From positions 1 through 50,297 of the forward strand of contig JAFWQJ010000055.1 in the NCBI GenBank assembly GCA_017545185.1: DNA of 50,297 nt. Reading direction: 5' to 3'. Each line of letters starts with the position of its first letter. The stretch's first letter is position 1. Under the pieces are notes generated by a model. The model was not told where the DNA came from. It was given only the letters and a program-made list of their open reading frames with translations, and searched no databases. The stretch is from Oscillospiraceae bacterium. Lineage in GTDB: Bacteria; Bacillota; Clostridia; Oscillospirales; Ruminococcaceae. The translations under genes and the position numbers were made by a program. Of the stretch, positions 1 to 50,297 are shown piece after piece.

Positions 1-122
1 AGAGGGATAGGGGTTCAGGAAAGCGGGGGCTCGGGGGCGAAAACCTAAGGGGGAAGGGGGAATAAGCGAGCTTGCGAGTGCTCCCCCTTCTCCCTTGGGT
101 TGTCACCCCCGTTCCATGGGGA
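1..122 (+). repeat. Element B, copy 1 (5' end cut by window edge)
   Basis: This is the first of three copies of a long imperfect palindrome. The arm AACCTAAGGGGGAAGGGGGA (44-63) pairs with the arm at about 81-100 over 20 positions, with two G-U type pairs and no mismatch. An outer stem CGGGGG/CCCCCG encloses it. Other copies lie at 26085-26250 and 37017-37195. There is no credible coding potential. The 5' part of the element, seen in the other copies, is missing here because the window starts inside it. Confidence 0.75.
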
Positions 123-357
123 GCAGCGGCCTTTCAGAAGCCGCCCCGCGGCGTGTACCGCGAAAAATGGGAGAGCTTCGCTCACTGTCTCCAGAGGGAA
201 ACGGCTGTCGGCCCTGCCGACCGGGGGCTCCCCGCGGCGGGCTTCAGCATTGGGAGAAGTTGCCTGACAGAAGCCGCTTTAGCGGCGTGCGTTCTGACTG
301 CTGGGAGAGCTTCGCTCACCGCCCCCGGAGGGAAATGGATCCGGGCACTGCCCGGTG
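123..357 (+). repeat. Two tandem copies of intergenic module A
   Basis: Two about 115-bp units each carry, in order, GGGAGAAG or a similar start, a GCCGC...GCGGC hairpin, GGGAGAGCTTCGCTCAC and a GGAGGGAAA stretch. They end in GGGCACTGCCC or similar palindromes. The same module occurs about ten times in the window, always between genes. Read on the minus strand the units match the copies found after gene 3' ends elsewhere. Short open frames across these units are repeat sequence and not genes. Confidence 0.8.
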
Positions 358-413
358 ACAAATGTCATATTGGAAAGTGATTGGGGACACTGGCGGCGCG
401 GCTCTGTTTGCGG

Positions 414-419
414 TATAAT
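414..419 (+). promoter_or_regulatory. Putative -10 box of the ABC exporter operon
   Basis: TATAAT stands 31 bases before the ATG of the first ABC gene. No convincing -35 hexamer is found at 16-18 bases upstream, where the sequence is GC-rich, so this is a -10-only call. Confidence 0.45.
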
Positions 420-450
420 GATGACATAACAGAAAAGGAGGTTCACTGTC

Positions 451-1401
451 ATGAGTGAGACCGTAGTCAGAATCAACAATCTTGTCAAGCGTTACGGCGA
501 CCTTGTCGCGCTTGACCATTTCAGCCTTGAGATCCGCGAGGGCGAGATCTTCGGTCTGCTGGGGCCGAACGGCTCCGGCAAGACCACGACGATCAACTGC
601 CTGCTGTCGCTGCTCTCGTTCGACAAGGGCGAGATCGAGATCTTCGGCAAAAAAATGTCCCCCGCCTGTTACGATATCAAGCGGGAGATCGGCGTCATCA
701 TGCAGAACGTCGCGGTATTTGACGAGCTGACTGTCTGGGAAAACATCGACTATTTCTGCGGCCTGTATATCCGTGACAAGGCACAGCGCAAACAGTATGT
801 GGAGGAAGCCGTCCGGTTCGTCGGTCTGGAGGACTTCCTGAAATTCCGTCCGAAGAAGCTTTCCGGCGGTCTGCTGCGGCGGCTGAATATCGCCTGCGGC
901 ATTGCGCATAAGCCGAAGCTGATCATACTCGATGAGCCGACCGTCGCGGTCGATCCGCAGAGCCGCAACCGCATTCTGGAGGGGATCCAGTCCCTGAACC
1001 GGAACGGCGCGACCGTGATTTACACCTCGCATTATATGGAGGAGGTCGAGCAGATCTGCACGCGCATCGCGATCATGGACAAGGGCAAAAAGATCGCGGA
1101 GGGCACCAAGGACGAGTTAAAGCGCATGATCCGCAATACGGAGACGGTCACGGTCGAGATGCTGGAGCTGCCGGAGGACGTCCGCACGGAGCTGGCGGCG
1201 CTTCCGCATGTATATGATACGGCATTTGACGGCAAGGCACTGACGGTGAGCTGTTCCGGCGGCAAGCACAACCTGATCCGCATCCTCGGCGTGCTGCAGA
1301 ATCATGAGCTGAGCTTCGGACGGGTCTATTCCGAGCTGCCGACGCTCAATGACGTTTTTCTGGAGATCACCGGAACAGCGCTGCGCGACAAGGAGGAGTG
1401 A
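451..1401 (+). CDS. ABC transporter ATP-binding protein (ABC-2 exporter type)
   Basis: This is the nucleotide-binding subunit of an ABC-2 type exporter, which hydrolyses ATP at the inner face of the membrane. It shows a Walker A motif (GPNGSGKTT, near residue 39), a signature motif LSGGLLRRL and a Walker B motif LIILDEPTVAVDP, followed by the switch histidine in YTSHYMEE. The 316-residue length includes the usual extra C-terminal domain of drug or peptide exporter ATPases. AGGAGG lies 9 bases before the ATG. It overlaps or abuts two permease genes, so the three probably form one exporter. The substrate cannot be read from sequence. Confidence 0.95.
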   Translation: MSETVVRINNLVKRYGDLVALDHFSLEIREGEIFGLLGPNGSGKTTTINCLLSLLSFDKGEIEIFGKKMSPACYDIKREIGVIMQNVAVFDELTVWENIDYFCGLYIRDKAQRKQYVEEAVRFVGLEDFLKFRPKKLSGGLLRRLNIACGIAHKPKLIILDEPTVAVDPQSRNRILEGIQSLNRNGATVIYTSHYMEEVEQICTRIAIMDKGKKIAEGTKDELKRMIRNTETVTVEMLELPEDVRTELAALPHVYDTAFDGKALTVSCSGGKHNLIRILGVLQNHELSFGRVYSELPTLNDVFLEITGTALRDKEE

Positions 1402-1403
1402 CC

Positions 1404-2534
1404 ATGTTCCTGCACTGTCTGAAATATGAGCTGAAGACCTCGCTGCGCGCCCGGGATCTTATCATCTGGCTGATCCTGTTCCCGATCGTCCTCGGCACGC
1501 TGTTCAAGGTCGCATTCGGCTCGATCTACGAGAAAAATACGCTGTTCCGTTCCATTCCTGCGGCAGTTGTCGAAACGGCGGAGAACCCGTATTTCCGCGC
1601 TGCGGCGGATGCCGTTTCCGCGGGGGACGATGCGCTGTTTTTGCTCACGTATACCGATGAACAGACTGCGCTCGGTCTGCTGAAGAACAAGGAGATCAGC
1701 GGCATTCTGTATGCGGGCGATACCGTATCGCTGACCGTCGGCGGCTCCGGCATACAGCAGTCCATTCTCAAATCCTTTGTGGAGCAGTACGGCATTTCCG
1801 AAGCGGTCATCAGAAAGGCGGCGGAGCAGAACCCGGAAACGCTGCCTGCGGTGACAAAGGCGCTTTCCGCAGAGATCACCGCCTGCACCAGAGTTCCGCT
1901 GACGGACGGCAACACCGATCAGTTTATTCAGTTTTTCTACAATCTGATCGCAATGGTCGCGATCTTCGGTTCGATCACAGGCCTGCACATTGCGATCGAC
2001 TATCAGGCAAATCTGTCGCTGCTCGGCGCAAGACGCAGCTGCGCGTCAGTCCCCAATGCCGTTTCGCGCTGTGCCGCGATCCTCGGCAGCTGGCTCACGC
2101 AGGCCGTCTGCATGGTCATCTGTGTCAGCTACCTCGCCTTTGTGCTGAAGATCGACTTCGGCAGCCGCCTGCCGCTGGTCTATGCTGCCGCGGTGCTCGG
2201 CGGATGCATGGGTGTAGCAATGGGCTTTTTCATCGGCGCGATCGGCAAACTCAGCCAGAACGCCAAGGTCGGCATTGCGATGACCGTTTCCATGACCTGC
2301 TGTTTCCTGAGCGGTCTCATGATCGGCAACATGAAAGCGATCCTCGCAGAAAAAGTGCCGTGGGTCAATGCGGTCAATCCGGTCGCAGTGATCTCGGATT
2401 GCTTCTACTGTCTCAATCTGTACAGCGATTACCGCCGGTTTACCGTTAAGATCATCACCATGCTGATTCTGACGGCAGCCTTTACGGTGCTCGGCATCAT
2501 CCTTTCGGGGAGGAAGAAATATGCAAGTATTTAA
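1404..2534 (+). CDS. ABC-2 type transporter permease
   Basis: This is a membrane subunit of the exporter encoded with the upstream ATPase. The N-terminus is cytoplasmic, then comes one hydrophobic segment (about residues 20-40), a long extracytoplasmic region and five C-terminal hydrophobic segments, which is the ABC2_membrane_3 layout. A GTG at 1398 is also in frame. The ATG at 1404 is preferred because the AGGAGG at 1391-1396 sits 7 bases before it. The upstream stop codon is 2 bases before this ATG, and the 3' end overlaps the next permease by 14 bases, so translation is probably coupled. Confidence 0.9.
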   Translation: MFLHCLKYELKTSLRARDLIIWLILFPIVLGTLFKVAFGSIYEKNTLFRSIPAAVVETAENPYFRAAADAVSAGDDALFLLTYTDEQTALGLLKNKEISGILYAGDTVSLTVGGSGIQQSILKSFVEQYGISEAVIRKAAEQNPETLPAVTKALSAEITACTRVPLTDGNTDQFIQFFYNLIAMVAIFGSITGLHIAIDYQANLSLLGARRSCASVPNAVSRCAAILGSWLTQAVCMVICVSYLAFVLKIDFGSRLPLVYAAAVLGGCMGVAMGFFIGAIGKLSQNAKVGIAMTVSMTCCFLSGLMIGNMKAILAEKVPWVNAVNPVAVISDCFYCLNLYSDYRRFTVKIITMLILTAAFTVLGIILSGRKKYASI

Positions 2535-3696
2535 GACATTTCTCAAGGTACTGCGCAAGCATTTGGGCATCGCCACGCTTTATGTCGTCCTTTTTATGGC
2601 GGTCGGTGCGGCCATGACACTCATGGATGACTCCCGGCAAATGTTTGAGCAGACCAGACTGGATATCTGCGTCTTTGACGAGGACGGCACGCCGGAGAGC
2701 AAGGCGCTCTGTGCGCTGATCGGGCAGAAGCACAACCTTGTCACGCTCGAGAATAACGATGACGTCATTCTGGATGCGCTGTATTATGAGCGCGTCAATT
2801 CTGTGCTGACGATCAAACGCGGTTACGGAGAAAACCTTGCCGCCGGCGATACGGAAGGGCTGCTGGAAAGCCGGCATTTTCATGAGAGCTATTCCACGGT
2901 CTACATCGAGCAGTTTCTCAACGAATATGTCGGCACGGTGCGTGCGTTTATCGCAGGCGGCGATTCTCCTGCGGATGCCATCGCACATGCAGAGGCGGCA
3001 TTTGCAAAGGAAGTATCCGTGAATACCGCAGATTTTGAGCCGACCCGAAGCAGCGATTCACAGAATAAAACAGCGCTGTATTTCCGTTATCTGCCCTATC
3101 TGATCTTCTCCGTGCTCATGAACGTGCTCTGCCCGGTGCTGCTGGTGATGAACAAAAAGGAGATCCGCAGCCGCACGGACTGCTCCGGCATCCGTCCCGG
3201 CCGCTTTACCGCAGAAGTTTTTGCCGGGACCGCGCTCTTTGTCATCGGCATCTGGCTGCTGTTTGTCGCAGCATCCGTTCCGGTCAACGGCTGCATGTAT
3301 CATGGAAGATTGTGGCTTGCAGTCCTCAACAGCTTTGTATTTACGCTGTTTTCCGCAGCATTCGCGCTGCTGGTATCCTCGTTTTCGCCTGCCCCGAACA
3401 TCATCAACATCATCACGCAGATCGTTTCGCTCGGCATGTGCTTCCTGTGCGGCGTGTTTGTCGATCAGTCCATGCTCGGCGACGGTGTCCTGTCGGCGGC
3501 GCGGTTCCTGCCGGCATACTGGTACATCCGCGTGAACCGGATGCTGGAAGGCGCAGAGGTCTACGACGGACAGTTTGCGGCAAAGGCCATCGCGATCGAA
3601 GCGGCGTTTGTGGTCGTGCTGGCGCTTCTCACGGTGATGCTGCGCAAGTCGCATATCCGTACCCCCAAGCCGCAGAGCAAACCCGCAGGCGTATGA
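2521..3696 (+). CDS. ABC-2 type transporter permease, second subunit
   Basis: This is the second membrane subunit of the same exporter. It has the same plan as its neighbour: an N-terminal hydrophobic segment (residues about 15-35), a soluble loop of about 170 residues and then five or six membrane segments (residues about 185-380). The start lies inside the end of the preceding gene and is served by GGGGAGG within it. Two different permeases with one ATPase suggest a heteromeric exporter. A strong terminator follows at 3728, closing the operon. Confidence 0.9.
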   Translation: MQVFKTFLKVLRKHLGIATLYVVLFMAVGAAMTLMDDSRQMFEQTRLDICVFDEDGTPESKALCALIGQKHNLVTLENNDDVILDALYYERVNSVLTIKRGYGENLAAGDTEGLLESRHFHESYSTVYIEQFLNEYVGTVRAFIAGGDSPADAIAHAEAAFAKEVSVNTADFEPTRSSDSQNKTALYFRYLPYLIFSVLMNVLCPVLLVMNKKEIRSRTDCSGIRPGRFTAEVFAGTALFVIGIWLLFVAASVPVNGCMYHGRLWLAVLNSFVFTLFSAAFALLVSSFSPAPNIINIITQIVSLGMCFLCGVFVDQSMLGDGVLSAARFLPAYWYIRVNRMLEGAEVYDGQFAAKAIAIEAAFVVVLALLTVMLRKSHIRTPKPQSKPAGV

Positions 3697-3727
3697 ACGG
3701 GCATTCCGACTGAATATGATAATAAGA

Positions 3728-3757
3728 GGCACCGGTGCAGCGCATCGGTGCCTTGTT
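3728..3757 (+). terminator. Rho-independent terminator of the ABC operon
   Basis: GGCACCGGTGC and GCATCGGTGCC form an 11-bp stem with one G-U pair and a 3-base loop, followed by TTGTTT. It lies 31 bases after the last permease stop codon. Confidence 0.85.
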
Positions 3758-3789
3758 TATCCCCCCATCGGAGCTCCTTCGTATGTATG

Positions 3790-3850
3790 GGAGTTTCGCT
3801 CGTTGCGACGAGCGACGGGGGCTCTGCCCCTCGACCCCGCAAACTTTCGA
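3790..3850 (+). repeat. Intergenic repeat C, copy 1
   Basis: This GC-rich palindromic patch has GGGAGTTTCGCTCG, then GACGAGCGACGGGGGC and GCCCCTCGACC. The same pattern, inverted, occurs at 21640-21715 (CTCGTCGCTCGCCGCAGCGAGCGAAACTCCC). Such patches lie between genes and fold into hairpins. The stretch from 3697 to 4012 holds only this repeat, two terminators and the hairpin-rich patch at 3940-3985. Confidence 0.6.
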
Positions 3851-3890
3851 TATGGATGCAAATCGTTCGCCTAACGCCCGACCGGCTATG

Positions 3891-3926
3891 AAAAAGGACG
3901 CCGATTTTCGTATCAGCGTCCTTTTT
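3891..3926. terminator. Shared GGACGC terminator cassette, copy 1
   Basis: AAAAAGGACGC pairs with GCGTCCTTTTT, with an inner CGAT/ATC step. It is A-rich before and T-rich after, so it can work on both strands between the convergent ABC operon and hprK operon. Near-identical cassettes lie at 29341, 31981 and 37406. Confidence 0.8.
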
Positions 3927-3939
3927 GTTATTCATAACG

Positions 3940-3985
3940 GGGTCTGGGGACTAGTCCCCAGCGGGGTTTGGGGCGCAGCCCCATT
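3940..3985. repeat. Hairpin-rich patch (GGGGACTAGTCCCC and GGGGCGCAGCCCC)
   Basis: Two short perfect palindromes sit side by side, TGGGGACTAGTCCCCA and TGGGGCGCAGCCCCA, just after the end of the biotin ligase gene. They may add to termination of that operon. No coding potential. Confidence 0.5.
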
Positions 3986-4012
3986 TGAAATCATCGCGGA
4001 GCGATACCGCTT

Positions 4013-4822
4013 TCAGCGCAGCCGGATGCGGATCTCGCCGGTCGAACGCCACTGCTCCGAGCCGTCGCTGTACCGCACCAGCAGCCGCAGATCGTCGTCA
4101 ACAGCCAGCGCAGTCGCTTGGCGCTCAATGCCGTTTTCGTTCACGGTGATCGGCCTTCCGAGCACGCAGAGCCGTTCACGGTAGCCGCTGAGATAGCCCT
4201 TCTGCGGCAGATTCCGGTATTGCCGCAGGAGTGCCGCAGTCAGCGCGGCGGCTGATTCCGCGAAGGTCTCCGCGGAACCGGCGTCCTGCGGAAAGACCGC
4301 CCCTGCGATCTCCTGCAGCTCTTTCGGGAAGCCGCCCGCCGGCTCGGTCAGATTGATGCCAATGCCGACGATCACGTATTCCGGCACGGAATCCGCCGAA
4401 AACTTCGCTTCTGCGAGGATGCCGCAGATCTTTTTTTCATGCAGCAGCAGATCGTTCACCCACTTGATCTGCACCCGCTGCCCGCTGCACTGCTCGACCG
4501 CCTCTGCAGCAGCGACCGCTGCCATCGGCGTCAGCGCGAGCACATCCCCCGCGCTGATCTGCGGCCGCAGCAGCATACTGAGATACAGCCCGGACTGCGG
4601 CGGCGAATAAAACTGCCGTCCCTGCCGGCCTTTGCCTGCGGTCTGCTGCCGGGCGGCATACACCGTAAATTCCGGCGCGCTCTGTTCTGCGGCGTCCCGC
4701 AGCAGGTCGTTCGTCGAGGTCACCGTATCGAAAACATGCAGCTTTGCGTCTTTGGCATCCGCCGGCAGACAAGCCGCGATCATGCGGGTCAATTCCGCTT
4801 CTTCATGATACTGTTGCTCCAT
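4013..4822 (-). CDS. birA: Biotin--[acetyl-CoA-carboxylase] ligase
   Basis: This enzyme makes biotinyl-AMP and transfers biotin to the carboxyl-carrier lysine of biotin-dependent enzymes in the cytoplasm. The biotin/ATP loop reads GKGRQGRQF (family GRGRxGR) near residue 63, followed by GLYLSMLLRP. QIKWVNDLL (family KWPNDL, here Val for Pro) and KICGILAE follow. There is no N-terminal helix-turn-helix, so it should be a monofunctional ligase and not a BirA-type repressor. GGGAG precedes the ATG. It is the last gene of the hprK operon, 16 bases after a small unknown gene. Confidence 0.92.
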   Translation of the reverse strand: MEQQYHEEAELTRMIAACLPADAKDAKLHVFDTVTSTNDLLRDAAEQSAPEFTVYAARQQTAGKGRQGRQFYSPPQSGLYLSMLLRPQISAGDVLALTPMAAVAAAEAVEQCSGQRVQIKWVNDLLLHEKKICGILAEAKFSADSVPEYVIVGIGINLTEPAGGFPKELQEIAGAVFPQDAGSAETFAESAAALTAALLRQYRNLPQKGYLSGYRERLCVLGRPITVNENGIERQATALAVDDDLRLLVRYSDGSEQWRSTGEIRIRLR

Positions 4823-4838
4823 TCGGATGCTCCCGCGT

Positions 4839-5309
4839 TCAGGTCCTGATATTCAGCCAGAACTCGCCCTCAAACGGAGCGGTCTGCTCCGGTCTGGAAT
4901 AGCCGTCCGTGATCGCGGTCCCGCTGATCTGAATATGCAGCTGACCGCCCTCTTTTCCGAGGATCTTCAGTTTATAATGCATCAGCGGCTCGTGCTCAAA
5001 GACATACAGCGTGTCCTCGCGTTCTTCGGCTTCTTCGACGTTTTTGACCTCAAACTCCATGCCGATCATGTCGTCAATTTGATCCGTTCCGGTCGCAAAT
5101 TCGCCGGTGATCAGCTCCGGAGAGATCTCCTCATCGCCGAACAAGCCCTTCTCAAACCTGACGTCAACGGACAGCGTCTTGGTGATGACGTCTCTTTCCT
5201 CGTCGATATCCTCGTCGTTATCGAAGATAAAGACCGCTGTTTCCCTGCAGTCTTTGACGGCGAATTTGTATCCGCCCAGAATCAGTGTGCCTCTCTGAAC
5301 CCCAGCCAT
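4839..5309 (-). CDS. Small acidic protein of unknown function
   Basis: I do not recognise this 156-residue protein. It has no signal peptide or membrane segment, is acidic (DNDEDIDEERD near residue 30) and alternates short hydrophobic strands with charged turns, which suggests an all-beta fold. AGGGAGG stands 8 bases before the ATG. It lies between a small membrane protein and birA in the hprK operon, with gaps of 20 and 16 bases, so it is almost certainly cotranscribed. The position gives no clear hint of its role. Confidence 0.75.
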   Translation of the reverse strand: MAGVQRGTLILGGYKFAVKDCRETAVFIFDNDEDIDEERDVITKTLSVDVRFEKGLFGDEEISPELITGEFATGTDQIDDMIGMEFEVKNVEEAEEREDTLYVFEHEPLMHYKLKILGKEGGQLHIQISGTAITDGYSRPEQTAPFEGEFWLNIRT

Positions 5310-5329
5310 GATAAAGCCTCCCTTGCATA

Positions 5330-5710
5330 TTATGTTTTGTTTCCGGTATGCGCTCTGTCACGGCGGCATATCCGCCGGACGATCAGCGAACCGTACAGAA
5401 ACCAGATATAGAAATACCAGAAAACGAGCGTGACGGCCGGATAATCCGCACCGGCGAGCTTCATGATGAACGCAGTCACGATCATCACCAGTGAGATGAT
5501 ATGCGGCAGGATATGCCGGTCTTTTTTATCTGCAATCAGATGCAGAATTGTTGCGGGCATGAACGTATAATCCATGCAGATGACCAGTATGCCGACAAAG
5601 CCGTACCATTTCAGCGTCATGCCCTCGTAGAATACGCCGGCGATCGCCAGCGTCGTGCAGACGAACACGATGATATCGGCAGCGGGAATGATTTTCTGTA
5701 ATCTGTTCAT
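5330..5710 (-). CDS. Small integral membrane protein of unknown function
   Basis: The 126 residues contain four hydrophobic segments (about 9-28, 34-57, 68-86 and 91-110) and a basic C-terminal tail with RRICRRDR, which the positive-inside rule places in the cytoplasm. The start codon follows the rapZ stop codon by only 3 bases and no separate strong ribosome site is seen, so translational coupling to rapZ is likely. I do not recognise a family. Confidence 0.7.
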   Translation of the reverse strand: MNRLQKIIPAADIIVFVCTTLAIAGVFYEGMTLKWYGFVGILVICMDYTFMPATILHLIADKKDRHILPHIISLVMIVTAFIMKLAGADYPAVTLVFWYFYIWFLYGSLIVRRICRRDRAHTGNKT

Positions 5711-5713
5711 GAT

Positions 5714-6592
5714 TTACTTATTCTTCTTATAATCGCGGTGATGCAGGATCACATGCATATCCGCATCCCGGAGCTCTGCGGAAATGAGCTCCGCAAAGGT
5801 CACGGAGCGGTGCTGTCCGCCGGTGCAGCCGAATGCAACGACCAGCTGCGGCCTGCCCTCGCGGATGTACAGCGGGATCAGGAATTTCAGCATCTGCGTG
5901 ATCTTATCAAAATACTCCTGCGATTCCGGCGCATTCATGACATATTCCTGCACGCACTGCTCGACGCCGGTGTGCTGCTTTAATTCCTCGACATAGTAGG
6001 GGTTCGGCAGGCAGCGGACGTCAAAGACCAGATCGGCTTCGAGCGGCACGCCGTACTTGAACCCGAAGCTCATGACCTGGATCGGCATGGCATCGGTGAC
6101 GCGCTGCAGGAAATGCGTCTTGACCTGCTCTTTCAGCTGTGCCGCGGTAATGAGCGAGGAATCCAGCGGGAAATCCGCCGTTGCGCGGAGCACCTGCAGC
6201 TCCTCATGCTCAAAGCGGATCGCCTTTTCGAGGTCGCCCTCAAACTTGCGCACCGCGACCGGGTGACTTCTGCGCGAGGTGCGGAAGCGCTTTAAGAGCA
6301 CCTCGACCGATGCCTCCACGCAGAGCATGGAAAAGCGCACCTCATTCTGATACTGCGCCTGCATCGCGCGGAATACCTCTGCCAGCTCGGAATAGCGGTG
6401 ACAGGAGCGCAGGTCAATGACGGCCGAAGCGCGGGAATACCGCCCGCCCTTGTCGAGACAGTGCCGCACGAACGGCTCCAGCATGGCAAGCGGCAGATTG
6501 TCCACCGCATAATACCCGATATCCTCCAGCGCATCGAGCGCGCTGGTCTTTCCGGCACCTGCCATGCCGGTCACTAAGATCAGTTCCATCAT
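5714..6592 (-). CDS. rapZ: RapZ/YvcJ family nucleotide-binding protein
   Basis: This family binds ATP and GTP. In E. coli RapZ is the RNase E adaptor for the GlmZ small RNA, while in Firmicutes (YvcJ) the role is less defined and linked to cell-wall metabolism and competence. The N-terminal P-loop is GMAGAGKT (near residue 9), followed by YYAVDNLP. The C-terminal domain carries the conserved GCTGGQHRSV and YVEELKQHTG motifs. The length of 292 is normal. Two ATG codons are adjacent (6592 and 6589). It sits downstream of hprK and murB as in many Firmicutes. The gene that usually follows, whiA, is absent here. Confidence 0.95.
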   Translation of the reverse strand: MMELILVTGMAGAGKTSALDALEDIGYYAVDNLPLAMLEPFVRHCLDKGGRYSRASAVIDLRSCHRYSELAEVFRAMQAQYQNEVRFSMLCVEASVEVLLKRFRTSRRSHPVAVRKFEGDLEKAIRFEHEELQVLRATADFPLDSSLITAAQLKEQVKTHFLQRVTDAMPIQVMSFGFKYGVPLEADLVFDVRCLPNPYYVEELKQHTGVEQCVQEYVMNAPESQEYFDKITQMLKFLIPLYIREGRPQLVVAFGCTGGQHRSVTFAELISAELRDADMHVILHHRDYKKNK

Positions 6593-6664
6593 TTTCGGTT
6601 TGTGTCCTTATATTTTTTGCGGCTTACGCAGCAAGCGCAAGCCGCTTCTTTTCCTTTTCACGGT

Positions 6665-7561
6665 TCAGGCAAAATTCTTTTCTCTGTCCCGGTTCAGCGC
6701 GTCATATATTTCTCCATTGAGTTCCGGCTCGAGCCCGCGCCGGAAACCGAAGTACACGAGCCTGCCGTCTCTGACGGTCATCTCAATCTCGCTGTCCTCT
6801 ATGTAAGCCCATTTGCAGGAACCCTGCAGCGTATATTCGGTCTGCCCGTCCTGCTGCGGCGGTTCGATCACGATCCAGTCCATGCAGAAAAACTGCAGCA
6901 TGTCACCTGCGGGCGTATCTGCCGTAATTTGCCGCACGGGGAGCGAAGGCGAGAAATCGCTGTCAAATTTTGCGCCCAATGTACGCTGCATCTTTTCGAG
7001 GAAATACAGCGCGTGCCGTTTTGCCGCCTCACAGATCTCCTGCCGCAGCCGCTCCGGCAGATTGACAACTTCATGGATACAGCGGCGCACAACGTCCTCC
7101 CGCACTTTCTCTGCCCTGATATCAAGCGTCTCGTCAAAAAACGGACAGTAAAACGGCTCCTTCGGAAAATTATAGGGCTGTTCCTCCGTCACATATTCCT
7201 GCCAGAGTTCCTCACCGCGGTACAGCTTGGCATTATGCCATGCGCCGTCTCCGGAATCGACCGTTCCGTCTGTCAGCACGGCGATCGTGCAGGCCGCCGC
7301 AACATAGAAGCTCCGGCCGGTGCCTTCCAGTGCTCTGCTTTCCACGCACCGGCTGTTCACATAAATTATTTCATCGGAAATGTCAAAGGCGGTAAGCCCT
7401 CTGTTTATGAATACCCCGTCAAAGCTGCTGATGCGCTTGCCGCAGTGCCGGACTTCCAGCGCATCCGGATCAAACGGAAACATTTTTTGCAGCGCATCCA
7501 GAAATTCTTTGACCGTGATCTCGCGGTCATTCGACGGATGCAAAGAAAATGTACGGCTCAT
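6665..7561 (-). CDS. Unknown protein, paralogue of the one at 10413-11342
   Basis: I do not recognise a named family for this 298-residue soluble protein. Its C-terminal third aligns by eye with the protein at 10413-11342: AKRHALYFLEKM against AKRYCLHFMELC, DTPAGDMLQFF against ETPAAEFVKYF, and VRDGRLVYFGF against IRGDRVLYLGG. The two are therefore distant paralogues sharing at least one domain. No signal peptide is seen. AAGGAG precedes the ATG. It is inserted between murB and rapZ, which are usually adjacent or nearly so. Confidence 0.8.
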   Translation of the reverse strand: MSRTFSLHPSNDREITVKEFLDALQKMFPFDPDALEVRHCGKRISSFDGVFINRGLTAFDISDEIIYVNSRCVESRALEGTGRSFYVAAACTIAVLTDGTVDSGDGAWHNAKLYRGEELWQEYVTEEQPYNFPKEPFYCPFFDETLDIRAEKVREDVVRRCIHEVVNLPERLRQEICEAAKRHALYFLEKMQRTLGAKFDSDFSPSLPVRQITADTPAGDMLQFFCMDWIVIEPPQQDGQTEYTLQGSCKWAYIEDSEIEMTVRDGRLVYFGFRRGLEPELNGEIYDALNRDREKNFA

Positions 7562-7591
7562 TGCAGGCTCCTTTCTGTAGGCCGGTTCCGG

Positions 7592-8500
7592 TCAGCGTCC
7601 GATGATCTCCGGTTCCAGTTCGAGCACAAAGCCGGTCTGTTCTCTGACAACCTCCTGCACATGACTGCATACTGCCATGACATCCGCGAAGGTCGCGCCG
7701 CCGCGGTTCACGACAAAGCCTGCGTGCTTCTCGCTGACCTGCGCGCCGCCGACCGTATAGCCTTTCAGGCCGCATTCGTCGATCAGCTTGGAGGCATAGC
7801 TGCCTTCGGGACGCTTGAATGTGCTGCCCGCGCTCGGAAATTCCAGCGGCTGCTTCGATCTTCTTCTGCCGAGCAGATCCTGCATTTTGGCGCGGATCTC
7901 ATCCTGATTGCCATGCTCCGGTATGACGGAAGCAGTCAGCACGGTCCAGTCCTTCTTCATGAAAATGCTGTGCCGGTAGCTTAATTCCAGTGCCTCTGCG
8001 GGGACAGTGCGGATTTCGCCCGCTTCGTCGAGCACGGTCACGGAGAGCAAAATCTGCGACATTTCGCCGTCGTAGGCGCCCGCGTTCATATAAACCGCAC
8101 CGCCGACCGTGCCCGGAATGCCGTAGGCAAATTCCAGCCCCGTGAGACAGTGCTCGAGCGCAAACAGGCAGAGCTTTTTCAGCGAGACACCCGCCCCGCA
8201 GGTGATGATGCCGTCCTGATAGGTGATGCGCTCTGCAAGCGCACCGCCGAACCGCAGCACGATGCCGTCATAGCCTTCGTCCGGGCAGAGCAGATTGCTC
8301 CCGCGCCCGATCAGGCTGTACGGGATCTGATTTTCGCGCAGATACGCGATCACCGTCTTGGCTGCCGCTTCATCGGGCAGCGTGACGAGTGCGGCACAAG
8401 GCCCGCCGATCTGAAAGGTCGTCAGGGAAGAAAGCGGCACCTGCTGTTCCAGCGAGGCACCGCAGTCAGCGCAGATTTTTGATAATGCATCAGGATTCAT
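7592..8500 (-). CDS. murB: UDP-N-acetylmuramate dehydrogenase
   Basis: MurB is an FAD enzyme that reduces UDP-GlcNAc-enolpyruvate to UDP-MurNAc in cytoplasmic peptidoglycan synthesis. TFQIGGPCAALVTL and IGRGSNLL mark the FAD domain, and GIPGTVGGAVYMNAGAYDGE is the family signature. SAGSTFKRP holds the catalytic serine, and VGGAQVSEKHAGFVVN is the C-terminal motif. The frame stays open upstream to 8578. The ATG at 8500 is chosen because GGGGA precedes it and the protein then has the usual length (302). It overlaps the preceding PHP gene by 11 bases. Confidence 0.96.
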   Translation of the reverse strand: MNPDALSKICADCGASLEQQVPLSSLTTFQIGGPCAALVTLPDEAAAKTVIAYLRENQIPYSLIGRGSNLLCPDEGYDGIVLRFGGALAERITYQDGIITCGAGVSLKKLCLFALEHCLTGLEFAYGIPGTVGGAVYMNAGAYDGEMSQILLSVTVLDEAGEIRTVPAEALELSYRHSIFMKKDWTVLTASVIPEHGNQDEIRAKMQDLLGRRRSKQPLEFPSAGSTFKRPEGSYASKLIDECGLKGYTVGGAQVSEKHAGFVVNRGGATFADVMAVCSHVQEVVREQTGFVLELEPEIIGR

Positions 8501-9260
8501 AGGGTTCCCCTTTCTCTGTCTCCTCGGTAAAGACAATGCCGCGCTTTCTGTGCGCCATGTCCATGACGCGTTCCGCATCGAGATTGACGATCAGCTTTTC
8601 CGGAAAATCAAGATCCCGGAGCAGCTGTTCCGCGATCGGCGTTTTGCCGACCAGTCCCGCATAATGCGCATCGGTATTCAGCACGATCGGGATCTCGTAT
8701 TTTTTGCAGAGCGCATAAACGGTCTTGCCGTTTTCGAGCGCGCCCTTTTTCCACTGCAGCGAGCTCTCGTTGATCTCGACCAGCTTGCCCGCTTCCTTAA
8801 AAAGCTTCAGCACCGGCTCATAGTCAAACGGGAACAGCGCGGTCGTCGGATGCCCGATCACATCAACGAGCGGGTTCTCGCAGACCTTTCTGTAGCCCTG
8901 CGTGACCAGCTCTTTTGTCAGCGGGAAATTGACGCAGGAGCCGTGATAGGACGCAATGACCCACTCGCAGAATTTCAGCTCATCGGCGTTCATGTCCAGC
9001 GTGCCGTGTTCGTCCATGATGTTCGCCTCGACGCCCTTCAGCAGCCAGACGCCGCTGATTTTCCGCGGAAGGATCTTATAATTGTGGAAATGCCAGACAT
9101 GGGGCGCATCGGGCGCACCGGGGCCGTGGTCTGTGATGCCGAGCAGCTGCACGCCGGTCTGTGCGGCAGCCGCGGCCATTTCCGCGATTGTGGAATATGC
9201 ATGTGTGGATGCAATGGTATGCGTGTGCAGGTCTGCACGGATCTGAAAATGCTCTGTCAT
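8490..9260 (-). CDS. PHP-domain phosphoesterase (YcdX type)
   Basis: This is a metal-dependent phosphoesterase of the polymerase and histidinol phosphatase family. The metal ligands are visible as DLHTHT (residues 10-15), ITDHGPG, GVEANI, ASYHGS, GHP and the late NTDAH. The 256-residue length fits the YcdX subfamily, whose physiological substrate is not settled. It starts 8 bases after hprK, with GAGGT next to the hprK stop codon, and overlaps murB. Cotranscription with hprK and murB is certain by spacing. A second PHP enzyme of a different subtype lies at 18770-19597. Confidence 0.9.
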   Translation of the reverse strand: MTEHFQIRADLHTHTIASTHAYSTIAEMAAAAAQTGVQLLGITDHGPGAPDAPHVWHFHNYKILPRKISGVWLLKGVEANIMDEHGTLDMNADELKFCEWVIASYHGSCVNFPLTKELVTQGYRKVCENPLVDVIGHPTTALFPFDYEPVLKLFKEAGKLVEINESSLQWKKGALENGKTVYALCKKYEIPIVLNTDAHYAGLVGKTPIAEQLLRDLDFPEKLIVNLDAERVMDMAHRKRGIVFTEETEKGEPYES

Positions 9261-9268
9261 CGGATACC

Positions 9269-10231
9269 TCAGAACGCGTCGAAATCCTTGATGATCTCTT
9301 TGCCCTGCATAGATTCCAGACCGAGATTGTGCAGCAGCTCCTCTGTGGCGTTATAGCCCATTTTCTTCTGACGGCTGTTCATGGCGGCGACCTCCATGAT
9401 GACAGCGGTATTTCTGCCCGGCTTGACCGGGATCGTCATGGACGGCACCTTGACGCCGAGGATGTTTGCGTATTCCTCATCGACGCCCATGCGGTCGTAG
9501 TCCTTGTTGGAGTCCCACGGCTCCAGCTCAATGATGAGGTCGATCTCCTGCTGGAGCTTGACCGCGCCCATGCCGAACAGTCTGCGGACATTGATGATGC
9601 CGATGCCGCGCAGTTCGAGGAAATGGCGGATGTTCTCCGGCGAGGTGCCGACCAGATTCGTATTCGAGACCTTGCGCAGCTCGACGGCATCGTCCGCGAC
9701 CAGACGGTGACCGCGCTTGACCAGCTCGATCGCGCATTCGGATTTGCCGACGCCGCTCTCACCGGTGATGAAGATGCCCTCGCCGTAGATCTCGATCAGA
9801 ACGCCGTGACGGGTCACGCGCGGTGCGAGATGCAGGTTCAGGAACGACAGCAGATTCGAGGTGAAGTGCGAGGTCGATTCCGCGGTACGGAGCACCGGAA
9901 CGGCGTACTTCTGTGCGAGCGTCAGCATCTCCGCAAAGCAGGGGAGACCGCGGCTCAGGCACAGGCATTTGATATGCTGCGCGAACAGGGCGTTCAGATG
10001 CTCGGCGCGCTCCTTTTCGTCGATCGTGGAGAGATAGGCAAACTCCATTTTGCCGATGATCTGGATGCGCTCCGGATTGAAATATTCGTAAAAGCCCATG
10101 AGCTGCAGGCCCGGACGGGTGATGTCGTTTTCTGAAACCAGAATCTCGGCGGGGTCACCGGGGCAGTAAAGCACCTCAAGACGGAACTCGTCAATGATCT
10201 GTTTCAGTGTGACGGTAAAGCGTTCAGCCAT
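9269..10231 (-). CDS. hprK: HPr kinase/phosphorylase
   Basis: HprK phosphorylates and dephosphorylates Ser46 of HPr, the switch of carbon catabolite control in Firmicutes. His142 in RHGVL, the P-loop GESGVGKS (157-164) and the acidic pair in VADDAVEL (180-181) are all present. The family signature LRGIGIINVRRLFG and the C-terminal PVKPGRNTAVIMEVAA follow. The length of 320 is typical. It is the first gene of an eight-gene operon, with a strong promoter at 10273-10301 and AGGAGG before the ATG. Confidence 0.97.
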   Translation of the reverse strand: MAERFTVTLKQIIDEFRLEVLYCPGDPAEILVSENDITRPGLQLMGFYEYFNPERIQIIGKMEFAYLSTIDEKERAEHLNALFAQHIKCLCLSRGLPCFAEMLTLAQKYAVPVLRTAESTSHFTSNLLSFLNLHLAPRVTRHGVLIEIYGEGIFITGESGVGKSECAIELVKRGHRLVADDAVELRKVSNTNLVGTSPENIRHFLELRGIGIINVRRLFGMGAVKLQQEIDLIIELEPWDSNKDYDRMGVDEEYANILGVKVPSMTIPVKPGRNTAVIMEVAAMNSRQKKMGYNATEELLHNLGLESMQGKEIIKDFDAF

Positions 10232-10272
10232 GATACTTCCTCCTTAAAAATATTATAAGTGTATACCCGTAT

Positions 10273-10301
10273 ATCATACCACAAATCCCGGAAAATTGCA
10301 A
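10273..10301 (-). promoter_or_regulatory. Promoter of the hprK operon
   Basis: On the minus strand, TTGCAA is followed by 17 bases and TATGAT, 42 bases before the hprK start codon. The last bases of the spacer read TTGTGG, the same as in the promoter at 19628-19656. Confidence 0.8.
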
Positions 10302-10365
10302 GTGTTCTGTGTAAATTTCACAAAAATTTCGCATTTTGTGCAGAGCAAATCCGAAGAAAACCAGA

Positions 10366-10399
10366 AGCCCGAAGGCGGAGCTTTCGCTGCCTTCGGGCT
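10366..10399 (-). terminator. Terminator after the unknown gene at 10413
   Basis: AGCCCGAAGGC and GCCTTCGGGCT form a perfect 11-bp stem. On the minus strand it is followed by TCTGGTTTTCTT. It separates the lipoprotein transcript from the hprK promoter. Confidence 0.7.
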
Positions 10400-10412
10400 G
10401 ATCCTGCTTATG

Positions 10413-11342
10413 TTAATCCTGCGGGATGCCGTTCACAAAGTTCCATTCGTCGTCCGGATCGTAATCCCACCACGGAGAATTGCCGTCGAAGCCGCCGAGA
10501 TACAGCACCCTGTCGCCGCGGATGATGATCTCAAGGCCGTGTTCCGGCTCCCAGTCCGCATGGCCGCTAAGCCGGTAGGCGGGGATGTGTTCATCCTCCG
10601 GCGTTTCAATCTGCATGGAGGTGACCCCGAAATACTTGACAAACTCCGCTGCGGGGGTCTCCGGCGTGACGGGCGGAAATTCGCCGGGGTCATACTGCTC
10701 GCCAGCCGCTTCTTTGCACAGTTCCATGAAGTGCAGGCAGTACCTCTTTGCGCCCTCCGTGATGACGCCGATCATGCGCGCCGGCATATTCTTCAGATGA
10801 TTCGCGCAAAGCTGTACGTAATCGCCGCTGATTGTCTCGTCATCCGGTTCCAATGCAATTTCCGAGCCGAACGCTTCACAATACCACGGCTCCGGCGTGC
10901 TGCCGGCAGGCTGATCTGTTTGCTGACGCGCCTGCCCCTGCAGCTGCAGCCTGATCTGTTCCAGCCGCGGGTCGGTCAGCCCGTCCGCAATCAGCTCGGT
11001 CAGCAGCCAGCGGTTGCCCATGACCGGGAGCGCGTTCTTCGGCAGTTCTGCAGGGCGTCTCCTGCGCGCCCGGATATGATAGATGCCGTACTGTTCAATT
11101 TTGCTGTACGGCACCGCCGTGCGCGGGCTCAGCCATTCGAGGCGGCCGGGTTCATCGGAAAACTCCTGTGACTGCGGCCATACCGCAGCGGCATAATCAA
11201 TGCTGCAGCGCAGATTCTCACCGAGCACCATGCCGCCGCTGCAGGATTCCTTTGCAAGAATCAGCAGCTCCGTTGCCCGCGGAAAATAATGCGCAGCAAA
11301 TTCGTCAAATTCCTGTCCGGAAACCGTCAGCATCTCGTTCAT
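10413..11342 (-). CDS. Unknown protein, paralogue of the one at 6665-7561
   Basis: This 309-residue soluble protein has no recognised family. Its C-terminal half matches the protein at 6665-7561 (see that entry), while the N-terminal halves differ more. An ATG at 11363 is in frame, but AGGAGG lies between it and the ATG at 11342, 9 bases before the latter, which decides the start. It follows a lipoprotein gene by 45 bases and ends before a terminator, so the two form an operon. Tryptophan- and aspartate-rich C-terminal end (SPWWDYDPDDEWNF). Confidence 0.8.
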   Translation of the reverse strand: MNEMLTVSGQEFDEFAAHYFPRATELLILAKESCSGGMVLGENLRCSIDYAAAVWPQSQEFSDEPGRLEWLSPRTAVPYSKIEQYGIYHIRARRRRPAELPKNALPVMGNRWLLTELIADGLTDPRLEQIRLQLQGQARQQTDQPAGSTPEPWYCEAFGSEIALEPDDETISGDYVQLCANHLKNMPARMIGVITEGAKRYCLHFMELCKEAAGEQYDPGEFPPVTPETPAAEFVKYFGVTSMQIETPEDEHIPAYRLSGHADWEPEHGLEIIIRGDRVLYLGGFDGNSPWWDYDPDDEWNFVNGIPQD

Positions 11343-11387
11343 CGCCGGGAACCTCCTTTGCATCGGGCTGCTTTCGGAACAGCCGGT

Positions 11388-12275
11388 TTACTCCGCCGAC
11401 TCCTCAGAGGACGCATCCTCCGCGGGAGCAGCCTCGCCGCCCTCTTTTCCGAAGATGATCGGAATGGACTTGCCTTCCTTATCATAGAATGTGATATTGT
11501 CGATGTAGAAATCCGCGTCGTTCTTCTGCGGCCAGCGCATGATGACGAGCGTCGTGCCGTCGTCGTTTGCGGCATAGCCGTTTGCGGGGATCTTGTTGCC
11601 GGGGACGTCCGTCTCGATGCGCCATGTGTGCTCCGGGAACTCCCAGTCCTCATGCTTGAATTCGTAGTGCGTTGCCCATGTGTTCTGCGTGACATTGCCG
11701 TCGGCGTCCTTGCCCTTTTCCGAAGCAAGATTGCCCGCCAGCGCACCGAGAAAATTGCCGACGACCAGCGATTCGGATCCGTCGTCGTTCTTCCAGAGCT
11801 CATTGCCGACGCAGGTGAAATCGACGCTGATATGTCCGATATCGCCGATCCGTGCCTTGTCGATCATCTTCGGCAGATTGAACACGATCTTCGGCACGCC
11901 GAAGTCGGAGGCCGGGTCATCGCGCAGAACGTGTACCTTGAGCTTCTTGTCGCCTTCAAAGTCCACAACGGAAAGCTCGATATCGGCTTCGTCGCCGCCC
12001 TCGCCCATCTGGTGACCGGAGTACATCTCGCCGTCCTCAAAGGTGATCGCATTCGGATCGACCGCGCCGACATCTCTGGACGGCGGCTCCTTGACCTCCT
12101 CCTCGGACGATTCCTCAGAGGATTCCTCGGAAGCTTCGTCAGATTCTTCGGGTGATGCGGTCGTCTCCGCGGCGGAGCTTTCGGCATCCGTCTGCGAAGT
12201 ACCCGGCTGCGGTGCTGCGGTGCATCCGCAAAGTGTGACGGCTGCAAGCAGCGCGATCATGATTTTTGTTTTCAT
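11388..12275 (-). CDS. Lipoprotein with Ser/Glu-rich linker and carbohydrate-binding-like domain
   Basis: The N-terminus is a lipoprotein signal (MKTKIMIALLAAVTLCGC, lipid cysteine at 18). A linker of about 50 residues made of Ser, Glu and Thr (EESDEASEESSEESSEEE) follows. The globular part (residues about 65-275) is beta-rich and contains DADFYIDNITFYDKEG, a strand pattern common at the C-terminal edge of jelly-roll carbohydrate-binding modules; that fold is inference. GGGGAGGAA precedes the ATG at 12275, which excludes upstream ATG codons. The protein should sit on the outer face of the membrane and project through the wall by its acidic linker. Confidence 0.85.
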   Translation of the reverse strand: MKTKIMIALLAAVTLCGCTAAPQPGTSQTDAESSAAETTASPEESDEASEESSEESSEEEVKEPPSRDVGAVDPNAITFEDGEMYSGHQMGEGGDEADIELSVVDFEGDKKLKVHVLRDDPASDFGVPKIVFNLPKMIDKARIGDIGHISVDFTCVGNELWKNDDGSESLVVGNFLGALAGNLASEKGKDADGNVTQNTWATHYEFKHEDWEFPEHTWRIETDVPGNKIPANGYAANDDGTTLVIMRWPQKNDADFYIDNITFYDKEGKSIPIIFGKEGGEAAPAEDASSEESAE

Positions 12276-12330
12276 AACGGTTCCTCCCCGTAACGGTTTC
12301 ATATTCCCTGCCGGTGAGCCCGGCATGTTC

Positions 12331-12359
12331 ATTATAGCATATTACACACAGAATATCAA
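12331..12359 (-). promoter_or_regulatory. Promoter of the lipoprotein operon
   Basis: On the minus strand TTGATA, a 17-base spacer and TATAAT, with TGC just before the -10 box (extended -10). It lies 55 bases before the lipoprotein start codon. Confidence 0.8.
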
Positions 12360-12404
12360 TGGGAGAGCAGCAAAAAGTTTCAGAGGATGCTGTATAGGAG
12401 CGAA

Positions 12405-12660
12405 AACGGCTGTCGGCCCTGCCGCCTTTCAATGGGAGAAGTGAAGCCAAAGAAGCCGCCCCGCGGCGTGCAGTAAAGATTGTTAGGAGATGTTCGCTCA
12501 CCGCCCCCGGAGGAAAATGGAAGCGGGCACTGCCCGCCGGGCTTCAGCGCTGGGAGAAGTGAACTATCATAAGCCGCGTTTAGCGGCGTGTATTTGGATT
12601 GTTGGGAGAGCTTCGCTCACCGTCCCCGGAGGGAATCGCCCGCGGGGGCTCCCCGCCCGC
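12405..12660 (+). repeat. Two tandem copies of intergenic module A
   Basis: The two units carry GCCGCCCCGCGGC and GCCGCGTTTAGCGGC hairpins, GGAGATGTTCGCTCACCGCC / GGAGAGCTTCGCTCACCGTC and GGGCACTGCCC. They begin directly at the stop codon of the unknown gene at 12661 when read in that gene's direction. The interval 12276-12660 otherwise holds only the lipoprotein promoter. Confidence 0.8.
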
Positions 12661-13266
12661 TCAGTCTGAGATGCCGCTGTACTTCACCCACAGAAATGCA
12701 TCATCCTTCAGCGCGATCCAGCCTTTTCCGTCATAGCCGGTGCAGCGCGCTTCCCCGATGTCATAAAGCTTTGCATCACGAAAATCCGAAAGCATGGCCA
12801 GCGCTTCGGGCGGCATCTCATAGCGCCTGCGTTCCTGTGTCTGACCGTCACAGATTTCGTTATCGCAGATGTATCGGATCATGTCATCCATCCTGTCTTC
12901 CGTCAGTGTGACCGTCTCGTATTCCAGAGCGTCCCAGACCGGTACGCCCCACCATGTTTTGAATTTGTCGCGCCTTTGTTCATCGTCCTGCCATTCCCCG
13001 TCAGCATCCCAGCCCTCATAAAGTGTCTCCGCAGCGATCAGCACCTGTGCAGCGGCTTCGGCAAAATGCGCACGGACAAAGCCCTGTTCAAACCGGAACA
13101 CGGCGATGCACCAAAACGGATCGGTAACCCCGTGAAAGCCCCGCGGTATGCGAAGACTGAGATGCTTGGTATCTGTTTTCGCCCAGTGCATATCTGCCGC
13201 GATCTCTGCAAGCCGTTCAAAGTCCTCCAGAAAACGCCGGATGCACGCAAGCTGTTCTTCCGTCAT
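12661..13266 (-). CDS. Unknown soluble protein
   Basis: I do not recognise this 201-residue protein. It has no signal peptide or membrane segment, is rich in Trp, Asp and Glu, and starts with a helical stretch (LACIRRFLEDFERLAEIAADM). Composition and size resemble the many immunity-like or SUKH-like proteins of Firmicutes, but I see no motif to prove this and no toxin gene nearby. AGGAGG precedes the ATG. It starts 36 bases after mfd and is probably cotranscribed with it. Confidence 0.7.
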   Translation of the reverse strand: MTEEQLACIRRFLEDFERLAEIAADMHWAKTDTKHLSLRIPRGFHGVTDPFWCIAVFRFEQGFVRAHFAEAAAQVLIAAETLYEGWDADGEWQDDEQRRDKFKTWWGVPVWDALEYETVTLTEDRMDDMIRYICDNEICDGQTQERRRYEMPPEALAMLSDFRDAKLYDIGEARCTGYDGKGWIALKDDAFLWVKYSGISD

Positions 13267-13302
13267 TGCCGGCCTCCTATTTCCTTCACAGAATCTTTTT
13301 TA

Positions 13303-16300
13303 CTATGCCTTAGCAGGCTCTGTGCAGTTTTTTTCAAAGATCGAAATCACCTCCCGCATCAGATCAACGGAAAGCTCGCCCTTTTTCAGGCGAACCGCGA
13401 CAAAATACGGCGGGTTCTTGTCGTTGAAATTGATGCGGTCGTAATAGGCCTGCATGAGTGCCGCAAGCTGTCTGCCGTTCGGCTGCGTGATAAAGAAGAA
13501 CAGCGCGCCGCGCTTCTGCGTGATCTCGGAGATGCCGAGCCGCCCCGCGGTATTGCGCAGCAGCGAGGCACCGATCAGATTCAGCAGGCTCTGCGGCGGA
13601 TCGCCGAAGCGGTCGATCAGCTCGTCGATCAGGTCGGACTGATCCGCCTGCGTCTCGACGAGCGCGATCCTGCGGTAAATCTCCAGACGGGACGTCATGC
13701 TGGAGATATAGTCTTCCGGAATGTGCGCCTCGACCTGAATATCAACGGTGCAGGCGGGCAGCTTTTTCGGCTCGCCCTTTTCCTCCGCGATCGCTTCATT
13801 GAGCATTTTCAGGTACATCTCATAGCCGACCTGCTCCATCTGTCCGTGCTGCTGACCGCCCAGAATACTGCCCGCGCCGCGGATCTCGAGGTCGCGCATC
13901 GCAATGCGGAAGCCGCTGCCGAACTGCGTAAATTCGCGCATCGCGTCAAGGCGCTTTTCCGCGACCTCCGTCAGCGAGCGGTTCGGCTGATACGTGAAAT
14001 ATGCATACGCTCTGCGGTTGGAGCGTCCGACTCTGCCGCGGAGCTGATAGAGCTGCGAAAGTCCGAAGCGGTCGGCCTGCTCGAGGATCAGCGTGTTGAC
14101 ATTCGGCACATCGACGCCCGTTTCAATGATCGTCGTGCAGACCAGAATGTCGATCTCATGCTCGACCAGCTGCTTCCAGATATCGCTGATCTCCAGCTCG
14201 GTCATTTTGCCGTGCGCATAGCCGATGCGCGCATCCGGCAGCATATCCTGCAGCTTGGCCGCGCACTGACGGATCGTCTCCACGCGGTTGTGGATGTAGT
14301 ACACCTGACCGCCGCGCTTTAACTCGCGCTGGATCGCCTGCACGACCAGTCCGGCATTGTATTCGAGCACGAAGCTTTGCACGGGATATCTGTCCTGCGG
14401 CGGCTCCTCGATCACGCTCATATCGCGGATGCCGGAGAGCGCCATGTTCAGCGTCCGCGGGATCGGCGTTGCAGAGAGCGTCAGCATATCAACACCGTGG
14501 AACGCCTCTTTGAAGCGCTCTTTGTGCGCGACGCCGAAGCGCTGCTCCTCGTCAATGATCGCAAGGCCGAGCGCGGCAAATTTCACATCCTTTGAAAGCA
14601 GCCGGTGCGTACCGATCAGCAGGTCTATGGTGCCGTTCGCGGTCTTTTTGAGGATTTCGGTCTGCTGCTTTTTCGTGCGGAATCTGGAAAGCAGCTCAAT
14701 GTTGATCGGCACCGATTCAAAGCGGCGCAGTGCCGTTTCGTAATGCTGATGCGCAAGCACGGTCGTCGGCGCGAGCAGCACGCACTGCTTGCCGGAGAGC
14801 ACGCATTTCAGCGCGGCGCGGAATGCGACCTCGGTCTTGCCGAAGCCGACGTCGCCGCAGAGCAGCCGGTCCATCGGATGCTCGCGCTCCATGTCCTTCT
14901 TGATCTCGTCCGCTGCACGGAGCTGATCGTTCGTTTCGATATACGGGAAGCGTTCCTCAAAATCGTGCTGGATCTCGTCATCCTGATCGAACGGAAAGCC
15001 CTTTGCCTTTTCGCGCGCCGCATAGAGCCTGATCAGCTCCGCCGCCATATCCTTGACGGCTTTTTTTACGTTGGTACGCGTTTTCTGCCACTCCTGCGAG
15101 CCGAGCTTGTTCAGCTTGACGGACACATCGTCCTTGCCGCCGATATAGCGCGAGACGAGATCAAGCTGCGTGACCGGCACATAGAGCACATCGCTGCCCG
15201 CGTATTCGATCGTGATATAGTCCTTGGTGATGCCCTCCATTTCAAGCTTTTTGATGCCCTTGAACCGCCCGATGCCGTGTCCGGCGTGTACGACGAGATC
15301 GCCCTCGGAGATCTCCGAAAGCGCACGGATCTCCTGTCCTTTTTTGAATCTGCGCTTTTTGAGCACGGTGCTCTGCGCCTTGCTCTGCGCAATGCAGGCG
15401 TACTGGATCGCCGGGTATTCAAATCCGGCGGAAAGGCCGCTGCGCATCAGCAGGACCTTGCCCTTTTCCGCTTTGGAATCCGCATCCGCGATCGCGCAGG
15501 TAATGCCGCTCTGCTGCAGATCCTGCTGCAGGATCGGGAGCGTTTTCTCGGTGCCGCCGCAGACCATGACGCGGTAGCCGCGCTTGCAGAGCTCGGTCAG
15601 ATCCTCGGTCAGGATGCGCGTGCTGCCGCCCCACGGGGCATTCTGCGTCGCCTCGACAGAGAGCATTTTCTGGAACTGAAAGCTGCTCGTGCTGCTGAGA
15701 AACGCGTTCATGCAGACGAGTTTCCTTTCCTTTGCCTTTGCGAGCACGGTATTCGCATCGAGATAATACGACGCAAGCTGCCGGCAGAGCGTGCCGTCCT
15801 CGATCATCAGCTTGACGTCCTCGGTATATCTGGCCTGCAGCCCCTGCCACGCGTCAAGCAGCGAGCCCGTCTCACAGAGGAACACGCCGCCGTCACAGTA
15901 ATCGAACAGCGTCGCTGTCTGCGGATAGATCAGCGGAAAATACATGTCGATATTGAGCAGCGAAACGCCGCTGTCGAGCTTGTCGGCATCTGCACGGAGC
16001 TTTTCCTTCAGTTCCGCAGCGTGCTTGCCGCGCACCTGCTTTGCCAGCTCGCGGATCGCTTCTGAGAGGGCTGCCGTATCGGGCAAAGCCTCAACAGCCG
16101 GTGCGATCTCCGCGGTATCAAAGCTATCCGTTCTGCGCTGGGTCTCCGGCTCGAACCACGACATGCTGTCGATCTCGTCGCCCCAGAACTCGATGCGCAC
16201 CGGCAGCGGATTCTGCGGCGAAAAGATATCGAAGATCGCGCCGCGCACCGAGAACTGACAGGGCGCATCGACCTGCTCCGTTCTCGCATAGCCGAGCGCG

Positions 16301-16767
16301 GTCAGCTTTTCGGTCAGTGCCTTCTGGTCGATCGTATCCCCGCGGGCGATGTGCAGCGTATTCCCGGTCAGGATCTCCTGCGGCAGCGTGAACTGCATCG
16401 CTGCCTCTGCAGAAGCCGCAAGTACGCGGCATTTCCCGCTGCATACCGCGGAAAGTGCCGTGATTCTTAATTGCTCGTATTCTCTTGAAATGCCGGCGGC
16501 ATCGAGGAAATTCAGTTCCTTTGCGGGGTAGGGATAGGCCGCCCGTTCGCCCGCCATAAAGTTGATATCCTCGCAGAGCTGACGCGCCGCGGCCTCATCG
16601 GCAACGACCGCGAGCACCGGCGCATCCTGCGAAAGCGTCAGCAGGATCTGCGCACGGTGGATCTGCGAAACGCCCGTCAGCGAGACCGGCGTGATGCCCT
16701 TTCCGAGTGCAAGCCGCAGCTCCTTGACCGCAGGCAGCTTTTCCGCTGCTTCTGTGAAAAATTGCAT
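13303..16767 (-). CDS. mfd: Transcription-repair coupling factor
   Basis: Mfd removes RNA polymerase stalled at DNA lesions and recruits UvrA. The 1154 residues contain the UvrB-like N-terminal domains, the RNA polymerase interacting region (LVVHAGHGIGRFKGIKKLE) and a superfamily 2 helicase core. That core has Walker A GDVGFGKTEVAFRAA, DEEQRFGV, TLSATPIPRTLNMAL and the last motif QLRGRVGRSNRRAYAY. A C-terminal TRCF domain follows. The ATG at 16767 is preferred over one at 16806 because GGGGAGAGAG precedes it and homology begins there. It follows a lipoprotein gene after a 75-base spacer that contains two hairpins. Confidence 0.97.
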   Translation of the reverse strand: MQFFTEAAEKLPAVKELRLALGKGITPVSLTGVSQIHRAQILLTLSQDAPVLAVVADEAAARQLCEDINFMAGERAAYPYPAKELNFLDAAGISREYEQLRITALSAVCSGKCRVLAASAEAAMQFTLPQEILTGNTLHIARGDTIDQKALTEKLTALGYARTEQVDAPCQFSVRGAIFDIFSPQNPLPVRIEFWGDEIDSMSWFEPETQRRTDSFDTAEIAPAVEALPDTAALSEAIRELAKQVRGKHAAELKEKLRADADKLDSGVSLLNIDMYFPLIYPQTATLFDYCDGGVFLCETGSLLDAWQGLQARYTEDVKLMIEDGTLCRQLASYYLDANTVLAKAKERKLVCMNAFLSSTSSFQFQKMLSVEATQNAPWGGSTRILTEDLTELCKRGYRVMVCGGTEKTLPILQQDLQQSGITCAIADADSKAEKGKVLLMRSGLSAGFEYPAIQYACIAQSKAQSTVLKKRRFKKGQEIRALSEISEGDLVVHAGHGIGRFKGIKKLEMEGITKDYITIEYAGSDVLYVPVTQLDLVSRYIGGKDDVSVKLNKLGSQEWQKTRTNVKKAVKDMAAELIRLYAAREKAKGFPFDQDDEIQHDFEERFPYIETNDQLRAADEIKKDMEREHPMDRLLCGDVGFGKTEVAFRAALKCVLSGKQCVLLAPTTVLAHQHYETALRRFESVPINIELLSRFRTKKQQTEILKKTANGTIDLLIGTHRLLSKDVKFAALGLAIIDEEQRFGVAHKERFKEAFHGVDMLTLSATPIPRTLNMALSGIRDMSVIEEPPQDRYPVQSFVLEYNAGLVVQAIQRELKRGGQVYYIHNRVETIRQCAAKLQDMLPDARIGYAHGKMTELEISDIWKQLVEHEIDILVCTTIIETGVDVPNVNTLILEQADRFGLSQLYQLRGRVGRSNRRAYAYFTYQPNRSLTEVAEKRLDAMREFTQFGSGFRIAMRDLEIRGAGSILGGQQHGQMEQVGYEMYLKMLNEAIAEEKGEPKKLPACTVDIQVEAHIPEDYISSMTSRLEIYRRIALVETQADQSDLIDELIDRFGDPPQSLLNLIGASLLRNTAGRLGISEITQKRGALFFFITQPNGRQLAALMQAYYDRINFNDKNPPYFVAVRLKKGELSVDLMREVISIFEKNCTEPAKA

Positions 16768-16785
16768 GATCTCTCTCCCCTGTAT

Positions 16786-16840
16786 GCCGGATTTTTCCGC
16801 CGGCACGTTCAGGGGATATCCGAGCGGATACCCCCTGTGT
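16786..16840 (-). other. Two hairpins in the mfd leader
   Basis: On the minus strand GGGGGTATCCG pairs with CGGATATCCCC (one G-U type pair), followed by TGCCGG...CCGGCA. No T-run follows either stem, so they look like mRNA-processing or stability structures and not full terminators. Confidence 0.4.
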
Positions 16841-16842
16841 CA

Positions 16843-18060
16843 TCAATCAGATTTCTTTGTCGTTTCCTTGACTTTCGCGGTCGTCGCAGTCGTCTTTGTG
16901 ACGTCCGTGCCGTCCGTTCCGGTACCGGTTCCGGTGACGTCCGTTTCCGCAGGCGCGGTCGTATGCGCGGGTTCCTTCTCCGTGTCATCGCCGCGCAGCA
17001 GCTGCCGGATCTTCTCCTGCTCCTGTCTGCGGGCAAATTCCTCCGTATCCTCAAAGCGGAAGCCCATTTTCTTCGCGAATTTCTCCGCCGTGGATTTCGG
17101 CTCGCCGTAGATGATGCCGCGGTAGAAATCCTTGTTGGAGCCGGTCGGCTTGTTGCTGACCGTCGATTCCTGCGCCGGGATCGTGCATTCCGGATTTTTG
17201 AACAGGATCGAACGCAGGTCGGGGCAGTCGCAGAAGGCGTATTTGCCGACGGACTTCACGCTCTCCGGCAGAATGACCGTTGTCAGCCCCTCGCAGGAAT
17301 AGAACGCGTAGTCCGCGACCGCGACGACGTAATCCGGCACGGTGACCGTTCCGGTGCAGCGGCGTCCGGCGTCGTAGACTCTGCCGTTGAAAATGACCAG
17401 ATCGCGGTGATAGAGCAGGCTGTCGTACCACGGCGTCAGCGAGAACGCGTTGTCCCCGATCGTGTCGATCGCGGCGGGGACGGTCAGCTTGCTGAGACTG
17501 CCGCACATCGCGAAGGCGCGCCGCCCGATGCGGGCGACCGTCTCCGGGATCTCGATCTCCTTGAGGTTCCGGCAGCCGTAGAACGCATAGTCCCCGATGT
17601 CGGTCAGACCCTCGGGCAGCGTGACCTTTTTCAGCGAATAGCAGCTGTAAAAGCCGCCCTCTTTGTCGATATTGAAGATGCTGTCCTCGGGCTCCGGCAC
17701 CGAAGCGATCTTCGTGACCGGCAGACCCTCGAGCTTCTCCGGGATCTCCAGCTCCTCCGCATCAAATTTCGCGGTATGGCCGGTGATCTCCGCGTGCTTC
17801 TGATAAAGCGCGTATTTGATGCCTTCGGACGTCGTGCCTTCCTTTTTCAGCGTGCTGTCGCTTTTGTAGGGATCGGGCACGGGATCGTGAACGGTCTGGG
17901 AAACGTAGGTGCCGTCCCCGTATTTTGCCTGCTCGGCCGATTCCTGTGCGGGTTCGATCCCGACAAACAGTCCGCCGGAGGATTCCGCTGTACCGCGGTT
18001 CGCACAGCCGCAGAGCAGCGTGCAGACCGTCAGCAGCGCAAGGATCTTCGTTACTCGCAT
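16843..18060 (-). CDS. Leucine-rich-repeat (BspA-like) lipoprotein
   Basis: The protein has a lipoprotein signal (MRVTKILALLTVCTLLCGC, lipid cysteine 19). Residues about 140-300 hold repeats of the LRR_5/BspA type, such as LKKVTLPEGLTDIGDYAFYGC, LKEIEIPETVARIGRRAFAMC and LTTVILPESVKSVGKYAFCDC. A Thr-rich tail (TTATTAKVKETTKKSD) ends the chain. Such proteins are surface-exposed and often adhesive; this is family knowledge. GGAGG precedes the ATG. It overlaps pth by 10 bases and lies between pth and mfd, two genes that are normally neighbours, so it is a secondary insertion in a housekeeping operon. Confidence 0.9.
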   Translation of the reverse strand: MRVTKILALLTVCTLLCGCANRGTAESSGGLFVGIEPAQESAEQAKYGDGTYVSQTVHDPVPDPYKSDSTLKKEGTTSEGIKYALYQKHAEITGHTAKFDAEELEIPEKLEGLPVTKIASVPEPEDSIFNIDKEGGFYSCYSLKKVTLPEGLTDIGDYAFYGCRNLKEIEIPETVARIGRRAFAMCGSLSKLTVPAAIDTIGDNAFSLTPWYDSLLYHRDLVIFNGRVYDAGRRCTGTVTVPDYVVAVADYAFYSCEGLTTVILPESVKSVGKYAFCDCPDLRSILFKNPECTIPAQESTVSNKPTGSNKDFYRGIIYGEPKSTAEKFAKKMGFRFEDTEEFARRQEQEKIRQLLRGDDTEKEPAHTTAPAETDVTGTGTGTDGTDVTKTTATTAKVKETTKKSD

Positions 18061-18737
18061 GGTGCTGCCTCCTGTTCCGGCTTCGGCGGCTTCTGTTTTT
18101 TCTGCTTTCCCGTGTTATAGCGGTTCATCGCCAGATCCGTCCGGCCTTCGAGCATCAGCTTCAGCGCCTCGCAGACGGTCTTTGCGGATTCCGAAAGCTT
18201 CTGCAGCTCCTCCGCGGAGAACGCGGAAAGCACCCATGCGGCAAGGTCATAGTCCGGATGCGGCTTCTGCCCGATGCCGACGCGGATGCGCGGGAAGGTA
18301 TCCGCGCCGGTCAGATAGATGATGTTCTTCATGCCGTTGTGGCCGCCGTCGCTGCCCTTCTGCCGGATGCGCAGCTCCCCGACGCCCAGATTGATATCGT
18401 CGTAAATGACGATGACCTTTTCCGCGGGGATCTGATAAAACTGCATGGCCTCCTGCACGGCCTGCCCGCTGAGATTCATGTAGGTATCGGGCTTCAGGAG
18501 CAGCACGCGGACGCCGTTGACCTCTGCCATGGCGGTATTGGACTTGAACTGATGCTTCCCGAATTTCGCGCCGTGCTGCTCCGCAAAGGCGTCGATCATC
18601 ATGAAGCCGGCATTGTGGCGCGTGCCTCTGTACTTGTCGCCGATATTGCCGAGACCGGCGATGATATATTCCGGCGGACCGGTCACAGCCGGTGCGGACT
18701 GCGACTCGATCTGCTTAAAAAGATCAAAGATACTCAC
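18051..18737 (-). CDS. pth: Peptidyl-tRNA hydrolase
   Basis: Pth frees tRNA from peptidyl-tRNA released by stalled ribosomes. The catalytic histidine is in GTRHNAGF (near residue 41), with VIYDDINLG and GSDGGHNGMKNI supplying the other conserved residues. The N-terminal strand reads GLGNIG in place of the usual GLGNPG. About 23 residues precede the normal start, as an extension that may be lineage-specific. The start codon is GTG, with GGAGAA 8 bases before it. The C-terminal tail is Lys/Pro-rich. It follows the PHP gene by 32 bases in one operon. Confidence 0.95.
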   Translation of the reverse strand: MSIFDLFKQIESQSAPAVTGPPEYIIAGLGNIGDKYRGTRHNAGFMMIDAFAEQHGAKFGKHQFKSNTAMAEVNGVRVLLLKPDTYMNLSGQAVQEAMQFYQIPAEKVIVIYDDINLGVGELRIRQKGSDGGHNGMKNIIYLTGADTFPRIRVGIGQKPHPDYDLAAWVLSAFSAEELQKLSESAKTVCEALKLMLEGRTDLAMNRYNTGKQKKQKPPKPEQEAAPCE

Positions 18738-18769
18738 GCTTGGGTTCTCCCTGTTTTCATGTTATTTTC

Positions 18770-19597
18770 TCAGAGCGTTACGAAGAACGGCTCATGCTTC
18801 TGAAAGACGGTCAGCTTTGAAAAGCCCGCCGTTCTCGCCATATCCTCCAGCAGGTCGATGCCGAAGGTCACAAACCGCGTATCGTGCGCGTCGGTACTGA
18901 TCGTCAGATATTTGCCGCCGAGATCGCGGTAGCGCTTCACCAGAATGAGGTCGGGGTCGATATACGGCTGCGGCTTGCGCAGTCCCGAGCCGTTCAGCTC
19001 GATCGCCTTGCCCTTGCGGATGACCGTTTTCAGCACCTCGTCGATCAGATCAAGATGCGGGGTGATGTCATACGCTCTGCGGTTCGGCAGATAGCGGAGC
19101 CCGTAGGTCAGATGCGCGAGGACGTCATAGCAGTCCGTCTGTGCAAGGCGGAGCACCTCCTCAAAATACGCCGTGACCAGTGCCGGGATATCTTCCTTTG
19201 TATAGTCGAGGAAATAGAAGTCCGGCCTGCCGGGCAGCTCATGCACGGAGCCGAGGATGATATCCGTGCGCGGATCGTTGTAGATCAGCGCGGATTTTTC
19301 GATATCCTGCGGGATCTGCCCGATCTCCGCGCCGGTAAGCAGCACGAGCGGTGCGCAGCGGGCAGCCTCCTCCAGAGTCTCCTGAACGGAGCCCTCGAAC
19401 ACGCCCCTGCCGTCGTAGAAATATTCGTCTGTTTCCACTGCATGATAATATGCAGCGGGGTAGTACCGGTTGATCTCTACATGGTCGGTCACGGCCATGT
19501 AGCGCAGGCCGGCTTGATTCGCAGCCTCCACGCGCTCCGCAACGGTGTTTCCGGCATCCGGCGAATGGTGCGTGTGGGTGTGCAGATTCATGATCAT
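18770..19597 (-). CDS. PHP-domain histidinol-phosphatase-like enzyme
   Basis: This is a metal-dependent phosphatase of the HisJ/HisK type, which would convert histidinol phosphate to histidinol. NLHTHTHHSPDA near the N-terminus, VTDHVEINRYYP, GAEIGQ, GSVHEL, LAHLTYG, ELNGSG and ISTDAHDT carry the expected metal ligands. A GTG at 19621 is in frame, but AAGGAG stands 9 bases before the ATG at 19597, so that start is preferred. No his genes are nearby, so the substrate is not assured. It heads the pth-mfd transcript, with a strong promoter at 19628-19656. Confidence 0.85.
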   Translation of the reverse strand: MIMNLHTHTHHSPDAGNTVAERVEAANQAGLRYMAVTDHVEINRYYPAAYYHAVETDEYFYDGRGVFEGSVQETLEEAARCAPLVLLTGAEIGQIPQDIEKSALIYNDPRTDIILGSVHELPGRPDFYFLDYTKEDIPALVTAYFEEVLRLAQTDCYDVLAHLTYGLRYLPNRRAYDITPHLDLIDEVLKTVIRKGKAIELNGSGLRKPQPYIDPDLILVKRYRDLGGKYLTISTDAHDTRFVTFGIDLLEDMARTAGFSKLTVFQKHEPFFVTL

Positions 19598-19627
19598 GAG
19601 CGGCTTCTCCTTATCGTTCACATACAG

Positions 19628-19656
19628 AATTTATTATACCACAACCTGCCGCATTT
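19628..19656 (-). promoter_or_regulatory. Promoter of the PHP-pth-LRR-mfd operon
   Basis: On the minus strand TTGCAA, a 17-base spacer ending in TTGTGG, and TATAAT. It is 30 bases before the ATG of the PHP gene. Confidence 0.8.
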
Positions 19657-19727
19657 TGCAAGAGAGCAACTGCACAGAAAACAGCTGCTCCGCCGCCGGA
19701 TTTTTTGCCGCTCTGCCAGTTGCATAC

Positions 19728-19756
19728 TTGACAAAAGCGCGCAAAATTGGTATACT
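19728..19756 (+). promoter_or_regulatory. Promoter of the PH-domain protein operon
   Basis: TTGACA, a 17-base spacer and TATACT. The leader that follows contains a short CTGCGG/CCGCAG hairpin (about 19766-19785) before AGGAGGG and the ATG. Confidence 0.85.
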
Positions 19757-19818
19757 AATATTAAGCTGCGGGATGATATCCGCAGCCGGGACATCATGAT
19801 ATTACAGGAGGGATCAAT

Positions 19819-21066
19819 ATGAAATTGTTAGACCAGCTCAGCAGCAATGAAAAGGTATTGTGGTACGGCAAGAAGGCGAAGGGCGTTTCCGTTCTGGAAT
19901 CCATTTTCAATCCGCTGCTGCCGTTTGCCCTGCTCTGGGCACTGGTGGACGGCTTTATCATTTTCGGTGCGACCGCAGCGAACAAAGCAGCGGATGCCCC
20001 GAAGGGACTGGGGATCGGGCTCTTCGGCTTTTTTGCGATCCACCTGATGCCGGTGTGGATGTATATCGGCGGCGTGCTGACGTCCGCGATCAAAGCAGGA
20101 CATACCGACTACTGCGTGACCGACAAGGCAGTTTATATCCAGCAGGGCGTTCTTTCTTCCAAGGTTTTCACGAAGCCGTATACGAATATGATAACCGTGA
20201 CCTGCAAGCAGGGCTTCTTCGATAAGATCTTCCATACCGGAGATGTTGTGATCTCCTGCAGCTCCGCCGTCAATATGCCCGGCTCGAATGTCCGCGTGAA
20301 CGGCAGACCCGTCAGAAACAGCAATGATCTCACGATCGACAACATCTCGGATTATCAGCATGTGATGCAGGTCGTCCGGGAGCTGCAGGAGGCGGCAAAC
20401 GCAGATGCATACAGCGATGCACCGTCCTTCCGCGGACAGTTCACCGCGCAGATGTCGCCCGACGGCGGCATGATGCAGGACACGGCGTCCTATCAGCAGC
20501 AGCGATATGCGCAGCAGCAGGCAGCGTTTGCACAGCAGCAGTTCGCGCAGAGTACATTCGGACAGCCTGCCGCGCAGCAGCCGATGTTCTCTGACCCGCA
20601 GCGCGGCTTTTCTGCGACGAGCGGCAGCTTTGTCGCGGGCGGCATTCCGCAGCCGACCGGGTTCAATCAGCCGACAGGCTTTAACCAGCCGACGGGTTTC
20701 GATCAGCCGACAGGTTTCAATCAGCCCGCTTTACAGTCTGCAAGCTTTATCCAGCCGGCACCGGCTTCGCAGAGCTTCATTCAGCCGACGCCGCTGCAGC
20801 AGCCGACACCCGCACCGGCTCCGCAGTTCCCGGTGCCGCAGCAGCCGAAGCCCGCACCCGCACCGGTGCCTCAGTTCTCGGTACCGCAGCGGCCGCAGCC
20901 GCATGGCTTTGAGATGCCGAAGGGCTTTGATGCGCCGTCCGGATTTGACATGCCCGATCTGGTGATGCCGGAGCCGCAGTCCGATTTCGTGGATCCGACG
21001 CTTTCGCAGGCGCAGGAATTCCGCGATCCGACGCTTGATTATCTCGATCCGAACCGGCCGATCTGA
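19819..21066 (+). CDS. Membrane-anchored bacterial PH-domain protein with Pro/Gln repeat tail
   Basis: Residues about 30-52 and 68-92 form two membrane segments. Residues about 95-165 (YCVTDKAVYIQQGVLSSKVFTKPYTNMITVTC onward) have the bPH_2-type strand pattern. The last 200 residues are low complexity, rich in Gln, Pro, Phe and Ala, and include four tandem QPTGF(N/D) units at 20650-20721. AGGAGGG precedes the ATG. It is followed after 24 bases by the YbaK-like gene. No function is known to me; the tail should be disordered and cytoplasmic or surface-exposed depending on topology. Confidence 0.85.
   Translation: MKLLDQLSSNEKVLWYGKKAKGVSVLESIFNPLLPFALLWALVDGFIIFGATAANKAADAPKGLGIGLFGFFAIHLMPVWMYIGGVLTSAIKAGHTDYCVTDKAVYIQQGVLSSKVFTKPYTNMITVTCKQGFFDKIFHTGDVVISCSSAVNMPGSNVRVNGRPVRNSNDLTIDNISDYQHVMQVVRELQEAANADAYSDAPSFRGQFTAQMSPDGGMMQDTASYQQQRYAQQQAAFAQQQFAQSTFGQPAAQQPMFSDPQRGFSATSGSFVAGGIPQPTGFNQPTGFNQPTGFDQPTGFNQPALQSASFIQPAPASQSFIQPTPLQQPTPAPAPQFPVPQQPKPAPAPVPQFSVPQRPQPHGFEMPKGFDAPSGFDMPDLVMPEPQSDFVDPTLSQAQEFRDPTLDYLDPNRPI
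20650..20721 (+). repeat. 18-bp tandem repeat, four units, inside the PH-domain gene
   Basis: Four consecutive units starting CAGCCGAC encode QPTGFN, QPTGFN, QPTGFD and QPTGFN. The units differ at synonymous positions, so this is a kept protein repeat and not a fresh duplication. Confidence 0.85.
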
Positions 21067-21090
21067 ATACACCCGCATAAAGGAGAACCC

Positions 21091-21567
21091 ATGTCCAAAC
21101 AGCAGAAAACCAATGCCATGCGGATCTTGGAGCAGAAGGCTCTGCCGCACCGCCTCAATTTTTACGACTGCGATGAATTTACCGACGCCGTGCAGATCGC
21201 AGAGATGCTCGGGCAGGATCCGGAGCAGACCTTCAAAACGCTGATGTGCGTCGGCAAAAGCGGCGCGTACTATGCATTTGTGATGCAGGGCACCGCCGAA
21301 ATGGATCTGAAAAAGGCGGCTGCCGCAGCGGGGGAGAAGTCAATTCACCTGCTGCCCGTCAAGGAGATCCAGGCCGTGATCGGCTATATCCGCGGCGGCT
21401 GCACCGCGATCGGCATGAAGAAGGATTACCCGGTGTTTCTGGACGAGACCGCAGAGCTCTATGATGAGATCATCGTCAGCGGCGGACGGCTCGGCACGCA
21501 GATCTTTCTGTCGCCGGACGCATTCCTTGCTGCAACAAACGGAAAAACCGCAGATCTGCAGGAATGA
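21091..21567 (+). CDS. ybaK: YbaK/EbsC family aminoacyl-tRNA deacylase (Cys-tRNA(Pro) type)
   Basis: This trans-editing enzyme removes a wrong amino acid from tRNA, typically Cys from tRNA-Pro. The 158 residues contain the family motifs DPEQTFKTLMCVGKSGAYYAFVMQGTAEMDLKKAA, with the catalytic lysine, GYIRGGCTAIGMKKDYPVFLDE and VSGGRLGTQIFLSPDAF. AAAGGAG precedes the ATG. It is the second gene of the operon started by the PH-domain protein. The amino acid specificity is inferred from the family only. Confidence 0.92.
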   Translation: MSKQQKTNAMRILEQKALPHRLNFYDCDEFTDAVQIAEMLGQDPEQTFKTLMCVGKSGAYYAFVMQGTAEMDLKKAAAAAGEKSIHLLPVKEIQAVIGYIRGGCTAIGMKKDYPVFLDETAELYDEIIVSGGRLGTQIFLSPDAFLAATNGKTADLQE

Positions 21568-21639
21568 GTGAAGTGCCCGCTGACAGAATACTTTTCATGA
21601 TTAGCAGCACGCTTCCGGCGAGCTAAAATTAAAGTTTTT

Positions 21640-21735
21640 GGTCGAGCTTTTTTCAAAAAGCTCGCAGGTCGAGGGCGGCGCCCTCGTCGCTCGCCGCAGC
21701 GAGCGAAACTCCCCAGCGTTCAAGCGCCTGCGGGC
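21640..21735 (-). repeat. Intergenic repeat C, copy 2, with hairpins
   Basis: GAGCTTTTTTCAAAAAGCTC is a near-perfect palindrome that can terminate the ybaK operon. It is followed by GAGGGCGGCGCCCTC and CGCTCGCCGCAGCGAGCG, the inverted match of the patch at 3790-3850. An AAGCGCCTGCGGGCTTGGGCGCTT hairpin ends the region. The interval 21568-21879 has no other supported feature. Confidence 0.6.
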
Positions 21736-21879
21736 TTGGGCGCTTGTAAGAGAAGCGGATACCTTATTTCACACTTTCCATGCATGATTTTTCAGAAAAC
21801 GGGGAATGCTGATACTGCCCTGCATACCTGCAGGAGCAGTTTGGCAGAAGCATCTGCCGGAAAGGAACGGCATTCTCTT

Positions 21880-22209
21880 ATGAAGCGATTTGCAAAAGCA
21901 ATGCTGCCTGCATTCTGCACGCTGATGCTGCTTGCGGGCTGCGGTGCAGATACCGGGCGTACAGCGCAGGACGCACACCGCGCCGAGACATCCGCACGGC
22001 CGGCTGCGACCGCCGGAGCGGACGAGCATAACAGCCTTTACGAGCGCGATGATGTGCACAGAGAAACGGACGTCACGGAGCCGGACATCCTTGACCGTGC
22101 GGAAACGGCGGTCAGCAAGGCCGGTGACAAGGCAAAGGAGCTCGTGACCGAAGCGAAAAACATGATGTCGGACGCAAAGGCGGACATGACCGCAGCATCG
22201 GTCAACTGA
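21880..22209 (+). CDS. Small lipoprotein with amphipathic C-terminal helix
   Basis: The 109-residue protein starts with a lipoprotein signal (MKRFAKAMLPAFCTLMLLAGC, lipid cysteine 21). The mature part is polar, then the last 35 residues form an amphipathic helix rich in Ala, Lys and Asp (AVSKAGDKAKELVTEAKNMMSDAKADM). The ATG at 21880 is chosen because AAAGGAA precedes it and the signal peptide starts there. The upstream open frame runs through repeat DNA. I do not recognise a family. A good terminator follows. Confidence 0.75.
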   Translation: MKRFAKAMLPAFCTLMLLAGCGADTGRTAQDAHRAETSARPAATAGADEHNSLYERDDVHRETDVTEPDILDRAETAVSKAGDKAKELVTEAKNMMSDAKADMTAASVN

Positions 22210-22214
22210 AACAC

Positions 22215-22250
22215 AAAATCCCGAAGGCAGACCGCTTTCGGGATTTTTTT
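22215..22250. terminator. Terminator between the convergent lipoprotein and membrane-protein genes
   Basis: AAAATCCCGAA and TTCGGGATTTT form the stem, followed by a run of T. The A-run on the other side allows it to serve both strands. Confidence 0.85.
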
Positions 22251-22258
22251 GTCCGTAT

Positions 22259-22738
22259 TCAATTCCGGTTCGCCTGAATCAGCTGATACGCACGGAACAG
22301 AGGGACATCCTCATCCGGGAGCTCCCTGCTGCTGCGGAGCAGAAATCCGCCGCTGTTTTCCATTGCCGTATCCGTCAGCACGGTCTTTTTGCCGTTTCCC
22401 AGCAAGACCGTCATCCGCATCCGCTGCTCTTTATAGTGGTTTTTGTGCCATCTGGTATACCGTTCGATCCGGAGATCGCGGATGTCGCTGACTGCAAAGG
22501 TCTTTTTCATGAACAGCCGGGTGACCGTGACGGTCTGTTCTCCGACGTCGATCATGGTTTTTGCGGTCAGCGCGGCGGCAATCATAATGATGACCGCAAT
22601 GGCCAGGATCAGCGTGATGATCACGGCAGCCGTCATCTCCCTGACGATGAACATGAATGCTGCTGTCAGCAGAAGCAGAAACAGACCGACGAGAATGAGC
22701 ACCTCGATGATGCTTTCGTGTCTGATCCGAAACGTCAT
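22259..22738 (-). CDS. Membrane protein with C-terminal PH-like domain
   Basis: Two adjacent membrane segments (residues about 11-33 and 37-58) are followed by a cytoplasmic beta-rich region starting TMIDVGEQTVTVTRLFMKKTFAVSDIRDLRIERY. That layout resembles small bPH-domain proteins; this is inference. AGGAGGAGAA precedes the ATG at 22738. The longer open frame upstream lies inside the citrate synthase gene. It follows citrate synthase by 22 bases and should be cotranscribed with it. Confidence 0.75.
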   Translation of the reverse strand: MTFRIRHESIIEVLILVGLFLLLLTAAFMFIVREMTAAVIITLILAIAVIIMIAAALTAKTMIDVGEQTVTVTRLFMKKTFAVSDIRDLRIERYTRWHKNHYKEQRMRMTVLLGNGKKTVLTDTAMENSGGFLLRSSRELPDEDVPLFRAYQLIQANRN

Positions 22739-22760
22739 ATTCTTCTCCTCCTGAATGTGC

Positions 22761-24125
22761 TTACCGGGAACCGATCGGCGTGTAGTTCTCCCACTCCTTG
22801 ACGGCGCGGTAGGCCGGACGGATGATCTTGCTCGCGCCGAGCAGCTCCTCCAGTCTGTGTGCAGACCAGCCCGCGATCCTTGCGACCGCAAAGATCGGCG
22901 TGAACAGCTCGTTCGGCAGGTTCAGCATCCGGTAGACCATGCCGGAATAGAAGTCCACATTTGCGCAGACGCCCTTATAAATGCGACGCTCCTCTGCAAT
23001 GATCTGCGGGGCGAGCCGCTCGACCGTTTCATACAGCGTGAACTCGTCGCCGCAGCCCTTTTCCTCGGCAAGCTGCCGCGCATAGCTGTGCAGGATCGTC
23101 GCACGCGGGTCGCTCTGCGAATACACCGCATGACCCATGCCGTAGATCAGTCCGGCATGATCGAATGCGTCCTTGTGCAGCAGCTTCCGCAGATACTCTG
23201 CGACTTCTTCCTCATCCTTCCAGTCATGCACGCGCTCCTTCATGTCGTCGAACATCTGCACGACCTTGATATTCGCGCCGCCGTGCTTCGGTCCCTTCAG
23301 CGAGCCGAGTGCCGCCGCCATTGTCGAATAGGTATCCGTGCCGGAGGACGACACAACATGCACCGTAAAGGTCGAGTTGTTGCCGCCGCCGTGCTCGGCA
23401 TGGAGCACAAGTGCAAGATCGAGCAGCTTTGCTTCCAGCTGCGTGAATTTCTGGTCGGCGCGGAGCATACTCAGCAGGTTTTCCGCCGCGGAAAGCTGCG
23501 GATCGGGCTGATGCAGGAACAGGCTCTTGTCGTTCTTGTAATACCGGAACGCCTGATAGCCGTAGACCGCGATCGACGGGAACTGCGCGATCAGCTGGAT
23601 GCACTGGCGCAGGACATTCGCGATCGAGGTATCATTCGGGTTGTGGTCGTAGGAATACAGCGCAAGGACGCTCTTTGCAAGCGTGTTCATCATATCCTCG
23701 CTCGGCGACTTCATGATGACGTCGCGGGTGAAGGAAGGCGGCAGCGTCCGGCAGCTCCGGAGCAGCGCGCTGAAATCCGCAAGCTCCTCCTGCGACGGCA
23801 GAACGCCGAACAGCAGCAGATACACGGTTTCCTCATAGCCGAACCGGTTGTCGTTCACAAAGCCGTTGACCAGATCCTCGATGTGATAGCCGCGGAACAG
23901 CAGCTGTCCCTTTCCGAGCTTTGTCTCGCCGTTTTCCTCGGTGCCGGGGATGATCTGGCTGACATTGGTCAGTCCCGCACAGACGCCCTTGCCGTTGATA
24001 TCGCGCAGGCCGCGCTTGACGTCATATTTTGTGTAGAGTTCCGGGTTGATCTGATAGTTCTCCCTGCAAAGCCGGGACAGTTCCTCGATCTTGGTCTGTG
24101 TGGTATAGCGGTTCCATTCGCCCAT
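22761..24125 (-). CDS. gltA: Citrate synthase
   Basis: It condenses oxaloacetate and acetyl-CoA to citrate. The active-site regions are clear: LHAEHGGGNNSTFTVHVVSSSGTDTYSTMAAALGSLKGPKHGGAN with the two catalytic histidines, and GMGHAVYSQSDPR with the catalytic aspartate and arginine nearby. The 454-residue length matches the longer type found in Clostridia. AAAGGAG precedes the ATG. In an anaerobe it probably feeds 2-oxoglutarate and glutamate synthesis. No aconitase or isocitrate dehydrogenase gene is next to it here. Confidence 0.96.
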   Translation of the reverse strand: MGEWNRYTTQTKIEELSRLCRENYQINPELYTKYDVKRGLRDINGKGVCAGLTNVSQIIPGTEENGETKLGKGQLLFRGYHIEDLVNGFVNDNRFGYEETVYLLLFGVLPSQEELADFSALLRSCRTLPPSFTRDVIMKSPSEDMMNTLAKSVLALYSYDHNPNDTSIANVLRQCIQLIAQFPSIAVYGYQAFRYYKNDKSLFLHQPDPQLSAAENLLSMLRADQKFTQLEAKLLDLALVLHAEHGGGNNSTFTVHVVSSSGTDTYSTMAAALGSLKGPKHGGANIKVVQMFDDMKERVHDWKDEEEVAEYLRKLLHKDAFDHAGLIYGMGHAVYSQSDPRATILHSYARQLAEEKGCGDEFTLYETVERLAPQIIAEERRIYKGVCANVDFYSGMVYRMLNLPNELFTPIFAVARIAGWSAHRLEELLGASKIIRPAYRAVKEWENYTPIGSR

Positions 24126-24170
24126 GCTGTACGCTCCTTTCTCTGATGTTTCGTGATCTTATAAGATACG

Positions 24171-24199
24171 GCAGGCGTCAGAGCAGGCGCCTGCCGGAT
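24171..24199 (-). other. Hairpin in the citrate synthase leader
   Basis: CGGCAGGCG pairs with CGCCTGCCG over 9 bp in the roughly 100-base untranslated leader. No T-run follows on the minus strand, so it is not a simple terminator. It may affect mRNA stability or bind a regulator. Confidence 0.4.
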
Positions 24200-24235
24200 A
24201 TCCTCAGCGTATTATCACAGCATTTCATCAATATC

Positions 24236-24264
24236 AGTATACCATATTACGATAAAAAAGTCAA
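24236..24264 (-). promoter_or_regulatory. Promoter of citrate synthase
   Basis: On the minus strand TTGACT, a 17-base spacer and TATACT. It stands about 110 bases before the start codon and leaves a long leader. Confidence 0.8.
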
Positions 24265-24326
24265 GCATTCTGCAGTGCCGGCGAATAGAAAATGTGAAGT
24301 GCCTTTACGGGAAACCGCGTGTTCAT

Positions 24327-24992
24327 CTACCCGTTCAGCCGGTCGCGGAGGAACAGGAGGATCTTCTTTTCGCGGCGGGAGACCTGCACCTGTGTCATGC
24401 CGAGCAGCGCCGCCGTATCGCTCTGCGTGCGGTTTTCTCCGTACCGCAGTTCGATCAGCTTCCGGTCGCGGGCGTCCAGAAGCTCCAGCACCTGTTCCAG
24501 CGCAATATGCTCCTGCAGGCGGTTCTCCGGCGACGGCACCGGCACATCCAGCTCTGCGTCGCCGTCCTCGGTGCTGCCGGTCAGCGAAAGCACCGGCTGC
24601 GACGCGCACAGCGCCTCTGCCGTTTCCGCCTCCGATACGCCGAGCGCCTGCGCGATCTGCCGGACAGACGGCTCGCGGCCGTTTTCCTGCCGGAGACGCT
24701 CGGCTTCATTCGCCGCGGCGCGGGCAAGCTCCTGCATCCGCCTGCCGATGTGTACGGCGCCGCTTTCCCGGAACAGCCGCCGGATCTCTCCGAGGATCAC
24801 CGGCACCGCATAGGTCGAAAAGCAGACGCCGCGTTCCGGTTCAAAGGCATTCGCCGCCTTGACCAACCCGAGACAGCCCGCGGAATACAGCTCCTCGTAT
24901 TCGATGCCGCGCGAACGGAACCGGTTTGCACATAAACGCACCAGCCCCAGATGCGCCTCCGCGTCAACCGCCGGTTTCCTGCTCTGACCCAT
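24327..24992 (-). CDS. sigF: RNA polymerase sigma factor SigF (SpoIIAC)
   Basis: SigF directs the first forespore-specific transcription in sporulation. Region 2 reads YEELYSAGCLGLVKAANAFEPERGVCFSTYAVPVILGEIRRLFRESG, region 3 follows with LGVSEAE, and region 4 ends in LGMTQVQVSRREKKIL, close to the B. subtilis SigF and SigG form. The ATG at 24992 lies inside the spoIIAB gene (29-base overlap), which is the usual arrangement. The length is 221 residues. Given the position after spoIIAA and spoIIAB, SigF is more likely than SigG. Confidence 0.93.
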   Translation of the reverse strand: MGQSRKPAVDAEAHLGLVRLCANRFRSRGIEYEELYSAGCLGLVKAANAFEPERGVCFSTYAVPVILGEIRRLFRESGAVHIGRRMQELARAAANEAERLRQENGREPSVRQIAQALGVSEAETAEALCASQPVLSLTGSTEDGDAELDVPVPSPENRLQEHIALEQVLELLDARDRKLIELRYGENRTQSDTAALLGMTQVQVSRREKKILLFLRDRLNG

Positions 24993-25419
24993 GAAGAAGC
25001 TTCTTTCGCATTGTGACGGCTGTGCCGCGTCCCGGCTTGCTCGTAACGGCCAGACGGTCGGTAAAGCTCTGCATGACCGTGAAGCCGAGCCCCGCGCGTT
25101 CCTCGGCGGGCGCACTCGAATACAGCGGCGTCATTGCCTGTGCGATGTCCGCAATGCCGCAGCCCTTGTCCGCGATCCGCACATAGATCACGCTGTCCGG
25201 CAGCAGCCTGACCGTCACCGTGATGCTGCCGGTGCCGGTGTTCCGGTAGGCATGGACAATGCAGTTCGTGACTGCCTCGGAGACCGCCGTCCGCAGATCG
25301 GCAAGCTCCTCGACGGTCGGGTCCAGCTGCGCCGCGAATGCGCAGACCATCGTCCGCGCAAAGCTCTCGTTTTCGGAGCGCGCGGGAAATGTACATTTCA
25401 GCTCATTGATTGTATGCAT
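24964..25419 (-). CDS. spoIIAB: Anti-sigma F factor SpoIIAB
   Basis: SpoIIAB is a serine kinase of the GHKL fold that holds SigF inactive and phosphorylates SpoIIAA. The N-box is EAVTNCIVHAY (near residue 48), the G1 box VRIADKGCGIAD and the later box RAGLGFTVMQSF. The length of 151 is normal. AAAGGAA lies 9 bases before the ATG. It overlaps both spoIIAA (17 bases) and sigF. Confidence 0.95.
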   Translation of the reverse strand: MHTINELKCTFPARSENESFARTMVCAFAAQLDPTVEELADLRTAVSEAVTNCIVHAYRNTGTGSITVTVRLLPDSVIYVRIADKGCGIADIAQAMTPLYSSAPAEERAGLGFTVMQSFTDRLAVTSKPGRGTAVTMRKKLLHGSEQETGG

Positions 25420-25762
25420 GTTCCGGTTCCTTTCTTTCCTGCGGCGGTGCGGCGACGCGGCTGCGGATCACGGCAAGCCTGTCCGCGCCGGAAATGCGCA
25501 GTACCTTGCGGATCTGCTGCGAGGGATTGTGGATCTCCAGCGTGCCGCCGTATTCCTCCATGAGCCGTGCGCGTCCCATGATGAGCCCGATGCCGGAGCT
25601 GTCCATGAAGGTGACATGCCCGAAATCCAGCACGACGACCGGCGGAAACTGCTCCCGCACGGCGAAGTCGATCTGCTCGCGGATCTCCTTGGCGTGGTGG
25701 TGGTCAAGCTCACCGCTCAGATAGGCGGTCAGCCTGCGGGGTTCCTGTTTCAGTTCAACCAT
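25403..25762 (-). CDS. spoIIAA: Anti-sigma F factor antagonist SpoIIAA
   Basis: SpoIIAA is the STAS-domain protein that frees SigF by binding SpoIIAB when unphosphorylated. The phosphorylation site is FMDSSGIGLIMGR, with Ser56 the likely target. The start of the STAS fold (LTAYLSGELDHHHAKEIREQID) is typical. The 119-residue length includes a short charged C-terminal tail (PPQERKEPEHAYNQ). It is the first gene of the spoIIA operon. A TATAAT on the minus strand at about 25797-25802 may be its -10 box. Confidence 0.95.
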   Translation of the reverse strand: MVELKQEPRRLTAYLSGELDHHHAKEIREQIDFAVREQFPPVVVLDFGHVTFMDSSGIGLIMGRARLMEEYGGTLEIHNPSQQIRKVLRISGADRLAVIRSRVAAPPQERKEPEHAYNQ

Positions 25763-25835
25763 AATGCGGCGTCCTTTCTTTTTTTAGGATGCCTTTATTA
25801 TACCGCATTCCCTCCGCAAACCCTGTCGAAGCACG

Positions 25836-25972
25836 GAGCCCGTGCGGGCAGTGCCCGCCTCCATTTCCCTCCGGGGGCGGTGAGCGAAGCTCCCCCAATT
25901 TTCTTTATTGCACGCCGCTAAAGCGGCTTCTTTGGCGTTATTGCTCCCAATACTGAAGCACACCGCAAGATT
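25836..25972 (-). repeat. Intergenic module A
   Basis: This copy reads GCGGGCAGTGCCCGC, CCCTCCGGGGGCGGTGAGCGAAG, GCCGCTAAAGCGGC and TTGCTCCCAAT on the plus strand. It lies 74 bases upstream of spoIIAA and pairs, in inverted orientation, with the copy at 26660-26826. The whole interval 25763-26875 (1.1 kb) carries repeats and terminators and no supported gene. Confidence 0.8.
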
Positions 25973-25984
25973 ACCGGTATTTTT

Positions 25985-26084
25985 GTTTAGTGAATAGTGA
26001 ATAATGAAAAGTGAATAGTATTTCCGGGAGATGCCTCCATTCACAGCGCGTAAACGGAACGATCCGCAAGACTGAAAACACCAA
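25985..26084 (+). repeat. Intergenic module E (GTGAAT-rich)
   Basis: The stretch contains several TGAATAGTGAATA-type units, then CCGGGAGATG, CCATTCACAGCG and ACGATCCGCAAGAC. The same order of blocks occurs at 36911-37012, and inverted at 26553-26655. In both direct copies it lies between module A and element B. Confidence 0.75.
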
Positions 26085-26250
26085 ACAGACAGAGGTATGC
26101 GGTGCGCCCCAAGGGGGTCAAGGGGTCAGGAAAGCGGGGGCTCGGGGGCGAAAACCTAGGGGGATAGGGGGAATAAGCCGCTTGCGGCGCATCCCCCTGT
26201 CCTCCTGGGTTGTCACCCCCGAACTCGCGCCCCGCGCCCGGCTAAATCAT
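26085..26250 (+). repeat. Element B, copy 2
   Basis: The copy starts with CAGACAGAGGTATGCGGTG and folds into a long helix. AACCTAGGGGGATAGGGGGA pairs with the arm at about 26193-26213 with three G-U type pairs, below a GCCGC/GCGGC tip and inside a CGGGGG/CCCCCG outer stem. The conserved bases next to the helix are CGAAAACCTA on the left and TGGGTTGTC on the right. It shares no coding frame with copies 1 and 3. Confidence 0.75.
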
Positions 26251-26470
26251 ACAATCGGATATAAGGATAAAGCGAGAATGCTAAAAGATACACAACAACT
26301 GCAATATTCAATTGTCAAGATTCCAAAGCGCATCCTGTCTTCGGCGTTCCCGGAAACGAATCGACCCCAATGACGACGTCCGGTCTGCTCACATGCCGGC
26401 GCATTCCGGCTCCGGAATCCCGGATGCCCGCAAATGCCCGTATCGCTCTCTGCTAATCCCGCAGAAACGC

Positions 26471-26502
26471 AAAAAAGTTGCACGTTTCGGTGCAACTTTT
26501 TT
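26471..26502. terminator. Strong symmetric hairpin terminator
   Basis: AAAAAAGTTGCAC and GTGCAACTTTTTT form a perfect 13-bp stem with a 6-base loop and can terminate on either strand. No gene lies directly before it, so it may bound a transcript of element B or prevent read-through. Confidence 0.75.
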
Positions 26503-26552
26503 GATTCTGGCGATGATAGCACAGTATTTCGGAGATGATCGGACAGAAAAGA

Positions 26553-26655
26553 GGATAGGGGGTATTTGTATCGTTTCGTTTTCGTGCTGTGAATGGGGAC
26601 ATCTCCCGGAAATACTATTCACTATTCGTTATTCACCATTCACTATTCACTGAAA
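26553..26655 (-). repeat. Intergenic module E, inverted copy
   Basis: Read on the minus strand it has GTGAATAGTGAATGGTGAATA, TAGTATTTCCGGGAGATG, CCATTCACAGC and AAACGATAC, matching 25985-26084 closely. Together with the flanking A copies it makes 25.84-26.83 kb a large interrupted inverted repeat. Confidence 0.75.
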
Positions 26656-26659
26656 TCAA

Positions 26660-26826
26660 GATTATCGGTTTGCTGCCGGCGAGCTTCAGCATTGGGAGAA
26701 AAAACGCCAAAGAAGCCGCCCCGCGGCGTGTGCTGCGAATGTTAGGAGAGCTTCGCTAACCGCCCCCGGAGGGAAATGGAGGCGGGCACTGCCTGCACGA
26801 AGGGAATCGCCAGCGCAGGCTCCGCG
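26660..26826 (+). repeat. Intergenic module A, inverted partner copy
   Basis: The copy has GCTTCAGCATTGGGAGAA, GCCGCCCCGCGGC, GGAGAGCTTCGCTAACCGCC and GGCGGGCACTGCC. Read on the minus strand it follows the tRNA cluster terminator, in the same orientation relative to upstream genes as the other copies. Confidence 0.8.
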
Positions 26827-26833
26827 CAAGAGA

Positions 26834-26867
26834 AAAGACCGTAAATGCAAACGCATTCACGGTCTTT
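26834..26867 (-). terminator. Terminator of the tRNA cluster
   Basis: On the minus strand AAAGACCGTGAATGC and GCATTTACGGTCTTT form a long stem with one mismatch, followed by TCTCTT. It lies just after the tRNA-His gene. Confidence 0.8.
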
Positions 26868-26875
26868 CCTCAGCG

Positions 26876-26950
26876 GGTGGGTAGTGGGATTCGAACCCAC
26901 GATCTTCGGATCCACAATCCGACGCTTTAACCAGCTAAGCCATACCCACC
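26876..26950 (-). tRNA. tRNA-His (GTG)
   Basis: The minus strand folds as a full cloverleaf. The anticodon stem TCGGA/TCCGA encloses the loop TTGTGGA (anticodon GTG), and the T loop is TTCGAAT. An extra 5' G faces a C at the discriminator position, the special identity pair of tRNA-His. CCA is not encoded. Confidence 0.96.
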
Positions 26951-26982
26951 ATATTCAGTTTTTCTGCATCACAATGCAGGAA

Positions 26983-27056
26983 CGCGCCTTAAAGGATTCG
27001 AACCTTTGACTTACTGCTTAGAAGGCAGTTACTCTATCCAGCTGAGTTAAAGGCGC
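26983..27056 (-). tRNA. tRNA-Arg (TCT)
   Basis: The acceptor stem is GCGCCTT/AAGGCGC. The anticodon stem ACTGC/GCAGT holds the loop CTTCTAA (anticodon TCT), and the T arm is AAAGG-TTCGAAT-CCTTT. The gene is 74 nt with a G discriminator and no encoded CCA. Confidence 0.95.
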
Positions 27057-27077
27057 AAATGTCATTTTCATGACAGA

Positions 27078-27148
<71 letters not shown>

Positions 27149-27200
27149 ATCGGCTGAGCCAGTGCGGTCAGTTCGGCTTTGTACCGGCACTGCAAGAGCT

Positions 27201-27229
27201 ATTATATCATATTCCGGCAGTTTTGTCAA
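27201..27229 (-). promoter_or_regulatory. Promoter of the tRNA cluster
   Basis: On the minus strand a full consensus TTGACA, a 17-base spacer and TATAAT, 52 bases before tRNA-Gly. Confidence 0.9.
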
Positions 27230-27266
27230 GAGGGTTCTGCGATTTTTTTCGATTGGTAAACCCGGA

Positions 27267-27295
27267 TTGACAGCATTCGCGTTTTTTGATATAAT
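27267..27295 (+). promoter_or_regulatory. Promoter of the GGDEF-protein gene
   Basis: A full consensus TTGACA, a 17-base spacer and TATAAT on the plus strand, divergent from the tRNA promoter. The leader is only about 25 bases. Confidence 0.9.
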
Positions 27296-27327
27296 GATAC
27301 CAAAGAATCGGAAAGGCGGACTGCAAA

Positions 27328-29076
27328 ATGAACGAAGCTGCGGGGATCATCGGCAATGTCACCACAGACGCGAACTTTCATATGCTCTATGCGGATGCGG
27401 GGTTCTTTCACTATTTCGGGGACGATGTGCTCTATTCGATCCTGCGGACAGTCCACGAGGACGACACCGAACGCCTGCTCGCGCTTGCTTCCTCGCTGCG
27501 CGGCGGTCAGACCGAGCACGCTGCGGTCAGGATGCGCGGAAATACCGCGGACTGGCGCTGGATGCTCGCGTCCGTTACCGCAAAGGGCGAAGGCGGACAG
27601 CGGCAGTATCAGCTGCGCATTTCCGATGCGGGCGGCACCGAACGCGCACTTGCGGCGCTTTCCGCAAAGAATACGGAATACCGCTTCTATCTCAATCTGA
27701 TGCGCGATTTCTCCTTCTGCTACTCCTTCCGCACAAAGCATATCCGCCTGATGTCCTTTGATGTCTGCCGCGAAAATGTCATTGCCGACATGCTGCTGGA
27801 CGACTGGAAGGAACAGGCGATCTCCGGCGGCATGGTCGCGGAGCGGGATATCCCGAAATTTGAAAAGCTCTGCGCGGATATCGCAGCAGGTGTCAGCCGC
27901 TTTCAGTGCGAGCTCGAAACGAGCGTCTGCTCCATGGGCAGACAGACCGAATACTGCGCGTTCCGTGGCGTGACCTGCTCCGATGCGCCCGGCAGAAAGC
28001 GCGTGCTCGGCACGGTCGGCTTTCTGCACGCGAAATATAAAAGCAAGGAGCCCGGCTGGCTTATTGAGGCGACGCGCGACCCCGCGACCGATCTGCTCAA
28101 TAAAAATGCCGTCACCGCGCACGCGAAGGCCGTGCTCGCGCTGCAGCCGCAGGATACGGTCACGCTCGTGCTGCTGACGATCGACGGATTCCGCGAGATC
28201 AATGACCGCTTCGGGCATCTGTTCGGGGACGAGGTGCTGTTCACGCTGTCGCATATCCTCAAAACCGAGATCGGTCAGCGCGGCGCGGCCGGACGCATCG
28301 GCGGAAGCATGTTCCTGCTTGTATTGGAGCATATTGCGGACGAGACCGATCTCCGCGGCATTCTGCGCGCGATCCGCACGAAATTTGAATGGGCGCACGA
28401 CAGCGCACAGGAAAATGCCGTACATGTGACATGCTCCATGGGTGCGGCCTGTTATCCGGCTGACGCGAAAACCTATGAGGAGCTGTTCCGGCAGGCCGAA
28501 AAAGCGTTGTATATTGCGCAGGAAAAGGGACATAACCGCTATGTCATCTACGATGTGAACAAGCACGGTGCGGTTGAGGTCACGCGCACGCGGGATATGT
28601 CCGACCTGTATGCGCCGGCGCCGACACAGAGCAATGCGGGCTTTACTGCGGAGCTCGTGCGAAATCTGCAGCAGGGAAAGCAGGAGATCCTGCCGCTGCT
28701 GCAGCGGATCGGGCCGCAGTTCGGTCTGGACGGCATCCAGATCTTCACCGCGCCGGACTGGAAGGCCGCATACAGCTGGGGGCATCCGGTCGCGGGCACC
28801 GCGGAGGTGCTGATCGGGGAGCCGTTCCTGCGGCAGTATTCCGAGGATCATATCTGCGTCATTGACAATGCGAATGCGCTCGAAGGGCTCGCCGACGACG
28901 TTTATCACTGGATGTCTGCGGAGAACATGCCCGGTGCGCTGCTGTATCTGGACGAGCGCGAGGGAAAGCCGTTTGCGGTGATCTCATTCGGGCTGTTCGG
29001 GCATTTCCGGAAATGGAGCACCCCGGACACCGGCCTTCTGACCGTCATCGCCGCGGCACTCACCCGGATGATCTGA
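27328..29076 (+). CDS. Cytosolic protein with PAS-like, degenerate GGDEF and C-terminal domains
   Basis: Residues about 1-110 look like a PAS-type sensor (ADAGFFHYFGDDVLYSILRTVHEDD). Residues about 250-410 form a GGDEF domain, shown by DPATDLLNKNAVTAHA, LLTIDGFREINDRFGHLFGDEVLFTLS and RQAEKALYIAQEKGHNRYVIYD. The signature loop reads GGSMF (residues 325-329) in place of GG(D/E)EF, so diguanylate cyclase activity is unlikely and it may instead bind nucleotide or act as a scaffold. Residues about 450-582 resemble a GAF-like sensor; this is weak. No membrane segment is seen. It is transcribed alone from a consensus promoter. Confidence 0.9.
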   Translation: MNEAAGIIGNVTTDANFHMLYADAGFFHYFGDDVLYSILRTVHEDDTERLLALASSLRGGQTEHAAVRMRGNTADWRWMLASVTAKGEGGQRQYQLRISDAGGTERALAALSAKNTEYRFYLNLMRDFSFCYSFRTKHIRLMSFDVCRENVIADMLLDDWKEQAISGGMVAERDIPKFEKLCADIAAGVSRFQCELETSVCSMGRQTEYCAFRGVTCSDAPGRKRVLGTVGFLHAKYKSKEPGWLIEATRDPATDLLNKNAVTAHAKAVLALQPQDTVTLVLLTIDGFREINDRFGHLFGDEVLFTLSHILKTEIGQRGAAGRIGGSMFLLVLEHIADETDLRGILRAIRTKFEWAHDSAQENAVHVTCSMGAACYPADAKTYEELFRQAEKALYIAQEKGHNRYVIYDVNKHGAVEVTRTRDMSDLYAPAPTQSNAGFTAELVRNLQQGKQEILPLLQRIGPQFGLDGIQIFTAPDWKAAYSWGHPVAGTAEVLIGEPFLRQYSEDHICVIDNANALEGLADDVYHWMSAENMPGALLYLDEREGKPFAVISFGLFGHFRKWSTPDTGLLTVIAAALTRMI

Positions 29077-29079
29077 AGC

Positions 29080-29325
29080 CGGCAGGGCGGGCGGGCGGGC
29101 AGTGCCCGCTGCCGTTTTCCTCCGGGGGCGGTTGGCGAAGCGCGCCCAACAATCGCGGTACACGCCGCAAAGCGGCTTCTTTAGTGTTACTGCTCCCAGC
29201 GGGCGGGGAGCCCCCGCGGGCGTTTCCCTCCGGGGGCAGTGGGCGAAGCGCGTCCAACAATCGCGGTACACGCCGCGGGGCGGCTTCTTTGGCGTTGCTG
29301 CTCCCAATGCTGAAGTACGCCGGAA
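29080..29325 (-). repeat. Two tandem copies of intergenic module A
   Basis: The copies begin 4 bases after the GGDEF gene stop codon with GCGGGCAGTGCCCGC and GGAGCCCCCGCGGGCG. Each contains CCTCCGGGGGC, GGCGAAGCG, GCCGC..GCGGC and GCTCCCA blocks. The interval 29077-29396 holds only these and the terminator cassette. Confidence 0.8.
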
Positions 29326-29340
29326 GTACAACTGAAAACA

Positions 29341-29377
29341 AAAAGGACGCTGATGCTGTGATCGGCGTCCTTTTTTT
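29341..29377. terminator. Shared GGACGC terminator cassette, copy 2
   Basis: AAAAGGACGC pairs with GCGTCCTTTT, with GAT/ATC inside. It lies between the convergent GGDEF gene and the adenine deaminase operon and can serve both. Confidence 0.85.
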
Positions 29378-29396
29378 GTGCCTTTTGTCATTACGG

Positions 29397-29700
29397 TCAA
29401 TAGGAATTGAACAGCCGGAATGTACATTCATAAGCCTGCGGGTTTGCCTTGAACTGTTCCGGATCGGAATCGAAAATGAAATCGTCCGGGAACACCAGCT
29501 CGCCGTCGTGGCCGCATATCCAGTGAAAGGTGATCCATTGATCCTCGTCCCATTCGACCGGCTGCTTCTTATCCTGCACGGAGATGCATCTGCCGTTTGC
29601 CTTTTCGGTGATCTTCGCGTCGAGAAATACATCAAGTCCTATGTGGTTTACCGTCCTTCCAAATCTCAGATTTCAGAAAAAGGACTTTGCGGAAAAGCTG
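29397..29700 (-). pseudogene. Decayed gene fragment, C-terminal part of an unknown protein
   Basis: The minus strand is open for about 100 codons, giving LRFGRTVNHIGLDVFLDAK and ending ...QAYECTFRLFNSY, but no plausible start codon with a ribosome site is present. The only usable codon is an internal GTG at 29579, which would leave 60 residues. Just upstream a second frame reads sensibly (FRKVLFLKSEIWKDGK) before stopping, which suggests a frameshift near 29650. I read this as the tail of a degraded gene behind the GNAT gene. A short real 60-residue gene cannot be excluded. Confidence 0.4.
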
Positions 29701-29703
29701 AAT

Positions 29704-30159
29704 TTATCGTTCTGTCACGAACCGGGCAAGTTCAACATTTCCGTCTGTTTCCGCGGATATGATATGAAATCCGCATTTTTCCGTGTAGAACTTCACATTT
29801 TCTTTCTTATCCGCAGGTGTTGCCAGCGTGATCTTCTCCCAATCCGCATACAGTTCCTTTATAAACTGAACTGCCCCTGTACCGAGCCCTTTGCCCTGAT
29901 ATTCCGGAACAATGCAAAGGCAGGTGATCTCATAGATATGTGTTTCAAGCTTTTTACAGGCAATGCATCCGACAGGTTTCCGGTCACACAGTATGATATA
30001 TTTCGGATGCGCTCTGACGGATGCTTCCATTTCTGCTGCCGTTTTGCCGTACCCGGGGCACGCGCCGTATTTTATGTGATCGCTGTAAAATGCAGCATTG
30101 TAGATATGGATCAGCAATTCTGCATCTTCCGGTAATGCTTTTCTGTATTCTACTGTCAC
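29704..30159 (-). CDS. GNAT family N-acetyltransferase
   Basis: The protein transfers an acetyl group from acetyl-CoA to an amine of unknown identity. The acetyl-CoA motif is VPEYQGKGLGTGAVQFIKE (R/QxxGxG/A form), preceded by ITCLCI and followed by YTEKCGFHII. A GTG at 30159 is taken as the start because GGGGGG precedes it by about 7 bases. An ATG at 30177 is in frame without a ribosome site. It follows adenine deaminase by 34 bases and is probably cotranscribed with it. Confidence 0.85.
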   Translation of the reverse strand: MTVEYRKALPEDAELLIHIYNAAFYSDHIKYGACPGYGKTAAEMEASVRAHPKYIILCDRKPVGCIACKKLETHIYEITCLCIVPEYQGKGLGTGAVQFIKELYADWEKITLATPADKKENVKFYTEKCGFHIISAETDGNVELARFVTER

Positions 30160-30193
30160 AGTTTGTCCCCCCCGCATTTTTCAGCAGCACAGG

Positions 30194-31882
30194 TCACACA
30201 AATAAATCAAGCAGCGTCTGCGTCTGCACATCGGCCAGCCCGAAGGTCGTCATTTTGATCGCCGGGATCACCGTCAGCGAGACAAACGCCATGTTCATGA
30301 ACGGTGAGATGTTCTCCGGCACGCCGAGTGCGCGCACCGCTTCATTCAGCGCACGGTTCTGCGCCGCGACCGTCTCCGCATCCGCATCGCTCATCAGTCC
30401 CGCGACCGGCAGCGGCAGCTCCGCGAGGATTTCGCCGTCCGCGGCCGCCGCACATCCGCCGCCCAACGTCCGGATGCGGTTTGCAGCAGCCGCCATGTCC
30501 GCGTCATTCGTGCCGATCACAATGAGATTGTGCGCGTCATGCGAGACAGACGCCGCGATCGCGCCGCGCCGCAGGCCGATGCCGCTGATATAGCCGAGCC
30601 CCCTGTGCCCCGTGCCTTTGTGCCGCTCGATCACCGCGAGCTTCAGGATATCCCGTGCGGTATCAATGCCGTTATTCTTCGTAAAATCAAGTGTTTCGAT
30701 GTGTTCCTCCGTCAGGAGCTGCCCGGGGATCACGCCGATCACGCGGCATTTGTTCCCCTGCGGTTCGATATGAAAATCGTCCGGAGAAAGCGCGTCCAGA
30801 TGAAACGAATGCAGCACCGGTGACCATTTCTCCGCACGGAGATCCGGTGCATCAAACGGCCTGCATACGCCGTTTTCGACCACGCGGACGCCGCTGCTGT
30901 AGACATCCCGCACGGCCATGCGGTCAAGGTCGCTGAGCACGAGAATGTCTGCGCGGTAACCCGGTGCGATCGCGCCGGTGCGCTGCAGATGAAAGCACTG
31001 CGCCGCCTGGATCGTCGCCATTTGTATGCAGGTGACGGCGGATTTTCCCGCCTGTACCGCAAGACGGATGATGCTGTCGATATGGCCGTCCGAAAGCAGG
31101 TCGGCGGGGTGACGGTCGTCCGTGACGAGCAGGCAGCGGCGGCAGTACGGCTCCGCAAACAGCGGGAGCAGCGCCTCCAGATTCCGCGCCGCAGTGCCCT
31201 GCCGGATCATCAGCCACTGTCCCTTGCGCACGCGCTCCAGTCCCTCCGCGGCAGAGGAGCATTCGTGGTCGCTCTGGATGCCCGCGGCGATATAGCGGTC
31301 GAGGTCGTGACCGGTCAGCAGCGGCGCGTGGCCGTCGATGACCTTGCCGGCAGCCTTCGCCGCACGGAGCTTGTCCATGACAAAATCCGCACCGGCCAGC
31401 ACGCCCGGATAGTTCATCATTTCCGCAAGGCCCGGCACGCGCGGGTTCGCCAGATACGGCGCAAGATCAGCCGCGGAAAGTGCTGCGCCGGATTCGTCCA
31501 GCGGCATCGCCGGGACGCAGGAGGGTGCCGTCAGATACACATGCAGCGGCAGATCATCGCTCATTTCCAGCATGAAGTCAATGCCCGCCGTGCCGCAGAC
31601 ATTCGCGATCTCATGCGGGTCTGCGACGATCGCGGTCGTGCCGTGCGGCAGGACGGCGCGCGCCAGCTCCGCCGGGGTGAGCATCGTGCTTTCGATGTGG
31701 ATATGTCCGTCGGTCAGGCCGGGGCAAAGGATGCAGCCGGTCACATCGCGGACGGTGTCGGCGTCTGCATCGGTATAATCGCCGGTGCCGAGTACGGTAT
31801 CGCCGGCGATCAGGACGTTTTCACGCAGCAGCTCGCCGGTAAAGACATTCAGGACGGTGCCGTTTTTCAGCAGCGTTTTCAT
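30194..31882 (-). CDS. ade: Adenine deaminase
   Basis: Ade converts adenine to hypoxanthine and ammonia in purine salvage. The amidohydrolase metal site is DGHIHIESTML, followed by PHGTTAIVADPHEIANVCG, GHAPLL and TDDRHPADLL. The C-terminal Ade domain ends with VSHDAHNLIVIGTNDADMAAAANRI. The ATG at 31882 is served by AAAGGAG. The longer frame to 31972 runs through the promoter. At 562 residues the length matches the family. Confidence 0.95.
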   Translation of the reverse strand: MKTLLKNGTVLNVFTGELLRENVLIAGDTVLGTGDYTDADADTVRDVTGCILCPGLTDGHIHIESTMLTPAELARAVLPHGTTAIVADPHEIANVCGTAGIDFMLEMSDDLPLHVYLTAPSCVPAMPLDESGAALSAADLAPYLANPRVPGLAEMMNYPGVLAGADFVMDKLRAAKAAGKVIDGHAPLLTGHDLDRYIAAGIQSDHECSSAAEGLERVRKGQWLMIRQGTAARNLEALLPLFAEPYCRRCLLVTDDRHPADLLSDGHIDSIIRLAVQAGKSAVTCIQMATIQAAQCFHLQRTGAIAPGYRADILVLSDLDRMAVRDVYSSGVRVVENGVCRPFDAPDLRAEKWSPVLHSFHLDALSPDDFHIEPQGNKCRVIGVIPGQLLTEEHIETLDFTKNNGIDTARDILKLAVIERHKGTGHRGLGYISGIGLRRGAIAASVSHDAHNLIVIGTNDADMAAAANRIRTLGGGCAAAADGEILAELPLPVAGLMSDADAETVAAQNRALNEAVRALGVPENISPFMNMAFVSLTVIPAIKMTTFGLADVQTQTLLDLFV

Positions 31883-31912
31883 TGCGTTCACTCCTTTTGA
31901 TCGGATGATCCT

Positions 31913-31941
31913 ATTATAACAAATAATACGGCAAAAAGCAA
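31913..31941 (-). promoter_or_regulatory. Promoter of adenine deaminase
   Basis: On the minus strand TTGCTT, a 17-base spacer and TATAAT with TGT just before it (extended -10). The leader is only about 25 bases, too short for a purine riboswitch. Confidence 0.8.
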
Positions 31942-31980
31942 TGGGAAAAGGGCAGATGCGGAAACCGGGCATCTTCTGAA

Positions 31981-32014
31981 AAAAGGACGCCGACTTTGCT
32001 GCCGGCGCCCTTTT
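31981..32014 (-). terminator. Shared GGACGC terminator cassette, copy 3
   Basis: AAAAGGACGCCG and CGGCGCCCTTTT form the stem with one mismatch. On the minus strand it ends in CCTTTTTT and terminates the dockerin peptidase gene 10 bases after its stop codon. Confidence 0.8.
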
Positions 32015-32023
32015 GTTTCTGTT

Positions 32024-33784
32024 TCAGTTCAGCTCAATGCCGAAGCCGCCGACCAGATACCGGCGGAGCGTGACAACGTCCTTGAGGTCAAAGAAGCCGT
32101 CCTTGTTGACATCGGCTGCCGCTGCATTGAACGGCAGATCCCAGCCGCCGACCAGCTCCCGGCGCATTCTTACAACGTCCTTGAGATCAACGCTCTCGTC
32201 GCCGTTGACGTCGCCGAGCAGAACGGAGGGCACCGGCACGACCTCGACCGTGATCTGTGCCGCGTTGAAATCGGAATCGTAGACCGTGATGACCGTCCGG
32301 CCGACGCCGACTGCGGTGATAAGGCCGCTTGCGGATACGGCCGCGACCTTGTCATTGACAACAGAGTAGCTCAGATCCTCCCTGCTGGCTTCGATCTGGT
32401 ACTGCTCGCCGTTCACCAGCGTGATGCTCTCGGTGCTGAGCGTGACCGGCGGAAGCGTGGTCGTTGTGGTGGTGGTCGTCGTAGTAGTTGTTGTGGTGGT
32501 GGTCGTAGTCGTCGTTGTGGTGGTCGTTGTCGTCGTGGTCGTCGAAGTCGTCGTAGTCGTCGTTGTGGTTGTAGTTGTCGTGGTCGTCGTTGTTGTCGTG
32601 GTGGTGGTCGTCGTAGTCGTCGTAGTAGTCGTCGTTGTGGTGGTCGTTGTCGTTTCAGGCGGGAATGCATATCCGTATTTCTTGTAATTGTCGATTGCCG
32701 TGAGCATGGCATCCAGCGAGGCCGGACCGAACTTGCCGTCAACGCTCAGACCGCATTTGCTCTGGAATTCCCTGACGGCATCCTCTGTCTTCTGTCCGAA
32801 AATGCCGTCCGCTTCGCCGGCGTTCAGACCGCAGTAGGTGTTCAGGCAGTACTGCAGCCATCTGACATCGTCGCCGCGGGAGCTTCTCACCAGCAGGGAA
32901 GTCGGGCGGGGATACGGGGCGATATCGCCGTCGCCTGCCGGAACGGGGGGCGTGGACGTCTGATTATCCAGCGCCTTCTGGATCGCGTCGCGGGTCAGCG
33001 GGCCGACAATGCCGTCCGGATCCAGACCGTGTTCACCCTGGAACTGCTCGACCGCTGCCTTGGTCGCATTGCCGAATTTGCCGTCTGCGCCGGTCGAACC
33101 GACATTGTAGCCGAGCTTGAGCAGCGATTCCTGCAGCCAGACGACATCGCTGCCGGATGAGCCGACCTGCAGATAATCGCTGTTCTGCGAGCCGGACGAG
33201 TAGGACGATACCGGGTGACCGCCGCCGAAGGTGTCTACGCTGTAATTGCCGCTGCCGTTATTTCTCCAGTAGTACGGCTCCGTTCTGGTGTCAATATGCG
33301 TGAAGCCTGAGTAACAGCCGATGCCCCTGATGCCGATTGCTTCTGCATACCACGCAACCTCTTCCGGAGTGTGGTCTTTGACAACAATGTCTGCGGCCAT
33401 GCCCTTCATGTGATAGGAATTGCTTGCACCGCCGACTGCTGTGTTGCGCGCCTGTGTGCGGTAGCCGGAATTGATCGTGACCGAGGTGCCGAAATGATCC
33501 CGGATCTCCTGCAGCCGGTATACAAGCGCGCGGTCAATGAGAATGGTGTCGGAACCGCCCTCGCCGGTACATGCAAATTCCTTTACCTTGAAATTCTGGG
33601 ACACGTTCTTTTCACCGTCTCTGATGAGGGAATACGTGTCTACGACTTCTGCGTGTGCAACCGTGTCCGGCACAGGGTCTGTGCACAGAAAGGTGCCGAG
33701 GCACATGCAGAGTGCCAGAAATGCCGAAGCAAATTTGCGGAAGCGGGTACTGCGGAACTTTGTTCGGAACGAATGTGTGCTCAT
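32024..33784 (-). CDS. Secreted M15-like peptidase with peptidoglycan-binding repeats, poly-Thr linker, Ig-like domain and dockerin
   Basis: After a signal peptide (about residues 1-46), residues about 60-190 match the Peptidase_M15_3 type of D-Ala-D-Ala carboxypeptidase-like domain, with SGYRTQARNTAVGG, SYHMKGMAADIV and GFTHIDTR supplying the expected metal ligands. Two PG_binding_1 repeats follow (VVWLQESLLKLGYNVG and VRWLQYCLNTYCGLN). Then come a run of about 65 threonines broken by one serine, a BIG_2-like Ig domain and a C-terminal type I dockerin with two calcium loops (DVNGDESVDLKDVV and DVNKDGFFDLKDVV). The ATG at 33784 is preferred: GGAGG is 7 bases before it and touches the upstream ATG at 33790. 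Confidence 0.93.
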   Translation of the reverse strand: MSTHSFRTKFRSTRFRKFASAFLALCMCLGTFLCTDPVPDTVAHAEVVDTYSLIRDGEKNVSQNFKVKEFACTGEGGSDTILIDRALVYRLQEIRDHFGTSVTINSGYRTQARNTAVGGASNSYHMKGMAADIVVKDHTPEEVAWYAEAIGIRGIGCYSGFTHIDTRTEPYYWRNNGSGNYSVDTFGGGHPVSSYSSGSQNSDYLQVGSSGSDVVWLQESLLKLGYNVGSTGADGKFGNATKAAVEQFQGEHGLDPDGIVGPLTRDAIQKALDNQTSTPPVPAGDGDIAPYPRPTSLLVRSSRGDDVRWLQYCLNTYCGLNAGEADGIFGQKTEDAVREFQSKCGLSVDGKFGPASLDAMLTAIDNYKKYGYAFPPETTTTTTTTTTTTTTTTTTTTTTTTTTTTTTTTTTTTSTTTTTTTTTTTTTTTTTTTTTTTTTTTTTLPPVTLSTESITLVNGEQYQIEASREDLSYSVVNDKVAAVSASGLITAVGVGRTVITVYDSDFNAAQITVEVVPVPSVLLGDVNGDESVDLKDVVRMRRELVGGWDLPFNAAAADVNKDGFFDLKDVVTLRRYLVGGFGIELN

Positions 33785-33898
33785 TTTCATACCTCCGGTA
33801 TTGAATTTATATGGGGCTGCCGTGCTGCGGCATCCGCGGAACGCTCCGGCCGGGCGCCGGGAAAGCGTCTGCCCGCAAAATACCGATTATAACTATAT

Positions 33899-33926
33899 AT
33901 TATAGCATTTCAGGCGGAAAAATCAA
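33899..33926 (-). promoter_or_regulatory. Promoter of the dockerin M15 gene
   Basis: On the minus strand TTGATT, a 16-base spacer and TATAAT with TGC before it (extended -10). It leaves a leader of about 110 bases. The rest of 33785-34143 shows only the promoter of the ATPase gene. Confidence 0.7.
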
Positions 33927-34084
33927 GTAAGGTACTGCAAGATTGTCGTATTCCACAAATCGGGAAGCGTCTGTCTGTCCAATCTGCCGAATGCCGCGGC
34001 GGGTATCCGCACGGTGCAGGAGCCGCTCCGTTCACAGAACCGTCACATGATTTTCATGCTGCTGACACAGGAAATGCTTGCATT

Positions 34085-34112
34085 TTGACGGGAATGAATG
34101 GTAAAATATATT
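34085..34112 (+). promoter_or_regulatory. Promoter of the P-type ATPase gene
   Basis: TTGACG, a 16-base spacer and TATATT, 31 bases before the ATG. Confidence 0.65.
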
Positions 34113-34143
34113 GTTAGGATTTTTTGTCTTTTTGGAGGGCATT

Positions 34144-36756
34144 ATGAAGCATTATCTGGTATCCGCAGAGAAGGTTCTTGAGGAGGTCGGCAGCACAGCA
34201 GGCGGCCTTACCGCTGAGGAGGCCGCGGGCCGGCTTGAAAAGTTCGGCGCGAACAAGCTGGACGAACCCCCGAAGCCGACGCTGCTTGCACGCTTTCTCG
34301 CGCAGTTCAGAAACCCCATGATCCTCGTGCTGATCGCCGCTGCGGTAATCTCCGCGGTCACGGGCATTATCTCCGAGGGAAAGCTGGACGCCGACGTCTT
34401 TATCATTCTGTTCGTCGTCATCGCGAATGCGGTGCTCGGCGTGTATCAGGAGAACAAGGCGGAATCCGCGATCGAGGCGCTGCAGGCGATGAGCGCCGCG
34501 AACAGCAAGGTCTACCGCTCCGGTGAGCTGACCGTCATTCACAGCTCCGAGCTGGTGCCGGGCGACGTCATCACGCTGGAGGCCGGTGACAATGTTCCCG
34601 CCGACTGCCGCATCCTCGAATGCGCGGCGCTGAAGGCGGAGGAATCCGCACTGACCGGCGAGAGCGTCCCCTCGGATAAGGACAGCGCGGTGCTTTCCGG
34701 TGAGGAGGTCCCGCTCGGCGACCGCAAAAATATGCTGTATATGGGCAGCAGCATTGCCTACGGCCGCGCGGAGGCTGTCGTCGTTGCGACCGGTATGCAG
34801 ACCGAAATGGGCAAGATCGCGGGCGCGATCGCGGATGCTGACGACGATGAGACCCCGCTGCAGAAGAACCTCGATCAGCTCAGCAAAATTCTGTCGGTCG
34901 CGGTGCTCTGCATCTGCGTGTTTATCCTCGGCATCAACGTGATCCAGATGCTCGTCCGGGACGGCGTCATTACGCTGCCCGGGTTCCTCGAATCCTTCAT
35001 GATCTCCGTCAGCCTTGCCGTTGCGGCGATCCCGGAGGGTCTGGCGGCTGTCGTCACGGTCGTGCTGAGCATCGGCGTGACCAATATGTCGAAGCGCGGC
35101 GCGGTCATCCGCAGACTGACGGCTGTTGAGGCGCTCGGCTGCGCGCAGGTCATCTGCAGCGACAAGACCGGTACGCTCACGCAGAATAAAATGACCGTCG
35201 TGCAGGAGATCAGCGGCGATCAGGAGATGCTTGCAAAGGCGATGGCTCTCTGCTGCGACGCCGTGCTGAATCCGGACGAATCCGTCACCGGTGAGCCGAC
35301 AGAAGCCGCACTGGTCGTATACGCGAACAAATGCGGCCTGAAAAAGTACGATCTCGAAGCGGAGACGCCCAGAGTTGCGGAGGCGCCGTTTGATTCGCTC
35401 CGCAAGATGATGTCCACGCTGCATCAGACGGAGAACGGCGTCATTCAGTATACGAAGGGCGCGCCGGACGAGGTGCTCCGCCGCTGCTGCTATATCCTTG
35501 ACGGCGGCAAGGTGCGCTCCCTGACCGAAAACGACCGCAAGCAGATCCTGCGGCAGAATAAGGAAATGGCCGATCAGGCGCTGCGCGTGCTGCTGGCCGC
35601 TTACCGCGAATATCCCGCGCTGCCTGCGGACTGCGCGCCGGAATCGCTGGAACAGGAACTCATCTACATCGGCATGACCGGCATGATCGACCCTGTGCGG
35701 CCGGAGGTCAAGGACGCGATCGGGCTTTGCCGGACGGCCGGCATCCGTCCGGTCATGATCACCGGCGATCACCGCGATACTGCGGTCGCGATCGCAAAGG
35801 AGCTCGGCATCCTCGGCGAGGGACAGAAGGCGCTGACCGGCGCGGAGCTCTCAAAGATCCCGGATGAGGAATTTGCGGAGACCGTTGAGCAGTACAGCGT
35901 CTACGCACGCGTGCAGCCGGAGCATAAGGTGCGCATCGTCAATGCGTGGCGGAAAAAAGGCATGACGACCGCGATGACCGGCGACGGCGTCAACGATGCG
36001 CCCTCGATCAAGAGCGCGGATATCGGCGTCGGCATGGGCATTACCGGCACTGACGTCACGAAGAATGTCGCGGACATGGTGCTGACGGACGACAACTTCG
36101 CGACGATCGTCGGCGCGGTCGAGGAAGGCCGCCGCATTTACGACAACATCCGCAAGGCGATCCAGTTTTTGCTGTCCAGCAATCTCAGTGAGGTGCTCTG
36201 CATCCTCATGGCGACGCTCGCGATCGGCGGCGGACGGAGTATTTTCAGTCCGGTGCACCTGCTGTGGATCAATCTCGTTTCGGATTGTTTCCCGGCGGTC
36301 GGTCTCGGTATGGAGGCCGCAGAGGACGGTGTCATGCAGCGCAAGCCGAGAAGCAGCGGCTCGCATATTTTCTCGGACGGCCTCGGCATCAATCTGCTGT
36401 GGCAGGGCTTTGTCATTGCCGCGCTGACGCTTGCATCCTATATGATCGGGCACCGCACCTCGCCGGAGACGGGCACGACCATGGCGTTCCTGACGCTTTC
36501 GGTCTGTGAGATGTTCCATGCATGGAACATGCGCAGCCTGACCGGTTCGGTATTCCGGATGCATCACAGCAACCGGTTTTTGCTCGGCTCTGTGCTGTTC
36601 TCGCTGGCACTGACGATCCCGCTGGTCTTTATCCCGGTGCTCAGAAATATCTTTTCGCTTGTTTCGCTCAGCGGAATGCAGGTGCTGTACGCACTCCTGC
36701 TTGCTGCGGCGATCGTCCCGATCGTGGAGATTGTCAAAGCAATTAGAAGACGCTGA
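34144..36756 (+). CDS. Calcium-translocating P-type ATPase (PMCA/SERCA-like)
   Basis: The 870-residue pump uses ATP to export a cation, most likely Ca2+, across the cell membrane. The phosphorylated aspartate is Asp340 in CSDKTGTLTQNKM. VPGDVITLEAGDNVPADCRI and LTGESVPS mark the actuator domain, and MITGDHRDTAVAIAKELGI and MTGDGVNDAPSIKSADIGV the P-domain hinge. PEGLAAVVTVVLSIG carries the PEGL ion site of P2-type calcium pumps. Ten hydrophobic segments fit the class. GGAGGG precedes the ATG at 34144, so an ATG at 34111 is not used. It is transcribed alone. Confidence 0.95.
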   Translation: MKHYLVSAEKVLEEVGSTAGGLTAEEAAGRLEKFGANKLDEPPKPTLLARFLAQFRNPMILVLIAAAVISAVTGIISEGKLDADVFIILFVVIANAVLGVYQENKAESAIEALQAMSAANSKVYRSGELTVIHSSELVPGDVITLEAGDNVPADCRILECAALKAEESALTGESVPSDKDSAVLSGEEVPLGDRKNMLYMGSSIAYGRAEAVVVATGMQTEMGKIAGAIADADDDETPLQKNLDQLSKILSVAVLCICVFILGINVIQMLVRDGVITLPGFLESFMISVSLAVAAIPEGLAAVVTVVLSIGVTNMSKRGAVIRRLTAVEALGCAQVICSDKTGTLTQNKMTVVQEISGDQEMLAKAMALCCDAVLNPDESVTGEPTEAALVVYANKCGLKKYDLEAETPRVAEAPFDSLRKMMSTLHQTENGVIQYTKGAPDEVLRRCCYILDGGKVRSLTENDRKQILRQNKEMADQALRVLLAAYREYPALPADCAPESLEQELIYIGMTGMIDPVRPEVKDAIGLCRTAGIRPVMITGDHRDTAVAIAKELGILGEGQKALTGAELSKIPDEEFAETVEQYSVYARVQPEHKVRIVNAWRKKGMTTAMTGDGVNDAPSIKSADIGVGMGITGTDVTKNVADMVLTDDNFATIVGAVEEGRRIYDNIRKAIQFLLSSNLSEVLCILMATLAIGGGRSIFSPVHLLWINLVSDCFPAVGLGMEAAEDGVMQRKPRSSGSHIFSDGLGINLLWQGFVIAALTLASYMIGHRTSPETGTTMAFLTLSVCEMFHAWNMRSLTGSVFRMHHSNRFLLGSVLFSLALTIPLVFIPVLRNIFSLVSLSGMQVLYALLLAAAIVPIVEIVKAIRRR

Positions 36757-36761
36757 GGAGC

Positions 36762-36895
36762 CCGGGCGGGCAGTGCCCGCTTCCATTTCCCTCCGGGGGC
36801 GGTGAGCGAAGCTCCCCCAATTTTCTTTATTGCACGCCGCTGAAGCGGCTTCTTTGGCTTTGCTGCTCCCAATGCTGAAGCCCGCCGGCAGCATA
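36762..36895 (-). repeat. Intergenic module A
   Basis: It begins 5 bases after the ATPase stop codon with GGGCGGGCAGTGCCCGC and contains CCCTCCGGGGGCGGTGAGCGAAG, GCCGCTGAAGCGGC and GCTGCTCCCAATGCTGAAG. It is nearly identical to the copy at 25836-25972. The interval 36757-37665 holds A, E, B and A in a row, a terminator and the GH127 promoter region; no gene is supported. Confidence 0.85.
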
Positions 36896-36910
36896 TCGGG
36901 AATCCCAATT

Positions 36911-37012
36911 CAGTGAATAGTGAATGATGAATAGTGAAAAGTGAATAACGGAATATACCCGGGAGATGACCCCATTCACAGCGTTGAAACGAAACGATAC
37001 GCAAGACTGAAA
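36911..37012 (+). repeat. Intergenic module E
   Basis: CAGTGAATAGTGAATGATG, CCCGGGAGATG, CCCATTCACAGCG and ACGATACGCAAGAC match 25985-26084 block by block. Confidence 0.75.
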
Positions 37013-37016
37013 GTTG

Positions 37017-37195
37017 CTATACAGACAAAGGTATGCGGTGTGCCCCAGAGAGGAGAGAGATCAGGAAAGAGAGCGCGCGAGAGGGAAAACCTAAGAGGGA
37101 GGGGAGACCGGAGCGCAGCGACGACTTCCCTTCCTCTTGGGGTGTCCCTCTCGCATTCGCGCCCCGCGCCCAACCAAATCTTACATCCGGACAAA
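37017..37195 (+). repeat. Element B, copy 3 (diverged)
   Basis: The copy starts CAGACAAAGGTATGCGGTG. The outer stem is GCGAGAGGG/CCCTCTCGC where copies 1 and 2 have CGGGGG/CCCCCG. The inner stem is CCTAAGAGGGAGGGGA opposite TCCCTTCCTCTTGGG. Both arms changed together, so pairing is kept. The flanks AAAACCTAAG and CTTGGGGTGTC remain close to the other copies. Confidence 0.75.
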
Positions 37196-37199
37196 CGAT

Positions 37200-37400
37200 A
37201 AAGAAGCCCGGAGCCCCCGCTGGCGATTTCCTCCGGCCCGGAGCCCGGGCTGGCGTTTCCCTCCGGGTCGGCAGGGCCGACAGCCGTTTCCCTCCGGGGG
37301 CGGTAAGCGAACGTCTCCCAATTATCGCAGTACACGCCGCGGGGCGGCTTCTTTGGCTTTGCTGCTCCCAATGCTGAAGCCCGCCGCAAACATAATTGAA
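37200..37400 (-). repeat. Intergenic module A with expanded leader subrepeats
   Basis: The copy has three consecutive leader subrepeats of about 30 bp, each ending in TTTCCTCCGG or TTTCCCTCCGG (GGAGCCCCCGCTGGCG, GGAGCCCGGGCTGGCG, TCGGCAGGGCCGACAGCCG). The standard body follows, with GCCGCGGGGCGGC and GCTGCTCCCAATGCTGAAG. Confidence 0.75.
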
Positions 37401-37405
37401 AGCCC

Positions 37406-37440
37406 AAAAGGACGTCGATGCGATCATCGGCGTCCTTTTT
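37406..37440. terminator. Shared GGACGC terminator cassette, copy 4
   Basis: AAAAGGACGTCGATG and CATCGGCGTCCTTTTT form the stem. It follows the repeat block after the ATPase gene. Confidence 0.85.
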
Positions 37441-37567
37441 CTTATGCTCCGGCGGTCTGACGGGAAAACAGAAGTTGTCTGCAAATTATGGGAAATGTTA
37501 TATCAAAGTTGTCTGTTTTGTCGCTGGCAGCACACAATATGTCCGAACAAAGGATAGGATATGTAAG

Positions 37568-37583
37568 CGATTGTGCACGATCG
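37568..37583. promoter_or_regulatory. Candidate operator before the GH127 promoter
   Basis: CGATTGTGCACGATCG is a 16-bp palindrome with a single broken base pair, a typical size for a LacI-, GntR- or AraR-type repressor site. It ends 4 bases before the -35 box. Function is inference from position and symmetry. Confidence 0.45.
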
Positions 37584-37587
37584 TATA

Positions 37588-37615
37588 TTGCATTTGTCTG
37601 TATATCCTGTATAAT
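37588..37615 (+). promoter_or_regulatory. Promoter of the GH127 gene
   Basis: TTGCAT, a 16-base spacer and TATAAT. The leader is about 45 bases and contains GGGGG before the ATG. Confidence 0.7.
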
Positions 37616-37665
37616 AGAAGTATATAATACCGGAGTATATCCGGAGATACAGGGGGAAATAGAAT

Positions 37666-40600
37666 ATGAAAGGCAAAAAAATGACGGCAGCATTGCTTTC
37701 GGCCGTTCTGTTTGCGGGCGCGGCCCCGTTTTCAGCATCCGGCGGGAAAAGCTATGCGGCGGACACAAAGATCGACTGCTTTCCGCTCAGTGCAGTCACC
37801 ATGACGGACGCCTACAGCGTCAATGCGTTTGAGAAGGAGGTCGCATATCTGCTGTCGTTCGATTCCGAACGGCTGCTGGCGGGCTTCCGGGATAACGCGG
37901 GCCTCAACACGAACGGCGCAAAGCGCTATGACGGCTGGGAAAACTCGCTGATCGGCGGGCACACGGTCGGGCACTATATGACCGCGGTCGCGCAGGCGTA
38001 TGCGAATCCGCTTGCGACCGATGCGCAGAAGCAGAAGCTGCTGGACATGATGAAAACACTCGCGGACGGCATGAAGATCTGTCAGCAGAATTCCAAGGGC
38101 AAGCCGGGGTTTCTCTGGGCGGCGACGATTCCGAACCGGAACAATGTCGAGCAGCAGTTTGACAATCTCGAGGTCGGCAAGCTCAACATCATGACGGATG
38201 CATGGGTACCGTGGTATACGATGCACAAGCTGATCGCCGGTCTGATCGACATTTACAGATACACCGGATACGAGCCGGCAAAGGACGTCGCGTCCGGGCT
38301 CGGTGACTGGGTCTACAACCGCGGTTCCGGCTGGGACTGGGCACTCAACAATCATGTCCTCAATATCGAATACGGCGGCATGAATGACTGCCTCTACGAT
38401 CTCTATGCGATCACCGGAAAGGAAACGCACGCCGCTGCTGCGCACATGTTTGACCAGACGCGGCTGCATGACAAGGTGCTTGCGGGCGGACAGAACATTC
38501 TGGACGGCGAGCACGCCAACACGACCATTCCGAAATTCATCGGGGCACTGAAACGGTATCAGGTGCTGGACGGCGAAATGCTCGGCGGCGAAAAGGTTGA
38601 CGCCTCGCGTTATCTGCAGTATGCGGAGGCATTCTGGGATATGGTCACGAGCCACCACACTTACATCACCGGCGGCAACAGCGAATGGGAGCATTTCGGC
38701 AAGGACGATATCCTCGACGGTGAGCGCACGAACTGCAACTGCGAGACCTGCAACTCCTATAACATGCTCAAGCTGACCCGTGCGCTTTATTCCTGCACGG
38801 GCGATCCGAAATACATGGATTACTACGAGAACACCTACTACAACTCCATTCTGTCCTCGCAGAATCCCGAAAGCGGCATGACGACCTATTTCCAGCCGAT
38901 GGCGACCGGCTATTTCAAGGTCTACAGCTCGCCGTTCAACCACTTCTGGTGCTGCACGGGCTCCGGCATGGAGAATTTCACGAAGCTCGGCGATACCTTG
39001 TATATGCACAAGGACAGCACGCTCTATGTCAACATTTACCAGAGCTCCGTCCTGAACTGGGAGGAGCAGGGCGTCACGGTCACGCAGGAGAGCAATTTCC
39101 CGTCGGACGATACCGCCGTCTTTACGGTCAGCGGCTCCGGCGATCTGGAATTCCGCTTCCGTGAACCGGACTGGCGCGCAGACGATCTGAAGATCACGGT
39201 GAACGGAACGAAATATAACTATAAGACCGTGCAGGGCTATGCCGCTGTTTCCGGCAGCTTCAAGACCGGCGATAAGATCCGGGTCACGATCCCGATGGAG
39301 GTAAAGGCCTACGGTCTGCCGGACAATCCCAATGTCTATGCATTCAAGTACGGCCCCTGCGTTTTGAGTGCGGAGCTCGGTACGGCGGACATGAAGCAGG
39401 GCACGACCGGCATGGCGGTCTCGATCCCGGCCGATCCGATCTCGCCGTCCCAGAAGATCAACCTGAATGCAGCCAGCGGTACCGTCAATTCGTTCATGTT
39501 CCATATCAATGATTACCTTGTGAAGGATCCGGATTCGCTGAAATTTACGCTGAAAGGCACGGACGCGAATCTGACCTTCTCGCCGCACTATCTGCAGTAT
39601 CAGCAGCGCTACGGCATTTACTGGTATTTCTACAGTGCGGACAATGCCGTCGAGGAGGAGATCCCGCGGGCAAAGGTGACCGTCACCGATACCGTGCAGC
39701 CCGGCTACGGCCAGTACGAAAACGATGACCTTCATGCAATGGACGAGGCGGATTCTGTCAGCGTGACCAATGACAGCACCTACCGCTATGCGAAGCGGGG
39801 CGGACATTTCAGCTACCGAATGGCAGTCGATCCCGATGCGCCGATGACCGTTCTCAAGGTGACCTACCGCAAGGCCGACAACGGCAAACCGATCCGCGTC
39901 ACGGCAGGAACCCGCGTGCTGTTCGAGGGCGAACTGAACTACACCGGAAGCGCGGATACCTACGAGGTAAAGTACATCATCCCGAAGGATGTGCTTGCCG
40001 AAAATGTCCGTTCGATCCGGGCATACGAAACGGATTACGATGTCATCGACATCGGATTCTCTGCGGGACAGTTCTCCGCATCAGGTGCGGGCGAATCCGC
40101 AAAGGTCTGCGACTTCATCTATATGACAGCGGTCAAGCCGTATTACGAATACGACGCAGATACGGCATATTTCGTGGACTGCGGCGATCAGGACAGCAAA
40201 ACGCTCTCCGGCAGCGACCGGCTCGGCCTTTACAACTGCCTGACGGAGCAGCTCTACGGTGCGGACGGCGTGACCGGCATGGCATGGGGTCTGATCGACG
40301 ACGCGGAAGATCAGTACAACGGCAGCGGAAACAGCAAGGGGCTCTATACCGCGAACACATGGCCGGACGAGCGCAGCCCGCAGGACGGCCGCGACAAGAC
40401 CGCATCCTTCCGCTACACGAAGAATCAGTACGAGAATGACATCGCGCGGCATATCGACTACGGCTTCACGCTCCCGAACGGCACCTATACGGTCGAGACG
40501 GGCTTTGCAGACCCGTGGAGCTGCTCGGATCATCCGGCGGTGTACGCAAACTACGGCAGAAGCGATCAGCAGACTTTGACCGCCGGTCTCTCGCTGGCCG

Positions 40601-40917
40601 ACGCAAAGACCGTGACCGGCAGGGTGAAGGTCACGGACGGCACGCTGACGCTGAATTACCGCTCCGAGGACAGGGCGATCAACGTGACCTATATCAGAAT
40701 CATGTTTGACGAGACAGACCCGCTGCCCGCAGCCTCGCTGAAGGGCGATGTCAACAGGGACGGAAAGGTCAGCATCGCGGATGCGGTGCAGCTGCAGAAG
40801 TGGCTGCTGAAAACACCGGATACCGCGCTGCCCGATCCGCAGGCGGCGGATGTCAGCGGCGACGGCAGACTGACAGCGGCTGATCTTACCCTGCTGAAAC
40901 GTATGTTGCTGCAATAA
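37666..40917 (+). CDS. Secreted GH127 beta-L-arabinofuranosidase-like enzyme with C-terminal dockerin
   Basis: The 1083-residue protein has a signal peptide (about residues 1-32), a GH127 (DUF1680) catalytic region (about 38-640), beta-rich accessory domains and a type I dockerin (about 1025-1083, with DVNRDGKVSIADAV and DVSGDGRLTAADLT). Glu360 and Cys362 in CETCNSYNM, with Cys429 and Cys430 in FWCCTGSG, match the zinc ligands and catalytic cysteine of known GH127 enzymes in order and spacing. It should release L-arabinofuranose from plant glycans or hydroxyproline-rich proteins. The dockerin implies docking to a cohesin-bearing partner. Residues about 830-1020 look like a carbohydrate-binding module. 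It has its own promoter and terminator. Confidence 0.93.
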   Translation: MKGKKMTAALLSAVLFAGAAPFSASGGKSYAADTKIDCFPLSAVTMTDAYSVNAFEKEVAYLLSFDSERLLAGFRDNAGLNTNGAKRYDGWENSLIGGHTVGHYMTAVAQAYANPLATDAQKQKLLDMMKTLADGMKICQQNSKGKPGFLWAATIPNRNNVEQQFDNLEVGKLNIMTDAWVPWYTMHKLIAGLIDIYRYTGYEPAKDVASGLGDWVYNRGSGWDWALNNHVLNIEYGGMNDCLYDLYAITGKETHAAAAHMFDQTRLHDKVLAGGQNILDGEHANTTIPKFIGALKRYQVLDGEMLGGEKVDASRYLQYAEAFWDMVTSHHTYITGGNSEWEHFGKDDILDGERTNCNCETCNSYNMLKLTRALYSCTGDPKYMDYYENTYYNSILSSQNPESGMTTYFQPMATGYFKVYSSPFNHFWCCTGSGMENFTKLGDTLYMHKDSTLYVNIYQSSVLNWEEQGVTVTQESNFPSDDTAVFTVSGSGDLEFRFREPDWRADDLKITVNGTKYNYKTVQGYAAVSGSFKTGDKIRVTIPMEVKAYGLPDNPNVYAFKYGPCVLSAELGTADMKQGTTGMAVSIPADPISPSQKINLNAASGTVNSFMFHINDYLVKDPDSLKFTLKGTDANLTFSPHYLQYQQRYGIYWYFYSADNAVEEEIPRAKVTVTDTVQPGYGQYENDDLHAMDEADSVSVTNDSTYRYAKRGGHFSYRMAVDPDAPMTVLKVTYRKADNGKPIRVTAGTRVLFEGELNYTGSADTYEVKYIIPKDVLAENVRSIRAYETDYDVIDIGFSAGQFSASGAGESAKVCDFIYMTAVKPYYEYDADTAYFVDCGDQDSKTLSGSDRLGLYNCLTEQLYGADGVTGMAWGLIDDAEDQYNGSGNSKGLYTANTWPDERSPQDGRDKTASFRYTKNQYENDIARHIDYGFTLPNGTYTVETGFADPWSCSDHPAVYANYGRSDQQTLTAGLSLADAKTVTGRVKVTDGTLTLNYRSEDRAINVTYIRIMFDETDPLPAASLKGDVNRDGKVSIADAVQLQKWLLKTPDTALPDPQAADVSGDGRLTAADLTLLKRMLLQ

Positions 40918-40935
40918 AATGCAAGAACGGACAAT

Positions 40936-40972
40936 ACCCGCCGGTTCACCTTCCGGCGGGGTTTGTTTTTTT
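40936..40972 (+). terminator. Terminator of the GH127 gene
   Basis: ACCCGCCGG and CCGGCGGGGT form the stem, followed by TTGTTTTTTT. Confidence 0.9.
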
Positions 40973-41024
40973 ATGAAAAAACGCAATAATTGCAGGAAAA
41001 CGGCGCAAAAGCGCCGCATCTGTA

Positions 41025-41054
41025 TTGACAACCGGAGCGGTTCTGTGATACAAT
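41025..41054 (+). promoter_or_regulatory. Promoter of the giant dockerin protein
   Basis: TTGACA, an 18-base spacer and TACAAT, with TGA before the -10 (extended -10). A CGGCGC/GCGCCG hairpin lies just upstream at 41001-41016. Confidence 0.8.
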
Positions 41055-41069
41055 ATAAATGTTCGTAAA

Positions 41070-41100
41070 TTCGGGCTCTGCCGGTTCGGCAGGGTCCGAA
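41070..41100 (+). other. Leader hairpin of the giant dockerin gene
   Basis: TTCGG..TCTGCC and GGCAGG..CCGAA form a two-part stem in the 5' leader, about 40 bases before the ATG. No T-run follows. It may protect the very long mRNA from decay. Confidence 0.5.
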
Positions 41101-41138
41101 ATGCTGTACGGGCAAAAACAAGTTCAGAAGGAGTTGCT

Positions 41139-44100
41139 ATGGAAACAATGCGAAACAAGCTGCTTGCCTGCGGGACTGCTGCGCTGATGCTGATGACCGC
41201 GCTGCCGCTGCAGACAGCACTTCCCGCATTCGCCGCGGAGGCCGAAGCCGCAAAGGTCGGTGACGTCAACGGCGACGGCAGAAAGGACAGTGCCGATCTC
41301 GATGCGCTGAAAGCACTGCTTGCGGCACGGCCGGATACGGTGATCGTCGAGGATGAGACGCTGGTGCCTTATGATGTGACGCAGGACGGCTTTGTCGATG
41401 CACGCGATACCTATGCGCTGTCGCAGTATGTCACCGGTGCCGCGAAGGAGTTTCCCGCGGAGCCGGGCAAACGGATCGACGAACAGATCACGATGGCGCT
41501 GGAGGGCGGGACATGCTTCCCGGGCGATGAGGTTCAGCTCACGCTGTCATTCGTGGACTGGACAAAGGATATCGCGGCTTATGATATCACACTCGGCTTT
41601 GATCCGGTGCTGGAGCTGCAGAAGGTCGATTTCATTGCGGACGACTGTCAGTATGTCGGCGGGCGCAGAACGGTCAAGCTGACGGGTCTGCATAAAGAAG
41701 ACCCGCTGCACCGCGGCGATTTCGCCGTTCTGACCTTTAAGACGCCGAAGGAATATGACGGCGACTATACGGTCGCGGTCGAAAGCGCAAACATTTTCCG
41801 CTCGGACTATAACCATTATACGCCGGTCAGAACGTCTGCAGCGGTGACCGTGTACCCGCTCTGCGAGCCGGTCGCGGTGGAAACGGCGGGCGTCGGCAGC
41901 AGGTCGGTCTCCCTGACATGGGATATGCCGTTTACCGATCAGCCGGTCACCGGCTACCGTGTGTACCGCGGCGGCGAAATGATCGCGGAAACGACGGAGC
42001 TCCGCTGTACGGATAAGGAGCTGGAGCCGGATACGGAATATGTTTATACCGTTTCCGCCGTGACGGCGAGCGGCGCAGAGACTGCGGAATCCGTGCCGGT
42101 GACGGTCAGGACGGCCGCGCCGAAGATCCGCAGCGCCGGATTCCCCGCGGAGACGGTCTCCGATGCGGACAGCGACCTGACCGTCAGACTGGAGCAGGCT
42201 GCGCTGCTTTCGGCGCTGAAGCTCGATATCACAGCACCGGACGGCAGCACGCTGACCGAATCCGCCGATCTGGGCGGCGAGGCGATGAGCACGGTCAGCT
42301 GGCACTGGGATGTCAGCAAGCTGGCAGACGGAACCTATACGGTCGGCATCACCGTGACGGATCCCGACGGCGCTTCCGACACCGCGGAGACTGCGGTGCA
42401 GATCGTGAACGCGCCGCTGAAGCCGGTGACGCTCAGAGGCACCGCCGGCGACAGAACCGCTGTCCTCACATGGGACATGGCGGATGAAGCCGCCGTGACC
42501 GGCTATGCCGTCTACCGCCTGAACGATGACGGCAGGACATGGGAGAAAATCGCAGAGGTCGGCGGGCGCAATACGCTGACCTATACCGACAAGCAGCTCA
42601 AGGACGGAAAGCAGTATACATACGCCGTCACGAGCCGCGACGGAAACGGGCAGGAGAGCCCGAAAAGCGACAGCGTCAAAATCGTGCCGGATGCGGACGA
42701 CACTCCGCCGGAGATCACGCTGTTCAGGGCGGCAGGCGGTCAGCGCGTTTCCGGGGAGCTCACCGTTTCGGTCGCCGCGTCCGATGACAACGGCGTCGCG
42801 TCCGTGCGCTGCGAGATCTCCGCGGATGAGGGCAGGACATGGAAAACCGTCGGTGAGGCGGAAGGCGATTCCGGCAGATGGATCATCAATACCGCGGATT
42901 ATGCGGACGGCGTTTACCGTCTCCGCGCAATGGCTGCGGACAATGACAAAAACGAGAGCAGCGGCAGCAGCGTCGCTGAACTGGCCTTTGACAATACTGC
43001 GCCGGAGCAGGTCCGGCATGTCCGTGCGGTCAGCGTGACCGAAAAGAACGCTGCGATCGCATGGGACAATGTTTCCGATGAGGACTTTTCGTATTTTACG
43101 GCGATCATCTCGGACAGCACCAAAACATGGGAGCAGAAAGCCGACAAGACGCTCGGCATCAATCTGGCCGACCTGACGCCGGATACGCTTTATACGGTCA
43201 CGGTCTATGCCGTGGACGCTGCCGGCAATGCCGGTGTACCCTCGGAGCCGTTCAGCTTTATTTCCACGAGCGACACCACGCCGCCGACGGTTTCGTCTCT
43301 CGGCTTGTCCTCGGAATATGCATCCGCGAACGCTGCCCTGACCGTCAAGGTGACGGCGAAGGATCAGTCGCCGGTCACATACTGCTATGTGCAGTATTCG
43401 CAGGATCAGAAGGAATGGAAGGAGCTGCGGGGTACCGGCGCGGAGCCCAGCCTCTATATCAGCGACAGAACGCTGACGGAGGGCCCGCTGTATATCCGCG
43501 CGTATGCGGAGGATAAGTACGGCAACAAGGGCGACCCTGAGCAGGCACAGATCCGCACGGTCACCGTGGACAACGAGGCACCGGCTGCGCCGGAAAAGCT
43601 GACCGCCGAGACCGCAGTCAGCAGCAATCTTCTCACATGGTCGAAGTCCGCTTCCGAGGACGCGATCTATTACCGCGTGGAGCGCGCGGTCGGCGGGGAG
43701 TACACCGGAAGCAAGACCGTCGCGGACAAATGCCGCGTGCTCAGCTTTGAGGATACGGATGTCGAGGCGGACGGGACGTATTATTACCGCGTGTATGCGG
43801 TTGACCGTGCGGGCAATCTCAGCCCTGCAGCCTCCTCCGGAAAGGTCAAGCGCGTGCCCGATACCGAAAAGCCGCAGATCCTCGAATGCGGTCTGTCCGT
43901 GCAGCTGGCGGAGCCGACGGTCTGCTCGGCGCACCGCACGCTGCAGATCGTGACTTCGGACAATACCAAGCTGAAGGCTGTCACGGCTGCATACCGCTGC
44001 AGCGAAAGCGCTGAATGGACGGCGCTCGCGGCCGAGGAGCAGCAGGCGAACAGAATGCGCACCGAGCTGGTCGTGCGCACCGAACTGCCGGAGAGTGTGC

Positions 44101-47100
44101 TGAAGGAGGAAAGCGTCACCGTGCAGGTCACGGCGGAGGACGCCGCCGGCAACAAGGCCGTGCAGGAATACCGATTCCGTGTGGATGACAGCCGCGCGGA
44201 GATCAGAAACGCGGCGGCAAAGCTTGATGAGAAGCAGGTCACGGTCAGCTGGGAATGCCCGGATACTGCCGGCGTCAGCGCATTCTATCTCTACCGCAGG
44301 ATCGGTACGGCGGGCAGGGAATACTGCCTCTCGCAGGCCGTCCCGCAGCAGGGTCAGACGGAATATTCCCTTGCCGATCCGAACCTTTCGGCAGGCGGCA
44401 GGATGATCTACCGCATTCAGGCGGAGATGAAAAACGGCAATACCGTTTCCGTGACGCTGGATCCGATCGACGTACAGGCGGTTCCGAAGGCGTCGCTGGA
44501 ATACACCCCCTCGCAGGTCGTCGGTGCGGAATACAGATATGACGCGAGCGGCTCGCAGAATGCAGCCGATATCGTCAGTGTTGCGATCAGCTTCGGCGAT
44601 GCGACGGAGCAGATCATCAAAAAGTCCGCCGAGGACGCAGTTTTTACCCATAAATACGAAAGAACCGGTGATTATCAGGTCACGCTGACGGTCACCAATG
44701 CATCCGGCATGTCCGACACCAAAACCGTGACGGTCACGGTTGCGGAGAAGTCCGTCATGGCGAATGTCAATGTGCATGTCAGAAAGATGGACGGCTCGGC
44801 GGCGTCCTATGCGACGGTCTTTGCCGACCCCGGGACCGACCGTCAGGTCAGATATCAGGCCGATGCGGACGGCAATGTGACGGTCGAATGCACGGCGGGC
44901 GGACATGAGTTCGGCGTCTTTGCGGACGGCTGCCTGCCCGGGACAAAATACTGCTCGCTTGCGCCGGATTCGTCTGCGGAGCTGAATTTCACGCTCGTAC
45001 AGGACGAGCTGGTCAGCGCGGATTTTGAGGTCAGCCGCATGACGCTCGCGGAGATCAAGGCGGCGGGAATTGATGTGGAGGATCCCGAAAACTGCCAGAT
45101 GGTCATGATCGACGTTTCGCTGTCCTATTCGATCACCACGACCGTTACCGATCATGTGAAGGTCTACTATGACAGCGGCAGCGGCCGGACATGGCTCGGC
45201 GGAGGCTCCGGCACCGGCGGCTCCGGCAGTTCGGATTATCACTACGAGATCCAGACCGTTTCCCGCGATGTCAGCACGGTCGTCCTGCTGCGCGTGCCTG
45301 CAAAGGCGCAGTTCCTCAAGGAATTTTTCAAGGTCGATATGATCGTGATGAACAATGCGGATCCGACATTCTCGCTGACGGACTGCGTTGCATCGCTCAA
45401 TCTGCCGGGCGGACTTTCCGTTGCGGAGGATGCCCCGGCATCCCGTCCGCGCGTGACGGAGCTCGGCACGATCCGCGGCGGACAGCAGCAGACGGTCAGC
45501 TGGATCGTCCGCGGCGACCGCAGCGGCACCTACAATTTCAGCGCGGACTTCAGCGGTACGCTGCAGCCGTTCAATGAGCATATCTCCATGAACTTTGCCG
45601 CCGAACAGCCGATCACGGTCGAGGGGCAGGAGGCTGCGTCGGTCACCGTGAACTTTGACCCGGTCATCCGCAAGAAGAACATGTTTGTGGAGATGCTGGT
45701 CGAGAACAATACCGCGCACGATCTCTATGAGCTTTCCACGGAGATCGGCAAGGCCATTGCAGATACCGTCGGTACGGCAGCCGACGGCGAGCCGAGGGCG
45801 GAGATCTACCAGACCCGCTTTACCGGCACGGACGGCATCCTGCAGGTCATTGAAAAGACGGATCAGATCACCGCACTGCATCCCGGCGAGAAGTTCAGTG
45901 TCGTCTACCGGCTGAAAAATGTGGTCGCACAGGACATTCGGGGCACGTACAAGGACGTTCAGAGTAGCATCTCCGCGACCTCGTCCGCCCGGAACACGGT
46001 CGTGCAGATTCAGCCTGTCCGGATCACGGATATCAACGATCCGGGCTACGGCATCAATCTGGATCCGGATACGCAGTTCATTCTGATCTGCGCGAACAAG
46101 AACGGCGTGCCGATCGCGAATGCAAAGGTCGAGCTCGGCAAGTTTGTGAACAACGGCAAGTCGGTGATCGCGTCCGGCACCACGGATGCATCCGGCAGAC
46201 TGGTCGTTCCGCGTGCATGTGATGAGGAACGGCTCTATGTGGAGGCACATGCGGAGGGCTACCGGCAGTATTACAACAGCCGCTATGAGATCCCGAAGAA
46301 GGCTTCCGATTATTACGATATCCTCACGATGAGCGGTGACCTCAGCGGCGCGGATTATTCCCTGCGTTATGTGGCGCTTTCCGGCACAGACCGCCGCAGT
46401 CTGCTGACGCAGAAATATACGGTCAACACCTATGAAAGCGAGACCTTCTCGATCATCGGTGCTTCCAATGACCCCGCCGTGAAGTACGAGCTGATCCAGA
46501 GAGGCGAGACCCGTCCGGTGAAATCGACGGCAGGCGACAGCGGCACCTTTGCGTTCATGGAGCTGACGCCCTCGATGTTCACCCCGGGGAAGGCGGTCTT
46601 TATCCGCATGACGACAGAGACCGGCGATACCGTGGAGAAGCTGATCGGTCTGGACGTGATTGCGGTGAACGAGGAAGAACCGCTGAGCAATCCGGATATT
46701 GCGGAGTTTGCGGATGTGCTGATTGATTACGTGAAATCAAATGACTGGTGCTGCGCGATCCCGATGGAATGGATGCCGGACTTCATAGAAGACGGCCTGC
46801 AGGATCTGGTGCTCGATTTCGCGGGTGAGCTGAAAGCTGTTACGGATTCCGATGCGCTGAACTCGATCGGCATCACGCACGACCTGAGAAATGATAACGA
46901 CAAAAAAACGGGCGTGGATCAGTCACGCAATATCGGCGTATCTCTGACCCGCGATGACCAGTATATCAAGGTGAATGTTGAGTTTACGCTCGGCAAGACG
47001 CTCTATTTCGGCAAAAAGGATCTCCGCGGCGTTCCGAGCCAGGATCTCACCATTTACATGCATTTCACTGCAACCGCCGTGTATAATCACATCAACTGCG

Positions 47101-49739
47101 AATGGACAAGCCTTGAGCCGACGTTCAAGGCACATCTGGTCGGCACCGGCAGACTGTTCCATTACGAGAAGCCGGTCGCGGGCTGGTTCCTCGATGTGTT
47201 CTACAAAGCAGAGGTCACCATTCCGATCGTGAATAAAATCTCCATCATCAATTCCGCTGACAGTGTTTCGCTGCGTTATGACGATGTCTATGTTCCGTGG
47301 AACGGAAAGATCGGCGTGCGCATCGACGCGGGTCTGAAGGCTGAGGTCTTCGATCTGGAGATTGCAAAGGCGTATATACGGGGAACATCCGATTTTATAC
47401 TCAAAAAGAGGCAGGAGCATTCCGGTTATCCGTTTGACTCGGTCAGCATTGACGGCGACGCAAGACTGCGCATTGATGTCGGGGGATGCAATTTCCTGGA
47501 TCTCGATCTGATCAGCGGCTCAACGCTGCTCTGGGAGAGCCCGAAACCGGGCAGCAGTCCGAGACCGCCGGTTCTCACGGCAGACAGTCTCACCACGGCG
47601 GACGGCACACCTGTTTCCGAGGCGGTGAAGGATGCTTCCCGCTATCAGCCGTATACCGCGGATATGATCCCGCAGGCCGGCGTTTGGCATGCACAGCTCG
47701 GCGGCGGACTCACGGAGCTGCAGTCCGGCATTTCCGGCGGCTCTGCACCGGGGATCGTCTCCGACGGCACGAACACCGTGATGGTCTGGATCGTCAAGGA
47801 CATTGCACGCGGCGTGAACAATGCGTCTTATGCAGTCTGGTCGCGCTATGACAGCAGCGCAAGGACATGGTCCGAGCCGAAGCCTGTGGATGACAACGGA
47901 AATGCAGATACGACGCCGGTGCTGTTTGCCGGTGCAGACGGCATCCGCCTTGCATATCTCGAATCCGCAGCTGTTTATGCGGACGACAGCGCGCCTTCTC
48001 TGGATGAATATGTCGGACAGCTGGTCGCAAAGACCGCAAAATTTGACGCGGAGGCAGATGCCTTCACAGATTTCCGCACTGCAGAAGTCAACGCGGACGG
48101 CGGCTTTGCTTCCGTACCGGCGTTTGCACAGGCAGCGGACGGCACGACCTATCTGTTCCGGAGCGCCCATACGGGCAGCAGCCTGTTCAGCGATGACGGC
48201 ACCGCACGCATTCTCTGCGCAAAGGAGACTGCGGACGGCTGGGAGACACCGGCTGTTCTGGCAGAGAACCCCGACGGGATCTCCGCGCCGGTCTGCGGAC
48301 AGAACGCAGCGGGCGAACCGGTCTTTGCATATACGGTCAGCGAGCCGGCAGAGGACAATGCCCGTGCGCTGTATCTTGCAGGGCTTTCCGGTGAGCCGGT
48401 GAAGCTTGCGTCCGGCGATATCGCGTCCCCGCGGTTCGCTGAGATCCCCGGAAAGAATGCATCCGGTCTGGTCTGGTATCAGGACGGCAGCATTTACGCC
48501 TCCGCCGATCTGACCGAAGCAGAGCTGCTCTGCAGCGGTGAGGACTGCGGCGTATCCGACCGCTTTGTCACTGCGGGCGACCGCATCCTGTTCCTCTCCA
48601 ACTCCGCGGGCACATCCGCGCTGTACAGCACACGGTATGATGCGGAATCCGGCAGCTTTACCGTACCGGTCTGCGTCGAATCCGGCGAACACCTCTATTA
48701 CGAGACCCTTTCCGTTGCAAACGCAGGCGGCGAAACGCTCTATGCAATGGCGCGCACCGATGACAGTGCGGACATGAAGCGTCCGGACACTTCGCTGGTC
48801 GGCGGCGTGCTCGGTGAGACGGTCGATCTCTGCATCGCGGAAACCGCTTATACCTACAGCGATGCGAAGCCCGGCCGGGCATTTCCGATCGCGGTCGCTG
48901 TCCGGAACGACGGCACCGCCGCGGTCGATGCAGTCACGCTGCGCATTCTGGACGGCACCGGCAAGGCGGTCGCGTCCGAGACAAAGGAGATCCGGATCCA
49001 GTCCGGACACGGCGCACCGGTCCAGTTCGCACCGGTCCTGCCCGCAGCGCTCGCACCTGCGGAATACACGGTTTCCGTCAGTGCGGCGGATACCGACAAG
49101 ACCCCTGACAACAATACCGCCGTGCTCGATCTGACGATGACCGATCTCGCGGTCGATGCCGATCTTTCCTACATCGGCGACAGCACGTTCGTGACGATTC
49201 TTGCCTCCAACCTGAGCGGGGTGCCCGCTTCTGCGGTCATCACGATCCGCCCGCAGCGTGCGGAGGAGGAGACAGTCACGCTGTTCTCCGATCCGATCGC
49301 GCCGCATTCCTCTGCGTACTGGCGCCTCAATGCAGAAGACCTGCTCGGTGACCTGTATGCGGATACGGTCGAGATCACCGTTTCGGCAGATACGGAGGAC
49401 GGTGACGAAACCAATAACACCGCGCTGGCCTTTATCGCAAAGAGCGGCATGGATCCGTATAAGACCGGCGACATCAATCTGGACGGCAAGGTCGAGCTGG
49501 AGGACGTCACGCTTGCGCTGAAATGCTATACTATGCAGGTCGCGAACCGGAAGGATACCGGCCTGAATGACATGCAGCAGAATGCGGCAGACGTCAACCG
49601 GGACGGTGCGGTTGATGTGATCGACGTCATGACGATCCTGAAATTCTATGTGTTCACGATCGCAGGAAAGGCACCGGCAAGCTTTCCGGAATTTTTAGAA
49701 AACGAACAAAACGGAGGTGCGAATCATGAATCTGAATAA
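41139..49739 (+). CDS. Giant secreted multidomain protein with dockerins at both ends and a cohesin-like module
   Basis: The 2866-residue protein has a signal peptide (about 1-33). A dockerin-like pair follows at about 40-100 (GDVNGDGRKDSADLDAL and YDVTQDGFVDARDTYAL). Residues about 113-240 have a cohesin-like beta pattern (CFPGDEVQLTLSFV, IAAYDITLGFDPVLEL, GDFAVLTFKT). Several fibronectin III and Ig-like domains fill about 245-1100, then a PKD domain (about 1117-1203) and a carboxypeptidase-regulatory-like domain (about 1207-1288). About 1290-2150 is a large region I cannot assign. A propeller-like region (about 2177-2550), CARDB-like repeats (about 2560-2764) and a clear type I dockerin (about 2774-2847) close it. 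AAGGAG precedes the ATG. No catalytic motif is seen, so a structural or binding role is likely. Confidence 0.93.
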   Translation: METMRNKLLACGTAALMLMTALPLQTALPAFAAEAEAAKVGDVNGDGRKDSADLDALKALLAARPDTVIVEDETLVPYDVTQDGFVDARDTYALSQYVTGAAKEFPAEPGKRIDEQITMALEGGTCFPGDEVQLTLSFVDWTKDIAAYDITLGFDPVLELQKVDFIADDCQYVGGRRTVKLTGLHKEDPLHRGDFAVLTFKTPKEYDGDYTVAVESANIFRSDYNHYTPVRTSAAVTVYPLCEPVAVETAGVGSRSVSLTWDMPFTDQPVTGYRVYRGGEMIAETTELRCTDKELEPDTEYVYTVSAVTASGAETAESVPVTVRTAAPKIRSAGFPAETVSDADSDLTVRLEQAALLSALKLDITAPDGSTLTESADLGGEAMSTVSWHWDVSKLADGTYTVGITVTDPDGASDTAETAVQIVNAPLKPVTLRGTAGDRTAVLTWDMADEAAVTGYAVYRLNDDGRTWEKIAEVGGRNTLTYTDKQLKDGKQYTYAVTSRDGNGQESPKSDSVKIVPDADDTPPEITLFRAAGGQRVSGELTVSVAASDDNGVASVRCEISADEGRTWKTVGEAEGDSGRWIINTADYADGVYRLRAMAADNDKNESSGSSVAELAFDNTAPEQVRHVRAVSVTEKNAAIAWDNVSDEDFSYFTAIISDSTKTWEQKADKTLGINLADLTPDTLYTVTVYAVDAAGNAGVPSEPFSFISTSDTTPPTVSSLGLSSEYASANAALTVKVTAKDQSPVTYCYVQYSQDQKEWKELRGTGAEPSLYISDRTLTEGPLYIRAYAEDKYGNKGDPEQAQIRTVTVDNEAPAAPEKLTAETAVSSNLLTWSKSASEDAIYYRVERAVGGEYTGSKTVADKCRVLSFEDTDVEADGTYYYRVYAVDRAGNLSPAASSGKVKRVPDTEKPQILECGLSVQLAEPTVCSAHRTLQIVTSDNTKLKAVTAAYRCSESAEWTALAAEEQQANRMRTELVVRTELPESVLKEESVTVQVTAEDAAGNKAVQEYRFRVDDSRAEIRNAAAKLDEKQVTVSWECPDTAGVSAFYLYRRIGTAGREYCLSQAVPQQGQTEYSLADPNLSAGGRMIYRIQAEMKNGNTVSVTLDPIDVQAVPKASLEYTPSQVVGAEYRYDASGSQNAADIVSVAISFGDATEQIIKKSAEDAVFTHKYERTGDYQVTLTVTNASGMSDTKTVTVTVAEKSVMANVNVHVRKMDGSAASYATVFADPGTDRQVRYQADADGNVTVECTAGGHEFGVFADGCLPGTKYCSLAPDSSAELNFTLVQDELVSADFEVSRMTLAEIKAAGIDVEDPENCQMVMIDVSLSYSITTTVTDHVKVYYDSGSGRTWLGGGSGTGGSGSSDYHYEIQTVSRDVSTVVLLRVPAKAQFLKEFFKVDMIVMNNADPTFSLTDCVASLNLPGGLSVAEDAPASRPRVTELGTIRGGQQQTVSWIVRGDRSGTYNFSADFSGTLQPFNEHISMNFAAEQPITVEGQEAASVTVNFDPVIRKKNMFVEMLVENNTAHDLYELSTEIGKAIADTVGTAADGEPRAEIYQTRFTGTDGILQVIEKTDQITALHPGEKFSVVYRLKNVVAQDIRGTYKDVQSSISATSSARNTVVQIQPVRITDINDPGYGINLDPDTQFILICANKNGVPIANAKVELGKFVNNGKSVIASGTTDASGRLVVPRACDEERLYVEAHAEGYRQYYNSRYEIPKKASDYYDILTMSGDLSGADYSLRYVALSGTDRRSLLTQKYTVNTYESETFSIIGASNDPAVKYELIQRGETRPVKSTAGDSGTFAFMELTPSMFTPGKAVFIRMTTETGDTVEKLIGLDVIAVNEEEPLSNPDIAEFADVLIDYVKSNDWCCAIPMEWMPDFIEDGLQDLVLDFAGELKAVTDSDALNSIGITHDLRNDNDKKTGVDQSRNIGVSLTRDDQYIKVNVEFTLGKTLYFGKKDLRGVPSQDLTIYMHFTATAVYNHINCEWTSLEPTFKAHLVGTGRLFHYEKPVAGWFLDVFYKAEVTIPIVNKISIINSADSVSLRYDDVYVPWNGKIGVRIDAGLKAEVFDLEIAKAYIRGTSDFILKKRQEHSGYPFDSVSIDGDARLRIDVGGCNFLDLDLISGSTLLWESPKPGSSPRPPVLTADSLTTADGTPVSEAVKDASRYQPYTADMIPQAGVWHAQLGGGLTELQSGISGGSAPGIVSDGTNTVMVWIVKDIARGVNNASYAVWSRYDSSARTWSEPKPVDDNGNADTTPVLFAGADGIRLAYLESAAVYADDSAPSLDEYVGQLVAKTAKFDAEADAFTDFRTAEVNADGGFASVPAFAQAADGTTYLFRSAHTGSSLFSDDGTARILCAKETADGWETPAVLAENPDGISAPVCGQNAAGEPVFAYTVSEPAEDNARALYLAGLSGEPVKLASGDIASPRFAEIPGKNASGLVWYQDGSIYASADLTEAELLCSGEDCGVSDRFVTAGDRILFLSNSAGTSALYSTRYDAESGSFTVPVCVESGEHLYYETLSVANAGGETLYAMARTDDSADMKRPDTSLVGGVLGETVDLCIAETAYTYSDAKPGRAFPIAVAVRNDGTAAVDAVTLRILDGTGKAVASETKEIRIQSGHGAPVQFAPVLPAALAPAEYTVSVSAADTDKTPDNNTAVLDLTMTDLAVDADLSYIGDSTFVTILASNLSGVPASAVITIRPQRAEEETVTLFSDPIAPHSSAYWRLNAEDLLGDLYADTVEITVSADTEDGDETNNTALAFIAKSGMDPYKTGDINLDGKVELEDVTLALKCYTMQVANRKDTGLNDMQQNAADVNRDGAVDVIDVMTILKFYVFTIAGKAPASFPEFLENEQNGGANHESE

Positions 49740-50297
49740 TCCCGGATCCGCACGGAATCTCCGCCGCTTCATCGCAGCCTGCACGGCTGCGGTGATGACG
49801 GCAGCGGCACTGCACGCATCTGCGGCTGATCCTGTCTCCGTGCAGAGAATGCCGGAGCCGGCAGTGATCCGCGTTTCGGCTGATCCTGCAGGCTTCACGG
49901 AAGCAGCAGTGACCGCCGCAAAGCCGATAACGACAACGGCGGCAAAGACCACCGCAAAGCCGGTCGTGACGACGGCTGCTAAGACCACCGCAAAGCCGAT
50001 AACGACAACGGCGGCAAAGACCACCGCAAAGCCGGTCATGACAACGGCGGCAAAGACTACCGCAAAGCCGGTCATGACAACGGCTGCTAAGACCACCGCA
50101 AAGCCGATAACGACAACGGCGGCAAAGACCACCGCAAAGCCGGTCACGACGACGGCTGCTAAGACCACCGCAAAGCCGGTCGTGACGACGGCGGCAAAGA
50201 CTACCGCAAAGCCGGTCACGACGACGGCGGCAAAGACTACCGCAAAGCCGGTCACGACGACGGCGGCAAAGACTACCGCAAAGCCGGTCACGACAAC
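49726..50297 (+). CDS. Secreted Thr/Ala/Lys/Pro repeat protein, 3' end beyond window
   Basis: The reading frame starts with ATG at 49726, 8 bases after GGAGG, and overlaps the end of the giant gene by 14 bases, so translation is coupled. It is open to the window edge. Residues about 1-33 form a signal peptide (RRFIAACTAAVMTAAALHASA). After a short segment come more than ten 12-residue repeats of the form AKPVTTTAAKTT. Such Pro/Thr/Lys repeats act as extended, wall-spanning linkers in secreted proteins of this group. The functional domain must lie beyond the window. Confidence 0.85.
   Translation, partial: MNLNNPGSARNLRRFIAACTAAVMTAAALHASAADPVSVQRMPEPAVIRVSADPAGFTEAAVTAAKPITTTAAKTTAKPVVTTAAKTTAKPITTTAAKTTAKPVMTTAAKTTAKPVMTTAAKTTAKPITTTAAKTTAKPVTTTAAKTTAKPVVTTAAKTTAKPVTTTAAKTTAKPVTTTAAKTTAKPVTT
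49918..50297 (+). repeat. 36-bp tandem repeat, more than ten units
   Basis: Units of the form GCAAAGCCGGTCACGACGAC plus GGCGGCAAAGACTACC are repeated head to tail to the window end. Two variants alternate, one with GTC (Val) and one with ATA (Ile) at the fourth codon. The third-base pattern also varies, yet units are far more alike than in the poly-Thr linker at 32.5 kb, which suggests recent expansion. Confidence 0.9.

Follow-up and report, generated by a model that had tools for sequence, protein, structure and literature searches.

The window analysed here, a stretch of 50,297 nucleotides from an Oscillospiraceae bacterium with relatives among the fibre degraders of gut and rumen (contig JAFWQJ010000055.1, C54 in our numbering), carries near its right-hand end one very long open reading frame on the forward strand. 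It encodes 2866 residues, and both this length and its coordinates agree with those given in the initial annotation, which was made from the DNA alone (Table 1). Pfam analysis of the whole protein, referred to below as the giant protein, returned dockerins near both ends (Dockerin_1, E 5.2e-14, two stretches) together with fn3, bacterial Ig, PKD and CarboxypepD_reg-like modules. A search for promoter-like sites found one, against 0.4 expected in shuffled sequences, and a terminator-like hairpin lies upstream of it; judging from this order in the DNA, the transcription unit of the giant gene and the partner gene that follows it may begin there.

Table 1. Features of the giant gene and its borders, with positions in the window and residues of the giant protein.
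Feature	Residues	Position	Strand	Basis
Terminator-like hairpin, upstream of the promoter-like site		40937-40960		
Promoter-like site, TTGACA-18-TACAAT		41025..41054	+	11/12 consensus bases; consensus match only
Gene for secreted double-dockerin/cohesin protein	1-2866	41139..49739	+	Open reading frame; 13 full-length copies including the window copy
Signal peptide	~1-33	41139..41237	+	Judged by eye
N-terminal dockerin	41-98	41259..41432	+	38.8 bits
Divergent cohesin homologue (very probable)	113-240	41475..41858	+	hhalign against own-genome cohesins; Pfam hits in orthologues; solved-structure matches
Alternating fn3 and bacterial Ig modules, presumed stalk	246-1117	41874..44489	+	Pfam, ten pieces
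PKD domain		44508..44741	+	PKD_4, E 1e-14
CarboxypepD_reg-like beta-sandwich	1210-1286	44766..44996	+	E 3.4e-6, 27.7 bits, under the 32.3 cut-off
Conserved block	~1291-1540	45009..45758	+	Parts recur in other large proteins
Second CarboxypepD_reg/MG3-like domain	~1652-1720	46092..46298	+	E 6e-4, under cut-off
Hypervariable amphipathic beta-rich region	1851-2150	46689..47588	+	Pairwise identity; strand windows
Sialidase/Kelch-like beta-propeller, tentative	2165-2560	47631..48818	+	Weak matches
CARDB-like Ig domain and further segment	2560-2765	48816..49433	+	CARDB E 5.7e-4, under cut-off; second piece matchless
C-terminal dockerin, class C	2777-2833	49467..49637	+	33.8 bits
GGAGGT, likely ribosome-binding site of the partner gene, in the last codons of the giant gene		49713..49718	+	
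Partner gene, 5' part; truncated at the end of the contig		49726..50297	+	190 residues; signal peptide by eye; TTAKPV repeats

Within the presumed stalk, fn3 scored above its Pfam cut-off in pieces 1, 3 and 5 and below it in piece 7, and Big_9, Big_7 and HYR scored above theirs in pieces 2, 4 and 8; pieces 6 and 9 had no clear Pfam match. The absence of a catalytic motif, remarked on in the initial annotation, is borne out by the family searches. Neither a catalytic family nor an SLH module is among the Pfam matches listed (the best 25 of 32 families at E≤1), and each of the nine NCBIfam models that matched was under its cut-off. An exoglucanase and other models were far under: that for the exoglucanase, CbhB, gave 59.6 bits on the fn3 part at residues 223-347, against a cut-off of 1950, and these sub-cut-off matches fall on fn3-type or other Ig-like modules. 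The Pfam and NCBIfam output likewise contained no CBM and no glycoside hydrolase domain.

Two other genes on the contig also encode dockerin proteins. One, directly upstream at 37666-40917 (+), specifies an enzyme of the GH127 beta-L-arabinofuranosidase type whose dockerin is of class B. The other, at 32024-33790 on the reverse strand, encodes a Peptidase M15 protein in which peptidoglycan-binding domains are combined with a poly-Thr linker and a dockerin of class D, so that an enzyme of the cell wall bears a cellulosomal plug.

The terminal dockerins and the module behind the first

Dockerins had been read at each end of the chain from their paired calcium loops, and both were recovered above the cut-off used in the genome scan, 22.9 bits (type I, PF00404), with two calcium-loop repeats read. 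The further remark that the two differ in sequence also held. We clustered 119 dockerins of the same genome, out of 123 in the regions fetched, which are themselves a subset of the genome's, and with a cut-off of our own choosing obtained groups of 41, 19, 18 and 6 members plus many small ones. The C-terminal dockerin belongs to the group of 18, which we call class C, and the N-terminal dockerin is a singleton among the 119 sampled, with a best similarity of 0.30. Of the six dockerins found on cohesin-bearing chains, four are class C, compared with 13 of the remaining 111 (Fisher p 0.004, leaving the window protein aside); the figure is four of seven (p 0.008) once a seventh chain with a sub-cut-off cohesin is included.

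The first calcium loop of the N-terminal dockerin has Asp/Asn/Asp/Asp at positions 1, 3, 5 and 12 in all 13 full-length copies of the protein. Loop 2 is near-canonical in the nine copies from the window's genus and degenerate in the four from other genera, where position 3 is Y and, in three of them, position 1 is N. This finding suggests that the N-terminal dockerin may have partly changed role.

The initial annotation had also placed a cohesin-like domain after the first dockerin. The Pfam Cohesin model did not match the window copy (among the best 25 of 32 families listed at E≤1), and Pfam found no cohesin on the contig at E≤10. When the orthologous modules were compared with 21 cohesins of the same genome by hhalign, the result was 98.1% (E 1.2e-13) with 13 modules, 96.4% (E 1.4e-9) with eight and 96.4% (E 1e-9) with nine. 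The nine-module comparison was accompanied by a control in which 17 further segments of the giant protein reached 19.4% at most, and on this ground we reject the reading of the module as an ordinary Ig-like domain. The Pfam Cohesin cut-off was passed by two of the six orthologue N-termini scanned (L075, 27.9 bits; L138, 27.3 bits); L137 fell narrowly under it (23.8 bits), and L135, L136 and L079 gave no match. An HMM of the own-genome cohesins detected the module in four of 12 orthologues (L075, L135, L136 and L137) and missed it in eight, which indicates that the copy is divergent.

Profile searches against solved structures gave a similar picture. With eight modules there were three matches (E 0.05-0.17), each bearing the name "putative cellulosomal scaffoldin". 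With 13 modules, the top seven of 15 matches were cellulosomal scaffoldins or cohesins by molecule name (E 0.0015-0.26), and such entries came to nine in total; the remaining matches, at E 0.29-0.92, comprised two cohesins and six unrelated proteins (a pesticin receptor and five cyclodextrin glycosyltransferases). A single sequence of the module returned no match. We regard residues 113-240 as very probably a divergent cohesin homologue, so that the earlier placement stands. The module has a (D/E)W motif before its third strand that is absent from the 21 aligned own-genome cohesins, and a search for a second copy in the genome returned the module itself only.

In all 13 copies the N-terminal dockerin and the cohesin homologue are adjacent, joined by a short linker. 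This close placement would suit two modules that bind each other, and the pair might be an intramolecular cap or an X-module-like stabiliser, with no partner outside the chain, in a protein simply docked at its C-terminus. The degenerate loop 2 in four of the 13 copies, the lack of close relatives of the window's N-terminal dockerin in the genome sample and the motif absent from the 21 cohesins fit this explanation as well. We nevertheless consider it rather unlikely, because loop 1 is kept in every copy and the nine copies of the genus have a near-canonical loop 2, and because N-terminal dockerins of Ruminococcus flavefaciens are described as active (PMC5301203). With a cohesin homologue and a dockerin on one chain that is secreted (by eye) and has no recognised catalytic domain, the protein has the sequence arrangement of an adaptor scaffoldin.

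The cellulosome-like assembly supposed in the initial annotation has potential partners in the genome. It holds 24 cohesin matches at E≤1e-3, 18 of them above the Pfam cut-off, and at least 149 dockerins above the cut-off (150 of 306 candidates scored), and in two multi-cohesin scaffoldins an HMM of the own-genome cohesins counts 10 and 6 cohesins within the portions examined. Seven contigs (C8, C26, C43, C54, C55, C64 and C87) end in Thr/Ala/Pro-type repeat linkers of cellulosome-like genes, so some of the scaffoldins may be truncated or split. On contig C64, the protein at L067:1221-2222 has a single cohesin and, by eye, a QTGE/transmembrane/KRRK tail, and it adjoins a fragment ending in a class C-like dockerin; from these features it is a candidate ScaE-like anchoring scaffoldin. 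A GH25 lysozyme-type protein on contig C34 (L121:1304-2845) has an N-terminal dockerin-like loop, seen by eye, followed by a cohesin, an order similar to that in the giant protein.

The middle of the chain

The initial annotation had described about 860 residues in the middle of the protein as matching nothing, which proved correct only in part. Residues ~1653-1721 resemble CarboxypepD_reg under the cut-off, and residues ~1293-1540 recur in proteins of the same and related genomes (for example G000:C65, G002:C19 and G006:C62), with no clear Pfam family found for the block at ~1291-1540. One protein of 1889 residues in the same genome (L062:1711-7380, contig C65) has a block in common with residues 1293-1533 of the giant protein, and similar proteins occur in related genomes. 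The stretch that stands out is residues 1851-2150, which are without a Pfam family in the window copy and hypervariable. Pfam matches to FctA, XFP_C and OMP_b-brl within residues 1735-2180 were set aside as stray, each occurring in one member.

We measured pairwise identity between all pairs of the 13 copies in 50-residue intervals. The mean in 1851-2150 was 18.8%, with 22.2% in the highest interval, as against 37.3% outside 1701-2150 (48 intervals, lowest 25.7%, sd 6.8). Three intervals at 1701-1850, which belong to neither set, were intermediate (23.7-27.3%). Between the window copy and its nearest orthologue, identity was 11-26% in 1851-2150 and mostly 34-82% elsewhere, but 16% at 1701-1750. 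The alignment is poor in 1851-2150, so identity there is only roughly measured. Across residues 1735-2180 of nine copies, 11 of 532 alignment columns are invariant. Amphipathic-strand windows made up 25% of the region, compared with 6% in shuffled sequences, the highest value among seven segments at a threshold that we set ourselves. The fast change could reflect either relaxed constraint or diversifying selection, and the identity data fit both. In the following propeller-like part, Sialidase A was matched at E 0.27-0.33, Kelch in two of nine members and BNR in one of nine (best E 0.004); neither Kelch nor BNR was found in residues 2165-2560 of the window copy.

Many known dockerin proteins are enzymes, and most of the ~1270 residues between 1291 and 2560 are without a firm family, so that an unrecognised enzyme domain carried by the dockerins might be sought there. 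We consider this very unlikely, since no catalytic family appears among the listed Pfam matches or reaches its NCBIfam cut-off, and since so few columns are invariant in residues 1735-2180.

The partner gene and the distribution of the pair

The contig ends within a second gene, whose product is represented by a fragment of 190 residues to which Pfam assigns no family at E≤1e-5. In all 12 other loci (eight in the genus, four in other genera), the giant gene is followed on the same strand by a gene for a leucine-rich repeat (LRR) protein of the LRR_5/BspA type (PF13306), above the Pfam cut-off in each. These LRR proteins are ~1460 to 1940 residues long where complete (the L077 copy is cut), have signal peptides as judged by eye, and contain no dockerin or cohesin by HMM. 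The giant gene and the LRR gene are almost certainly a conserved gene pair. In the genome of the window, contig C26 starts in the same repeats as the partner fragment and also encodes an LRR homologue (50% identity to its L074 counterpart), and we infer that C54 and C26 are neighbouring contigs. Continuation of the partner into contig C43, which has a cohesin and a dockerin, was rejected because the other loci have an LRR gene and because C26 shares the repeat and the LRR homologue.

The GGAGGT in the window encodes Gly-Gly near the C-terminus of the giant protein; GGAGG lies within the last codons of the giant gene in 11 of 13 copies, and in the same 11 (10 of 12 without the window) the likely start of the partner, as chosen by us, overlaps the giant gene. 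The two g36 loci, L137 and L138, have a short gap in place of the overlap. The embedded GGAGG may account for the Gly-Gly near the C-terminus, yet L137 and L138 have Gly-Gly without GGAGG. No cohesin besides that in the giant gene was found in the flanks of L074-L081 and L135-L138 (up to 10 kb, some shorter), and beyond dockerin matches the GH127 gene had no relative in the flanking DNA examined at the 12 other loci.

The 13 full-length copies, including that of the window, come from three genera. Within the window's genus, nine copies occur in eight of 30 genomes, one of which, G006, has two diverged copies of the complete two-gene unit (L080 and L081). Named sources of the orthologues are metagenome-assembled genomes from water-buffalo rumen, goat omasum, pig, horse and sheep, plus Tb.RUG.135 and Firm_04. 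Among 396 genomes of the family, at least nine have a match and at least six a full-length one, four of these six in two other genera; the scan scored the four best first-look candidates per genome, and its counts are lower bounds. Matches in G284, G376 and G427, which are partial or lack the cohesin part, were excluded from the orthologue count. In G284, adjacent proteins of 2565 and 2313 residues (L139:3764-18402) lie near cohesin and dockerin genes and are possibly a distant version of the two-gene unit; the match to the 2565-residue protein covers the cohesin/fn3/Ig part only.

All six family genomes with a full-length orthologue have at least five cohesin matches at E≤1e-6, a level reached by 29 of the 396, or 32 at most, given that ten candidates were scored per genome and up to three more could reach five. 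The hypergeometric p of 9e-8 to 2e-7 for this co-occurrence ignores kinship. By their labels, the orthologue scan and the cohesin scan appear to cover an identical set of 396 genomes. The test is informative at family level only, since all 30 genomes of the window's genus have cohesins. The presence of the unit in only eight of these 30 suggests that it is dispensable and accessory, with the qualification that several of the genomes are incomplete.

Proposed role and relation to known systems

Comparison with R. flavefaciens gives the dockerin classes a possible meaning. There, group 4 dockerins bind the wall-anchored ScaE, and their carriers include scaffoldins, CttA, peptidases and LRR proteins (PMC5301203, PMC2930009). 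Most dockerins of LRR parent proteins bound no cohesin tested (PMC5301203), so some dockerins in such systems may lack a known socket, and 118 dockerin proteins are reported with regions of unknown function (PMC2930009).

Our preferred reading, drawn from the sequence and given slightly less than even weight, is that the giant protein is a secreted, non-catalytic adaptor or adhesin linked to the cellulosome and made together with a secreted LRR protein. The first step is visible in the chain itself, with dockerins at both ends and the cohesin homologue after the N-terminal one. Through its class C dockerin the chain would attach to the cellulosome at the surface-anchoring or adaptor layer, class C being taken as an anchoring class by analogy with group 4 dockerins and ScaE only. 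The fn3/Ig/PKD stack would act as a stiff spacer that keeps the N-terminal dockerin-cohesin pair off the cell, where the pair could take on another dockerin or cohesin partner, or cap itself. Ligand recognition would fall to the beta-rich hypervariable region together with the propeller-like domain, and the LRR protein, with its overlapping start and no dockerin or cohesin, would act with the giant protein, in the simplest case by binding it or serving as a co-adhesin. Of these elements, a bridge between two complexes is plausible, docking at the surface is a matter on which we are evenly divided, and ligand binding by the middle of the chain is more tentative.

Recognition or attachment might also have nothing to do with fibre. 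The targets could be host glycoproteins, microbes or phage, with the cellulosome sockets borrowed and the hypervariability driven by antagonistic coevolution, and the sharp local hypervariability, the LRR partner and the absence of a recognised CBM or glycoside hydrolase domain are consistent with such a role. However, the fast change could also be relaxed constraint and the ligand is putative only, and the dockerin enzyme directly upstream in the window belongs to GH127, although this family was not seen in the flanks of the 12 other loci. We therefore consider a role unrelated to fibre unlikely.

For the adaptor or adhesin that we prefer, there are partial precedents in the literature. ScaC-type and other monovalent adaptor scaffoldins (PMC11557425) carry one cohesin and one dockerin on a single secreted chain, as the giant protein does; the latter differs in its two dockerins of different classes, in the cohesin behind the N-terminal one, in the ~2500 residues of Ig, PKD, variable and propeller-like modules and in its LRR neighbour. 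ScaK of Acetivibrio cellulolyticus (PMC3413522) likewise combines two dockerins with cohesins, two in its case, and has an SLH module, in contrast to the Pfam matches listed for the giant protein. CttA of R. flavefaciens is described as a docked cellulose-binding adhesin (PMC5301203, PMC2930009), and shares with the giant protein the lack of a recognised catalytic domain, a C-terminal dockerin class common to scaffoldins and a proposed role in adhesion. Unlike CttA, the giant protein has no recognised CBM or X-module, has its own cohesin and second dockerin, and has no sca scaffoldin cluster around its gene (contig C54 and the flanks seen of the 12 loci). In the double-dockerin proteins of Clostridium thermocellum (PMC12484212), which also have two dockerins per chain, the pair is in direct contact, either by itself or accompanied by a protease domain, whereas the dockerins of the giant protein stand at opposite ends of a chain that also has a cohesin.

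Cohesin-plus-dockerin adaptors and two-dockerin chains are already known (PMC11557425, PMC3413522, PMC12484212). Our literature search, which left most subscription papers and supplements outside its reach, found no description of the present arrangement or of the LRR pairing. What goes beyond the initial annotation is the LRR neighbour, the orthologous family, the hypervariable region and the class of the C-terminal dockerin.

For the lineage, a module unseen by Pfam suggests that Pfam counts of cohesins are too low, which agrees with the statement in PMC11557425 that ruminococcal cohesins evade sequence profiles. One dockerin group of unknown function gains a defined architecture, a divergent profile-evading cohesin, a constant partner gene and a region that evolves fast, and with architecture, partner and variable region defined, its role becomes testable. 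In its broadest form, which we regard as improbable, the interpretation is of a hitherto undescribed surface system in which cellulosomal ruminococci of gut and rumen pair two proteins, namely a docked giant stalk, with a plug and a socket at its far end and a hypervariable recognition region, and an LRR co-receptor. If true, such a system would turn the attachment chemistry of the cellulosome to the recognition of other cells, hosts or rivals, and not to the breakdown of fibre.
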